Assembly (NCBI GenBank): GCA_029204225.1
Contig: CM055103.1
Coordinates: 43,102,604-43,166,603, forward strand
Length of the DNA stretch: 64,000 nt
From: Diphasiastrum complanatum
Lineage: Eukaryota; Streptophyta; Lycopodiopsida; Lycopodiales; Lycopodiaceae
Direction: 5' to 3'
A program made the translations under genes and the position numbers. Of this stretch, positions 1 through 64,000 are shown in pieces. The notes beneath the pieces are model-generated. The model worked only from the letters and a program-made list of their open reading frames with translations, was not told where the DNA came from and did no database searches. The first letter of the stretch is position 1. Each line of letters begins with the position of its first letter.

Positions 1-239
1 GTCAAATTGTACAAATTTTTGAATTTTCTCAGCCAAAATCAGATCTGTACGGCCTCACACGTGTGAAAAGGGTTCCTACAGCCCACAACAAGTTCTGGTC
101 CAAAAATTTTGAGAATATCTATCAAATCCAACTCGCTACCCAAAATTTGACTAGTTTCCAAAAAACTACTAATTTTGGCTTTGATTTGGATTAACCATAT
201 CAATTTCAACAAAACCTCTTGTACTAGGCTCTGATACCA
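1..239 (-). mobile_element. Leader of a family-A LTR retrotransposon, cut by the window edge
   Basis: This is the sequence just downstream (on the minus strand) of the primer binding site of the element whose 5' LTR follows. It matches about 15,375-15,605 almost base for base over its length, including a CACACGTGTG palindrome at 56-65. The 83-residue frame here reads across leader and LTR, and its counterpart near 15.5 kb is equally uninformative, so I do not treat it as a gene. The rest of the element lies outside the window. Confidence 0.7.
228..239 (-). promoter_or_regulatory. Primer binding site (tRNA-iMet type)
   Basis: The plus strand reads GCTCTGATACCA, so the minus strand reads TGGTATCAGAGC. 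That is the usual plant copia primer binding site, complementary to the 3' end of initiator tRNA-Met. It abuts the LTR terminus TGTG at 240, which fixes the element's minus-strand orientation. Confidence 0.85.
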
Positions 240-1071
240 TGTGCAAAAAGTACAAAAAGGACCAAGAGTGGATCCTAATCTGATCCTCAAGAGGGATTGG
301 TTGTCAGATTACTTGATCTATCAATCTACTTTAGATTAAGATCAATATAGATCAATTCTAGACACAAAATCCTAACAAGAACAATCATTAATTGAAGGTA
401 AGTGTATTTTATAGTTGCACACGTGTGAAACACTGTCTGAGTACGGACTCCAATTTGAAAATCAAGTACACATCGATAGAACCTCAAAACAATCAAAACA
501 AATGTAGACAAATGGAGAGAATCACTCAAAATTGCCTCCAAAACCAAGATTGGTGTCTGACATTGATTATGGCCAAATGTGGCTCTATATATACAATAAG
601 TGGGAGCTCGTGGTATTGATCATCCCTTTGATCCCACATGTGTGAAGGTGCTTTGTCATATGATGATTCATCATGCAAAACTGACACTTGGACAAAACCT
701 TCTATTTTGAGCACTTTTGGCCCATTTTCCTTCTATGTGGAGATCTACTTGAAAATCTTTTAGAAGTCAAAATTCGTCTACTTCAGCTTATTTCACACGT
801 GTGAGCTGTCCTCTACACATGGGATGTGACACCTAACCAAAGGATGTGGCTCATGCAAGCAATAGACTGATGCCATGTGTCATATGTCTAGAAAATTAGT
901 TTTTGGCCTTTTTAGCCACTAGAACTTGAATTAAATCATATGTACAACCTACATGATTATGGTACATGACAAGTATACTATTTTCACACGTGGGAACAGG
1001 CTCCACACATGTGTGTTTATCTATATACAAGATTTTTGGCCTCTACCAAGCTTATTTTTGCATTTTTCACA
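240..1071 (-). repeat. 5' LTR, family A (832 bp)
   Basis: The LTR begins TGTGCAAAAAG next to the primer binding site and ends in CATTTTTCACA, giving TGTG/CACA termini. A second copy of nearly equal length lies at 15,606-16,421, a truncated copy at 12,175-12,502, and a 126-bp terminal piece at 29,442-29,567. Two exact CACACGTGTG palindromes (418-427, 794-803) and several CACATGTG variants lie inside. The sequence after position 1071 is gypsy pol, so this copy inserted into an older gypsy element. Confidence 0.85.
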
Positions 1072-2035
1072 ATTAAACCTTAAAGATACTGATGAGGAGA
1101 TGGATCGACTAGTTCATGTTGGTGCACACCTTTCGTCCAAACAACTTTCTGATCTGGAAACTTTACTTCGCAAATACAGAGATGTATTTGCATGGAACTA
1201 TACAGAAATGAAAGGAATTCTGCTTGAAGTAGTCGTTCATACGATTCCTTTAGAAGACAACGCTAAGTCTATTCGGGCTAAACCTTATAGAAGTAATCTT
1301 GTCTATCATGAGAGAATCGATGAAGATATTAAGAAATTGCTGGATGTTGGGTTCATTTATGAAGTCCAACATACTGATTGGGTATCACCCATTAGAAAAG
1401 TTTTGCTTAAAGTAGCATCCTTTCAATTAATAACCGGACCACTTTACAAACGGAACGTTGACGGTATTATTCGATGATGCGCTTATGAATCTGAGATACA
1501 ACCTATCATATCCCAAGCTCATGAGGGCATTGGCAGTGGCCACTTCTCTGCTAAAGCCACAACTAAGATTATCCTTCGAGCAGGATTGTGGTGGCCATCT
1601 TTTTTTAAAGACACATTTGATGTCATTAAAATGTGTGATGTTTGTCAACGAGCCAAGAAAAACACAAAAGTAGACTTCACACCTCTGACTCCCATTATAG
1701 AAGGTGAAGCCTTCCATAAATGGACAATTGACTTTGTTGAACCAATCAGTCTAGCAGCAAAAAATACCCAAGCCCGTTACATCCTCATAGCCAGAGATTA
1801 TGCCACTAAGTGGGTTGAGGCTCGGGCAACAAAGGACGCCAACGCAAAAACTGTTGCGTGTTTGTTTTTACAAAAACATTATTACACATTTTGGCTATCC
1901 TATAGAGCTAGTTAGTGATTGCGGCATGCATTTTTTAAATGCTATCTTTGATAATTTACTACGCCATTACCTTGTCGTTCACCGAAAGAGTACACCATAC
2001 TATCTTAGGTGTAATGGCTAGGCCGAATCAGAAAC
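1072..2035 (+). pseudogene. Ty3/gypsy pol remnant: RT N-terminus joined to integrase by a deletion
   Basis: From 1072 the plus strand encodes the segment before reverse transcriptase and its first motifs, ending in HTDWVSPI. It closely parallels the copy at 47,455-47,775 and begins exactly at the LTR end. Near 1393-1400 it jumps to integrase sequence that corresponds to 49,025 onward in the better copy, so about 1.25 kb (RT palm and RNase H) is missing. The integrase part shows the zinc-binding pair HEGIGSGH, the pair CDVC, and the first catalytic aspartate in WTIDFVEP. A TGA breaks it near 1476, with further frame breaks near 1900. It is a dead remnant; the two parental regions are recognisable with confidence. 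Confidence 0.85.
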
Positions 2036-2090
2036 CAGACAACGGCATCCATAAATTCCATCATCCCGACGCCATTCGCACCTCAGTGAA

Positions 2091-2581
2091 GTGCGAATTG
2101 AGTTCCAGATCCCTATCCTTACAGGATATCAAAGCCCGTACCTGGTACATATGGCGTATGCCAAGAAGATTGTGCAGACAACCTACTTCAAATACATAGA
2201 TCCATCAATGGACAAATGGAAGAATAAGGACGGGTACCGTGTGGAGGCCATCAATGCTCAGCAGCTGCAAGTGACATGTGCATATCTGACCAGATGCACA
2301 CAACGACCATAGACAAAAGTGTTGAGGGTACCCATGTCCTTGTTCCACATGATGGCAAATTCATGACTGCATGCCCAGAACCTCTATGATTGGGCACAGT
2401 TTGTTACTAGCAAATTTCCTTATGGTTCAGCACAAAAAGCTGTTCCAACTAGATTTACGACATTCTTGGTCTTTATTGATCCCAAAAACAAGAAATGCTC
2501 CTTAATTGATAGATTCACAAAATCTTCAACAAAAAGAGAATGGTACATTGACCCTAAAGAACTAACCGATTCAACACATTA
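2091..2581 (+). pseudogene. Unrecognised coding-like remnant after the gypsy fragment
   Basis: I do not recognise this family. Two open stretches follow each other on the plus strand. The first, 2091-2312, includes MAYAKKIVQTTYFKYIDPSM. The second, about 2357-2581 and without an ATG, includes LYDWAQFVTSKF and ends KELTDSTH. Both have protein-like composition, unlike the flanking AT-rich DNA. The junction with gypsy integrase near 2035 is abrupt. It could be an additional ORF of a retrotransposon or a captured host fragment. The frame breaks between the two parts suggest it is not functional. Confidence 0.35.
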
Positions 2582-4434
2582 AGATCATTCACTTTATAAG
2601 TCAATTTTGTTTGATCAATAACCAATGAATTTGAACAAATTGAAAGCGTCCATGGTTTTTTCAAATTTTACATAAACTGGGATTTTCAAATACCATTCAA
2701 TATGGACCTAAACTGTGACAATCGATCAAACATCGACTTGACAATTTCATAGCTACCATCACATATTGGAAGGATTCTGAAACATTCAGCATGCATCCGA
2801 TATGACATGCAGTGATTTCAATAAAAAAAATCAATTTTTACGTAAATTGCCAAGAAACTGGAAAATTAGCACTGGCATTCTCGAAATCTGTTCAAAATGG
2901 ACCAACTGTGAAAATCGATTATCAAATTCACAAGCACTATCACATATCAAAATCATTCCAAAACATTCTGCATGCAACAAACTTAACATGCACTGACTTT
3001 TTCGTAAAAACAACCTTTTTTTTCAAAAATAGCCTAGACACTAGGAAATCTGCTTTTTGATCTAGAATTACCAAAAATAGCTTCATGCAAGAAATCATTC
3101 GATCAATCTACTGATTACGCATGCAACATGCATCCAATCATGCATAAAGGTCTATCCACAAACAAACACTACATTGAGTTACAAGCATGCATGCATCAGA
3201 ACATTTCAAAAATTTTGCAAATTTTAGTTCAAAAATTGCCAAACTTTCGATAGCCATAAGTTTCTCTACAAGACGCCAAATTGGTCACTGTAAAGAATAG
3301 TACGGAGGGAGAGTGGGTCTACAAGGCACTTGCTACATCACCCTGCCACCTAGGCTTCACACATGCGAGATGTAAATGACAGAAAATCCTGTAGGAGGGC
3401 GCACTTTTTAGGTGGTATCATAAAAAATTTAACTCCAGCCCAATAAGCATCCAATAAGAGGTGAAAAGCACCTACTAAGTCCATTAGAGAGGCACAGAAG
3501 CTTCTAACAGGTCCAGCAAACAATCATAAGCTCAAATCATGCAAAAAATGCATTTTGGCCTCCTTCAACAAGCAAAACTTCAACTTGATGGTGTCTAATG
3601 CTCCCCTATCAAAATTGGATGCATAATGGCTCAAACCAGACAAAATACATCATATTTTGAACTTTTAATGAGAACCAACAGGTTCAGACCCCCATTTGGT
3701 AGGTATTCATGCCCAAAAATCACCAAAAATACACTATATTTTGATGTTTTGAGCCCCCTAATGGTGTCCAATCCTAACCAAACTCTATGACAGCCTTAGG
3801 GCAGCTTCATTGCACCTTTAAAAATGTTCTTGCAAAATATTGGCTATGAATTTAGAGATCTACTGCAAAATTAGTCCAGAAAACATCAAAGAACCATGAT
3901 TTTTGACCAATTTTGACCAAAATTTGCGGGTCAAATCCACAAATAAGTGCAATCAGATCCAAATACCTGTAAATCCATTACATGCAAGCACTACAAGTTT
4001 TGATTTCAGTCAAATATGTATTCTATAGCCCATTTCTAATCCAAAAACCCCAATTTTTGGTCCAAAATCACTATCTAATCATCCTTTTGACTATTCCAAC
4101 ATTATGCAATCATTAGATCCAATCATTAATGACTATAAAAACATCAAGTACAATCTGAAAAACGTACTACATCAGTACCTATGATCGATTCCAAGCAAGA
4201 AACTTCAATTCTAGGTGAAAATTTCACTAAAACCATAAAAAATCCTTTGATTTCCATCAAAATCTATGGAAAAAATCCATAATTATGATCTTTAGGCTGA
4301 AAGTACAACGAATTCAGAGAAGCCACCTACTTGGAGATTAATTCCACCACCTGGAAGTAACATGCAAGGAGAAATCCACAAAAACTGAGAAAATAGAAGA
4401 AGTAGCTCCACCTTCCAATTGATGCAAATCCATA
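2582..4434. other. AT-rich stretch without a recognisable gene
   Basis: No open frame here resembles a known protein. Short repeated phrases around CATGCAACATGCATCC occur near 3110-3200. The right part, directly next to a primer binding site at 4435, should be the leader of the family-D element that reads leftward. I see no further coding signal. Confidence 0.5.
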
Positions 4435-4446
4435 GCTTTGATACCA
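4435..4446 (-). promoter_or_regulatory. Primer binding site, family D
   Basis: Plus-strand GCTTTGATACCA is TGGTATCAAAGC on the minus strand, one base from the usual tRNA-iMet-complementary site. It lies two bases from the LTR start at 4448. Confidence 0.7.
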
Positions 4447-4447
4447 C

Positions 4448-4932
4448 TGTAAGAATCACGTTATGAAGATCTGACTAGATTTTGTTGCAAAACAACCAAA
4501 AGGACACTTGGTGGAGCAAAACCACCCATCCAATCATGGATCCCTCCTGGAGTTCCCTCCTAGATCTAGCCCCTAAGCCATGGTGAATGAATGCAAGAGA
4601 GGGGAGGAATCCTGGCTCAGTAAACTGAATTTCCAATAGGGAGATGGGATAGTTTCCATGGTAACTATTCTCTCTCCAAAGAGAGAATATTTCCCTTATG
4701 ATCCCCATGCAATTTATATTAGCTATTAACCTCTTTCTTGCATTATAGCAGTCAGACACCATGCAAGTGCTCCTATGTCCAATTATAGGTCTGGGCCCTC
4801 ATATGATTATTAATTACTTTACAAGCCAAACCTGGAATGACGAGGCATAACCAATAATCACATACATTGGAGTGACCGACTGTCCATGTCAGGAATTATT
4901 CCGACTCCCTTATACAAGACATGGACGTAACA
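4448..4932 (-). repeat. LTR, family D (485 bp)
   Basis: It starts TGTAAGAATCACG next to a primer binding site and ends GTAACA. A diverged relative of almost the same length (482 bp) lies at 35,072-35,553. The two share the phrases CTAGATCTAGCCCC, CCCCATGCAA and GACATGGA or close variants in the same order. The right-hand end is inferred from that comparison. The minus-strand orientation follows from the primer binding site. Confidence 0.6.
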
Positions 4933-7394
4933 TGCAGCCTCAAAGGGACTAACCTCGATTTTGAATCAGCTAAAGAGGATTGAGCTGGACTATTCTTTTT
5001 TGAAAAGAATCACCAACTTTATTTCTTATAGCAAAGGAATTTGATGTTCCAATAACAAATTATTTTCGCTTAAATTTTTTCATTAGTAGATTAGTTATGT
5101 AGCCTAGATTGGAAAATGTAATGAATTTTTAGGCTCTTAAAATGTTGTCAATATAGATGTCAACATGTAGAGGACAAAAAATAGATCTTCATTGCTTTTT
5201 GTAGCATGTTGATCTGAGGTGTCATGCGAAAGTTCTAGCACTTGAAAAAAAATTTAAGCAGCTAAAAAAAAGGTCTTGGTAAGAATTTTTGAGAAAAACA
5301 CTATTTCTAAGCATTCAAGAGCTAATAGTAGTTTGTAGACATAGGGCTATATACTCCAGATGACTAGAATGATGAGATTGAAAACTTTTAGTTCTATTTG
5401 ATGGAGCTTGAGGCTCCGAAAAGCTAGCTTTTGTGAAAAAAATCAATAGTTTCTACAAACAACCGCAATTTTTTCTTCTTGCACAGGTTGTCTCACTTGG
5501 AGAAAAACCCTCATAAAAAAAAAAGATTTGAGAAAAGGGGGACGAACAAACTGCTTGGAGCCCTTCCTAGCAGGTAGTTTGCCTAGGACCCGCATTGCTC
5601 AATTGCCAGGAGACCCTACTAAGGATAGCCGGCTAGGGGAGGGTGCCAAACATTTTTTTTTTCACTTTTCAACATAGAATGGAGGGCTATTGGGCTCCAT
5701 TTTTGCTGGGTTTTGGGTTGTTTTAGTTACCATTTTAGATGGAGGTCAAAATAGCCACTTGGTAGTAGGATGAATGGTTTTACAGCCAACATATGGTATG
5801 CATTAAAAAAAAATGACAAAACCCCAACGAAAATCAAAATTTTTGTTGTTTCCGTAAAAAAATGGTTTGCTTTTTTCAAGTATGAAAGTGAGAATTGAAT
5901 CTCTTGTGAGAGGTAGTAGGCATGAATTTAAGTGCCTATGTTGAGCACTAAGTGCATTTTGGAAGGTGTAATTTATGCTTATGCATAGAAGAAAACATGC
6001 TTTGACAATTATTTGAACATGATTTTCATGCTATAAAACTTTAGGTGACTACCGTCAATATGGTCCCATCAATGCAAGCTAGCTTGCTAGCAAAATGAGA
6101 TCACAGCTTTCAAAAAATAAAAGCATAAACAAGATGAAAAATGAATAAATGCAAAATAGATTTGTTGATGCTTGAATATGCACTTCATCTATTTGAACCT
6201 ACACACCACAAATAAGGCACCTCAATCATTCTTTAATACAAAAAAACTAAAAAAAAAAACGTCAAAACTCGTTATCTTTTTATCCAATGTTGCTCCTTGT
6301 TGGCTACTTGAGCACTTTAGTGGTACTTCTCAATTGACATTGCTTCAAATGATGTTCCTCATCCTACTTTGAGGATAATCTAGTTTCATAATGCTTAGTG
6401 CCCTTTAGTACTCATCCTCAGAATTTTAATGTCGTTGACTTTCAACCTCCTTATGGTGATTAGTCTACAAGACGATGTACTCTTTGATTTTCTCCTCTTG
6501 AATGGTGGTAGATTTATGGAACATGTCCTTGTTGACCCTTATGATTCATTCTTGTGCAATGTCTATGGGCATGGGCCAAATGGTCCTATCCTTTGTTGGT
6601 TCTTTTAATGAAGCGTTTATTTATTCTCCAATAACTCTTCAAGGGGCTCAACCTCTAACCAAGGGACATAGTTTTTACCTCTCTTTAAGAAGTGATAGTG
6701 TTTAACTAGTTATCTTCTCTCATGTCATTATTGACACTTGATGACATGTTTCTAGTCAAATGAATTTCTCCTAAAAAGAAACTTTGTACTTCTCAAGGTT
6801 CTTTTATAGTTTCAAGTTATTATCGTATTCCAGGTGATTTGTGGGTTTTTCATGCCTATGATGAAGCTTGGAACTTGTCACCGTTGGGTTGATTTGTGAA
6901 GATGGTTGTTCTACTACCTCATTTATGATGGGATTGAGGGCTGTTCTTTTGTTTACGTCAACTTTGCCTAAAAATCTATGCCCTAATTTGTGCCAACAAT
7001 TATCCCTCCACCAATTGAAGCGATACCATAAAAACGTGGAAGGACAAGCTAGGAGAGCTCTTGAAATGACATCTATTGCCAAAAGCACAATAAAGACAAC
7101 TGGAATTTCCTTGTGGAATCTCAAGTCCACAAATAACCTTGTTGAGAAGATGCTCACAATGAAATTATTTCCTGCTCTTTTCTTTCTCTTATGCAGAAAA
7201 AATTTACATGAGAAATCAAGAGTTCTTCAATCAAATGAAACTTGAAACCTAATCTTTTTTAGACAATTTTTTTTTTTTAGGGGGGGCCAAGTTTTAAGAT
7301 TTTCTTTTGCTATTTTTGTTTGCTTTTCTTGATTTTATGTATATCAATATTTAAAAAAATCAAAAAATCAAAAAATCAAATAAAAACACCTTCC
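4933..7394. other. AT-rich stretch, no gene seen
   Basis: Homopolymer runs and low GC dominate. Overlapping frames of 117 and 125 codons on opposite strands at 6804-7245 have no family resemblance. Nothing here supports a gene, RNA or mobile-element end. Confidence 0.5.
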
Positions 7395-7490
7395 GTGGGT
7401 TTTTCCCATTGAACCTATACGGAACCTGTACAAAACTAGTTTGTGGGTTTTTCCCATTGAACCTATACGGAACCTGTACAAAACTAGTTT
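7395..7490. repeat. Tandem duplication, 48-bp unit
   Basis: The unit GTGGGTTTTTCCCATTGAAC... occurs at 7395-7442 and again at 7443-7490 without a visible difference. A local exact duplication of this kind is usually recent replication slippage or repair. Confidence 0.9.
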
Positions 7491-8300
7491 TGTACGGTAT
7501 GGAATGGTGTCATATTAGTTCTTAGATATGAAAAATCAAAAGTTGGAATTTGAAATCAGCTCATGAGATAAGCTTGTGTTTTGATATTTGTAAGTTTTGA
7601 ACTTTAGAGTTAAAACCTCAAATTAGAAATATGTCAAACTAAGATTTGCAATGCATCTACTTCTCAAAGTATAATATCTCATATCCAATCTTGCATGACT
7701 TTTGGAATGGATATTCTTGTAAAAATGTATTATGTCAAATTTCGAAGATAACAAACATCATTAGAAGCTGAATTGTTAGTTGCGAAGCCACAAGTAGTAA
7801 AATATATGCTAGTATATGATTCCTTACATGCTTCTTGGTACTCTCAATGTGTGGAATCACAAAGAATCGAACCTAGGTGGGTGTGCCCAACTCAAGCATG
7901 ATATATGTGTGGGAAGATATGATTTTTTACATGGAAGACTTTGCTTATGATATTGATGATCCCAGCCCAACAAACACGAAAGAAAGCTCGAGATTGTATC
8001 AGATCACCTTTAAAACCCTTAATAATAAACATTCCTTGGTTATATCGTCCATTCACTAAAAGTAGTAAAGAACCCATTAGAGACTCCTTCAGCAAGACTT
8101 CACTAGAGACAGCTTCAGCAAGGCTTTTGTGGTGATTACAAGTATAGTTTTCAAATCTACTATTTGCAAAAATACTAAGTAGTTTCTTTGAGTGCTTCAG
8201 ACTCTCTTTGTTTAACAGGGTTTTATGTACAACATCAACTATTTGCAAAAGGGAAGTATGACATAATGAGAACATAGAGAATAGGGATGGGTTTTATGAC
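7491..8300. other. No gene seen
   Basis: The DNA is AT-rich with only short, unrelated frames. AATCGAACC at 7864 resembles a reversed polymerase III B box but has no partner A box that I can see, so I do not call a tRNA or SINE. Confidence 0.4.
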
Positions 8301-9158
8301 AAATGCTATTGTTACAGATTGCAGGGACATAAATTTATACCAAAAATCACCCAACACCTTTATGTTTCTTGAGCTCAAATGCAGAAATAAATATCAAGTT
8401 CAATCGATTCCAGATTGAATGTCAGAAAAACGAATCTGATAAAGAAACACGAAGAAGCGTAATGTTACATACTGGTTGAGGAGGGAAGTAAAACCTTTTA
8501 GGATTCTGACTTAACAAATCAACAAGAACCTCAACAAATCATATTTACTGAAAGCCTCTTGAAGCTAGTTAGGAAACAAGAGGTTGGGAAAAGTACATTA
8601 ATAACCTGGAGAAGCTTTGCTCAATGTCTATTGTAGAAAACAATGTCACTGTACAGAGACCATGCTTACATAGCACTTTGAAAAGCAGGTTATGTCTTAC
8701 TTCCCTAACTTGGAGAGAATTCGTTCCAAATATGACTTGCTGCTGATGTATCTTATAGATAACATTCTAAGGAGAAATGCACAAGCTTAGTTGACTGCCC
8801 ATGGCTTCTATGCAGGCTTAGCTGTCTGCCATCCAAAGGCCATTTGCAGACATACTTGTTGCTGCATACTTGAAAGGCCAAATAAACAAAACTATTTTAT
8901 GAGTTAGGTGGACCAGTATTGAGATTGCAATCTTTTAAAAAAAAGGATAAAACAGCCGTGCTTGAGCACCTTATCAAACCTAACTCTGCAAGAGTACACT
9001 CATGCTGAGCCTTGGATGTAGTCAATGAGGAACCCCTAAGAATTCACCAAAGTACAAAATAATCAATTATTCTCTTTTCTGACTTCTAGTGAGATATTGT
9101 GATTCACAGAGCAAGCTTCTCACCGGCTCGACTTGTGAAAACCCAACCAGGGGAGGCT
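8300..9158 (-). other. Probable 3' flank or UTR of the 9.2-9.6 kb exon
   Basis: There is no open frame of note. Base composition is more even than in the surrounding transposon DNA and no repeat copy occurs elsewhere in the window. Its place downstream of the candidate exon makes a 3' UTR or 3' introns plausible, but no polyadenylation signal decides it. Confidence 0.25.
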
Positions 9159-9569
9159 TCAGGTGTTATAGCAAGGCACCATAGCCTCAGACAAATATAG
9201 CCTTTGCAAAATTGCGAAGAATCTTACGAATTCTTTCATGGGACTGTTTAGATAGTTGTACATTGCAGTAATGACAGATATATACTTTGCTAACTTTTGC
9301 CAAAATTCTACAAAGAACCTCTTGCTTCGATTGGATTCTCGAACCGTCGGCTGCAGGTAAGCCCGTGCTGCCTGCTCTACCAAATGATTCTTGATTGGAG
9401 TCCGACTTTCGAGGTCTATAACATCGTGATTGAGCAAATGCTGCTTGCAACTTTTCAAAGGCGGCATAATGTCACGAAGACTTATGTAGCTCACATCACC
9501 TTCATTACACTTAATCATCTCTGTTTCAGGTTCTAAGTCCCAGCAGATTGCACCCCCTCCTATTGGGTG
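9159..9569 (-). CDS. Candidate terminal exon of a host gene, function unknown
   Basis: Read on the minus strand, this is an open stretch of 137 codons including the stop. It begins directly after a splice acceptor-like TTGGACAG at 9570-9577 and reads HPIGGGAICWDLEPETE and then MIKCNEGDVSYISLRDIMPP. Later it contains NHLVEQAARAYLQP. The composition is that of a soluble plant protein, and no retroelement motif is present. Upstream, 9600-10,950 has pyrimidine tracts before AG and CT-rich sequence expected of introns and a 5' UTR on this strand. I cannot name the family or place the first exons. A gene fragment is also possible. I judge it the best candidate for a non-transposon gene in the window. 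Confidence 0.4.
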   Translation of the reverse strand, partial: HPIGGGAICWDLEPETEMIKCNEGDVSYISLRDIMPPLKSCKQHLLNHDVIDLESRTPIKNHLVEQAARAYLQPTVRESNRSKRFFVEFWQKLAKYISVITAMYNYLNSPMKEFVRFFAILQRLYLSEAMVPCYNT

Positions 9570-10269
9570 CTGTCCAAGAGTGATAGAACACAGTCTTCAG
9601 CTGCCTTGCTTGAATGCTCATTGTACAGCCATTAAAATCTGCGCAAATTTGTTCATCAAAAAATCATTCAGTTTTGCCACCAAAAATTACATCTTATAGT
9701 CCTTGTTACGTAGCTCTGGATAACGCCAACCATATTGAAGGGCATACATAAATTATAGCATAAGCAATCCAAACAGGCAGGAAAACATTCCATACAAATG
9801 AGCTGCAGAATTGAAGTAGTACGGGCCTTTACCTACTGAACTGCTGAGAATCAAGTGTTTGCAGAAAACAACTGGAATACAGTCCTGTTGACTATTTTAT
9901 AATGCTTGGACCAGGCACCTTGAAACACCTTTGACGCTATAAGCTCAATTTGGCAATGGGAATCACAGCATCTGGCTTCCTCTATCTAGCATGATGTGAA
10001 ATAGGGATCACACAAAGAAGCTTTCTGCCAGTTTTCTACAGGTGCAGTGCAGTCAGGAAACAAATATGGTTAATGAATAACATTCGGACTGCAAGTGAAA
10101 GCTATTGCTTATAATGCTATCCTTCAAGGATTTTACTTTACATACTTTTTCCAAAGAAATTGCATAAAAAGAGGAGCATTGGTGAACGTAGTCTTTGAAA
10201 ATATCCAGTCTTATTCTCAACTTCAAGTATATATCTGCAGGCATGAAAATCTCAGTAAAGATTAGCTGA

Positions 10270-10349
10270 TCAAATTTGTTTCAGCTCTTCTCTTTCTTAC
10301 ATTGACACCTCAAATTTGTTTCAGCTCTTCTCTTTCTTACATTGACACC
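10270..10349. repeat. Exact 40-bp tandem duplication
   Basis: The 40-bp unit beginning TCAAATTTGTTTCAGCTC is present at 10,270-10,309 and repeated at 10,310-10,349 with no difference. It lies in the probable intronic part of the candidate host gene. Confidence 0.9.
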
Positions 10350-10444
10350 AAAGAGGAAGCCTTACCAATCGTTTCTTCAGATGTGATGCTGGCTAACAGT
10401 TCCTTGATATAAATCAATTCAGCTAAAGGGAAACAAAGATGAAT

Positions 10445-10600
10445 TTACCTCAAAGGGAAGGAGATTCTCGTTGCTCTGCCTGGATGAGAAACCAGGAAAC
10501 TGTGCAGCAAAATGAAGATCCTTGGGCTAGAAATAGATAACTCTGTGAAACGTGCCAACCACTCGTGATTCCCGAGATTGCCCAAGAGAAGGAGCTGCAA
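10445..10600 (-). other. Possible upstream exon of the candidate host gene
   Basis: On the minus strand an acceptor-like GGTTTGCTTTGCAG precedes about 145 bases that end at a donor-like GAG/GTAAATT near 10,445-10,450. Two frames stay open for most of it, so the phase cannot be chosen. One frame ends in QSNENLLPFE. The signals are suggestive only. Confidence 0.25.
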
Positions 10601-10894
10601 AGCAAACCGGAAAATTAAAATAAGACACTGAAAGAAAGCATGAGACAAGTCTGAACTTGATATCCTTCCACCAAAACCAAAACATATATTTGAGGTTTGA
10701 TCCCTCTGTCTTGCCTTGCCTTCACCAACGTCGCTTGCAACTTCTACAAGGATTTGACTTACACTCCATAACAGTCCTCGCATTGAATTGTACAAGGTGG
10801 GTTCTGAAGTGGGAAAGGTTGGGTAGAGAAAGACAGTTTCTGTCAGAAAACGTGCAAGCAACACTATCTATGAACGAATGAATGAATATCTGAG

Positions 10895-10897
<3 letters not shown>

Positions 10898-10943
<46 letters not shown>
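10898..10943. repeat. (GA)n microsatellite, about 23 units
   Basis: On the minus strand this is (CT)n and lies between CACTCTCAAGT and CATACTCAG, just upstream of an ATG-containing region. A CT-rich tract of this kind is common in plant 5' UTRs and core promoters. Confidence 0.9.
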
Positions 10944-10946
<3 letters not shown>

Positions 10947-10949
10947 GAG

Positions 10950-12030
<1,081 letters not shown>

Positions 12031-12174
12031 ATCCTTTTTCTAATCTAGATCCATTCATTTGTTGTATATAGTTGTTTGACGGTTTGCAAAAATGCACAAG
12101 ATTGTCTAATAGTCTGTAGAAATACACAAGAATCACCAACAAGTGTTTGCTCGATAAATAATCAAATCCACAAT

Positions 12175-12502
12175 TATGGAGATCTACTTGAAATACTTCT
12201 AGAAGTCAAAATTCATCTACTTCAGCTTATTCCACACATGTGAGCTGTCCTCTACACATGGGATGTGACACCTAACCAAAGGATGTGTCTCATGCAATCA
12301 ATAGATTGATGCCATGTGTCATATGTCTAGAAAACTAGTTTTTGGCTTTTTTAGCCACTAGAACTTGAATTAAATCATATGTACACCCTATATGATTATG
12401 GTACATGACAAGTACACTATTTTCACACGTGGAAACAAGCTCTACACATGTGTAATTATCCTATATACAAGTTTTTTGGCCTCTACCAAGCTTATTTTCA
12501 CA
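12175..12502 (-). repeat. Truncated 3' LTR of element B (family A)
   Basis: This matches 16,084-16,421 from GGAGAYCTACTTGAAATAC to the CACA terminus and lacks the first roughly 480 bp of the LTR. The CACA end is followed by CTCCTCAAAAATCTAGC, which on the minus strand is a purine-rich tract ending GAGGAG, as expected of a polypurine tract beside a 3' LTR. Confidence 0.8.
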
Positions 12503-12639
12503 CTCCTCAAAAATCTAGCTTGGTAAATCTAGCTTGATGGAAAACATGATGATCTTGAACTTGACTCCATGGGCTGAATTGGTCTTTGCTGGTTCAAAAG
12601 GTTTGAAGATCAGCCAATGAGCTTGATGCTGATCTGAAA

Positions 12640-12900
12640 TCACCATATCCATGATAGTGTTTCTTTGATGTTAACATCTTTGATGAATTTGAGAGCTTTG
12701 CACCATCCTAGCATCTTCGAAATTGATTCCTTCCAAATTTCATGTAGATGCTTGACTTTGAGGCTTGCTCCTTCTTCATGTGCATGCTCCTCCATGAGAA
12801 AATAAAGATTTCTTCTTGACTTACTAGGATCACAAAGATCTAACATCATGTTACCATGATCTAGAGAATTAGACTTATCCAAATTTGCAAGACTATGCAT
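12640..12900 (-). CDS. Short 3' ORF of element B, unrecognised
   Basis: The 86-codon frame begins just past the end of the long ORF and reads MHSLANLDKSNSLDHGN, later KVKHLHEIWKESISKMLGWC. It has no domain that I recognise. Its position suggests a continuation of the long ORF after a frame break. The composition (K, S, L and H rich) resembles the preceding protein rather than random sequence. It might be a third, diverged piece of the same protein or untranslated 3' sequence. Confidence 0.35.
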   Translation of the reverse strand: MHSLANLDKSNSLDHGNMMLDLCDPSKSRRNLYFLMEEHAHEEGASLKVKHLHEIWKESISKMLGWCKALKFIKDVNIKETLSWIW

Positions 12901-12906
12901 GCTATT

Positions 12907-14451
12907 TCAACAAAGTGTTTGCATCATATCTTCATGCTTGTTTACCATGCTAATCTCAAATCCAATGAGGCTAAATACTTCATTATGGAGATAAGTGTCT
13001 TTAGAAGATGATTCACTTACTCTCATAAAGAGCTTACAATTTGCCTCAATACAAATTTTCAAACTATGAGTGAACAAATCACTTTTGCAATTACATGACT
13101 CAAGAGCATACATTTGATGAAATAACCATTTGCTTTCTAATTGATTTAAAATAAATTTCAACCTTTTAAGAACATCATCTATGTTCTCAAGAGAAACTTC
13201 ATACTTAGCTAGTATGGCTTTACTCCAATTTTGAGATGCAATGATCTCACTAAAGCAAATTGATTTATCAAATGACATAAGAGAAGTAAGTATGAGATGT
13301 ATACCACATGAGATATGCTCCTCTTTCCCTTGAAATGTGAGCCACATGGAATCAACCATATTTCTTGAGTTTCTTTTTGGAATCATAACTTGAGAAGGTC
13401 TCTCCTCCTCAATCCTTGGAACACTTGAACCTTGAGATGATTCTTTAAGATCCTCTTCATGGTGCTCCTTCTTGATGGAAATCTGAGACCTCCATGTCTC
13501 ATAATGATCACAACAAGTATGACCATTAAATATGCACTTCCTATGATTATCAAGATTACTTATGCTAGAAACATAAGTCCAAAAATCACCACAACTTGGC
13601 ATGATTATTCCAATATTGAAATCAAAAGGTATTTCCATCTCAATAAGGCTAACCACTTGCTTATGGATATAAGTGTCCACTTTGGATGCTTCACTTATTC
13701 TCATAAGAAGTTTACAACTTGCCTTTAGGATTGAAAACATAAAATTTTCATCTTTATGAATGAACACATCATTCATGATCTTATTGAAACCAAAAGATCC
13801 TACATTATGAAGATATTTACATTTCCTTGACTTCATAACTAATGTAAGCTTACAAGGAAAACATATTTTGCTATCTTTTAAGGCATCACACTCAACTAGT
13901 ATTGCTTTAATCCACCTTTGAGATACAAAAATCTCTTCAAAGCAAAATGGTTCTTCATAAGTTGACATGATAGCATAAATGAAACTATTTTCATTTTGTG
14001 ATTGTTGTTTCTTATTCTTGATTGATTTCTCTTGGATCATAACAATAAGTTTGAACTTATCTAAAGTTCCAAGCAAAATACTTTCCAAGGACATAAAATA
14101 AATCCAAGTTACTTTCATGAAAGTGACATCTATCTTTGCATCTTGAAGCAAACAATGCACTTCCAAATGAAAAATTTTAAAAGATTTGACATGTGTTGTG
14201 ATGGACTCTTGAAGACAAATCTTGCAAGTCCTTGTGAGACTCCAAGCCTCATTCACCTTTCCACAAAGGAAACACCTTTCCTTGGACTTGTCCTTCTTGT
14301 ATTTGCATTTCGAACTTGAATCTCCATCCTTCTCTTCGGACCCCTTGCTTTGGTTCTTCTTGAATGGATTGGTCTTCTTTTTGTAGCATCTTGAGAAAAA
14401 ATATCCTTCCTTGCCACAAAGGTTGCACTTAGGGTCCTTTATTTCCTTCAA
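12907..14451 (-). CDS. Gag-like zinc-knuckle protein with an internally duplicated module (element B)
   Basis: The frame is open for 514 codons from a TTG. No in-frame ATG precedes it back to the upstream TAG, so the true start or a splice is unknown. Near the start is a CX2CX4GX3FX4C knuckle (CNLCGKEGYFFSRC), close to Gag CCHC but with F replacing H. A CFLCGK motif and CKICLQ follow within 40 residues, spaced by KK-rich sequence. The remainder contains two related modules, about residues 155-285 and 385-510. Each has a W-K-A-I-L motif (SQRWIKAILVE; SQNWSKAILAKYE), then CKL-MR-SE-S, DTY-H and V-SLI-EI. The W-K-A motif resembles the integrase-RT linker of the intact copia at 54-59 kb. Function is unknown. 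An RNA-binding capsid-like role is an inference from the knuckles. Confidence 0.6.
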   Translation of the reverse strand: MKEIKDPKCNLCGKEGYFFSRCYKKKTNPFKKNQSKGSEEKDGDSSSKCKYKKDKSKERCFLCGKVNEAWSLTRTCKICLQESITTHVKSFKIFHLEVHCLLQDAKIDVTFMKVTWIYFMSLESILLGTLDKFKLIVMIQEKSIKNKKQQSQNENSFIYAIMSTYEEPFCFEEIFVSQRWIKAILVECDALKDSKICFPCKLTLVMKSRKCKYLHNVGSFGFNKIMNDVFIHKDENFMFSILKASCKLLMRISEASKVDTYIHKQVVSLIEMEIPFDFNIGIIMPSCGDFWTYVSSISNLDNHRKCIFNGHTCCDHYETWRSQISIKKEHHEEDLKESSQGSSVPRIEEERPSQVMIPKRNSRNMVDSMWLTFQGKEEHISCGIHLILTSLMSFDKSICFSEIIASQNWSKAILAKYEVSLENIDDVLKRLKFILNQLESKWLFHQMYALESCNCKSDLFTHSLKICIEANCKLFMRVSESSSKDTYLHNEVFSLIGFEISMVNKHEDMMQTLC

Positions 14452-14503
14452 TATAATGCCACCTATTGATGCTATGTGAATAAAACCTGTGATATGATTC
14501 TAC

Positions 14504-15593
14504 ATATGTAATTTGTGACTCTCAAGAGACTAGATTTGAAAATCTTCAACAATCTAGAAGGATCTACAAAAGATCTAACTCACAAACCTAAGAATCAATC
14601 TTCACACTAATGACTAGTCATTTGGAAACTTTGCTTTGATCACTAAGACAAAAGCATACAATCTTTGAATCAAATCACAAAAGAAATCAGATCCACTCTC
14701 CTATTGGACTTATCAAATACCAATGACTATTTCTTTTGAAAGTTGAAATGGATATGAAAAGATTTGACACCTAGATTTTCCTTTTCACTTGACTAGTTCT
14801 CTCAACACTTGAGATTCTTGAACAAAAGATGGGTTTTTTTTTTCAAACACATGAAAATCAAACTTAATCACTTCTTTTGGACTCACTCTTGACCCAAATA
14901 ATCTCACTCTTGAGATTTAGAATGAATTTGATTTGATTTGAAAACAAACTATACCACCAATTTTTCACATAGCTTAAAAAATTTAGACAACTAGAGATTC
15001 ACAAAGATCTCAACCATGCATGAATACTCAAATATGGACTCCTCATTCTAGACATCCAATGGGATCACAAATTGAGCCTCACACTCTCACATAGAAAGTT
15101 GAACAAATCTAGAGTGATGGTACAATGAATTTCATCCTCTCACCTTGCATATCACTCCTTAATCTATGATTTTTGGCAAAATCACTCTCAACTTCAACAT
15201 GCACTCAAAAAATCAGAGATGATCAATTAATGCACCTAATTCAAGCTTCAATTTTAATTTTTTGGCTGATCTAATCCAAAATCTAATCAAAGCATTAGAT
15301 TTACTATAGAAAATGCTTGATTTTTTTTTTTTTTTTGCACCAAAAATCACTCAAATTGGGTATGTGAGTCAAATTCTACAAATTTTTGAAATTTCTCAGT
15401 CAAAACTGGATATAACAGCCTCACACGTGTGAAAAGGATTCCTATAGCCTACAACAAGATCTGGACCAAAAATTTTGAGGATAGCTATCAAATCCAACTC
15501 GCTACACAAAATTCGACTAGTTTCCAAAAAGTTGCTAATTTTGGCTTTGATTTGGATTAACCCTATCAATTTCAACAAAACCTCTTGTACTAT
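14504..15593 (-). other. Leader of element B
   Basis: About 1.1 kb between primer binding site and ORF is AT-rich and free of long frames. The part next to the primer binding site (15,375-15,593) matches 1-227. A poly-T run lies at 15,319-15,336. A long untranslated leader is common in plant LTR elements. Confidence 0.55.
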
Positions 15594-15605
15594 GCTCTGA
15601 TACCA
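15594..15605 (-). promoter_or_regulatory. Primer binding site of element B
   Basis: Plus-strand GCTCTGATACCA abuts the LTR terminus TGTG at 15,606. On the minus strand it is the standard tRNA-iMet-complementary site. Confidence 0.9.
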
Positions 15606-16421
15606 TGTGCAAAAAGTACAAAAAGGACCAAGAGTGGATCCTAATCTTATTTTCAAGAGGGATTGGCTGTCATATTACTTGATCTATCAATCTACATCAG
15701 ATTAAGATCAATCTAGATCAATTCTAGACACAAAATTCTAACAAGAACAATCATTAATTGAAGGTAAGTGTACTTTATGGTTTTACACGTGAAAAATTGT
15801 CTGAGTACGGACTCCAACCTGAAAATTAAGATAGAACCTCAAAACAATCAAAACAAATGTAGGGAGAGAATCACTCAAAATTGCTTCCAAAACCAAGATT
15901 GGTGTCTCACATTGATTATGGCCAAATGTGGTTCTATATATACAATAAGTGGGAGCTCGTGGTACTGATCATCCCTTTGATCCCACATGTGTGAAGGTGC
16001 TTTGTCATATGATGATTCGTCATGCAAAACTGACACTTGGACAAAACCTCCTATTTTGAGCACTTTTGGTCGATTTTCCTTCTATATGGAGACCTACTTG
16101 AAATACTTCTAGAAGTCAAAATTAATCTACTTCAGCTTATTCCACACATGTGAGCTGTCCTATACACATGGGATGTGACACCTAACCAAAGGATGTGGCT
16201 CATGCAATCAATAGATTGATGCCATGTGTCATATGTCTAGAAAACTAGTTTTTGGCTTTTTTAGCCACTAGAACTTGAATTAAATCATATGTACAACCTA
16301 TATGATTATGGTACATGACAAGTACACTATTTTCACATGTGAGAACAGGCTCCACAGATGTGTAATCATCCTATATACAAGATTTTTGGCCTATACCAAG
16401 CTTATTTTTGCATTTTTCACA
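15606..16421 (-). repeat. 5' LTR of element B, family A (816 bp)
   Basis: It runs from TGTGCAAAAAG to CATTTTTCACA and matches 240-1071 throughout with scattered substitutions and small gaps. TATATATACA near 15,935-15,945 gives a TATA box on the transcribed strand. The CACACGTGTG palindromes of the other copy have partly decayed here to CACATGTG and TACACGTG. Confidence 0.9.
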
Positions 16422-16799
16422 GAATGTTGAAGCCAACTATCAAAGGAAATTGTTGAACAACGCATTTGTTGAAGCTACTATTGAAGCCTATTTGACAATT
16501 TACTATTGAATTTGATTTGATTCATCACTACTGATTATCGCTTCGACCATCGACCATTGAATTTCGACATTGGGCAACTTTCGACCTTGTATAGCATTTT
16601 CAACCCTAAACCCCAACATGCAAAATCTTTCACGATCAGGTAGAATCTTCAATAGACTTAGATTCCATCAGATAGTGACTGTTAACAGCTGAATATAGTG
16701 CCTTGATGTATCTTGTAAATGCATCAATTAAGCATTCTTTTAATTGTATAGCTACCATGTATATATCAGTGACACATCAATTTATAGACTAATGCAACT
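16422..16799. other. No gene seen
   Basis: AT-rich sequence between element B and a copia fragment. CATTGAATTTCGAC and similar phrases recur near 16,480-16,600 without forming a regular tandem repeat. Confidence 0.4.
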
Positions 16800-17045
16800 A
16801 ATGCACGAATCGGACTCAAAGAATGGTTCCATGATTATTTGTCTAACAATACAAAAAAATCCATTCACCTTGGAGACAATAGCTCACACATGATCGAAGG
16901 TGTAGGTACTATCAGGCTAAATTTTTAGAATGGAAAATCCAAACTCATTCCAAAAGTATTCTATGTTCCAAATCTAGCAAATATTGTATTTTATGTCAGT
17001 AAAATTACTGATTTAAAACATAAGATAGAGTTTGGATCATATTCA
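16800..17045 (+). pseudogene. Copia protease-region fragment
   Basis: Read on the plus strand, this encodes LKEWFHDYLSNNTKKSIHLG, then HMIEGVGTIRLNF, a stop, and PKVFYVPNLANIVFYVSKIT. That is the region after the protease active site of Ty1/copia Pol. It is the same family as the minus-strand remnant at 60.6-60.9 kb, which reads STKKFVLLGDNISHRIEGEG. One in-frame TAG and the absence of the rest of pol show that it is a dead fragment. Both ends are abrupt. Confidence 0.7.
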
Positions 17046-17655
17046 TTTAAGGTTCTTGATATATTGAAGAGAGTTCTGATGGAGGAACAGATGAACACAA
17101 GGACCTAATCTTTGGATGGAGAGAAGGATGGAGAAAAGAATGAAGTGTAGAATAAGTCTCCCGATATGGACTGCTACTAACTACCAACAAGAGCGATCTC
17201 TTGGTATCAGGGTAGAAATTGTAAATGCCAAACAGAGTCACAGCTCCTGCGTTCAGGACGGACCACTAAAATAATTGCATGTTCAGAAAAATTTTGAGCA
17301 CATCCATTGAAGATTATTGTTAATCAATTTGAATGTGAAGGTTCAATATAGAATTTAAAGTGATGGTACAGCAAGATAGCTAGACAATGCTTGTTTCTCA
17401 AGCATCAAACACAGTCGTCGTCTGATCAAATTCTGAGGAGTCGAAGACGTCCGTGATTTGATCAGATTGAGTGAATGAACTAAGACAAGTAAATAGAAGA
17501 GTGTAATCAATCACAACACGAATATATCTATGTTAGACACAGATATGAAAAAGTGTTGCTTCTATATTACATTGAATGCTTGTCATGGAGCAAGAGCAAC
17601 TTAAATGGTTACAGCATGAAAAACGATTACAAAAATCGTTTAACTAATCTATAAT
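17046..17655. other. No gene seen
   Basis: A 64-codon frame at 17,047-17,241 overlaps the end of the copia fragment and has no family resemblance. GAGTCGAAGACGTCC and other TCGA-containing phrases begin here and become frequent to 18.4 kb. Confidence 0.4.
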
Positions 17656-18151
17656 TACAAGACTAGTTTTGTTTAAACTATGTACTTGGTCATGAAATGA
17701 TATACAACGACATCTGTACAAAGTGAATAACAGTCCAATGACTCGAAGTCATTGAAATGAAGTAAGTTGTCGCATTCTTCACCTTCTAGAAAAATACGAA
17801 CTATGCCAAAAACGGTTCATTTCTACATACTGTTGCAAAGACGATTCATTTCTTTAGACCATTTGAAAAGAGTGACTGATATTCAAAGTATTTCACATAC
17901 TTTACAAGACTACTTAAACTATGTACTTGGTCATGAAATAATATACAACGACATCTATACAAAGTGAATAACAATCCAATGACTCAAAGTCATTGAAATG
18001 GATGAAGTTGTCGCAGTCTTTGCCTTTTGGAAAAAAGCAAACTATGCAAAAAATAGTTCATTTCTACAGTCTCTTTGAAAAGAGTTACTGATATTCGAAG
18101 TATTTCGCATACTTCTCATACTTCGGGTTTTCCAGAAGTAGTTAGAACGAT
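17656..18151. repeat. Diverged tandem duplication, period about 241 bp
   Basis: TTACAAGACTA...AAACTATGTACTTGGTCATG starts near 17,656 and again near 17,902. The copies stay aligned through ATACAACGACATCT, CAATGACTC, GTCATTGAAATG and GTTGTCGCA, with substitutions and small indels. The divergence shows an old duplication. No coding frame is kept. Confidence 0.8.
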
Positions 18152-18610
18152 CGATCTTCGAAGTAAAACCATACGTGGGATATTTCGCATATTTTCAAAG
18201 TAGTTAGAACTGTTGATCATTGAAGTAAAATGGACTTATCGCAAACTTCGTATATTTTGGAATTTGCTAAGTGAATAAACTTGATGGTTGAAGTCATCGA
18301 AGATGGCCAGGTCTTCAATGTTCTTTAAATACTTTGACATTCGAATGTAGAAAAGATCAGGAATGGTTACCCTTTAATCGAAAAAAGAAAAAAAGTCACA
18401 ATAGTCGCCCTTTGAGTAGTTCGACTAGTCCAGTTCTATGTAAAAGTTGTAGGTGTCGGCGGACTACTGTGTAGAAACCCGTGTATTTTACCAGGTGTTG
18501 TTGTGCACACATAATGAGTGTAGTTTTGTAGGTGCCACAACCTATGTCAAGAAACATGACTAAATATGTATGATAGCAAAACATAAAATTGTAATTTTTG
18601 CAGCTATCAG
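18152..18610. other. No gene seen, TTCGAAGTA phrases
   Basis: Phrases such as TTCGAAGTATTTCGCATAC and GATCTTCGAAGTAAAAC recur at loose intervals from about 17.9 to 18.3 kb. They lie upstream of a gypsy protease and may be part of its leader. Confidence 0.4.
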
Positions 18611-19105
18611 ATGAGCAAACATAATCCAAATGGGTGTTTAATTGAAAAAGTACCAATTGACTCCGAGTCAAGCATTAATATTATGACTGAAGGTACGGCA
18701 CATGCACTTGGACTTATTGATATCAAGCCTACTTAGAGAAAGATCAAACTGGCCGACTCAACAAGGAGAAAGCTTGTAGGTGAGCTGAGAGAAGTCACAA
18801 TGTACATCCAAGATATACCATTTGTCATGAATTTTACTGTCATCCGACCAATCGGAACATGCAACTACTCTATCCTTATTGGAAGACCCTGGCTATATCA
18901 AGCAAACACCGGTGTTCATTGGAAGAAAAAGGAGTTGCGATTTCAAACTAGAGAGCATGATGAACAAAGAAAGCTACACGAGCATGTTATCACATGGTAA
19001 CATGAGCGATATGAAGGAGAAGCTGCTCAATCAGATACAAGCTTCAAGTCCAAGCAATCGTCTTATACTCTTCATATATTTTCAGAACAAGAAGACATTG
19101 AAATA
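18611..19105 (+). pseudogene. Gypsy aspartic protease remnant
   Basis: The frame from ATG at 18,611 reads KVPIDSESSINIMTEGTA, where DSESSINIM is the retropepsin active-site region (family DSG or DTG followed by small residues and N-I-M). After a TAG near 18,735 it continues through YSILIGRPWLYQANTGVHW, the conserved flap-to-C-terminal part of gypsy proteases. The protease would cleave the Gag-Pol polyprotein in the particle. The stop and an altered active-site glycine mark it as inactive. It is followed in order by RT and RNase H. Confidence 0.75.
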
Positions 19106-19329
19106 AATTATCTAGATTGTTATGAGATTGAAGAGACAGAAGTATCTGACAGTGCAGATAAAGCTCAGCCTTCACAATGAGAAATATAAAGACATTCTTT
19201 CACTAATATGAAAGTGGGTATGATTGATCCAAATGACATTCTCTCTATAGAGGTCATACCAGACAAATCCTTGTTAATCTCTAAACTCTTATGACAAAGA
19301 GAAAAAACAATATATGGACCTGCTCACCG

Positions 19330-20601
19330 AATATGACAATGTTTTTACTTGGACCATGGAAGATTTGAAAGGCATTAACAAGAAATTTGGTGAACACTGA
19401 ATTGACTTGAATGAAGGAGCGGTACCAATATGACAACGTCAATATAGGCTAAATCCCAAGTATTAACTTCTGGTGAAAGACAAACTTGACAAATATTTGA
19501 AGTTAGGAATTATCTATCCAGTTCTAGTGAATGGGTTTCGCCAATTGTAGTTGTTCCGAAAAAGAAGACCAAAAAGATCCGGGTTTGCCATGATTATCAA
19601 AAGCTTAATGCTACGACTCATAAAGATCATCATCCTCTATCTTTTATAGATGTGATTCTTGATCAAGTTGCTGGTAATGAAAGATACAACTTCCTTGATG
19701 GATTCTCTGGCTATAACTGGGTATCTATCAGAGAAGAGGACTAGTCCAAAACAACTTCACAACTGATTGGGGTACTTACGCCTATTAGAAGATGTCATTC
19801 GGACTGTGTAACGCACCAGCCACATTACAGAGAATGATGACTATCATTTTTCAAGAATATCTATGCGTATTCCTAGAAATTTTTATGGTGGACTTTTGTG
19901 TTTACAACTTCGAAGCCACACATCTTTCGAAGTTGTGGAAGACATTGCAGAGGTGCAGAGAGACTTCACTGTGTCTCCATCCTGAGAAGTGTTACTTTGG
20001 TATGCTAGAAGGAATACTACTCGGGACACACAATATCAAAAAGAGAAATTGGAGTCGATAAAGGCAAGGTGGAAATTATAAAGAATTTGAAAGAGCCGAC
20101 AAATTTGCGAGAACTCAGAGGATTTCTGGGTCATGTGGGTTATTATAGAAGGTTCATTCAAGACCATGCATCTATTGCTACACCACTGAAACATTTGTTA
20201 TAGAAAGATATTTACTATGAATGGTTTGCTGATTGTCAACAATCATTTGAGTTACTGAAGCAGAAACTCTTGGACGCCCCAATTTTGAGACCCCCTGATT
20301 AGGTAAGGACATTTCATGTTTATATGGATGTTTCGTCATTTGCAATTGGAGTTACCCTAAGTCAGAAAAATGATGAAAAATGGGACTATATTGTCTATTA
20401 TCTAGCATCTTAAAAAAGAACTATTCGACGACGGAACGTGAAGGACTTGGAATGATTTTTTTAGCGAAGAAGTTTCAACATTATTTGCTGGGATATTCCT
20501 TTATTTTGCAAGAATTTGATTATCAAGTGGAAGTTTGCCAAGGGAAGTATCACACTAACATAGACTATTTATCTCGCTTAAATACAGGATCCGTTACTTA
20601 G
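19330..20601 (+). pseudogene. Gypsy reverse transcriptase and RNase H remnant
   Basis: Several frames spell Ty3/gypsy RT in order: VPKKKTKKIRVCHDYQKLNA near 19,555, NFLDGFSGYN near 19,690, MSFGLCNAPATLQRMM at 19,792, and the catalytic region as IFMVDFCVY, in which the usual YxDD is lost. LRGFLGHVGYYRRFI lies near 20,115. RNase H follows with YSTTEREGLGMIFLAKKFQH and DYLSRLNTG. At least ten stops and several frame shifts break it. The lineage differs from the gypsy at 46-50 kb. Confidence 0.85.
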
Positions 20602-20821
20602 AATTTAAGTGATGAATTTTCTGACGAGAATATTATGTTTTTATCTGCCAAAAATTCGTTATATTTGGACATAATAGAGTATCTTCATAATCAAAATTAT
20701 CCTCTTCTTTTTTATTTCGAACAAAAGATGGTCTTAGCTTCCAACACAAGGTTGTACCGTATACAATAAGGAATAACGTACTTTATAAAATGGGACCTAA
20801 TGAAGACCTTCGCAGATGTCT
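20602..20821 (+). pseudogene. Start of gypsy integrase, cut by an LTR
   Basis: After RNase H the sequence keeps a weak coding signal (SDEFSDENIMF, then MGPNEDLRRC), which is the type of linker found before the integrase zinc-binding domain. It stops at the LTR start at 20,822. The rest of integrase is not found to the right, so the LTR insertion or a deletion removed it. Confidence 0.5.
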
Positions 20822-21563
20822 TGTTGGAGAGTTTGTGGATCCCAAGACAACTCTAACCCTAGATAATAAGTGAGACGGATTTGGCACCCTACGTGTGTAA
20901 GTCCAACCTGATGATCACATAGTTATTTGATTAGTTACAAGTCAATATAAGGACTTTAGGCCTTTTTGCGAAACTTTTAATGTCGTAGGGCCTAAATGTC
21001 AAGTTAGTGAATAAAGTTGGATTTCCCTCCAATTTGGATGGTTCCCACTCTTTTTTAAATTTGAATAATTAGAGAGGTAGAAATGGACCAATAGGATTCA
21101 GAGCCAGGGTCCTCCTCTCTACTATTAGAAGGAACCAACTCGAGTTCCTACACATGCTCATTTTTTCATTTCAATAAAGCAAATTGGTTCTCTTGTAAAA
21201 TGGATTTCGAATGTCCTTGCTTTTTATCATTTTTCCTCCATCTCTCATGTTTATTTGTGTTTTGCTAATTGTTGGATTTGATTGTTATTGGGATTGCATG
21301 TTATTATACTTTTTATGAGAGAGAAAGAAAGAGAGAGAAAGATAAGCTATCTTGTTGTGGATCTAGTGTTAGTGGATTTTGTGTTAATGCATAGGATTAA
21401 AGAATGTTAGAGTTAGATGTGAATCTTCCATTCATGTTGAAATCTGAACTATACTATCGCTCTCATGGGAATGAATCTATGCATGACAACTAACTTCATC
21501 TCTTTGATGCTAGATTGACTAAGATCTTGGATTGAGGTTAGGCAAGGAAAGAAACCCACTACA
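20822..21563 (+). repeat. LTR of family L (742 bp), probable 5' LTR of the gypsy at 21.6-27.9 kb
   Basis: The boundaries TGTTGGAGAG and CCCACTACA are set by the inverted copy at 30,046-30,714. ATTTTGATGTCGTTGCTGTGG follows, a decayed form of the gypsy primer binding region TGGTGCCGTTGCCGGGG. The right end and plus-strand orientation therefore fit a 5' LTR. A purine-rich tract (GAGAGAGAAAGAAAGAG) lies at 21,317-21,345. Confidence 0.7.
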
Positions 21564-21567
21564 ATTT

Positions 21568-21584
21568 TGATGTCGTTGCTGTGG
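21568..21584 (+). promoter_or_regulatory. Decayed gypsy primer binding site
   Basis: TGATGTCGTTGCTGTGG differs from the Athila/Tat-type site TGGTGCCGTTGCCGGGG at four positions. Three of these are G-to-A or C-to-T changes, as expected of deaminated methylcytosine. It lies four bases after the LTR end. Confidence 0.5.
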
Positions 21585-21845
21585 TGCTACATCAATTTTC
21601 AATTTTCAGCATGTTTGTTGGATGGTTAGCTTGCATTAGGCATCTTGTCGTTGTATGAATAGTGTTAGATCTGCATTTAGGATTAGTTTTGGAGTGATTT
21701 TGCTTGTTTGAAATCTAATTTGATTGTCAAACAGGAAAAGCTATTCAGATCACCAATCTTAAGATCCATTTGGATTTGAGATATTAAAAAAACTAACAAA
21801 AATCAATCAAATCTGTCAGATTATCTCAAAATCTTTTTCAAGATA

Positions 21846-22203
21846 TGTGAAAGATTTTAGATCCTTAAGATCCAATCTACTTGAATGATCTTTGGTTAGA
21901 AAGAAAAATACACTACCAATCTCACCAATGTAGAAAAATCAGCATCTACACACAATTTGAGATGCAAACACTAAAAGAACTTGATCAAACTTGAATGAAA
22001 TGATTATGTACTATTGTTGTCCATACAAAACCAGCAAGCTATTGTATTTCACACGTGTGGATCCAAAAATAACAAATATAGATCATTCTACACATAGAAT
22101 TGCAAGCAATCACCAAGATAGTGCACTAATGGATAGCAGAACCCAAGAGAACCATGTATAAGCATGAAATGAGATAGAGAAGAGAGAAGATCACTCTCTC
22201 CAT
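21846..22203 (-). repeat. Truncated 3' LTR of element C
   Basis: Matches 23,102-23,460 with a few substitutions and breaks off at GATCACTCTCTCCA, where gag coding sequence begins. It starts TGTGAAAGATT. The exact palindrome CACACGTGTG lies at 22,050-22,059. Confidence 0.85.
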
Positions 22204-22502
22204 GACTTGGATTCATAAAGCTTCTTCAATGAATTCCAAGCTTCGAAAGATGATGTGCACTTACCAACTTCCTTGAGAAGTTCATTGGTAACATTCATCT
22301 TTATCATGTGTAGAGCCTTCTTGGCTCTCTTGTCATACCTCAATTGATCTTGTTGTGTTGTTGGTCTCTCCTCCAAGCCTACGACAATATCCAAAACATC
22401 ATTCATCTCAAGAAGTGACTCCATCCTCACTTTCCACAATGAATAGTTACTTGAGGTAAGCCTATCATTGGCTTCCAACATGACTCCAATTGAGGTTGCC
22501 AT
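22191..22502 (-). pseudogene. Copia Gag N-terminus (element C)
   Basis: From an ATG at 22,502 the frame reads VMLEANDRLTSSNYSLWKVR and continues to NVTNELLKEVGKCTSSFEAW and LKKLYESKS. This is the N-terminal domain of plant Ty1/copia Gag (DUF4219/UBN2 type), equivalent to the first 100 residues of the Gag at 58.5 kb. The last residues come from LTR sequence across the deletion junction. Gag would form the particle that packages the RNA. This copy lacks the knuckle and cannot do so. Confidence 0.85.
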
Positions 22503-23089
22503 GTAGCAATGACCTGATCTTCTCTTTCAACCTGCTTCAATGCACAAAGCACTCCTTTGAAAAACAACAAATGCTTTCAAAAGAAATCACCAAGATTTGA
22601 AACTATCTCACAAATTCTCTTCTAGCACTTATCCAAGCAAATCAACACATAGAATCATAAAATCTTGATCAACCTATGATCTATCCTCAATCTAATGACT
22701 TTTGCCACTTCCTAAGAGTGAAACACACCCAAATGAAGTCCAGAAACCTCACTATCTAGAGATCCAATCAAAATTAGGGTTTTGACAAAATCACAAAAAA
22801 TTGACTATTCCAAATCTACATGCAAATGCTGAAAATTTGATATGCAATCTATAAGCCACCACTTAGGCTGAACCAATGATCCAAAAATCGGCCAAATCCA
22901 GTATGTGAATTCAAAAATCGGAGTTGAACAAGTATATTGACCTATTTAGTGTTTTGATCTACAAAAGATCCAATCTACAAAAGCAAAAAATCTGATTTTG
23001 GTGTAGAATCCTCTCTAGCATGCTCTAGACTTGATATCCTCACCAAATCATTGATAGAGTGATTTTCTCCTTCATAACCTGAAACACAA

Positions 23090-23101
23090 GCTCTGATACC
23101 A
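23090..23101 (-). promoter_or_regulatory. Primer binding site of element C
   Basis: Plus-strand GCTCTGATACCA directly before the LTR start TGTG at 23,102. Confidence 0.9.
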
Positions 23102-23751
23102 TGTGAAAGATTTCAGATCCTTAAGATTCAATCTACTTGAATGATCTTTGGTAAGAAAGAAAAATACACTACCAATCTCACCAATGTAGAAAAATCAGCA
23201 TCTATACACAATTTGAGATGCAAACACTAATAGAACTTGATCAAACTTGAATGAAATGATTATGTACTATTGTTGTCCGTACAAAACTAGAAAGCTACTA
23301 TATTTCACATGTGTGGATCCAAAAATAACAAATATAGATCATTCTACACATAGAATTGCAAGCAATCACCAAGATAGTGTACCAATGGATAGTAGAACCC
23401 AAGAGAACCATGTATAAGCATGAAATGAGATAGAGAAGAGAGAAGATCACTCTCTCCACGAGTTACATCCTTTTATAACAGGTCCAAACCCTATTTGGCC
23501 ACTTGGCTTGCCCACCAAAATGCTAACCCTACTAATTTTGGGTCTAGATTCAATGTACCCAACTTATTCAAATTGAATCTACTCAAACTCGCATTCTACC
23601 TTGACCACACTTTCAAAAAGTGTTTATTCAAATGACATTTAGACTAATGAACTTTGAAAAGTCAACCTCTAAGTCTAAAACAAGTTTTGGCCTCAATATG
23701 CCAAATATGGAAATATTGCAAAATGTGATGAAACTAGTTGAATCTTTCACA
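23102..23751 (-). repeat. 5' LTR of element C (650 bp)
   Basis: It starts TGTGAAAGATT and ends AATCTTTCACA, a perfect 11-bp terminal inverted repeat that fixes both ends. It is related to the LTR at 53,112-53,758 through TGTCC-TACA, GTGTGGATCC and ATCATTCTAC phrases in the same order. Confidence 0.9.
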
Positions 23752-23861
23752 CGATATAGAAATCTGATTCTTGAAAAGTGGAATAGATCTACCAGATCTG
23801 ATCTGAGATAGTTTTGATTGAAAATATAGATCCAATCTCATTGTCTGCTTGATTTGAATCT

Positions 23862-24128
23862 ATGAAAATGGTTGCCCTTGGAGGTGCTCCTCAGGAAATC
23901 AATCCAATTATTATTAAAAGAGCACCCTATTTGGACCTACCCAAATACAATGGATTAACAGATCCAGTTAGATTTCTTCATATCTATGCTGAATCTTGTG
24001 AAGTCTATGGCGAAAGTTTTTCTCAAGATAAACTTAAGTTTTTTCTTATGGCCTTAACAGGCGCAGCACAAGATTGGTACTATAATCAAGATGAAACCGA
24101 GCGTACAGATTGGGAGATTGTTAAATGA
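23862..24128 (+). pseudogene. Gypsy Gag, capsid part
   Basis: The 88-codon frame reads DLPKYNGLTDPVRFLHIYAE and ends with LTGAAQDWYYN and TDWEIVK before a TGA. It is the retrotransposon Gag domain (PF03732-type), and the same motifs occur in the copy at 41.4-42.0 kb (AKARDWFFN, TDWSILK). Reading continues after the stop with AxITWFKPQK. Capsid assembly is the known role. The stop and the following frame change disable it. Confidence 0.8.
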
Positions 24129-24237
24129 GCCCTTATCACATGGTTCAAACCTCAGAAGTTTATGGAAGACCCTTTCCTACTTTTAAGTAAAATTAAAATG
24201 GCAAAGCGAGAAATGGTTCGAGATTACATTAAACGGG

Positions 24238-24546
24238 TTGATGGAACCAGAACCATATAGAAGTACCGAGCAATGGACCAGAGCACCAGTTGGATGCTTT
24301 GCATGTGAAAAAAATCACAGAGTTGCAGAATGTCCAAATAAAGAAAAATTTGTACCATTCTGTCGTGACTGTGGTTATGGGCATTGCTATAAAGACTGTC
24401 CAGCAAAATCGAAGCCACTACCAACTAAATCTCTTGTAAATTTGATAACAATCAAGCAAAGACCAATAGCTCAAAATAAACCAAGTGATGATGGTCACCA
24501 GAGCACAAAAGCAGAAAGAACCAGTAGCGAATCCAGTACCTGCTAA
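24238..24546 (+). pseudogene. Gypsy Gag, zinc-knuckle part
   Basis: The frame contains CFACEKNHRVAEC followed 9 residues later by CRDCGYGHCYKDC, a tandem pair of CCHC-type knuckles with imperfect spacing. The same double-knuckle layout is seen at 42.24-42.36 kb and 45.57-45.69 kb. Nucleocapsid knuckles bind the element's RNA. The frame ends at TAA near 24,546. It belongs with the preceding capsid part, separated by a deletion or frame break near 24,230. Confidence 0.8.
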
Positions 24547-25015
24547 TTCTATACCATTAACTGATATACCAATAATATTTGGAGTCTATCCAAATCTTCA
24601 TACAGAAAAAAGAAGATATCAGGATATGAGGTAGTGGACTAAACATCTACAAGAAGAAGAGGAGCTTGAAGCTACTAAGGCAACAACCGACGTTCGTTCT
24701 TCACCATTGTAGCCACCAACAAATTCACGTATAGATATAAATGATCAGCTGCATCATCATGAAGAATTCTTCAAGATGACTGAACTGGAAGCACTGCAAA
24801 CAGAATTGCTCATGAATATTTTGTCTAGTAAGATCAATATTTCATTGAGAGAGTTCCTAAAGTTGGTGCCAAAAGCAAAAAATAGATTAGCGCAAAAGTT
24901 AGCTCAAGCAAAACTAGAAGTCCATCAGGAGCCACTTTTTTGTGCCGGATTTGAAGAATCTAATGAAGTACTCCATGTCGGAGCAACTTGAAAAAGTGAA
25001 CATAAAAATATCACC

Positions 25016-25318
25016 TTGCCGATACAGCATAGACAATTTCCTAAGGAAGTAGCTATGATAGATGGCGGTTCAAGAGTTAACATTTCTACAAGGCTATGTG
25101 CAAAATGGGGCCTCACAAAGATCAAGCCTATGACTTTTGTCATTAAGCTACCTGATCAAACGACAATTCGTCTGAGAGGAATGGTTGAAGATATACTTGT
25201 CAGAATTGTGGGAGTACACTTCGTCATTACTTTCGTAGTAATGAACTTACCAAATGCACCAAATGTACCGAGTCCTATTGGGATGTCCATGGTTATGAGT
25301 TGCGCAAGTAATTCTTAA
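25016..25318 (+). pseudogene. Gypsy aspartic protease
   Basis: It reads EVAMIDGGSRVNISTRLCAK, the retropepsin active site with DGG in place of DSG or DTG, then MTFVIKLPDQTTIRLRGMVE. The last part, FVVMNLPNAPN, matches the family's conserved strand. The frame is preceded by a stop at 24,989 and ends early at TAA. The protease would separate Gag from Pol, and the altered active-site triplet argues against activity. Gag lies 0.5 kb upstream and RT 1.3 kb downstream. Confidence 0.75.
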
Positions 25319-26515
25319 CTGGGGTACCAGGAAAATCACTTTTGAAAATCGTGAATGTGCAGTCAAAGTTGATCCTGCAACTTGGACTATCAAACCAGTG
25401 GTTCAAAAAGAGGATGATGATTTCTCAACAGCGGATCATACTTGTGACCGACCAGAGAAAAATTTGGGAGTTCACTATGATTCTCAAACGAATACTGTCA
25501 CATATATGTGTCAACAAAATAATCAATTATATTTGAGCGAGATTTCATTATTGGATCGAACCTTGGATACACTGATCACTTTTTCATTGTATGTGCTAAA
25601 TGTAGCTTGGATATCAACGGAACCTATACCAGATCCAATTGAAGATGACCTCATTCTTGTGAGTCATGCCTTGACTTATGATGGCAATGCAGAACTCGTG
25701 AATTTTTATGATTTAGCTCTCTTCCGCCATCACTAGTTTACCATTACTATCATCATGGCAATTGTGTTCAAAATGCATCCAAAACCAGTCTTACCGGTTT
25801 GCAGCCATTAGCCATACGAGCACGGATTGAAGGACTCCTTAAATTCGATCCATCAGTAATTTTTACATTGTCCAAAATCAAGAGATTATTATTACAGAAG
25901 GATTTTATTGTCCGAAATCAAGAGATTATTGTTATAGAAAGATTTTATTGTCGTGCCTTAGGTTTGCCTATGGACGGCAGTATGCCTGTTACTAAGCCCG
26001 ACTTCATAATGAGCAGATTCTAAATCATATGGATCTGACCATATTTTGAGTGCGTAATGTTCCTGATGAACCAACAATAAAACCACCCAAGGCAGTTATA
26101 TTGAAGGAAGACAAGATCAATGACGAAGAAACAGGCCAAACAACATTATAATATGGTCCTGAAATGGAAAAATCCTCCTCAAAAGATTGATTCAAAGAAT
26201 GTGCCACCCTTACTGAATAAAGGCAAAGGGACAGTCAAGGATGATTCTACAAGTCAGAGTTCTAGCAAGACATCATTGTCTCGAAAGTCATCACCTCCAC
26301 GATCAATTCTTGCTAAAAAGGCTAAACGAAGATCCAAGACTAGTCATTTCGACAAAGAACAAGCAGATGTTGTCCAGCATGATATGCCCAAACATTTAGA
26401 ACGTTACACACTGGATGATGTGGTTATCATGTTACCTAAAGCACATCATGAACCTGAAGAACAGGTACCGGATCGAAAGATGTTTACGATGGCCCAGCTA
26501 GGACATAGCCAATGA
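25319..26515 (+). pseudogene. Gypsy protease-RT linker
   Basis: Open pieces at 25,398-25,736, 25,799-26,023 and 26,120-26,515 lie in the spacer between protease and RT. The last is rich in K, S and P and contains LERYTLDDVVIMLPKAHHEP. This is equivalent to FTLDDVVIQLPQPRREP in the gypsy at 47.3 kb, which confirms homology. A local duplication, TTGTCC(G/A)AAATCAAGAGATTATT, occurs at 25,868 and 25,910. Confidence 0.65.
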
Positions 26516-26595
26516 ATCTTGCTGAACCAGGAGAACCAAAAAAGATTGTACAAGTTGGATCACAACTTAATTCTGAATAGTATCAAGCACTCCGA

Positions 26596-27126
26596 ATGTT
26601 ACTTATTAAGTTTCAAGATTGCTTTGCATGGACTTATCAAGATCTGAAGGGTATTCCGACATCAGTTATTGAACATACCATATCTTTAGTATCTAATGTA
26701 GTTCCAAAGGTTACAAAGTTCTATCGGTGTAATCCTAATGTTGCGGATCAAATAAAGAAAGAGCTTCAGAGACTGCTTGACGCTGATTTCATTTATGAGA
26801 TCGAGCATACTGAATGGGTTTCACCAATTGTCATTGTTCCTAAGAAGAATGGAAAATTGAGAATTTGTGTGCATCTCAAGGCTTTGAACAAAGTGACGCG
26901 GAAGGATCACTTTTTGTTACCTTTTACTAAAAGCATTTTGGATCGCCTTGCTAGAACAGAAGCTTCTAGTTTCTTGGATGAATTTAGTGGTTACAACCAG
27001 GTTAAGATTGCACCTACAGATCGCAAAAAACCGCTTTTGCAATAGAATGGGACACCTATGCTTACAAAGTAATGCCGTTTGGACTCTATAATGCACCAAG
27101 TTTGTTCCAAAGAGTAATGCAAGTAG
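26596..27126 (+). pseudogene. Gypsy reverse transcriptase, N-terminal half
   Basis: It begins FQDCFAWTYQDLKGIPTSVI and continues EHTEWVSPIVIVPKKNGKLR, FLDEFSGYNQVKIAPTDRKK and, after a one-base frame change near 27,045, MPFGLYNAPSLFQRVMQVA. These are RT fingers and palm motifs in the normal order. The YxDD motif and everything to mid-integrase are absent because the frame runs straight into integrase. Polymerase activity is impossible. Confidence 0.85.
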
Positions 27127-27855
27127 CAATTGATTATATGACCAAGTGGGTTGAAGCCAAAGCTGTCAAAGTTGCTGATGTGAAATCTACGGCCAAGTTT
27201 CTCTACGAAAATATCATTATCAGATTTGGATGTTCGATCGAGATTGTCATTGACTGGGGTACACACTTTGTTAATCAAACAATAAAGTGTTTACTGGAAG
27301 ATTTTTTTGTTATACACAGATTTAGTATTCCTTACTATCCAAGAGAGATTGGCCAAGCTGAATCTTCCAAAAAGATTCTCTACACTATTATGACAAAAAC
27401 AATTGAAGCGAGTCGATCTGATTGGGAACATAAACTGTATGCAACATCATGGGCATTCAGAACCGCTTACAAAAGTAGTACAAATCAAACAACCTTTCAA
27501 CTAGTTTATGGTCAAGATCATGTCGATTGAATTTTTAATCCCATCTTTATGCATAGTGACAATAGAACGGTTAAATGATAATAAGTCTTTACAACTACGT
27601 CATGAAGTGTTGCACAAACTATGTGAAACACGATTGATGGCAGTTCATGCGTTAGCAGTAGAGAAAGCTCGCTGCAAGGCATGGCATGATCGTCGATTGC
27701 ACAAAAAGGATCTGAAAGCAGGAGATCTTGCACTGATGTACAAAATCAAGCTGATCAAGAAAAAATTGAAGTTTACTGGTGAAGTCCCTTATAAAGTGAA
27801 GGAAATCCTGAACTATGATGCAGTAATTTTTGAGAACGATTTGATACTCCGATGA
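27127..27855 (+). pseudogene. Gypsy integrase core and C-terminus, fused to RT
   Basis: Directly after the RT piece the frame reads IDYMTKWVEAKAVKVADVKS, then EIVIDWGTHFVNQ (second catalytic Asp) and IGQAESSKKI, the region of the catalytic Glu. The C-terminal domain follows at 27,508-27,855 in another frame with CKAWHDRRLHKKDLKAGDL. The first catalytic Asp and the zinc-binding domain are lost. The in-frame fusion at about 27,126 is a deletion of roughly 1.5-2 kb relative to a full pol. Confidence 0.85.
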
Positions 27856-28682
27856 ATGGCAGCCGATTACGCAAGTTTTGACAGTCTGCTCCGCAAGTTC
27901 AGCAAGTATGATCTATTAGATTTTTTTTAATTTTATTTGTTTTTCAATTTTTTTGTTTTAAATATTTAATTGTTAAGTTTTGTTTGGAAAAGACAAAAAA
28001 AAAAAGGAAAAGAAAAAATGAGGAAAGAATGATAAGCAAAGGTCCAAAAAGTCATTATAAAATCACGGTTTCGATCATATGTTGACTATACAGTATTGGA
28101 AACCATCGTTGAGCTTTCAGATTATACATCCACTTTAGATATATCTATATTGAGTTGGGTGAAGGTTCTTTTCCAAAAAAAATACCTTTTTCGAGTTAGG
28201 TGAATGATCAACAATATGCCATTTTGGAAACCTTTGTCGAGCACTTCTCTTCTTAGAAACCTTCGCTGATATGCTAGATGGTCTTAGAATGTCAAAATTA
28301 GGTCAGCCATAGATTCAGATCTTGAAAAATTGCATTTATGACAGTACTTGGGTGAAGGACCCTCTTAGGCGAAGGTTCATCCTTCGCCAACCCTAGAAAA
28401 CGTTCGTCGGATAGGTTCAGAGTCTCAAAAACCTTTGCCGAGATTTTTATAGCCTACTTTCACAGTAGTACATGCTTGCAAATTTTTGTTCAGAACTGAT
28501 AAGCCAAACTAGTATTCAGTGTAATGGACCCTCCAAATTCACCTATAAGTTGGCTAAATTTGATTCATTCCTCACTTGTGCTAGCGAAGCTCTTGCCAAT
28601 TTTTCAAGTGACCAAAGCCTTTAAAACTTTCTGAACTATTTTTTGTTATACACGCGCGTATTACTTTTCATTTCTGATCATC
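27856..28682. other. 3' region of the gypsy, with loose CTTCGCCGA motif repeats
   Basis: Low GC with no frame of note. From about 28,090 to 28,450 the phrase AACC(T/A)T(C/T)G(C/T)(C/T)GAG(C/T) and its variants recur at least seven times. Examples are AACCATCGTTGAGC, AACCTTTGTCGAGC, AACCTTCGCTGAT and AACCTTTGCCGAG. Confidence 0.5.
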
Positions 28683-29440
28683 ATGTCTTCCACAGATACA
28701 TCTCAGACGTCTCGTTATACTATCCATCATGATGTCCCATCTACAACGGATATCATGATCCTTCCTAGCACAAGCATGGTCACTCAGTGGATGGCCTTTG
28801 TGGAGCCTCTGCTTACTGCAATGGGTATTTATGAGAGAGCCTTCTCAGGGAGAATCAATATGGATTTTATCACTCTTGCCCTTCAGTACTTGGAAGGAGG
28901 AGAAATCCAAGTTTTACATCACTTTCCAAGGAGCCACACACAAGGTGCATGTGACTGAGGCCACCCTTGTTGCCATAGGGATAGCATCTGGTACCCAAGC
29001 CTCACCAAATCATAAGCAAGCCAAACAGGCTATTAAGCCTTATATTGACCTTACAAATGATTTACATTAGACCAATGATGGCTAACTCCTAGAAGCCATT
29101 ATTGAGCCTGCCATACATGCCACTGCCTAGTTTCTTAATAATTTTTTGATGGTTGGCAACCTCAAGAAAGACCACATTACTTCTCAGATCTTGCATAGGA
29201 TAGTTGAGTCATAATCAAGATAGCCAAGGCCTCTTTGGAACCATATAATTGGTTCAAGACTATTTTTGGTGAGCTCAAACGAGCCATTAAAAGCAATACC
29301 AAGCAACAGTTTGTTGTTGGCCCCTTGTTATCTCTCCTAGCAGCCTCTCACTTTGAAAATAAAGTCCAAGGGTTTCACCTGGATTCTGTGCTTTCTATTT
29401 ATGAAGAAGCACCGGCTGAGTCATCTCACCAAGCCTCCAA
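28683..29440 (+). pseudogene. Unrecognised degenerate ORF downstream of gypsy integrase
   Basis: ATG at 28,683 opens 91 codons containing MVTQWMAFVEPLLTAMGIYE. After a frame shift near 28,900 the other frame continues with GATHKVHVTEATLVAIGIAS and AIKPYIDLTND. A last stretch, 29,235-29,440, reads LSLLAASHFENKVQGF. The composition is protein-like and the order is continuous, so it is one broken gene. I do not recognise it. Its position 3' of pol suggests an additional ORF such as some gypsy lineages carry, but a captured host gene is equally possible. Confidence 0.4.
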
Positions 29441-29441
29441 T

Positions 29442-29567
29442 TGTGGAAAAAATAAAAATAAGGACCAAGAGTGGATCCTAATCTAATCCTCAAGAGAGAT
29501 TGGTTGTCAGATTACTTGATCTATCAATCTACTTCAGATTAAGATCAATCTAGATCAATTCAAGACA
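29442..29567 (-). repeat. 126-bp terminal fragment of a family-A LTR
   Basis: TGTGGAAAAAATAAAAATAAGGACC and the following bases match positions 240-365 and 15,606-15,731. The fragment begins at the LTR's TG terminus and stops where a gypsy integrase fragment begins. Confidence 0.85.
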
Positions 29568-30031
29568 CACAGGCGTATCATATCATTTAAAAAATGCATA
29601 CCTCTGTCGCTTACCAATTCTAATGGACAACCGTAATGGGTTATAATGTTCTGAAAAGGAAATTTTGCAACAATTTTTGCATCATTCCTCTTCGTCGCTT
29701 CTGCTTCAACCGTCTTAGTCACATAGTTAGTTGCTACAAGAATATAACTTCTTTTAGTATAGCGAGTGATAGGCGTAATCGGTCCAACGAAGTCAATGTC
29801 CCATTTTTTTAAATGGTGCAAGTGGAAGTATTGGCGAAAGCGGCCAATACAGTGAAAGAGTTGGTTTTCCAACTCGTTGACAAGGATCAAAGGTTTTTAC
29901 AAATGCTGCAACAATTTTGTGCATCGTTGGGCACCGGTACTTAGCATTTAAGACCTTCTTTACAATATTTGCTACTGCAAAGTGTCCACCTGCATCTTCT
30001 GAATGCGGCTCAAACAACCTTCTAGATATCA
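29568..30031 (-). pseudogene. Gypsy integrase fragment flanked by 14-bp direct repeats
   Basis: On the minus strand it starts with the zinc-binding domain (HSEDAGGHFAVANIVKKVL, FDPCQRVGK, with the first C of the pair lost). It continues with KKWDIDFVGPITPITRYTKR (first catalytic Asp) and LVSDRGMHFLND (second catalytic Asp). It ends before the catalytic Glu. ATCAATTCAAGACA flanks it exactly at 29,554-29,567 and 30,032-30,045. It is a filler-like insert and not an autonomous element. Confidence 0.85.
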
Positions 30032-30045
30032 ATCAATTCAAGACA

Positions 30046-30714
30046 TGTAGTGGATTTCTTTCCTTGCCTAACCTCAATCCAAGATCTTAATCAATCTAGC
30101 ATCAAAGAGATGAAGCTAGTTGTCACGCATAGATTCATTCCCATGAGAGCGATAGTATAGTTCAGATTTCAACATGAATGGAAGATTCACATCTAACTCT
30201 AACATCCATTAACCCTAAGCATTAACACTACATCCACTAACACTAGATCCACAACAAGATAGCTTACTCTTTCTCTCTCTTCCTTTCTCCCTCATAAAAA
30301 GTATAATAGCATGCAATCTCAATAATAATCAAATCCAACAATTAGCAAAACACAAATAAACATGAGAGATGGAGAAAAACTGATAGAGAGCAAAGACATT
30401 CATAAATCCAATTCACAAGAGAACCAATCTGCTTTATTGAAATGAAGAAATGAGCATGTGTAGGACTCGAGTTGGTCACTTCTTTCTTATAGTAGAGAGG
30501 AGAACCCTGGCCTCTGAATCCTATTGGTCCATTTCTACCTCCCTGATTATTCAAATTTAAAAAAGAGTGGGAACCATCCAAATTGGAGGGAAACCCAACT
30601 TTATTCACTAACTTCACATTTAGGCCCTGCAACATTAAAAGTCCCGCAAAAAGGCCTAAAGTCATTTTATTGACTTGGGTTAGGGTTGCCTTGGGATCCA
30701 CAAACCCTCCAACA
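30046..30714 (-). repeat. LTR of family L in inverted orientation (669 bp)
   Basis: The reverse complement of 20,822-21,563, with a few deletions. On the plus strand it runs from TGTAGTGG to CTCCAACA. The sequence to the right, read on the minus strand, is GGTGGGAGATAT just before TGTTGG. That could be a polypurine tract, making this a 3' LTR of a minus-strand element. No target-site duplication is visible. Confidence 0.75.
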
Positions 30715-31220
30715 ATATCTCCCACCAAAACTGGTGGCGATCCCATGACACCTACGAGATGCAGTTACTGTGGGCTTAGTATTGGCTTCGCAACGAATCT
30801 TTATTAAATGATACTGCACCTTCTCCATAAAATCGAGTCCGGCTGTGTTAAAGTCCCAACTATGCGACAAAAAACAACGATGGGCTCCGGCACAAAGAGA
30901 ATCTCCTACTAGATCTCAGATGCATACAATAGAACAGGAAATGGGACTATTTTTGGTATTTTCACTTTTGGTTGTTTTTTATCTTTTTCTTGTTTTTATC
31001 GCTCATATATTTTGGAAGACTTTTTCTGTATTTTGTCAATCAGATCATGGATCTGGGTAAAGATCAAACCAAACAATAATGATCTCAGATCAAGATTGGA
31101 TCAGGAATGGAAAACAAAAGTCAGATAGATGGTCGATGGCGTAATGCAAATTCAAAAGACAATCGGGAAAAATGAAAATAACAAAAAAAATATAGATGAA
31201 TTCGGATTGTCAAAAGATCT
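30715..31220. other. Probable retroelement internal DNA, no clear gene
   Basis: A minus-strand frame at 30,667-30,870 includes SWDFNTAGLDFMEKVQYHL and overlaps the LTR end. It looks protein-like but I do not recognise it. The remainder is AT-rich. Confidence 0.35.
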
Positions 31221-31223
31221 GGA

Positions 31224-31870
31224 AAATACTAGATTTTCTTTGATGGCGAGTTACATTTGGGTGAGTAATAGCAAGCGTGAGTGATAAAATTATAACTTGT
31301 CGAACTGTCTACAGGTCCCTATTGATGTCTAGAACACTCTAAAAAAGTGACAAGTAATGTGATTGCGAGTAATACTGATGGCGAGTAATCATATTATAAC
31401 TCACTAGTTTGATAGAAGATAGAGTATGTGTACAGGCCTCAACTTTGATGGCAAGTAAAGATAGTGAACAATAAAAGAGAAAACTCTGATGGCGAGCTAT
31501 AAATCCCTATTGGCGAGTTATAACTAGCGAGTAATAAAAATGGCGGGAACTACAAATTGGACCAGAGAATTCAAAATGGCAAGTTAAAAGCCTTATAACT
31601 TGTCGGTCATCAGAATGATAGTTTTGAGGCTGCTAATCACCTTGCTCTGATTGCGAGTAAAGATGGCTTGAAAAAAGTGCAAAAAAATGACTCAACGAGT
31701 AATAGGTCAGTAGGCGAGTAAAAGTACTGATGGCGAGTTATAAATTATAATTCGTCGACCTCACAGAACAGAGGTTGGACCTTGCCTAGCTCTCAAGAGA
31801 AGTGGCGAGTAAAGAGGGCCACAAAAGGGTAAGAAAAGGCCCGTAGGCGAGTAATAAATATGTCAAAAAT
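31224..31870. repeat. Cluster of short GATGGCGAGTTATAA-type motifs
   Basis: TGGCGAGTAA, TGGCGAGTTATAA and close variants occur about 15 times, irregularly spaced. Inverted versions (TTATAACTTGTCG, TATAATTCGTCG) lie among them. The cluster ends about 65 bp before a gypsy-type primer binding site, so on the minus strand it lies in the leader of that element. Confidence 0.8.
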
Positions 31871-31934
31871 GCAATAAAATATCAAGCAAAAAGTAAACTA
31901 AAATCCATCTAATCAGTGGCTTAGCACCGTCTTC

Positions 31935-31951
31935 CCGACAATGGCACCAAC
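31935..31951 (-). promoter_or_regulatory. Gypsy-type primer binding site
   Basis: On the minus strand the sequence is TTGGTGCCATTGTCGGG, one or two transitions from TTGGTGCCGTTGCCGGG of Athila/Tat-type gypsy elements. It lies four bases from the LTR terminus at 31,956. Confidence 0.7.
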
Positions 31952-31955
31952 AAAT

Positions 31956-32850
<895 letters not shown>

Positions 32851-32912
32851 TCGGCACTTTCGGCATCTAGAATTTGTTACCCTTTTGTAGATATGTTAGT
32901 TTCCATGTACTA

Positions 32913-33120
32913 GGTTCTACAAAATTTTAAATTTATCTCCTTGTTGAGTATTCTGCTCCCAATGTAGTAGTACTTAATCTCAATGTGCTTGCTCCTATAA
33001 TGAGATCTAGGATTGATCGATAACGCAATAGCACTTTGATTTTCACATTGAATAATTATAGCAAAAGATTGTTTGAGACCAATATCAGACAAAAGTTTCT
33101 CAACCAAACTACCTCTTTGG
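32913..33120 (-). pseudogene. Copia RNase H fragment
   Basis: On the minus strand it reads VEKLLSDIGLKQ, IIIQCENQSAIALSINP and HYRSKHIEIKYYYIGS. That is the C-terminal part of copia RNase H (family C-D/E-N-x-x-A, then H-x-R-x-K-H-I-E-I). The aspartate of CDNQ is Glu here. The fragment begins next to a CT array and has no RT partner nearby. The rest of RNase H and RT is gone or lies across the array, where no homologous sequence is seen. Confidence 0.8.
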
Positions 33121-33121
33121 T

Positions 33122-34213
<1,092 letters not shown>

Positions 34214-34441
34214 TTAAATGTTGAAAATGTAATTGTATTTAGGGGTTGTCATTTTAATACAATGAAGTGCTAGCCTAGATTTCGTCTTGTATCTAATCAA
34301 CTCTTGTGCACTAAGAGGTTCATCCTCTTCAAAAAGGTCTTGGAGCACCATTAGTGACTCCATCCTTACTTTCCAAATGGAATAATTTGTAGAATTTAAC
34401 CTATCACTAGGTTCTAGAAGGAAAGCACCAATTATTCCCAT
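34214..34441 (-). pseudogene. Copia Gag N-terminus, family D element
   Basis: From ATG at 34,441 it reads [20 protein letters not shown] and continues LMVLQDLF and LALHCIKM, then loses similarity. This is the N-terminal domain of plant copia Gag, parallel to 58.5 kb and 22.5 kb. With the leader to its right and the LTR at 35,072 it forms the 5' end of a minus-strand element whose remaining gag and pol are missing to the left. Confidence 0.8.
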
Positions 34442-35071
34442 TCTCCTAACGAAATTCTACAACAAAAAATTGGTTTGATTGAATATAGAAACTCACAAAG
34501 GTCTCTCTTGTAGTGATTCTCTCAAATTTGGTTTCTAGCCCACTCAATGGAATTCTAAACATGGTCCTAGCACTTCCTCACAAAGATGAAATGAAGATGA
34601 GATGAGATCCAATCAATCTACAATCAAATCAAGTCAATTTTGACTATTTTTGGACAAGAAATGGCTAAAAACTTGTACTTTTTTCTTGATGGTTTTTCAA
34701 GACCTGTTAAACACTTTAAGAGGGCTTGATCCCATCCTCAATTAATTAGATTTAGTGACATAAAGTTAAATGCAATCAATGGCATGCAAACATTGATGGT
34801 TTCTCCTAGATCTAGCATCAAAAAACTCATCAAGATCTATGACAATGAATTTTTATGGATCTAATGAACAATGGAAATTATTTTTGGGTGTAGACCTGTC
34901 CACACATGTGAATAGTACGGAATCAATCTTTGATCAACTTTTTTCCACAAATTTCCATACAAACATCTTATTTCTAATAGACCTTCCAATACTAGCTTTT
35001 TAGATCAAAAGCTTGCTAATTTTGGATTGTACACAAGATCTATGATTGACTCATGTACCTCGTTCTGATTT
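34442..35071 (-). other. Leader of the family-D element with a decayed primer binding site
   Basis: AT-rich, no frame. It ends CGTTCTGATTT immediately before TGTAAAG at 35,072, which I read as a decayed GCTCTGATACCA. Exact identity is low, so this rests on position. Confidence 0.45.
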
Positions 35072-35553
35072 TGTAAAGACCACTAGGAAAAACCCCTAAG
35101 ATGAGGATAGGAAAACACAACAAGAGAGACTATGAAGCCAAACCGCCCAACCGAACCTAGATTAAAAAAACTGGATCTAGCCCCCAAGCCATGCCATGTG
35201 ATAACAAGAGGAGAAGAGAGCAAGTAGTAACCTAAGCCCAAGTTGTCGACGGGATAATCTCTACCTCAATATATAGAGAGTAGAGTCATGTGCATGAACC
35301 CATGCAATCCCCATGCAAGTCGACTATAAATAGGTCACCTCTCTTCATGCAGTCCTCCTACATATATCCGTCACACGTACATGCACTACTCCATATGTCT
35401 CAATTAAAATGTTCGAGTACTCTCAAAGTAATTAGTCACAAACAGGCCTCGACATGGAATTAAATCTCGGTATGACCAATAACGTCAGACACTGGAGGGC
35501 CGGTCCACCATATTAGGACTATTCCATGTCCTTAATTAAATATGGCCATAACA
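35072..35553 (-). repeat. LTR, family D (482 bp)
   Basis: TGTAAAGACC to GGCCATAACA, co-linear with 4448-4932 but strongly diverged. ATATATAG near 35,263 could be the TATA box on the minus strand. CTATAAATAG at 35,324 lies on the other strand. The gag fragment and primer-binding-site remnant to the left support a 5' LTR of a minus-strand element. Confidence 0.55.
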
Positions 35554-38500
35554 TTCTTCCTCCCTTAAATAGGTCCTGTCCTCAGAATAGAAAAAAGAAG
35601 ACATGAAATTATTCCTTAAGCTTTCAATCCTTATCCATGAATCATTATTCTTAGTCTGATCTTTCCATATGAATAAGTACTCAGACATGCAACAATTTTG
35701 TCTCTACATAGGAGTACTAGCTCAAATCCCAAAGACACACTAAGCTATAAATTTTCCAAATGGGTTGATCTTCTCCAAATAAAAGCTCATCACCTTCACA
35801 TGATCCAAATTACATGAACCACTGGTTGAATTAAATCTTTATTTCTGAGATCAAGTCCAAAAACTAAAGAAATTCACTTTTCTAATAGCTAACTCCATCC
35901 ACAATTTCTTGCAGATAATAGTGCTTCTTGGTACAATTACTCTTAGAATATCCAAACATTCTAAAATATAACAATGCAGTTAGCTAAAATCTCTAGGAGA
36001 TCCATCAAGTCTCAGACAATTATAACTCAATCCAGAGTACTGTAGCTACTCTACTGAGTTAATAGTCCCATTTCTAGCACCACATGCAAGAAATCAACAA
36101 TCTATCTGTATCTCAATAGTTTCATTAGTGTCCAAATCTAGAGATCTAGACTGAACTTTGTACACAAGCACTAATAGACTACAATCTATACTAGAATACT
36201 ATCCACTAAAGTAGGCAAAACTCCCGATAAGCAAGACCAATTACTTTACAAGATATGCTTGTGAGATCCATAGGTCTCAACAAAATACTGGAGTAAAGAG
36301 ATTTAGATTTCCAAAACACAGACCTAAACTCAACACAATCAATAGATTAGAAGTCATACACTCATAATAACTAAGTATATGTTTATGATTTGTCAATCAC
36401 AAATAGTTGAATTTTTATGATTCATCAATCGTAATTCACTGGTCTAATCTCGTACTTATTCATTGAAGAACATTGGAGTGTTTGTCCAACCAACTCAATT
36501 GAATTTCAAAAATCCAGTTTACCATTCTTGGAATCATTATGATTCGGTATCCAATTGAGCTCTTTGGGATACAATCACTTTAATGAATTAAATCTATTTC
36601 TCAATTGAGAAATACTCATCCAATAATTCAATATATTCTATGCACACAATTTTTTCATGATGAATCCCAATGACTCATAAATCATGTGTTTTACAAGCAA
36701 TATACACAAAAAAATTAGTTTCTAGTGATTTCTCTTCACAATATCCATTTTACCAACTAACTTCCACAGGAGTAAACCAAGTACTCAAGTGAATTGCAAA
36801 TGATTTAGAAATCTCAAATGTCCAGGTGCAGCTCTTGATTGTACTATTACAACACCACATTTAGATACTTATCCAAATCACTTTTAAGTTATCCAATAAA
36901 TTTTTCAAAACAAGATTTGTTAGCTCAACAAGTATTTGCTCAACCCAATACTTGATCATGATATGTCTATGTTCACCGACTAGGTTAAGTGCATCAAATA
37001 ACCCTAGTAACCAGGAATACATAGCAGATCCATACAAGCTTAAATGTGCACATATGAGAATAATATCACTATGACCTAGTACATAAACACATATATCCAA
37101 ATCCGACAGATTCCTCCAAAATCCACATATGTTATTCTCATATCTCATTGAGAATCTTGTAACTTAGCTACAGAAGAATTCTACTTCTCTTGAGTAAATA
37201 ACATATCTGGAACATTTCTGAGATTGAGAACACATTCACTCTCACGAGTTTTTCAACCCCAATTATAATTCTTATCCACAAATTGTTCCCATTTAATCAA
37301 GTACTCCCAGATCCTAGTACTTCAACCAAGATCAGATTGATTCAAAATAGACACTCCATTATCAAAATTATTTCTAGCCCTACCAACTAGGATTAGTAAC
37401 TTCTGATCTTACTCATTACTACTTATAATGATTTCCAATTTCAATGCTTCTCTAGTTCCAAATTGTTCCACACAATCCCTAGAGAATTTCTCTCAACTGT
37501 GTGCAATTGATAGGTGCTTATAATAGAACCTTACTCAGCACTTCACCCCTCCTTTTAAAATAAATTTTTAATTTCTTATAATGAAAATATCAGATCGTAA
37601 AAAGACAATAATAAGTGCCTTCCAAATAGGATTCACTTTATTATACACAAGACTTTTCTTCTAGATATTCTTAGCACGAGTGATAGTAACTATCATCTAT
37701 TTGAGATCTATCTATGCATAAGAGACATTCTAAGATTAAGAAATTGAAAATACCAACATCTTGGAACATTTCTAATTCCAAGTCTTATCCAAGCAGTAAT
37801 TCACATGATTATAAACAGTCCTTCAGAAAATAAATTCCCATGTTGCAAGGATCATACGAATTTTAGTGTGAGGTCCATATTTGAGAAATTCAAAAGAAGT
37901 AAAGGTTCTTTTAAAAGGTGAGAAATAGTTTTTTTCTTTTAAAGAGTTTATGATTTGGAATTTATGAGATACCATTTAGGGATCCGGATCTATATCTCAT
38001 AACATACCTTAAACAAAATAATCAATAGTTTCATCTATTAGCATTACAATTAATGTAAATACCACTGGTCTACATATTGTTCTTGCACAAGAATTTCCCT
38101 TTGAAATTACTAATGTCCCATACCATCAGTTTCTCTCCAAGAAAGTTTTTTGCTTCTAGATCTGATCATTAGAAAATAAAAAAAGATTATCTGACTATCT
38201 TATATCCAATATAAGACAACCAATTCCAAAAGATACCTTATACCATTGAATTTTCCCTTGCTCCTTAAGAGTTACACAAAGAATAAAACTTCACAAATCC
38301 CCAGATATGGATGAAAAAGATCGGTGCATTCGTCACAGAATCTCATTCCTTCAAAGATCTTTAACCGCACTATCCGATATTCCATAGATGTGAAAAATCC
38401 ATTTGGATTTCCCATACCGAATATGAACATATCGATTCCACCAAATACTAGAGTACCCCATATTTGTTCCTAATGTATCACAATAATCCACTTACGAAAT

Positions 38501-38964
38501 CGTGATTTAACAAGAATCCATACATGGTTTTACCGTAACATTAAACAACCCATCTAGTTGGTATCAAGATTCCCAAATTCCTACCATCTGAGAGTTTCAG
38601 CTCTTAGGAATAAGGCTCTTTCAAGTACAAATGTGAACCAAGTGTCCATTCTCACTTTCATATCACAATTTCCAATTACAAACTAGGTCAACTCATGGTT
38701 GTATAGATATTCAATATGAATCCAAGTTAATGAACTCACTAAACGGCATTATCTAATGCAAAATACATAACAAATTTCATTTACTATCATAGGTCTCCCC
38801 TTTTTCTTCCTCTCTTTTTTGGTCTCTTAAAAAATTTCATCAACTAAGGTACTAGAAACTCCTTAGACAAGTAAATGCTAGGCTGCTTCTCTTTTAGCCT
38901 CTTTCCCACCTCGAGTTAGGTGAAAATCCAGCGAACATGCACCGGAGTCATATCGAGATGAGGA
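35554..38964. other. 3.4 kb AT-rich stretch without a recognisable gene
   Basis: No frame above 95 codons, no conserved motif, and no copy elsewhere in the window that I could see. It may be old, decayed transposon DNA. Nothing here supports a more specific call. Confidence 0.5.
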
Positions 38965-39345
38965 ACAGCCCAATAGTGGATCTAGTTCTCACATGACTAG
39001 TTCAAGAAAATAGTTCACTCATCTTGCACCTTACAATGAATCTAGAAAGTTCACGCTCTTTCCTAATGATCGTGAATGCAAGATAGAAGGAACTGGTAGT
39101 GTACCAATTGGTGTTGAATCTACTATGACTCTTAAAGATGTACTTTTTGTGCCTAATCTCACTATGAATCTCGTTAATGTTGGCAAGATGCTAGATGATG
39201 GTTTCCAAGTTGATTTTGAAAAAGATGCTTGCTTGTTAAGAGGGATGGTGATGTGGTTGCAAGAGGGACTAGATGTGGGAATCTTTTCAAGTTGTAATCT
39301 AATCCTTCTAGAAGTGTGGTCAAGAGGAGCTTGGATCATCTCAAG
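38965..39345 (+). pseudogene. Copia protease and following linker, inactivated
   Basis: The plus strand reads NSGSSSHMTSSRK, where the catalytic Asp of D-S-G is Asn. A TAG follows, then LAPYNESRKFTLF, CKIEGTGSVP and DVLFVPNLTMNLVNVGKMLD. After a one-base shift near 39,240 it reads DGDVVARGTRCGNLFKL. This is Ty1/copia Pol from the protease active site to just before the GAG-pre-integrase domain. It corresponds to residues 317-430 of the copia ORF at 58.5 kb, on the opposite strand. Two point defects and the frame shift make it non-functional. Confidence 0.85.
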
Positions 39346-39526
39346 TAGGAGAAGACAATTAGGGTATCTCAACTTATGCTCCATGATGGTAAGGCTCCTG
39401 AAGATGGTGCTTTGGTAAAAGCACATGGAGAGCTATTGCCAAGTTGTTCTACTTCTCATCAATTTTCTTGTCTTGTTCATGTGGATGATCTTGTTTCATC
39501 AAGTAGAAGCAAAGATGGTGCTTTTT

Positions 39527-40334
39527 TGTTGGTTGATTATGATGAATCCCCAAGATACTCGGACAGAGCAACTCAAGAAAACCTCTCACCTTAGACCGAG
39601 GAGGTCTCTGAGAAGACGAGACTAATGAAGACTGAGAGCCGAGTATGAGAGCCGAGAAATGCTAGTTAGGAATGGCAAGCAAGAACTATGTAAGCCATGT
39701 GGTGAATCCAGGAAGATGGAATGACCATGTAGGAACTAGTATTTCTAGACAAATGTAATAAATGCAAGTAGACCCCTCTTAAAGAAAGTAGAGTGAGCCA
39801 CCTTTTGATAGTGACCTCTAGTGGAGAGCATTATTTCACTTGTAATTTGTAAAATGTGGAAATTCCACTAGGATGCCACCTAAGGAGCTCTCTTGCTTAT
39901 TTAAGGGACTCCCTCTTTGTGAAGAGGAGCTTTTTGCATTGTATCTACTCCATGCTTAATAAGAAGATTTCCCATGAGTTTGATACTACACTAAGCTCCT
40001 TGATCATGATGGTTTTCTTGAGTGATGCCCCTATGATCATGCCCTTCCATTCATATTGTGTGTGGTTGTGGATTTAGAGTGCATTAGTTTTCTTGCTTTC
40101 CTAGTTGTGGATTAGATTTCATGTTTTCTTGTGGATTAATGTAGGAGCCAGCATTCAAGTAAACTAAATAGGCTAGAAATGTGGCATAAATCTTGCATAT
40201 TCTCTAACATTCTAGTTCTTGATGTTCTTGGGATGTCCAAGAATCAAAAAACTAGTTGGTTTCTTGATTCTTGGACTTCTAACATGCTATAGATTAGTTT
40301 TTGTTTCTTGTTTTGTCAATTTATGCAAGCAAAG
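39527..40334 (+). repeat. Direct repeat E1, probable LTR (about 808 bp)
   Basis: It begins TGTTGG and is shared almost unchanged with 44,669-45,430. A plant TATA-like CTTATTTAAGG lies at 39,895-39,905. The 3' part (40,200-40,256) is missing from the other copy. No primer binding site follows and no polypurine tract precedes, so the LTR assignment rests on length, termini and repetition. Confidence 0.65.
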
Positions 40335-40530
40335 TAGAAGTAGGAATCCATCGTTGTTCAACTGAACAGTAACATAGATCATTTGTTGAACGCATTGGCT
40401 TGCATTTTGGTTGATTATGCATGTGCATTCAGTTCAAGAGTGACCCATCCGGATGTCCTCTGATAGGCATGACATAATACTACAACAAGAACCTGTCCCT
40501 TCTGTCTAATTTTGGGTTTGAACTTAAATC

Positions 40531-41180
40531 TCAACCGGAGACCTGTGTCACATCCCAACCGGAGCCCCTGTGTTACATCTCAACTGAAGGCCTCACCTCA
40601 CTCTCAACCGGAGGCCCAGCTGAAATCTCAACCGGAGACCCCAGCTGAAATCTCAACCAGAGACCCCAGCTGAAATCTCAACTGGAGGCCCAGCTTACAT
40701 CTCAACCGAAGGCCTCACCTCACTCTCAATTGGAGACCTCAGTAAAATCTCAACCGGAGACCTCAATAAACTCTCAACTGGAGGCCCATCTTAAATCTCG
40801 ACCGAAGTGTTTTTCTGGAATCTCAACCGAAGCGCTTCTTTGGAATCTTGACCGAAGCGCTTCTTTGGAATCTCGATTGGAGGGCTCACTGGAATCTTGA
40901 CCGAAGTGCCTGTTCAGATCTCGACCGGAGCCGAAGTGCCCGTTCAAATCTCGATCGGAGCCAAAGTGCCCGCTCAGATCTCGACCGGAGCCGAAGTGCC
41001 TGTTCAGATCTCGACCGGATCCTAAGTGCACACTGAAATCTTGACCGGAGCCGAAGTGATCTCGATCAAAGCCAAAGGCAGTGATCAAATCTCGATCGAA
41101 GGGATTCGATCAGATCTCAACCACAACAATCAGGTCAAAGCTCGACCGAAGCAATTAACACCCATCTCGACTAGACCATA
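40531..41180. repeat. Diverged minisatellite, about 26 units of 24-30 bp
   Basis: Each unit begins TC(A/G)ACCGGAG or TC(A/G)ACCGAAG followed by a variable tail. The left half has 24-25 bp units (CAGCTGAAATC type), the middle has GCGCTTCTTTGGAATC units, and the right half has 30-bp units (CCGAAGTGCCCGTTCAGATC type). It lies directly upstream of a gypsy Gag, where its leader should be. The SGRDLNRHFG-like protein frames across it reflect the repeat and are not a gene. Confidence 0.9.
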
Positions 41181-41416
41181 ACTTTTGATCAACACCTCGG
41201 ATTGCCATTTCGACCAAACCACCATCTTCCCAACACCTTTGAGACTGAAAAAAAAAAAAAAAAAAAAAGAGGCATGAACGCCAGTTTTTTTTTCCAAAAA
41301 AAACACCCATATCAATAGAAAGCTCTTTTCATACTGTGTTTTTCCTTGACTTCCTAAAAGAAACATTAAAAACCCTAAAAAACCATCAATACTAGAAACT
41401 CATACCCCAGTACCCA

Positions 41417-42364
41417 ATGGACCAACATACAGATCCTGAATTCCTAGACGATTATCCATACGAGGTAAGCTCTCCTATAGTTGAACAAATCAGACGCCAT
41501 AGGTTCTACAGAATGCGAACTGAACTCCAAGAGCCATCCACAAACCCATTCGAGGGCCAAGAACCTGATAGAGCTGAGTCCTCATGCGCACGACCCCAAT
41601 TTTATGGTGCTGAACCCTCACAAGCCAGAACCAACCTTAATGAAGTCTCTGCTACCCACAATGCTCATCATGAGAGATGTACACCCAAGCTAGATCTACC
41701 AAAGTTTGACGGTAGTTAGGACCCTCAAAGATTTTTGCAAATCTTTAAGAATGCATGTGATGTGTATGGCGAAACATCTCCCGATGCTATGGTCCAACTG
41801 TTTTTGATGACCATGATCGCTAAAGCACGTGATTGGTTTTTCAACCTTGATCGTGAAGATAAGACAGACTGGTCAATCTTGAAAGAGTCCTTTATCAAGC
41901 GTTCTAAGCCCTTTCACTTGATCGACAGTCCTTTTGTCAAATTGAGTAACTCACCAATGAGTCTCAAACTACTCTGAAGTCTATCTAAAGCAGTATGCTT
42001 GGTCAGCCAAACACTGCACAGATACCTTATAGACGAAAACCAATATGGTGCCCACACTGCCGGGCTACGCATCCTGCTGATGCGTCCTTCATATCGGCCT
42101 ATCCAAGCACATACAGTTCAACAATATGAAGAACAATCATCACAATCTGAAAATGCCTTGATTTATCATGAATATCCACCTGAAAGTCCAGAACCATTAG
42201 CCATACAAGGTGGCTATGCTGTTATACAAGGGCCATTTCACACCAGATGTTTCATATGTGGTGGAACTGGCCACTTCATGGCTGATTGTCCAGTCAAGAC
42301 CAAGTACCATGCTAAGTGTCCTGATTGTATTAGAAAACACAGTTTCAAAGACTGTCCGAAATAG
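41417..42364 (+). pseudogene. Gypsy Gag (partial element G1)
   Basis: Three consecutive frames make one Gag. The first starts at an ATG and contains HERCTPKLDLPKFDGS, ending at a TAG. The second has FLQIFKNACDVYGETSPDAM, MIAKARDWFFN and TDWSILKESF, the capsid domain. The third has the double knuckle CFICGGTGHFMADC and CPDCIRKHSFKDC. The protein would form particles and bind RNA. The first stop is consistent with TGG or CAG changed to TAG. No protease or pol follows. Coding similarity fades after 42,364, where the sequence leaves the homology with the copy at 45.7 kb. Confidence 0.85.
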
Positions 42365-43380
42365 CCAACTAAGATCCTACCTGCCCGTCACGTCAGTTAT
42401 GAATCACAATAGGATCCTCACGACAATAACACGAGCACCATAGCAACCAACAATTAAAACTGCTGCTCAATCGAGAAGTTTCTTATAAACTTCTACATCA
42501 CCATCCAATACACCAGCTCCATAATGCAAAAGACACTTATATGAAATGAGTCCTTGTCGAAAGAAAAGCGAAACCAATATTCTGTCATCTGCTACAATGT
42601 CCAATCAAGAGCAACCTCCAAAGGGAATTGACAATTTTTCTCCCCTTCTACAATCTCAAATCTATTTGTCTTTCCACATGCTGATAAGATTTCCAATGTG
42701 CCAATACACAATATTTCTTGGATTCGATAATCCAGATAGAGATTCGGTTCTAAATCTCTTGTTCATAGAGGTCCTCAGGACATAGTACCTCAATAATACC
42801 TGCATCTCAAGCTATATCTTACAACATCTGCTCTCAATGATGGTAGATTTTAGCATCACTCACCTTGCCTTGTTTTGACAAGGGCATGTCAAAGTAAGTC
42901 ACATTACTCTGCAAAACAACTGAAATATTGCAACTATCAAGGTACATTATCAATGTTGATGAATGCAAGTTTTGTTCGACAAGTGCTATACAGTTCTCTC
43001 TCTCTATAACGTTTGTTTATTTCCTTGTTTCTCTTCACCTATTTTGGGTGATTGATTTTTGCATGAGGAATAGCTACTGCATTAGAGTCTTCTGTAGAGC
43101 ATCTCCAGAACACATTTTCATTCATCTATCCATCTTCAGATTCCCTTGTACATCAGTTTAGGATTTTTGAAACATATGAGAAATCCACGTCAAATTAGAG
43201 TTGATTCCTGCATCTCATTGCCATATTATTTTTTGAGTCAACTACAGCAAGATCGAAACAAATTTAGTTAAAAAATTTTCAATCTTTAGTCCAGTCGCAT
43301 GTTCAACGAGTTTCAACTATGTGTTCCACACGCCAATCCAATCCTGAGCATGAACAGTTACTAGCAACAACATCCCCACC
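42365..43380. other. No clear gene
   Basis: A 79-codon frame at 42,546 (PKGIDNFSPLLQSQI) may be a remnant of the Gag-protease spacer, since 45.95-46.07 kb has EVFSNLLQAQL in the same context. The rest is AT-rich. Confidence 0.4.
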
Positions 43381-43386
43381 AACATA

Positions 43387-43417
43387 TTTTTTTTTTTTTG
43401 GGGGGGGGGGAGAGAGT
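43387..43417. repeat. Homopurine/homopyrimidine tract T(n)G(n)AGAGAG
   Basis: A run of T, then about 12 G, then AGAGAG. On the other strand it is CT, C-run, A-run, the same order as the ends of the large CT arrays. Homopolymer lengths in assemblies are often inexact. Confidence 0.8.
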
Positions 43418-44660
43418 GGATTTGCTTGGATCCATTGGAGCAGTTACGCTGTCAACAACAACACCAGCAAGATCGACAGCCAAGGTCACAAACCCAAAGT
43501 CGACAACGACAAGGCTAAGAAGACAGATGGGCAATCCAAAGCGACTCCATCAGAAGAAGTATTCCAGTAATGACGAAGATCCTTCAGAAAAGAGAAACAC
43601 AAGCATTGGAAAATCAGTCTCCTACTTCAAGCAATCTCTTGCCATACTTCTATGCCCATTCTCATGTCTATCGTCCACACCATCTACCGTTGTCACCACC
43701 ACCCTTCCTTCCATCTATTTGTTTATCATCAGTTTACTGTTCTTCTAAGAAATTTCTATTTTTGGATAGTCTTACCAAAGCAGCTGATAGATCGTTGCAA
43801 GTGTTTTGCGGAGACCAACTACCACCTATATTGGCTGTTCAGCCAAAAAAGATCTACAAAAGCAGGCGAAGCAGCTAGAAGCCATTAGAAATTAAGCAAA
43901 TAAGCTGAGGAGGAAAGGACGAAACTTAAGCAACAGCCTAAAGAGATCCAAAGGTAATGGATCAAAAGAAAGAGCTGCAGAAAAGAAAGATGAAGAGAAC
44001 CGTGAACCTACAAAATAAAGCAAGCTCCTCACCCAACAAGCGGTGGTCAAAGCTTGACATTGCAAGGGTCCAAGGCTACAACTGTAGAACTATCAGTTGC
44101 TTCATCCTTTCACCAAGCCTTCATCATGTTTTCTTACCGTTACCAAACCGTCCATCCAAAACTATTCCTACCACCAATTTTTGATGAATCCATCCCCTTG
44201 AGACTGATAATCAAAGTTTGTGCAACCTGTAGATTAAAGGTTTTCCCTGATACTGGAACTTCAACTGAGAAAAGAATTGCGGAACACCCAGAAGCAAAAT
44301 GGAGGATACAGTCCTCCCAGAAGTTAGTACTTGCCAAGAAACTAGAGATGAAACCGTCAATGGCAGATACAAGTGACAAAGCAAAGAGACACATGGAAAG
44401 CACTCGAGCATGCAAGTTGTGAAGCTGCTGAGAGCTCTCCAATTTTGAGAATGCCAACCAATTGCAGCAATAAGACATTCTGGTTAAACTGCGGCAATTC
44501 GTGAAAAACAGTTTTTGTGATAAAGACTGGCAACAATAAGCACTTAGTTTTATGTAAGCGAACGAGGATCTATGCTTTTCCAAGTGTACATCGATGCCAA
44601 TGCAAAGCGGAGCGAAATCGTCCAATATGAGTTGCAGTGGGTCCTGCAACACATTAGGGG
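43418..44660 (+). pseudogene. Coding-like remnant with coiled-coil character, possibly a captured host gene
   Basis: Plus-strand frames contain KVDNDKAKKTDGQSK near 43,500. After a poorly conserved stretch, a heptad-like run follows near 43,850-43,980: KDLQKQAKQLEAIR, AEEERTKLKQQPKEIQR, and MDQKKELQKRKMKR. The signal moves between frames and is interrupted by stops. The composition (K, E and Q rich, with serine- and proline-rich parts) is unlike Gag or Pol. It lies between a gypsy gag and repeat E2, so transduplication of a host gene is possible. I cannot name the parent. Confidence in any function is very low. Confidence 0.25.
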
Positions 44661-44668
44661 CGGGATGA

Positions 44669-45430
44669 TGTTGGCTGCTTCTGACGAATCCCCAAGATAC
44701 TCGGATAGAGCAACTCAAGAAAACCTCTCACCTTAGACCGAGGAGGTCTCTGAGAAGACGAGACTAACGAAGACTGAGAGCCGAGTATGAGAGCCGAGAA
44801 ATGCTAGTTAGGAATGGCAAGCAAGAACTATGTAAGCCTTGTGGTGAATCCAGGAAGATGGAATGACCATGTAGGAACTAGTATTTCTAGACAAATGTAA
44901 TAAATGCAAGTAGACCCCTCTTAAAGAAAGTAGAGTGAGCCACCTTTTGATAGTGACCTCTAGTGGAGAGCATTATTCCACTTGTAATTTGTAAAATGTG
45001 GAAATTCCACTAGGATGCCACCTAAGGAGCTCTCTTGCTTATTTAAGGGACTCCCTCTTTGTGAAGAGGAGCTTTTTGCATTGTATCTACTCCATGCTTA
45101 ATAAGAAGATTTCCCATGAGTTTGATGCTACACTAAGCTCCTTGATCATGATGGTTTTCTTGAGTGATGCCCCTATGATCATGCCCTTCCATTCATATTG
45201 TGTGTGGTTGTGGATTTAGAGTGGATTAGGTTTCTTGCTTTCCTAGTTGTGGATTAGATTTAATGTTTTCTTGTGGATTAATGTAGGAGCCAGCATTCAA
45301 GTAAACTAAATAGGCTAGAAATGTGGCATAAATCTTGCATAAAAGACCGGTTGATTTCTTGACTCTTGGATTTCTAACATGCTGTAGATTAGTTTTTGTT
45401 TCTTGTTTTGTCAATTTATGCAAGCAAAGC
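44669..45430 (+). repeat. Direct repeat E2, probable LTR (about 762 bp)
   Basis: Nearly identical to 39,527-40,334 except for a replaced segment near 45,341-45,350, where about 50 bp of E1 is absent. AGGGGCGGGATGA directly before TGTTGG could be a polypurine tract, which would make this a 3' LTR with E1 as its partner. Gypsy gag sequence resumes right after it. Confidence 0.65.
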
Positions 45431-45559
45431 ATCAATTCCATCATCTAGCCATCACCAGTATCAAACCGACAACTCATGCTCGTGCAAACAAGCTGAGTAT
45501 TCCACACCACAAGAAACCCAACTCAGCTAGCCATCCAAGATGGTTACGTTATCGGCACC

Positions 45560-46100
45560 GGACCCATGAGCAACTGCTGCTTTATCTGTGGCGAAACAAG
45601 ACATTTCATGGCTGATTGTAAAGTTAAAAACCAATACCATGCAGAATGTCCCGACTATGTTCGCAAACACAGCTTCAAAGACTATCCTAAACAACCTAAC
45701 GGGATCCTTCCAGCATATCACATCCGAACATGTTAGAGTTCTTACTAGAGCACAACGCGAACAACAAGAATAGCAACAAAACCATGGACAATCAGCTGAC
45801 CCACATGGAAGCCATTTGACGGCCTCCACATTACCAAAAGATTACCCAGACTCAAAAGTGGAACAAAGGCAATACAACGAATTTTGAGATGAATTTTTGC
45901 GAGAGGAAGAACATATGGACAGTCCGTTATCAGCTCATATCCCCAAAAAGGAGCAATCCCTCCAGGGACTTGAAGTATTTTCTAACCTCCTGCAAGCTCA
46001 ACTCACAATGCTGTTCCATAGTGCTATCAAATCTTTCACCCGACTTCAACGTTATATCCATCGTAGTTTTCAGCAGCCTCCTATTCCTGATGAACAGTGA
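45560..46100 (+). pseudogene. Gypsy Gag C-terminus (element G2)
   Basis: The plus strand encodes CFICGETRHFMADC and CPDYVRKHSFKDY, the double knuckle in which the second knuckle has C-to-Y changes (both explained by G-to-A). Farther on, EEEHMDSPLSAHIPKKEQSL and EVFSNLLQAQLTMLFHSAIK lead to a TGA at about 46,099 and then the protease frame. The capsid domain is missing, because the gag is cut by repeat E2 on its left. It is the upstream end of the best gypsy pol in the window. Confidence 0.75.
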
Positions 46101-46109
46101 AAACCAGAA

Positions 46110-47102
46110 GTGATTTCTCAAATTCCTCAGGTTTCTATGAATTTGATGAATATAGGTGTTGCTAAGGGGAATAACATCACACTACCCTTGTCTTATAAAG
46201 ATTATCCCGCAGTATCTACTATTCTCGATAGCGGATTAGGCATCAATATAATGGCTTTGTCATTGGCAAAGTCATGGGGCTTCAATACCCTCGATCAACC
46301 ACGATATAAACTTCGTATGGCTGATCAACGAGTTACCGACCCTGCTGGTCATTTATCAAATATAAAAGTTCGAATAGCAGGTGTCAAGTTTATCATCGAT
46401 TGTGTCATCTTAGACCTACCAGAAGATGCCAATACATATAAACTCCTTCTTGGTATAGCCTGGCTCCAGATGGCAGGTGTTGTCCAAGACTGGAAGAACA
46501 ACAAAATTACCTTTGGCAACCACGATAAACGAGTCACGGTTGACTCAAATGGCCATGTCAAGCCCGCCAAGGTATACAATGATTGGTTATCTACAACATA
46601 TGACGAATCAGATAGTGTCCCGATCCAACCAAAATGCCACTATACACAAACCACGGACATAGTCAATTGGGATCATGCACTAGCTACCGTGGACTGTGCG
46701 AATTTCAATCGATGTCGTATCGAAATGGCTGAAGAAGATGTCGACATTCTTCCATCTTCTATGAACATTGACACACCCATCATCCCCCTTATGATGATAG
46801 ACCCCATTCCTATAGCTTGGTGCCCAGGAGAACCTAGTGTCTCTACTGCCCATGTTTCGGAAGAAGGTATTCTTTCCATGGATGATGTCGAAATGATGAA
46901 TGATCATGTACTCCTCTATCTAGATGCTCAATGTTATCCATCCAAAGTCATTCCTATGGAGATCAAGTCACCAGGACCATTGGATCATGTCCAACTAACA
47001 TCCAAAGTACCAAACACACAAGCATATAGGCCAAAACCAAAGTATATACTTAGGACGTGTATCCCGATGAAGTCTGGGATACAATTGACAACGATATGGT
47101 AA
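46110..47102 (+). CDS. Gypsy aspartic protease domain and linker (G2)
   Basis: The 330-codon frame holds the retropepsin active site as ILDSGLGINIM, with D40-S41-G42. It continues with DQPRYKLRMADQRVTDPAGH, VKFIIDCVILDLPED and LLLGIAWLQMAG, the usual protease fold motifs ending with the ILGxPWL equivalent. The C-terminal two thirds is a linker of low complexity without a recognised domain. The protease would release Gag and Pol products inside the particle. The active site is intact in this copy. The frame ends at a TAA before the next ORF, so the polyprotein is interrupted. Confidence 0.8.
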   Translation: MISQIPQVSMNLMNIGVAKGNNITLPLSYKDYPAVSTILDSGLGINIMALSLAKSWGFNTLDQPRYKLRMADQRVTDPAGHLSNIKVRIAGVKFIIDCVILDLPEDANTYKLLLGIAWLQMAGVVQDWKNNKITFGNHDKRVTVDSNGHVKPAKVYNDWLSTTYDESDSVPIQPKCHYTQTTDIVNWDHALATVDCANFNRCRIEMAEEDVDILPSSMNIDTPIIPLMMIDPIPIAWCPGEPSVSTAHVSEEGILSMDDVEMMNDHVLLYLDAQCYPSKVIPMEIKSPGPLDHVQLTSKVPNTQAYRPKPKYILRTCIPMKSGIQLTTIW

Positions 47103-47230
47103 GTGAGGCCACAACACCACCCATTCAAGAACCACAAAAACCTTGGTTACAAAAAAATAACAATATTGATACAAAATTAACCGAGCAACAAAAACAGATG
47201 CGTGCGAAGCTTAAATAGCCAATCAAGCCC

Positions 47231-48448
47231 TTGTCAGAGGGGGCAGACAACAAACACTCTGACAAAGCTTTCACGTCTGGTAAAGAATCACCTCAAATGA
47301 TTCCTAATGTCCCAGAACATTTTGTGGACCCACCTTTTGATCTTCCACAGAAGTTCAAAGACTTTACACTGGATGATGTTGTTATCCAGTTGCCGCAGCC
47401 ACGTCGGGAACCTACACCAAGTTCCAATTCCTTTGAAGGACCCGCCAAGACAATTTCACTAAACCTTAAAGATCCTGATGAGGACATAGATCGAATAGTT
47501 CATGTTGGTGCACATTTGTCATCAACACAATTGTCTGATCTAGAGACTTTATTACGCAAATACAGGGATGTATTTTATACCAAGATGAAAGGAATCCCCC
47601 CTGAAATAGTAGTACATCGGATTCCTCTAGAAGACAATGCTAAGCCTGTTAGGGCTAAACCTTACCACAATAACCCAGTCTATCATGAGAGGATCGACGA
47701 AGATATTAAGAAATTGCTGGATCCTGGCTTAATTTATGAAGTCCAACATACTGATTGGGTATCACCCATTGTGGTTGTACCCAAGAAAAACGGCAAGCTT
47801 CGTATCTGTGTTGACCTCAAGAACCTTAATGTGGTTATAAAGAAAAACCATTTTTCCTTGCCCCTAACGACCCAAATATTAGAGGAAATGGCGAGAGCTG
47901 AGGCTTTCAGCTTCTTGGATGGGTTCAGCGGCTATTTCATTGTTCATATAGCCCCTGAAGATAAACATAAAACGGCTTTTGCCACAGAGAGCGGCGTTTA
48001 CGCTTATAACATTATGCCTTTTGGCTTATCTAATGCCCCCTTAACATTCCAATGGGTCATGCAACTGGCCTTTCAAAATCTGTTACATCGGGTCGTGGAG
48101 ATTTATCTCGACGATCTAGGTGTACATTCTTCCGCTGCTACGTACCTAGACGCCTTGGAGAAAATCTTCATTCGCTGTCGTAGGTTCGGCATCTCACTAA
48201 ACCCTGATAAATGCCAAATATGGGTCACCCACGGGGTTGTACTCGGGCATATAATATCAAAGGACAACATTTCTACTGACCCGTCAAAAATCAAGGTTAT
48301 CGTAGACATGCCCCTACCTACAACGGTGAAGGAAGTATATGTCTTCCTCGGTCATATCAACTACTATCGCATCTTTATAATCGACTATGCAGGCAAGGCA
48401 CGTCTCGTTTATTTAGTTGTGGTAGATCCTCGCTGGACCAAATTATGA
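47231..48448 (+). CDS. Gypsy reverse transcriptase (G2)
   Basis: 405 codons. Residues about 45-60 are FTLDDVVIQLPQPRRE, found before RT in related copies. RT proper runs from DVFYTKMKGIPPEIVV through VVPKKNGKLRICVDLKNLN (183-201), FSFLDGFSGYFIVHIAPEDK (226-245) and MPFGLSNAPLTFQWVMQ (262-278) to the catalytic YLDD at 292-295. VFLGHINYYRIFI follows the palm. It copies element RNA into DNA in the particle. YLDD is intact. Relative to the copy at 1.2 kb it lacks nine bases (Ala-Trp-Asn) near residue 116. The frame ends at TGA where relatives have Trp. Confidence 0.9.
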   Translation: MSEGADNKHSDKAFTSGKESPQMIPNVPEHFVDPPFDLPQKFKDFTLDDVVIQLPQPRREPTPSSNSFEGPAKTISLNLKDPDEDIDRIVHVGAHLSSTQLSDLETLLRKYRDVFYTKMKGIPPEIVVHRIPLEDNAKPVRAKPYHNNPVYHERIDEDIKKLLDPGLIYEVQHTDWVSPIVVVPKKNGKLRICVDLKNLNVVIKKNHFSLPLTTQILEEMARAEAFSFLDGFSGYFIVHIAPEDKHKTAFATESGVYAYNIMPFGLSNAPLTFQWVMQLAFQNLLHRVVEIYLDDLGVHSSAATYLDALEKIFIRCRRFGISLNPDKCQIWVTHGVVLGHIISKDNISTDPSKIKVIVDMPLPTTVKEVYVFLGHINYYRIFIIDYAGKARLVYLVVVDPRWTKL

Positions 48449-48466
48449 ATTAAGGCCTTTGAGGAG

Positions 48467-49006
48467 TTGAAGACAGCACTCACAACGGCTCCCATACTTT
48501 GCTCGCCAGATTACACGAAAGAATTCCATGTGCATACTGACGCAAGTAAGTATGCCATTGGGGGTCTTCTTGCACAACGGGACTTTCCCATACGTTTCTT
48601 AAGCAGACAACTGGTGCCTGCTGAAGTAAAATATACCACTACCGAGAGAGAAGCATTGGCAATGGTTTATGCGGTACAACAACTACGACATTATTTATTA
48701 GGCCAGACCTTTGCTTTCTACACAGACCATCAAGCACTCCTATATATCGTTAATAAGTCATGTAAGACGGGACAAATAGCTCGATGGCTACTAATTTTGG
48801 AGGAATTTAATTTCCGTATAGTCGTTCGGAAAGGGTCCCAACATTTCATGGCGGATCACCTTTCCAGACTACCAAGTGCTGAAAAAGCAATTGCACCAGT
48901 CAACGATGATCTTCCTGATGCATGCCTTTTTCAGATCGATGCCACACCCCTATGGGCTGAGGAGATTACTCAGTTCCTCACAATAGGCCAACTAAAAGAA
49001 GGCTAG
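48467..49006 (+). CDS. Gypsy RNase H (G2)
   Basis: 179 codons following RT after a TGA. The RNase H-like domain shows the acidic residues in HTDASKYAIGGLL (first Asp), TTTEREALAMVYAVQQLRHY (Glu) and FYTDHQALLYIV (Asp), then HFMADHLSRLP (last Asp). It degrades the RNA strand during reverse transcription. All four catalytic acids are present. The frame stops at TAG before integrase. A stop of this kind between domains is not a feature of active gypsy elements, which encode one Pol protein. Confidence 0.9.
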   Translation: MKTALTTAPILCSPDYTKEFHVHTDASKYAIGGLLAQRDFPIRFLSRQLVPAEVKYTTTEREALAMVYAVQQLRHYLLGQTFAFYTDHQALLYIVNKSCKTGQIARWLLILEEFNFRIVVRKGSQHFMADHLSRLPSAEKAIAPVNDDLPDACLFQIDATPLWAEEITQFLTIGQLKEG

Positions 49007-49012
49007 AGTACA

Positions 49013-50242
49013 ATGGAAAATTATTTTTTTTTAATAAAAGCAGCGCCCTTTCAGTTAATTGCAGGACAACTTTACAAAAGGGGCATTGACAGAATTATTC
49101 AGCGATGTGCTTATGAATTTGAGATACAACCGATAATATCTGAGGCTCATGAGGGCATTGGAGGTGGCCACTTTTCTATTGAGGCCACAACAAAGATTAT
49201 CCTTTGAGCAGGATTGTGGTGGCCATCTTTGTTTAAAGACAAGTTTGCTGTCATTAAAGCATGTGATGTCTATCAAAGAGCAAAGAAAAATACTAAAGTA
49301 GACTTCACACCATTGACTCCCATTATAGAAGGCGAAGCCTTCCATAAGTGGGGGATTGACTTTGTTGGACCCATCAGTCCAGCAGCGAAACATACCCAAG
49401 CTCGATACATCCTCATACCAACAAATTACGCCACTAAGTGAGTAGAGGCCCAAGCAATGAACGACGCCAATGCAAAAACAGTTGCACATTTTCTTTACGA
49501 AAACATTATTACCCGTTTTGGCTATCCCATTGAGCTTGTTAGTGATCGCGACACGCATTTTTTAAATGTTGTCATTGATAATCTCCTACGCCATTACCTT
49601 GTCGTTCACAGAAAAAGTACACCATACTATCCTAGGTGTAATGGCCAGGCTGAATCAACTAACAAGACGATCTATAAAATTCTAACCAAGATAGTTGAAA
49701 CCAGTCGTTCTGATTGGGAAACAAAACTTTTCTCAGCTATCTGGGCTTACCGCACCACCCCGAAGAAAGCCACTGGGTGGATAACCCCTTTTCACTTAGT
49801 ATACGGTCAAGAAGCGGTAATGCCCGTAGAATTCTTAGTACCTTCGCTAAGAGTTACGGAGGCTTTTTCAACATATCTTTGTGAAAAAGCTTCAATCGAA
49901 CAACAAGTCAAAACCAGGCTATTTACGTTAGCCCAGTTATGCGAGACAAGACTAATATCTTATCATGCACAACTAGTTAACAAACAACGCCAAAAAGCTT
50001 GGCATGACCATCACCTGCGCAATAAAGATCTACATCTAGGTGACCAGGTACTTCTTTATACATCAAAGAAGCACCCCAGCAAGTTGAAGTTTAGAAGTGA
50101 AGGGCCATACGTTATTAACAAAATATTTCCTAATGGTGCAGTCCAATTACAAACACTTGACAGGACACTCCTAGACACTGTCGTAAAGGGTGGTCGTCTA
50201 AGGCGGTACTACGAAGAGTTGTTCTTTGTTGACTCAATTTAG
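49013..50242 (+). pseudogene. Gypsy integrase (G2), two internal stops
   Basis: The frame is one integrase broken by TGA at 49,206 (CGA in the copy at 1.58 kb) and TGA at 49,439 (TGG in relatives). Zinc-binding residues are HEGIGGGH and CDVY, the last Cys changed to Tyr. The core has WGIDFVGPISPAAK (Asp), LVSDRDTHFLN (Asp) and RCNGQAESTNKTIYKIL (Glu). The C-terminal part reads AWHDHHLRNKDLHLGDQVLL and ends GGRLRRYYEELFFVDSI. Integrase inserts the DNA copy into the chromosome. The stops and the lost Cys make it inactive. All defects are G-to-A or C-to-T. Confidence 0.9.
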
Positions 50243-51306
<1,064 letters not shown>

Positions 51307-51401
51307 AGAGTCAATGGTAAAAAGTTATAGATGCTTCATTTTGGATCGGTTTCAATGTTATTCCAAATATCAAGATACTAAGAGGTGAATTGACTCCTTC
51401 A

Positions 51402-51501
51402 ACTACATGTACATACACTAAAAGAGGTAAGTTGTGTGCCAAAAGAAATAGACTACATGTACATACACTAGAAGAGGTAACTTGTGTGCTAGAAGAAATA
51501 G
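51402..51501. repeat. Tandem duplication, 50-bp unit
   Basis: ACTACATGTACATACACTA starts at 51,402 and again at 51,452, and the whole 50-bp units match except for four or five bases. Confidence 0.9.
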
Positions 51502-52790
51502 ACCTCTCAAACACCCTTCTAAAATCTCTCCATGATATCAACTCTGACAAAGAGAGGCAACATTTTGAAAAGGTACGTGATGGTTGGGGACCCAAGTCGT
51601 CTTAGATTGAAATTTTAACTAGTTATTTAAACATAGGTGTAAATGTGTACATTACTATTCTTGACACCATGCTCAAATCTAATCTGAAAGACAATATGTT
51701 GTAGGTCAACCACAAAGAGAACAATTAGGTAGTGATGGAGGCCCTAATCATGCCCATGACTTGCAATTAGCCATTTGAATTTTTCTTGATCCTTTTGTGT
51801 GAAGGAAAACCATTACTAAAGAAGAATATGTTGTGGCATATTTCACATTTTGGAAGCATTGGGGGCGTGCAGACTTGCGCAACACTTTGAAATTGCCAAA
51901 ATGCTTATTGGAGCCAAATTTTTATTCGAAAAAATAAGATGAACATCCATTTAGAGGAGAGATGGAGAAATAACTATGGATTGTTGTGGTTGAAAGTCTT
52001 AAATTATGCCTTTTTAAGTTTCAAAATTTCAAACTTCATCAAAAAGTTTGTGTTGAAATTTTAGTTGAAATCAGATTCAATTTGGACGTGGGTTAAGAAA
52101 AGAAATAAGCCATTAAAGGTTGTCTCCATGCCTCAAAATTGTAGAGAACAAAGAAAAGAGGATACTTTCACACAAAGAATGATTTTCTATTGGTAATTCT
52201 TCATAGCCATCCTATACTACCATCTATTGTTTTGAAGAATGGAAGATGAAGTGGAAATGGGCAAAGACAAAGCTCTTCCTTTCATGATCAACAATTTTCT
52301 TCTTCTCAACAAGCTGATGATTCTTATAAAATTGAAGAACAATTAAATGAAGCATGGTCACTATGGAGTAATGCAAAGATGAGTGTTCCTTCACGGTCAT
52401 ACACTCAAATCAGAAGCATATCCAACTCCATGATGATGACCACTCGGTGATAAGTGAGGTAAAAGCAAGTGTTTGATTCTCTTTTGTATTTTATAAAATT
52501 ATGTCATAGATGTAAGTCCTTTGTAAAAAAAAAAATATTGTCAAATGTCTTTTCCTTGCAAAGTTTTTTCTTGTTTTTTTGAGGGCTTTCAATTGCTCAC
52601 AAGTCATACAAATAGATGTTTTTTATTTTTTAGAAATTTTTACAAGACCAAAATCCCTTTTTTGGACTTTCACGAAATATGAATAATTCAAAATTGGAAA
52701 AACATTTGTACATGGTAATATTTTCAATTTCATATGTGAAAATATAGAGAATTTGAAAGTTTTTCGACATGCATGTCAATGAAAAGAAAA
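51502..52790. other. No gene seen
   Basis: AT-rich with short frames only. The right part approaching 53,100 resembles a retroelement leader. Confidence 0.4.
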
Positions 52791-53099
52791 GTGCACTATA
52801 GTAAATTGGATCACAAATTCTACATGCAAAAGCAAGAAACTTGATATAGAATCTTGAAGAATGATGTAAACCCTTTCTTATGCATCAAAACTCACCACAA
52901 TCCAACAATTAGGGAGGGAAACCAGCCTACTACAAGTATTTGGACCTAAATTGAGCTTTGGATCACAAAGATCCCCATTCTACACTTAAAAATGTTTGAT
53001 TTTGACAAGGAATCATCAACCTAGCACACTCTAAAATTGATGGCGCCTCCAAATCACTCACTAGAATTGGCTTCTCCTCCAAATATAGCCTACAACAAA

Positions 53100-53111
53100 G
53101 CTCTGATACCA
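53100..53111 (-). promoter_or_regulatory. Primer binding site of a copia fragment
   Basis: Plus-strand GCTCTGATACCA directly before TGTGAAAAATC. It marks a minus-strand element whose leader lies at about 52,800-53,099. Its gag and pol are not present to the left. Confidence 0.85.
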
Positions 53112-53758
53112 TGTGAAAAATCAGATCACCAAGACCTAATTATGCCCCTTGTTCTTTGGAAAATTTGGAGAGCACATCTAGCTTCATTGCCAATGTAGAA
53201 ATCATGCATCAATTACACATAGAAGATGAGATCTCAATAAGAACTTGTCATAAACACTTAGATATGATCTTCTATTGTTTGTCCATACAACAATAGTATA
53301 ACAATAGTAGTCATATGTGTGGATCCATACATCATTCTACGCACAAAATCTCACTATATCACCACCAAGGTGCAAAAATGGATGTACATACCCAAAGAAA
53401 TATCTTCCATAAGAATGAATGAGAGAAGAATGAGAAAGATGAATTTTCCCCACACTTGTATGCCTATTTATAGCAGTCTCTTGACCTATTTGGATCATCT
53501 GGCCCAAGCTTATCAACTTACAGAAGTTTCTAGAAACTTCTTCAAAAAGCTAGATAACTTCACTAGATTCAATGTACCTCCTCTAACCAATTAGAGTAGG
53601 TTCAAATTCGACCTTATCCACCTATATACTTGCTAGAAATAGTACAGACACTATTTCTAGTCCTTATAGACATAAAGAAATGTATCTCTAAGTTGAAAAT
53701 TCACTTTGGCCTCCAAATTGCCAAATTAGACAACTTAACAATTTGACAAATTTTCACA
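53112..53758 (-). repeat. 5' LTR of a copia fragment (647 bp), related to element C
   Basis: TGTGAAAA to TTTTCACA gives an 8-bp terminal inverted repeat. Length and internal phrases (GTGTGGATCC, CATTCTAC, AGAGAGAAG-like) match the LTR at 23,102-23,751 (650 bp). Confidence 0.8.
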
Positions 53759-53799
53759 ATATGGAATTTCTAATGAAGGTCCCCACTAAAGGGAGGATT

Positions 53800-53913
53800 T
53801 TTTACCCACCATATTGTTTTATCTGAATAAAGCCTTGGCGTCTCACAACATTGAAGACCAGCTTCCAGTGGCACAATTATATAATAGAGCAGCGATACTA
53901 GGCCCACCCTGGC
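53800..53913 (+). pseudogene. Coding-like target sequence, left half
   Basis: The plus strand reads NIEDQLPVAQLYNRAAILGP up to the copia insertion. The frame resumes in phase at 60,029 after removal of the insertion and one copy of CTGGC. I do not recognise the protein. It contains one stop upstream and probably belongs to an older transposon's accessory ORF. Confidence 0.45.
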
Positions 53914-54588
53914 TGTAAAAATTACAGCAAATAAGGATCCTAAAACACTTGAAATGATGAGGGAAACAATAGATTATGATTTCATAAGATTAGCACAAGT
54001 TGAACCATCAAAATCCATCAAAAATCTATGCTTGCACCTCACTAAATGGCCCAAATCCTTGAAGAAGGCTTCACACGTGTGAAAGTACGGCCTCCCACAG
54101 TCTGAGTACTATACACCAGACCTACATTCAATCCTATAATCATTAGTAATCACAAGTACTCAAACAATTATGAACATAGAGAGCAATTGCACCATTATGA
54201 GAGAAAAATCATGAAATTGCTTGATTCATTTTGATCATCACCTATATATACATGATCCATCACGGTTTTGGGCAGGTATGAGTAGCCCTAAACCTATCCC
54301 TAATGCTAATTTTGGTGGATCTTTCATCCCTACCAAGTTAGGGTTGGAATCTTGGAGATCCCTCAACAATGCAAAAATTACCAAAAATAGCTCCTATTTT
54401 TTCTCCCTTGTATCTAAGCATAATTTGGACTCATTCCAAAGGTTATAACACTTAGGTCTACTTGAGAACATCCTTATGAATGGAATCCTATGCTATTTGG
54501 CATGTGTGACAAGCCACATCATGACCATCTAACTATTTACAAGTCATATGACCAAAACTAGTCAAGCTAGAATTGTGAATTTTTAGCA
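53914..54588 (-). repeat. 3' LTR of element H (675 bp)
   Basis: From TGTAAAAATTAC to AATTTTTAGCA. TATATATA at 54,243-54,250 provides the TATA box on the minus strand, and CACACGTGTG lies at 54,072-54,081. Confidence 0.96.
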
Positions 54589-54602
54589 CTCCTCCTCACT
54601 AT

Positions 54603-56054
54603 CTAGCTTGGTTCAATCATTGCTTTACTAATCACTCCAAGTGATGATCTGAACTTCATAAAAGGTGTCTTTTGAAGTGGTTTAGTAAGTAGATCAGCTA
54701 CACATTCATTGCTTGGAACATGCTCCAAAGCAATCTCCTTGGCTTGCACCATTTCTCTCACAAAGTGATGACATATCTCAATGTGCTTAGATCTTGCATG
54801 GAAGATTGGGTTAGATGCAAGGTGTTGGGCTGATATATTGTCATTGTAGATGATTGGTGCCTCCTCTGAATCCATGATCTTTAGCTCCACCAATAATCTC
54901 TTGATCCAAAGTACCTCCTTTGTAGTGGTTGTCAAAGCTTTGTACTCGGCCTCGGTTGAAGATAGAGATATAGTTTCTTGCTTTTTTGAAAGCCATGAAA
55001 CCACACCTTCTCCTATGAAAGTTGAATAGGCACTTGTTGATTTCCTATCCCTCTTGTCCCCTGCAAAATCTGAATCACTAAATGCATGAAGGTTAATCAC
55101 ATCTCCTCTATATAGAATCCCAAAATCCAATGTACCCGAGATGTATCTTAGAATCCTCTTAGCCTTTTTCCAATGGATATTCAATGGCTTTTGCATGGAT
55201 TGGCTCAACCTACATACACTAAAGCTAAGATCTGGTCTAGTTATAGTGATCCACATTAAGGAACCTATAAGTTGCCTAAACAAAGTGATGTCCATGAAGG
55301 ATCTTTCATCATCTTCATTTGGCACTTTGATATCTTGCTCCATTGGTGTGTCAACACTTTTGCATACTTCCATCTTAAACTTCTTCAAAAGACTTTGAGC
55401 ATAGTTTACTTGACTTATAAAGATAAAATCAGACCCTCTAAGTACTTCTATGCCTAAGATGAAGTGAAGACACCCTAGATCTACCATCTTGAACTCTAAG
55501 GATAGATCTATCTTGATTTTTTCAATACCATCAACACTATTTCCACTAATGATGATGTCATCTACATAAATGAGTAAAAGTACAATACCAACATCATCAA
55601 ACTTAATGTAAAGAGTGGGATCATATTCACTTTGAACAAAAGAAAGTGAAATAAGATAGCAATGTAGTCTTGAATTCCAAGATCTCGAGGCTTGCTTCAA
55701 GCCATAGATGCTTCTTTGGAGATGGCATACTTTGTTCTCCATTTCATGCTTGATGAACCCTTGTGGCTGCTCCATATAGATATTCTCTTCCAAAAAACCA
55801 TTCAAGAAAGCATTAGAGACATCTATTTGACATAGAATCCATCCAAAATGTGATGCAAGTGCAATGATTAGCCTTATTGTGACCATCTTGGCCACGGGTG
55901 CAAAAGTTTCCTCATAGTCTATCCCTCTCTCTTGAGCATAACCTTTTGCAACTAGTCTTGCTTTATGTTTGTTAACACTCCCATTTGCATTCAACTTAAG
56001 CTTGAAGACCCACTTGCATCCTATTACATTCCTTTGAGGTCTCTCAACAAGCAA
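54603..56054 (-). CDS. Copia reverse transcriptase and RNase H (element H)
   Basis: 483 codons. The frame starts within conserved RT sequence ([20 protein letters not shown]), so the listed start is where homology resumes after the frame break and not a real initiation site. RT motifs are [55 protein letters not shown] and the catalytic YVDD near residue 163. RNase H shows [19 protein letters not shown] near 330, [12 protein letters not shown] near 370 and [16 protein letters not shown] near 425. The last residues, [21 protein letters not shown], are the normal copia C-terminus. Every catalytic residue is present. In an intact element it is made as part of a single Gag-Pol polyprotein. Confidence 0.95.
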
Positions 56055-56070
56055 CCAAGTTTCATTCTCA
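56055..56070 (-). other. Frame break between integrase and RT in element H
   Basis: Upstream coding ends NSKEWYKD then TGA. The RT frame is already open a few bases earlier and reads [12 protein letters not shown]. The two overlap in different phases, and the spacing is shorter than in relatives, which fits a small deletion. This is the only coding lesion found in the element. Confidence 0.8.
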
Positions 56071-58560
56071 ATCTTTATACCATTCTTTGGAGTTCAATGC
56101 ATCTTCAACGTTAGATGGTTCTTCAAATATAGATGAAGCATAAGAAGTGGATGAGATACCCTCAACTTGATGTCCTTTGCCTTGATATGTGAGCCTTGAT
56201 GGCTCCACTTTTTCCCTTGAAGATCTCCTTGGTGTGATAGGTGGGTTTGGTGCTTGCTCCTCCATGAGCTCCTCCTCAAAACCAAGATCTTGCTCCTCGG
56301 CCATCTTCTTCTTGATTGTTGGAGCACTTGAGCCTTCTTCAAGCATATGCATATGATGTTCATCAAAGATGACATCCCTTGAAACAACAAATTTGTTTAA
56401 GGATGGGAGATAGACTTTGTAGCCCTTGCTTGAGCTTGCATATCCAAGCATGATCCCTCTTGTGGAAGATGGATCCTCCTTGGTTCTTGTTTCCAATGGC
56501 ACATGCACATAACATATACACCCAAAAACTTTCAAGTGATTTAGATTGGGTTTATTTCCATACAACATCTCATAAGGAGTTTTGCTTTCAATTGCTTTGC
56601 AAGACACCCTATTCATCAAGTAGTTTGCACATACAAGAGACTCACCCCAAAAGGATTTGGGCAAACAAGCATCTAATCTTAAAGCCTTAGAACATTCACA
56701 TAATGTTCTATTCCTTCTTTCAGAAACTCCATTTTGTTGAGTAGTGTAAGGACAAGAAGTCTCTTTCTTGATCCCTTCCTCCTCACAAAAGGCCTTGCAC
56801 TTATTGGAGATGAATTCTCCACCATTGTCACTTCTAAGAATCTTGATGCTATGATTATGATGCTTTTCCACAAACAACTTGAACTTTACAAAAGTATCAA
56901 ATACTTGAGACTTGAAGGAAAGTAAGAACACCCAACAATATCTTGAGTAGTCATCAATGAAGGTTAAAAACATGGATGAAACTCCATTAGATTTGGTGCT
57001 AGCAATGTGCACATCTGAGTGTATGAGTTCAAGAGGATGAGATGACTTTGTGATGGATTTAGGAAACACCTTCTTATGTGCCTTGGATAAGGCACAAGCT
57101 TCACAAACCTTGTCTTCCTTCCCAATAGACCTTGGTAGGCCTAAAGCATACTCCTCCTTGATCATAGCCTCCATGGAACCCGAGTTGACATGTCCAAGTC
57201 TTTTGTGCCATAAAGTAAAGGTAGATATCTTGCTCTTCTCGGCCAACATGACAACATTAGTATCCACAAATGCATCCAACTTATAAAGTTTGCCAAGTCT
57301 AGTGCCCTTAGCCACTATCTTACCCTTCTTCTTGATGAAACATTCATTTGAAGCAAAGTCAAAATTGAAACCATTGTCTACCATTTGGCCAACACTTAGT
57401 AGATTCTTTGTTATTGTAGGAATGTACGAAACACCTTCTATGTTGATCTTTTTGGAAGATCCTAAGCAAAGGGGAATGCTACCAACTCCTTCAATCTTAC
57501 AAGCTTCATCATTTGTTGTATAGATAGACTTTATAGGTCCATCATAAGATAAGAGAGAAGAGAAAAACTCCCTTTTACTAGTCATGTGTGAACTAGCACC
57601 CGAGTCAATCCACCAAGGATCTTCTCCTTTGAAGCTTGTTGAAGAAAATATGGACATCATGAGAGAGTCCTCATGTGAACTCTCCTCATCCTCCTCTTTG
57701 CTGATGTTGGCTTGGCTTTGATCTTGCTTCCTCTTGAAGCATTCCGAGGCATAATGCCCCATCTTGCTACAATAGTAGCACTTCACCTTTGATTTGTCCT
57801 TCTTGACTTTGGTGGTTGATGGAGATGCCTTTGAGGGTCCTTCCTGATCCTCAAGCTTTGTAGACTTCTTGAATGTTGATCCTTTTCCTTTGGACTTGCC
57901 TTTGCCTTTGGTGAAGAGAGCTTGTTCATCTCCACCTTGGATGGAAAGCCTATCCATCCTCTCTTGCATTTGGCTCCTTCTTGATTCCTCGGCCATGAGT
58001 GTGCCTTGGAGTTCTTCAAGTATGGGTAGCTTACCCATAATTGCATATCCCTGAACCAAATTGTCAAATTCAAAGCTTAGTCCATTCAATATGAGTTGAA
58101 CAAGCTCTTCATCCTTGATAGGATCACCTATAAAGGCTAGCTCTTTGTTCAATTCCTTTACTCTTAGGACAAAAGTATGTGCACTCTCTCCTTTCTTTTG
58201 ATAGCTTCTATAGATTTGATTCTTCAAAGCTAACATTCTAGTTTGGTTCTTGGATTCATAGACCTTTTGCAAAGTCTCCCAAGCATCTTGAGATGAAGTG
58301 CAATCTCCTACCTCTCTTAAGAGTTCATTTGCAACATTCATTTTTATGCAATGTAGTGCAACATTGCACCTCTTGATGTATTTGGCTTTTTCTTGAGGAT
58401 GAATAGGTTCACTCTCCTTACCATTTACAATTTTCATCAGATCTTGCATGATCATGATGGATTCCATTATAACTTTCCATATGGAATAGTTAGTTTTGTT
58501 GAGCCTTTCATTAGTATCCAAAAGATATGCATTTATAGATGCATCTAGTCTCCTAATCAA
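56068..58560 (-). CDS. Copia Gag, protease and integrase (element H)
   Basis: 830 codons from a TTG. No in-frame ATG was found back to the upstream stop, so the original start codon may be mutated. Gag N-domain: [23 protein letters not shown] knuckle, [14 protein letters not shown], lies at residues 261-274, after a K-rich linker. Protease: [14 protein letters not shown] near 316-329. GAG-pre-integrase: [15 protein letters not shown] and [12 protein letters not shown] near 450-495. The integrase core has Asp in HSDVH (about 517), Asp in RSDNGGEF (about 580) and Glu in [13 protein letters not shown] (about 613). These form particles, cleave the polyprotein and insert the DNA. The frame ends before RT at the break described separately. 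Confidence 0.95.
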
Positions 58561-59332
58561 GGACTTGACACAAATGAAGGTTACTTCTATTGATTTGATT
58601 GAAGGTCTACCTTATCCCACTTCTTAGGGACCTGAAAAGATCAGTAATAGACTTCCTATAAAGATCTAAGAATGATCTCTAACAAAATCAAATCATAGAA
58701 TACTAGAAACAATGCACTTGCTTGATTGAAGTAGACAACACTAGTAGAATTGCCCCTCTTTCTATAAAGAACATTAAAGCTTCCAAATGATCTGATCAAG
58801 AGTGAATTTCAGCAACCTAATATACTTCCAAAATCACTTGTAAAAGATCTAAATGGAACTTAATGAGGATGCAACACAATCTACTATCCAATCACAAGCA
58901 AAAAATGATCAAAATTGATCTAATTTGGTGCATAAGTCAAGCAATGGTTGGACTGAACCTAAATCACTTTAGGAGGTGCCTACTACACCTTAGAACAGCC
59001 TTGAAGAGTCCCCAAAACTATGATCTTCCCTCTCCTTGAATGCTAGAAAGCCTCCTCTATGAAATCACCTCCAAAACTCGCTTAGAAATCAATGCTTGGA
59101 GCAAGCAAAAACTTGCTATCTTGGTAACGTGAATTGAATTCAACCTCGCCTCTGGTTTTAGACACCTAAACACCTGAAAATGAAGTCACACAACACCAAT
59201 CTCCAATGTATTTGACTCACTTTGAGTTCTAGAATCAATACTAGATGCTAAGATCCAATCTACACAAGATTTAGATCAAAAATTTGATCAAATTGAATGA
59301 AAACCAAGGATTTAGCTCATTTCAGCCTTTAG
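58561..59332 (-). other. Leader of element H
   Basis: About 770 bp between primer binding site and Gag, AT-rich and without long frames. On the minus strand the first Gag codons follow AAGTCC directly. Confidence 0.7.
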
Positions 59333-59344
59333 GCTCTGATACCA
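59333..59344 (-). promoter_or_regulatory. Primer binding site of element H
   Basis: GCTCTGATACCA on the plus strand abuts the LTR start at 59,345. The minus strand is the tRNA-iMet-complementary TGGTATCAGAGC. Confidence 0.95.
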
Positions 59345-60023
59345 TGTAAAAATTACAGCAAATAAGGATCCTAAAACACTTGAAATGATGAGGGAAACAA
59401 TAGCTTATGATTTCATAAGATTAGCACAAGTTGAACCATCAAAATCCATCAAAAATCTATGCTTGAACCTCACTAAATGGCCCAAATCCTTGAATAAGGC
59501 TTCACACGTGTGAAAGTACGGCCTCCCACAGTCTGAGTACTATACACCAGACCTAAATTCAATCCTATAATCATTAATAATCACAAGTACTCAAACAATT
59601 ATGAACATAGAGAGCAATTGCACCATTATGAGAGAAAATTCATGAAATTGCTTGATTCATTTTGATCATCACCTATATATACATGATCCATCACGGTTTT
59701 GGGCAGGTATGAGTAGCCCTAAACCTATCCCTAATGCTAATTTTGGTGGATCTTTCATCCCTACCAAGTTAGGGTTGGAATCTTGGAGATCCCTCAACAA
59801 TGCAAAAATTACCAAAAATAGCTCCTATTTTTTCTCCCTTGTATCTAAGCATAATTTGGATTCATTCCAAAGGTTCTAACACTTAGGTCTACTTGAGAAC
59901 ATCCTTATGAATGGAATCCTATGCTATTTGGCACGTGTGACAAGCCACATCATGACCATCTAACTATTTACAAGTCATATGACCAAAACTAGTCAAGCTA
60001 GCTAGAATTGTGAATTTTTAACA
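59345..60023 (-). repeat. 5' LTR of element H (679 bp)
   Basis: TGTAAAAATTAC to AATTTTTAACA. The TATA box on the minus strand is TATATATA at 59,674-59,681. CACACGTGTG lies at 59,503-59,512. It has an extra CTAG near 60,000 compared with the 3' LTR. Confidence 0.96.
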
Positions 60024-60028
60024 CTGGC

Positions 60029-60235
60029 CAAATAAGTTCCAAACGTGGATTGCCCGATTTTGGTTGGAGGGCGTCCATAAAGTTTTTCTTTTCACCTTAA
60101 GATGACTATAGCCTTGAGCGGATCGAGTACATGGAGCAAATCATTGGGTATTTAATAAAACGTTGTCGTGAGCCCCAAGGCTTGTACTAGCTCCATAGTG
60201 TTGAGAGATCATCACTACTTTAGGTTGGGGGCCCT
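60029..60235 (+). pseudogene. Coding-like target sequence, right half
   Basis: In phase with 53,800-53,913, the plus strand reads KFQTWIARFWLEGVHKVFLF and stops at TGA. A shifted frame continues RIEYMEQIIGYLIKRCREPQ. I do not recognise the protein. TATTGTGGGTATTATC near 60,234 looks like an LTR-type start but has no second copy. The sequence probably belongs to an older retroelement into which element H inserted. Confidence 0.4.
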
Positions 60236-60604
60236 ATTGTGGGTATTATCTATACATAAATAAATGGGCCTGACAAAAATAAAAAATGAAACAATAATTT
60301 TTAAAAATAGAAAATATTTGTGAGGGTCATGGCATCTTGCGAGCATAAGCCCATAACCCAATGAGCACACTTGTAGAATATTGTACCATGGAATAAAATA
60401 GACTTGGGCCATGTAAATTAAATAATGTAGAGGGCTCAAAGTCTAAGCTGTTAAGTTTCAAGTTGATAGTCAAAGTCAAATTGGTGGTGCACCTTTGTGC
60501 ACCATAGATTTAGTTGTGTTTTCTCTGAATGGCTAGGATTTCAATCCTTGCCTCAATAAAGGAGCTGATAGAAGCACAAGGGCAAGGGCCTCAGTCTCTT
60601 GTCA
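60236..60604. other. No gene seen
   Basis: AT-rich sequence with a 74-codon minus-strand frame of no recognisable family. Confidence 0.4.
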
Positions 60605-61745
60605 AGAATTCGACAAGAATCTGTCTAAAACTCTACCCTATGTCCTAGATTTGTAATTCGACTGATCGACAAAAGATTTGTCGTCAAGTTTTGGACATAC
60701 AATACATTCGATATTAGTTTCGACATTTCATTTGGAAAATTCAGTTTGACAATACCTTCACCTTCAATTCTATGTGAGATGTTGTCTCCAAGGAGAACGA
60801 ACTTCTTGGTGCTGTAGGCCGAATAATCGATGAACCATTCTTGATGACTTGTCATGTGCTACGTTGCTCCAGAATTGAGGAACCATTCCTCTGATGGTTC
60901 GACATGGTGATGGTTCACCATAAAGGCTTCCTGCTCTTTGTCATCTATGACATTCTGCTTCGTGTTGACTGCATGGGCTTGTTGATCTAGCTTCTTCTTC
61001 TTGTCATTGTTGAACTCAAAATTCGACAGTCTTGGATTTCATGGTTCGTCCTCTTGTAGTACTTGCAGAATAATCTCTTCTTGCTCTAAGCGGGTTGCTG
61101 ATTCTGGGTCTTCTATGACAGCTTTTGATTTTCATCGAATTGTCAGACAACTTTCTTCTTTTGTTGCTTCTTCATGTTCTTCTTCGAGAATAATGCTGGT
61201 GTGTCATTCATGGAGGACGAGGATGCTCCATTCCTTCTTGTCTCCTCCTGTAGAAGCATAATTATGACTCTAGACAATGTTATATCTAAGTGTGTGGTAA
61301 TCATCATCACCCAATTTTTGTATGAGGATAGCAAACTTGACAACAAGGTCATTACAACGTTAAAGTCTTCAATCATTGAAACCTATTTCCACCATTTGCT
61401 CCAACAGAGTCTTAGATTGATTAATGTGATTATGAATAGATTCACCTTCTGACATTCTGAGAGAGAAGAACTTTCTTCATTCAATATATCCCAAACTTCT
61501 TTCAAGGATTGGGCTTGTCTGATATGGCCAATCTGTGTGTTGGATATGTTAAGGGTGATTAAGGCGAAAGTCTTGCCATCCTTGAGCTTCCACTTAGAAA
61601 TGGATTACTCATCGATGGAAATTAGTTCGGTTCCATCAACTATTTCCCAAAGTTCTTTGGCCATCAATACTACTCTCATCTTGAATTTCTACAAGTGGTA
61701 ATTCGAACCATCGAGTTTGTCTACCATTAGAGCAGACTATGGTTG
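60605..61745 (-). pseudogene. Copia Gag and protease remnant (element I)
   Basis: Read on the minus strand from about 61,745: KLDGSNYHL then a stop, KFKMRVVLMAKELWEIVDGT, and later MIEDFNVVMTLLSSLLSSYK. These are the Gag of the copia group that begins LDGSNYxxWK. The knuckle reads CKYYKRTNHEIQDC, with the second Cys replaced by Tyr. Protease follows near 60,880 as EEWFLNSGAT, with catalytic Asp changed to Asn and a TAG next to it, then HMTSHQEWFIDYSAY and GDNISHRIEGEG. Pol ends about 60,625. The 17-kb plus-strand fragment is the same family. The Cys and Asp losses and most of the stops can be explained by G-to-A or C-to-T. Confidence 0.85.
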
Positions 61746-61897
61746 CAAATCCATCTGGAATTTCAGAATGAGTGTATGCAAATAGTAGATTGTATGACTG
61801 AAAACAATTATAGCAAAAGTCTACACTATATCATAATTATTGTTTTGATGATGTATGTTCTAATGTTAATATCTGAACACTTCAATACCAAGCTAAA

Positions 61898-61928
61898 GCT
61901 CTGATACCCTGTTATAGCTCTGATACCA
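61898..61928 (-). promoter_or_regulatory. Duplicated primer binding site of element I
   Basis: GCTCTGATACCA abuts the LTR at 61,917-61,928. GCTCTGATACCC occurs 19 bp to the left at 61,898-61,909, followed by TGTTATA, which resembles the LTR start TGTTGGG. A 19-bp duplication of the LTR/primer junction is the simplest reading. Confidence 0.8.
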
Positions 61929-63046
61929 TGTTGGGATTCGAGGCAATGTGCATCGTATCAGTCAGAAACAAGCAAAATCTATAGTGCATGCAACTACATA
62001 TATCGTATTTAGATTAGATTCAAACAAATCAAATTATGTCTTACTTGATCACAACTTCGAAATCACTGGATCAAAAAACTCGATTCCATAGCCATGCACG
62101 AATTCACTGGGTTAGAGATTTAGATTTTATATGTGAAAGTGTAAAGCATCTAGGAGTGGTGATTAGGACAATGAATTCAACTTATGCTATCAGTCACACA
62201 ATTAGTTTAATCTACGAATGATTTATATGCAAGCACGAATGTATTTGAACATGAATAAGATAAGCATTCAATCAGAACATACACGACTCAGATTATGGAA
62301 TGAATATTAATTAGTCACGAATGATAACAATCTGAATGCAAATAGAGTCACGTTCTTTCTAAGACAATACTTTGTAGTAACAGAGAGAAAGAGCAGAACA
62401 ATTGAGCTCTGGATGTTCAATCACTGATTCAACAATTTTAAGTTCTAACCTTACAACTGATAAGTTGATGGGTATTTGTATAGATGGCTAGCTAATCAAA
62501 AGAATTGGCTAATCTATACATTGAAAATTAGATTAATCAACTACATGTTGTTGTTAGTCGCTCGAACAATATCTGAGTCCGTTGGAGATCCTGCCCGGTC
62601 GTGACTAAGATTACAGTTGAGCCGTCTTTCGTTTGACTCGAATTGAGATTGACAAGTGACCAGCTATGAGCTCGAAATAGTCAAGGTTGTCGAATAGTCG
62701 TTGAGGTTGAATATAAAATATTCGAGATGGCAGATAGTCGACGTGGCATAATGGTTGAGTGGTTGAAAGTCAAAGTCGTCAAAATATTCGATGTGCCGAA
62801 TTTCGGATGGCTAAGGTGGTCGAACAGTGTATGTTGCATCAATTCTCTTTCCTCTTCAGTCTTCAAACAATCTTCATTCGTCAGAATTGTCGTCAGGACT
62901 CTATCACAAATTTCTTTGTATTTCTGTTGACTATTAGAGAACAAGTGTAATTCTACGGAGTGTGCAACTGTATAGGTATTTGTGACAGTTAGTGGATGGA
63001 TCTAGATTAGAAGAGAGATAGGGATGGAGAGGATAGGAATCCAACA
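61929..63046 (-). repeat. 5' LTR of element I (1118 bp)
   Basis: TGTTGGGATTC next to the primer binding site and GAATCCAACA at the other end form an imperfect terminal inverted repeat (TGTTGG-GATTC against TGTTGGATTC), which sets both boundaries. The right flank begins CTTAT. The LTR is rich in TCGA and GTCGA phrases between 62,560 and 62,830. Frames inside it are not genes. Confidence 0.75.
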
Positions 63047-63049
63047 CTT

Positions 63050-63570
63050 ATGAGCGAAGTCGGCAAGATTATTGACCGAAAATTGATACAAGAAGCTTGT
63101 GATTATTCTGGTATTAGAAGGGATGCATATGCCACAATGTTTAAAATTATTAAAGAGGTATTTGGACAAGTACATCTAAAAAAATTTCCTTCCTCGGCCA
63201 TTTCAAATCAAATTAGAGGGGGATGTGTTAAACAGGGGTTTGCAAAACATCATTGGTATTCCTTACCATATCAATGAAATTATGACTCAAAACTTGGCAC
63301 TTTGTCATACAATTCTACCAACAACATGTTTGTAGATTTGAATCATTTACTGAGATTTACTGTAAATTTTTATGGAATCACAAATGAAAGTGCTGAAAAG
63401 TTGATATTAGCTCTCAAGTTAGATGAATAAGAAGTAATAATGGGACAAAAGCTAGAAAGGGTTATTGTTACACTTATGAATGGAGCGTTAAGCAATACGA
63501 TAAACTCGGAGAGTCTTAATTTTAGTGTGCAATCTGAAAATAACATTTGGTAGTTAGCAGCTTTCTAGGT
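63050..63570 (+). pseudogene. Coding-like region, possibly first part of a DNA transposon gene
   Basis: ATG at 63,050 opens 75 codons (CDYSGIRRDAYATMFKIIKE, then QVHLKKFPSSAISNQIRGGC). A shifted frame continues with NNMFVDLNHLLRFTVNFYG and ITNESAEKLILALKLDE before a TAA. The composition is protein-like throughout. GTAATATG at 63,571 could be a donor for an intron ending near 63,780. I do not recognise the family. The relation to the coding stretch at the window edge is inferred from order only. Confidence 0.35.
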
Positions 63571-63774
63571 AATATGGTTGTGTTCTTCTTTAATATTTAG
63601 ATCTCTTTTATTGAGTACTAGTAACTAATTCTTTTAGTAAATTTATGATTTTGTGTTTTAAGGTAGTATTGCTTTGGTATTACCTAAGATTTAAATATAT
63701 TTGATCGAGTAATACTATTCAATTCTCTTAATATAGTCTATGATTTTGTGTTTCAAACAGGTTTTAAAATAAGA

Positions 63775-64000
63775 TCACGACATTCTATTTTGGATTTTTA
63801 GTAAAACAGATTATCCAGAAATAATTAAAAATCATATGAACGACACACCACTCAATGTTCCTGGAATAGGTGATTTTAAAGTGGAACGACATTTGGCTGG
63901 AGACTTGAAGTCGTTGAAGTGCATGTTCAACATATCACATGGAGCAAATTCGAAACATCCATGCCTCTATTGCATGAAAACTACAAAAGACATGTCGAAG
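63775..64000 (+). CDS. Partial ORF with HLAGDLKSLK and CLYCM motifs, transposase-like
   Basis: Open to the window edge in one frame (FWIFSKTDYPEIIKNHMNDT, then FKVERHLAGDLKSLKCMF, then SKHPCLYCMKT). A conserved G-D-L-K followed about 20 residues later by a P-C-x-x-C pair is a pattern I associate with transposase-like proteins of eukaryotic DNA transposons, in which the Asp lies in an RNase H-like core and the Cys pair binds zinc. I cannot assign a superfamily. The sequence before it has an acceptor-like TTTCAAACAG at 63,753-63,762. The C-terminus is outside the window. No defect is visible in the part present. Confidence 0.4.

Follow-up and report, generated by a model that had tools for sequence, protein, structure and literature searches.

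A 514-codon open reading frame (ORF) on the minus strand of the analysed stretch of Diphasiastrum complanatum DNA (64,000 bp in full, hereafter the window) lies in a non-autonomous Copia-type LTR retrotransposon, and it is probably a shrunken gag-pol frame with a tandem duplication, kept open by selection in the ancestors of the present copy. The element itself is a known type of non-autonomous Copia derivative; its duplicated remnant frame is unusual. It spans 4247 bp as preserved, and its parts are listed below in their 5' to 3' order on the minus strand, with residues numbered along the ORF. H denotes a Copia element elsewhere in the window, marked by LTR-like repeats (53914-60025, 97.9% identical) and a gag-pol split over two frames that overlap, 847 and 496 codons long (54606-58611, minus strand).

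15606..16421, minus strand: 5' LTR, TGTGAAAAATGC...TTTTTGCACA, ends read from the sequence
15594..15605, minus strand: primer binding site (PBS) TGGTATCAGAGC, directly after the 5' LTR, found by pattern search
14452..15593, minus strand: leader, in which gag capsid coding was not found
12907..14451, minus strand: 514-codon ORF from an ORF scan, with its TAG at 12907-12909
14386..14427, minus strand: degenerate Gag zinc knuckle C-x2-C-x4-Y-x4-C, residues 9-22, from shuffle-tested alignment and motif scan
14041..14259, minus strand: eroded integrase start, residues 65-137, matching H 501-581 (0/1000 shuffles as high)
13597..13989, minus strand: block 1, residues 155-285, a linker/RT-start piece plus CKL...EI
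13630..13722, minus strand: CKL...EI cluster, copy 1, residues 244-274
13219..13467, minus strand: second integrase-RT linker copy, residues 329-411, matching H 751-846 (0/1000 shuffles as high)
12910..13299, minus strand: block 2, residues 385-514, a linker/RT-start piece plus CKL...EI
12952..13044, minus strand: CKL...EI cluster, copy 2, residues 470-500
12643..12906, minus strand: 88 further sense codons past the TAG, in frame and coding-like
12503..12513, minus strand: polypurine-tract-like (PPT-like) TTTTTGAGGAG, before the 3' LTR, read from the sequence
12175..12502, minus strand: 3' LTR, first 328 bp only, identified by its match to the 5' LTR

The paired LTRs with TG...CA ends (the 3' LTR lacking its outer end), the PBS and the PPT-like tract accord with an LTR retrotransposon of the Copia superfamily, and they bear out the non-autonomous LTR element proposed in the first-pass annotation. 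The preserved 3' LTR piece was 95.679% identical to 16085-16408 over 324 bp (14 differences), and a longer alignment that extends beyond the LTR edge held 23 differences in 341 columns. Past 12175 the match to the 5' LTR ended and was followed by AT and TC microsatellites. Uninterrupted TC/CT microsatellites of 126-192 bp occurred at 11847-11972, 32545-32736, 33124-33301 and 51141-51300, the first of them near the broken LTR end at 12175. The PBS, which we take to be of the tRNA-Met type, was also found after the LTR of H; across the window its 12-mer had six minus-strand copies (228-239, 15594-15605, 23090-23101, 53100-53111, 59333-59344 and 61917-61928) and none on the plus strand. Ahead of its 3' LTR, H carried AGCTAGAT and then a purine tract resembling that of the element. 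The element region gave no blastn match to the LTR of H at E 1e-3, so that the partner element may be one other than H, and the H frames searched against the leader (14452..15593) gave nothing below E 1.

Within the window, the ORF was present in one copy only. A second copy of the LTR and part of the leader at 1-1071 (91.5% identity over 1072 columns, blastn), cut by the window start, did not cover the ORF, and a third piece of LTR/leader sequence measured 128 bp (29442-29569). Just beyond the second copy, 1065-1393 and 1401-2030 matched a Gypsy region (47454-47770 and 49029-49657), so that this copy seems to be inserted into a Gypsy element. Elsewhere, a direct repeat pair (39527-40334 and 44669-45429; span 39527-45429; 808 columns, 91.8% identity) enclosed a zinc-knuckle frame at 41978-42361, and a frame just outside it (39014-39415) aligned to H. 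Rfam at gathering score and a tRNA scan found nothing in the window.

The long frame first noticed in this region was confirmed. From stop to stop it comprised 530 codons (12910-14499, minus strand), a length with a chance of 1.5e-16 given how often stop triplets occur locally. Over the same stretch, the remaining five frames contained 25, 28, 32, 51 and 63 stops. The in-frame codon score of the ORF (0.042) exceeded those of 500 of 500 mononucleotide shuffles (maximum 0.038); three held-out retroelement frames scored 0.056, 0.044 and -0.015. The ORF start at 14451 is a TTG, a start of the bacterial code, and the first in-frame ATG was codon 112 (window 14118), downstream of both cysteine motifs. 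None of the 14 ATGs in the leader (14452-15600) opened the ORF frame, and an in-frame TAG stood at 14500-14502. Past the terminal TAG, the 88-codon continuation had a codon score of 0.051 and a chance of 0.0023 at the stop frequency of the ORF region, for a stretch noticed post hoc. It weakly resembled the stretch after block 1 (46/2000 shuffles as high for protein, 16/1000 for DNA), so block homology may continue weakly past the TAG, which looks as if it lies inside a second unit.

Four pieces of the ORF aligned with H in the order of H. The knuckle stretch (residues 2-47) matched H 271-316 with 0/1000 shuffles as high, the integrase start and the second linker copy matched equally clearly, and the first linker piece (residues 150-182) matched H 815-846 weakly (7/1000). 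The resemblance to the integrase-RT linker of Copia Pol claimed earlier is supported by residues 329-411. These pieces were only 30-33% identical to H. When the window was searched with the complete ORF by tblastn, H was the top match outside the element itself (E 4e-8); searched separately, its frame H1 matched the ORF at E 5e-9 and H2 gave nothing below E 2. The long tblastn alignment ran, with gaps, from the integrase start through block 1 to the second linker; it paired CKL...EI with the integrase core of H, which conflicts with block 1 as a linker copy. Internal deletion is therefore not shown by tblastn itself and rests on the piecewise matches, which were trusted more.

The remnant order of knuckle, integrase start and linker is that of H; Pfam recognised no domain in these remnants, and the body of RT was not detected. 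The ORF yielded no capsid, protease, integrase core, RT or RNase H by Pfam or by alignment to H, and in full length it stayed without a Pfam match up to E 10; the H frames, as a control, yielded gag, knuckle, gag_pre-integrase, rve and RVT_2. When the four pieces were submitted alone, only the N-terminal one returned anything, namely two non-knuckle zinc families whose E values of 0.45 and 4.7 are at chance level. The two knuckle-like motifs reported by the first-pass annotation survive in part: the first aligns to the knuckle of H but has its His replaced by Tyr, strict CCHC being absent from the whole ORF, and the second (residues 60-79) overlaps the piece aligned to the integrase zinc-finger region of H, where two H cysteines have become N and W. 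The label 'Gag-like' is not supported, as a capsid domain was not found, the knuckle is degenerate and an integrase start stands between knuckle and linker. The frame therefore looks like a gag-pol that kept its order, lost internal parts and gained a tandem duplication, and not like the supposed Gag knuckle newly joined to linkers.

The two related blocks, along with W-K-A-I-L, CKL and the other motifs, were located where they had been claimed. Residues 155-285 and 385-514 aligned with a score of 163 (shuffle maximum 57, 0/1000 as high), and the CKL parts alone scored 112 (shuffle maximum 49, 0/1000 as high); judged by these alignments, the two blocks are homologous. The CKL parts showed no match to H (128/1000 and 902/1000 shuffles as high). 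A derivation of CKL...EI from H was accordingly rejected, separate tblastn with H giving none except the gapped H1 alignment through block 1. A repeat of the integrase piece as its source (251/1000 and 565/1000 shuffles), a further knuckle relating residues 280-340 to 50-100 (988/1000 shuffles) and a third copy of the module in the window (two-block profile against six frames, best other E 0.94) were likewise rejected. With the first linker matching H weakly and CKL...EI unmatched to it, part of the frame may originate elsewhere.

As claimed at first, CKL...EI resembled nothing that was searched. Neither block matched Pfam at E up to 10, and Pfam, NCBIfam, PHROGs and PDB gave no convincing match to the ORF or to CKL...EI; the best NCBIfam match, with E 0.019 and 15.3 bits where the cut-off is 147, lay in the linker part, and the best PHROGs value was E 0.032. 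Viral contigs, a collection of viral sequence without plants, gave no pattern match with the ORF and 94 with the block alignment, among which were 0 relatives; bacterial and archaeal genome contigs, again without plants, gave 44 pattern matches and 0 relatives with the block alignment. At title and abstract level, with partial journal coverage, no description of the architecture was found in the literature.

The blocks differed at about 40% of nucleotides without codon-position bias (mismatch 0.415, 0.392 and 0.423 at the first, second and third position), and their DNA-only alignment was in codon phase at all 390 columns counted; over the whole alignment, its gap lengths, ends included, were 3, 3, 3, 39 and 3, 12, 1, 2. 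Depending on the alignment, dN/dS was 1.05 (0.68-1.58; 133 codons) or 0.93 (95% interval 0.57-1.46; 113 codons), and by halves it was 1.74 (0.97-3.46) and 0.69 (0.35-1.30). The same method applied to seven Copia/Gypsy control pairs gave 0.00, 0.00, 0.13, 0.21, 0.30, 0.45 and 1.11, of which the zeros reflect saturated dS and the last is a pair of 26 codons at 23% identity; three ORF pieces against H gave 0.48 to 0.76, with wide intervals. Neutral simulation of the blocks at 0.45, 0.55 and 0.63 changes per site produced 6.6, 7.8 and 8.5 stops against 0 observed, with probabilities of no stop of 0.0015, 0 and 0 (2000 runs each), under a model that presupposes base composition and transition share and for an ORF noticed for being open. 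A simulation that rejected stops without residue constraint yielded a mean of 39.3 identical residues against 38 observed, so stop avoidance suffices over the whole blocks. Given the lack of stops despite drift and a dN/dS near 1, openness was apparently kept while most residues drifted.

With 2.2% change accumulated per copy after insertion, the ORF would be expected to have gained 1.8 stops, and the probability of none was 0.16 (2000 runs, substitutions only), so the intact ORF of the present copy needs no selection since then. Of 'selection or youth', the explanation first offered for the open frame, youth alone can thus account for the intact frame of the present copy, and the older, stop-free divergence of the blocks is not expected under neutrality; the excess of synonymous change that the first-pass annotation asked for is absent over the whole blocks.

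Only CKL...EI hints at residue constraint. Between its two copies (residues 244-274 in the first), 15.7 of 73.8 nonsynonymous and 9.3 of 19.2 synonymous sites had changed (pN 0.21, pS 0.49), and its identity in a 31-codon window was reached by 23/5000 permutations and 25/1000 simulations without residue constraint. At lengths of 20, 25 and 35 codons, 245, 63 and 201 of 5000 permutations reached it; Fisher's test within the cluster gave P 0.085, and codon positions 1 and 2 against the rest gave P 0.0007. Since the stretch was chosen after inspection, these values may be taken as a hint only. The W-K-A-I-L cluster was low in both classes (pS 0.20, pN 0.23).

In the history that we consider probable, the element would have kept its cis signals (LTR, PBS and PPT-like tract) and been copied in trans by proteins of an autonomous Copia element. 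Its gag-pol would have shrunk until knuckle, integrase start and integrase-RT linker remained, and the unit of linker and CKL...EI would have been duplicated in tandem within the frame. The ancestral frame would have been translated and held open by selection, most residues drifting and the enzyme and zinc-binding residues being lost. The present copy is probably dead, given the lack of an ATG before codon 112, the TAG in the apparent second unit and the truncated 3' LTR. The missing ATG, the truncated 3' LTR and the degenerate knuckle would also suit a plain dead copy, that is, an internally deleted Copia element that is open by recent origin and luck and was never under selection in its shrunken form; a block dN/dS near 1 and the probability of 0.16 for an intact ORF since insertion fit it as well. 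We nevertheless hold it unlikely, as blocks about 40% apart in nucleotides carry no stop (P at most 0.0015 under neutrality), all counted block columns are in phase, and 530 codons are open even though the pieces matching H have diverged to 30-33% identity.

Three further explanations turn on CKL...EI. It might be a domain used twice in a working accessory protein, for example in packaging or targeting, translated after splicing or from a non-AUG start; the lower rate of nonsynonymous change in the cluster and the 31-codon identity peak speak for this, but the cluster was picked post hoc, weakens at the other window lengths and fails to stand out by Fisher's test, no start codon was found before codon 112, and the domain databases returned no convincing match, which makes such a protein very unlikely. 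Comparably improbable is that selection held the frame open over a long time with nearly all residues free except the repeated CKL...EI, because translation itself or the motif was needed; if so, either the act of translation (through frame length, message stability or ribosome occupancy) or a small motif used twice would be what the element requires. Finally, CKL...EI could be a piece of a plant gene that was picked up and then duplicated. Gene capture by plant LTR elements is documented in PMC7264820, and CKL...EI matches neither the H frames by shuffles nor a Pfam retroelement family, but a Pfam search up to E 10 found nothing for either block and the sole NCBIfam match falls in the linker part, far under its cut-off; the chance of a captured gene therefore appears slight.

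The element was compared with the known systems closest to it. H has a Copia gag-pol collinear with the ORF pieces and the same PBS 12-mer, but its two overlapping frames encode gag, protease-side, integrase and RT domains, and it lacks CKL...EI by shuffles. An additional ORF (aORF) of plant LTR elements accompanies gag-pol and is shared by all or most copies of the family concerned; of the present ORF, the window contains a single copy. BARE-2 has a gag frame without a start codon and keeps pol; the missing start codon is shared, whereas only remnants of pol exist here. BARE-2 is also named in PMC6022998, where LARDs are defined as LTR elements of at least 2 kb without a recognised coding domain. 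By that rule alone, an element of 4247 bp with 0 Pfam families for its whole ORF is a LARD, from which its long open frame with gag-pol remnants and a duplicated module sets it apart. A TR-GAG, which corresponds to the Gag-like reading of the first-pass annotation, carries a GAG domain only, or GAG and protease (same source); here the knuckle lacks its His and no GAG domain was recognised, the ORF and its pieces giving neither a gag nor a zf-CCHC Pfam match, both of which H gives. Rice Tos17 (PMC3977881) is a mobile Copia element that lacks gag and, as its author argues, borrows Gag from another element. The absence of gag and the 12-base PBS, quoted there for Tos17/Lullaby, are common to both, but Tos17 keeps gag_pre-integrase, rve and RVT_2 in an ORF of 1,058 residues, and in the present frame, which carries a duplication, no Pfam domain is recognised. 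The Tos17 type, with gag absent and pol intact, does not describe an element in which pol is found only as remnants with no domain recognised.

What the frame means would depend on other copies of the element. Should they disagree, the element would usefully illustrate how duplication in a decayed gag-pol can mimic a new architecture. Should they agree, a non-autonomous element would have held on to a protein frame although the protein itself was not kept, and the question would be what it gains from translation.
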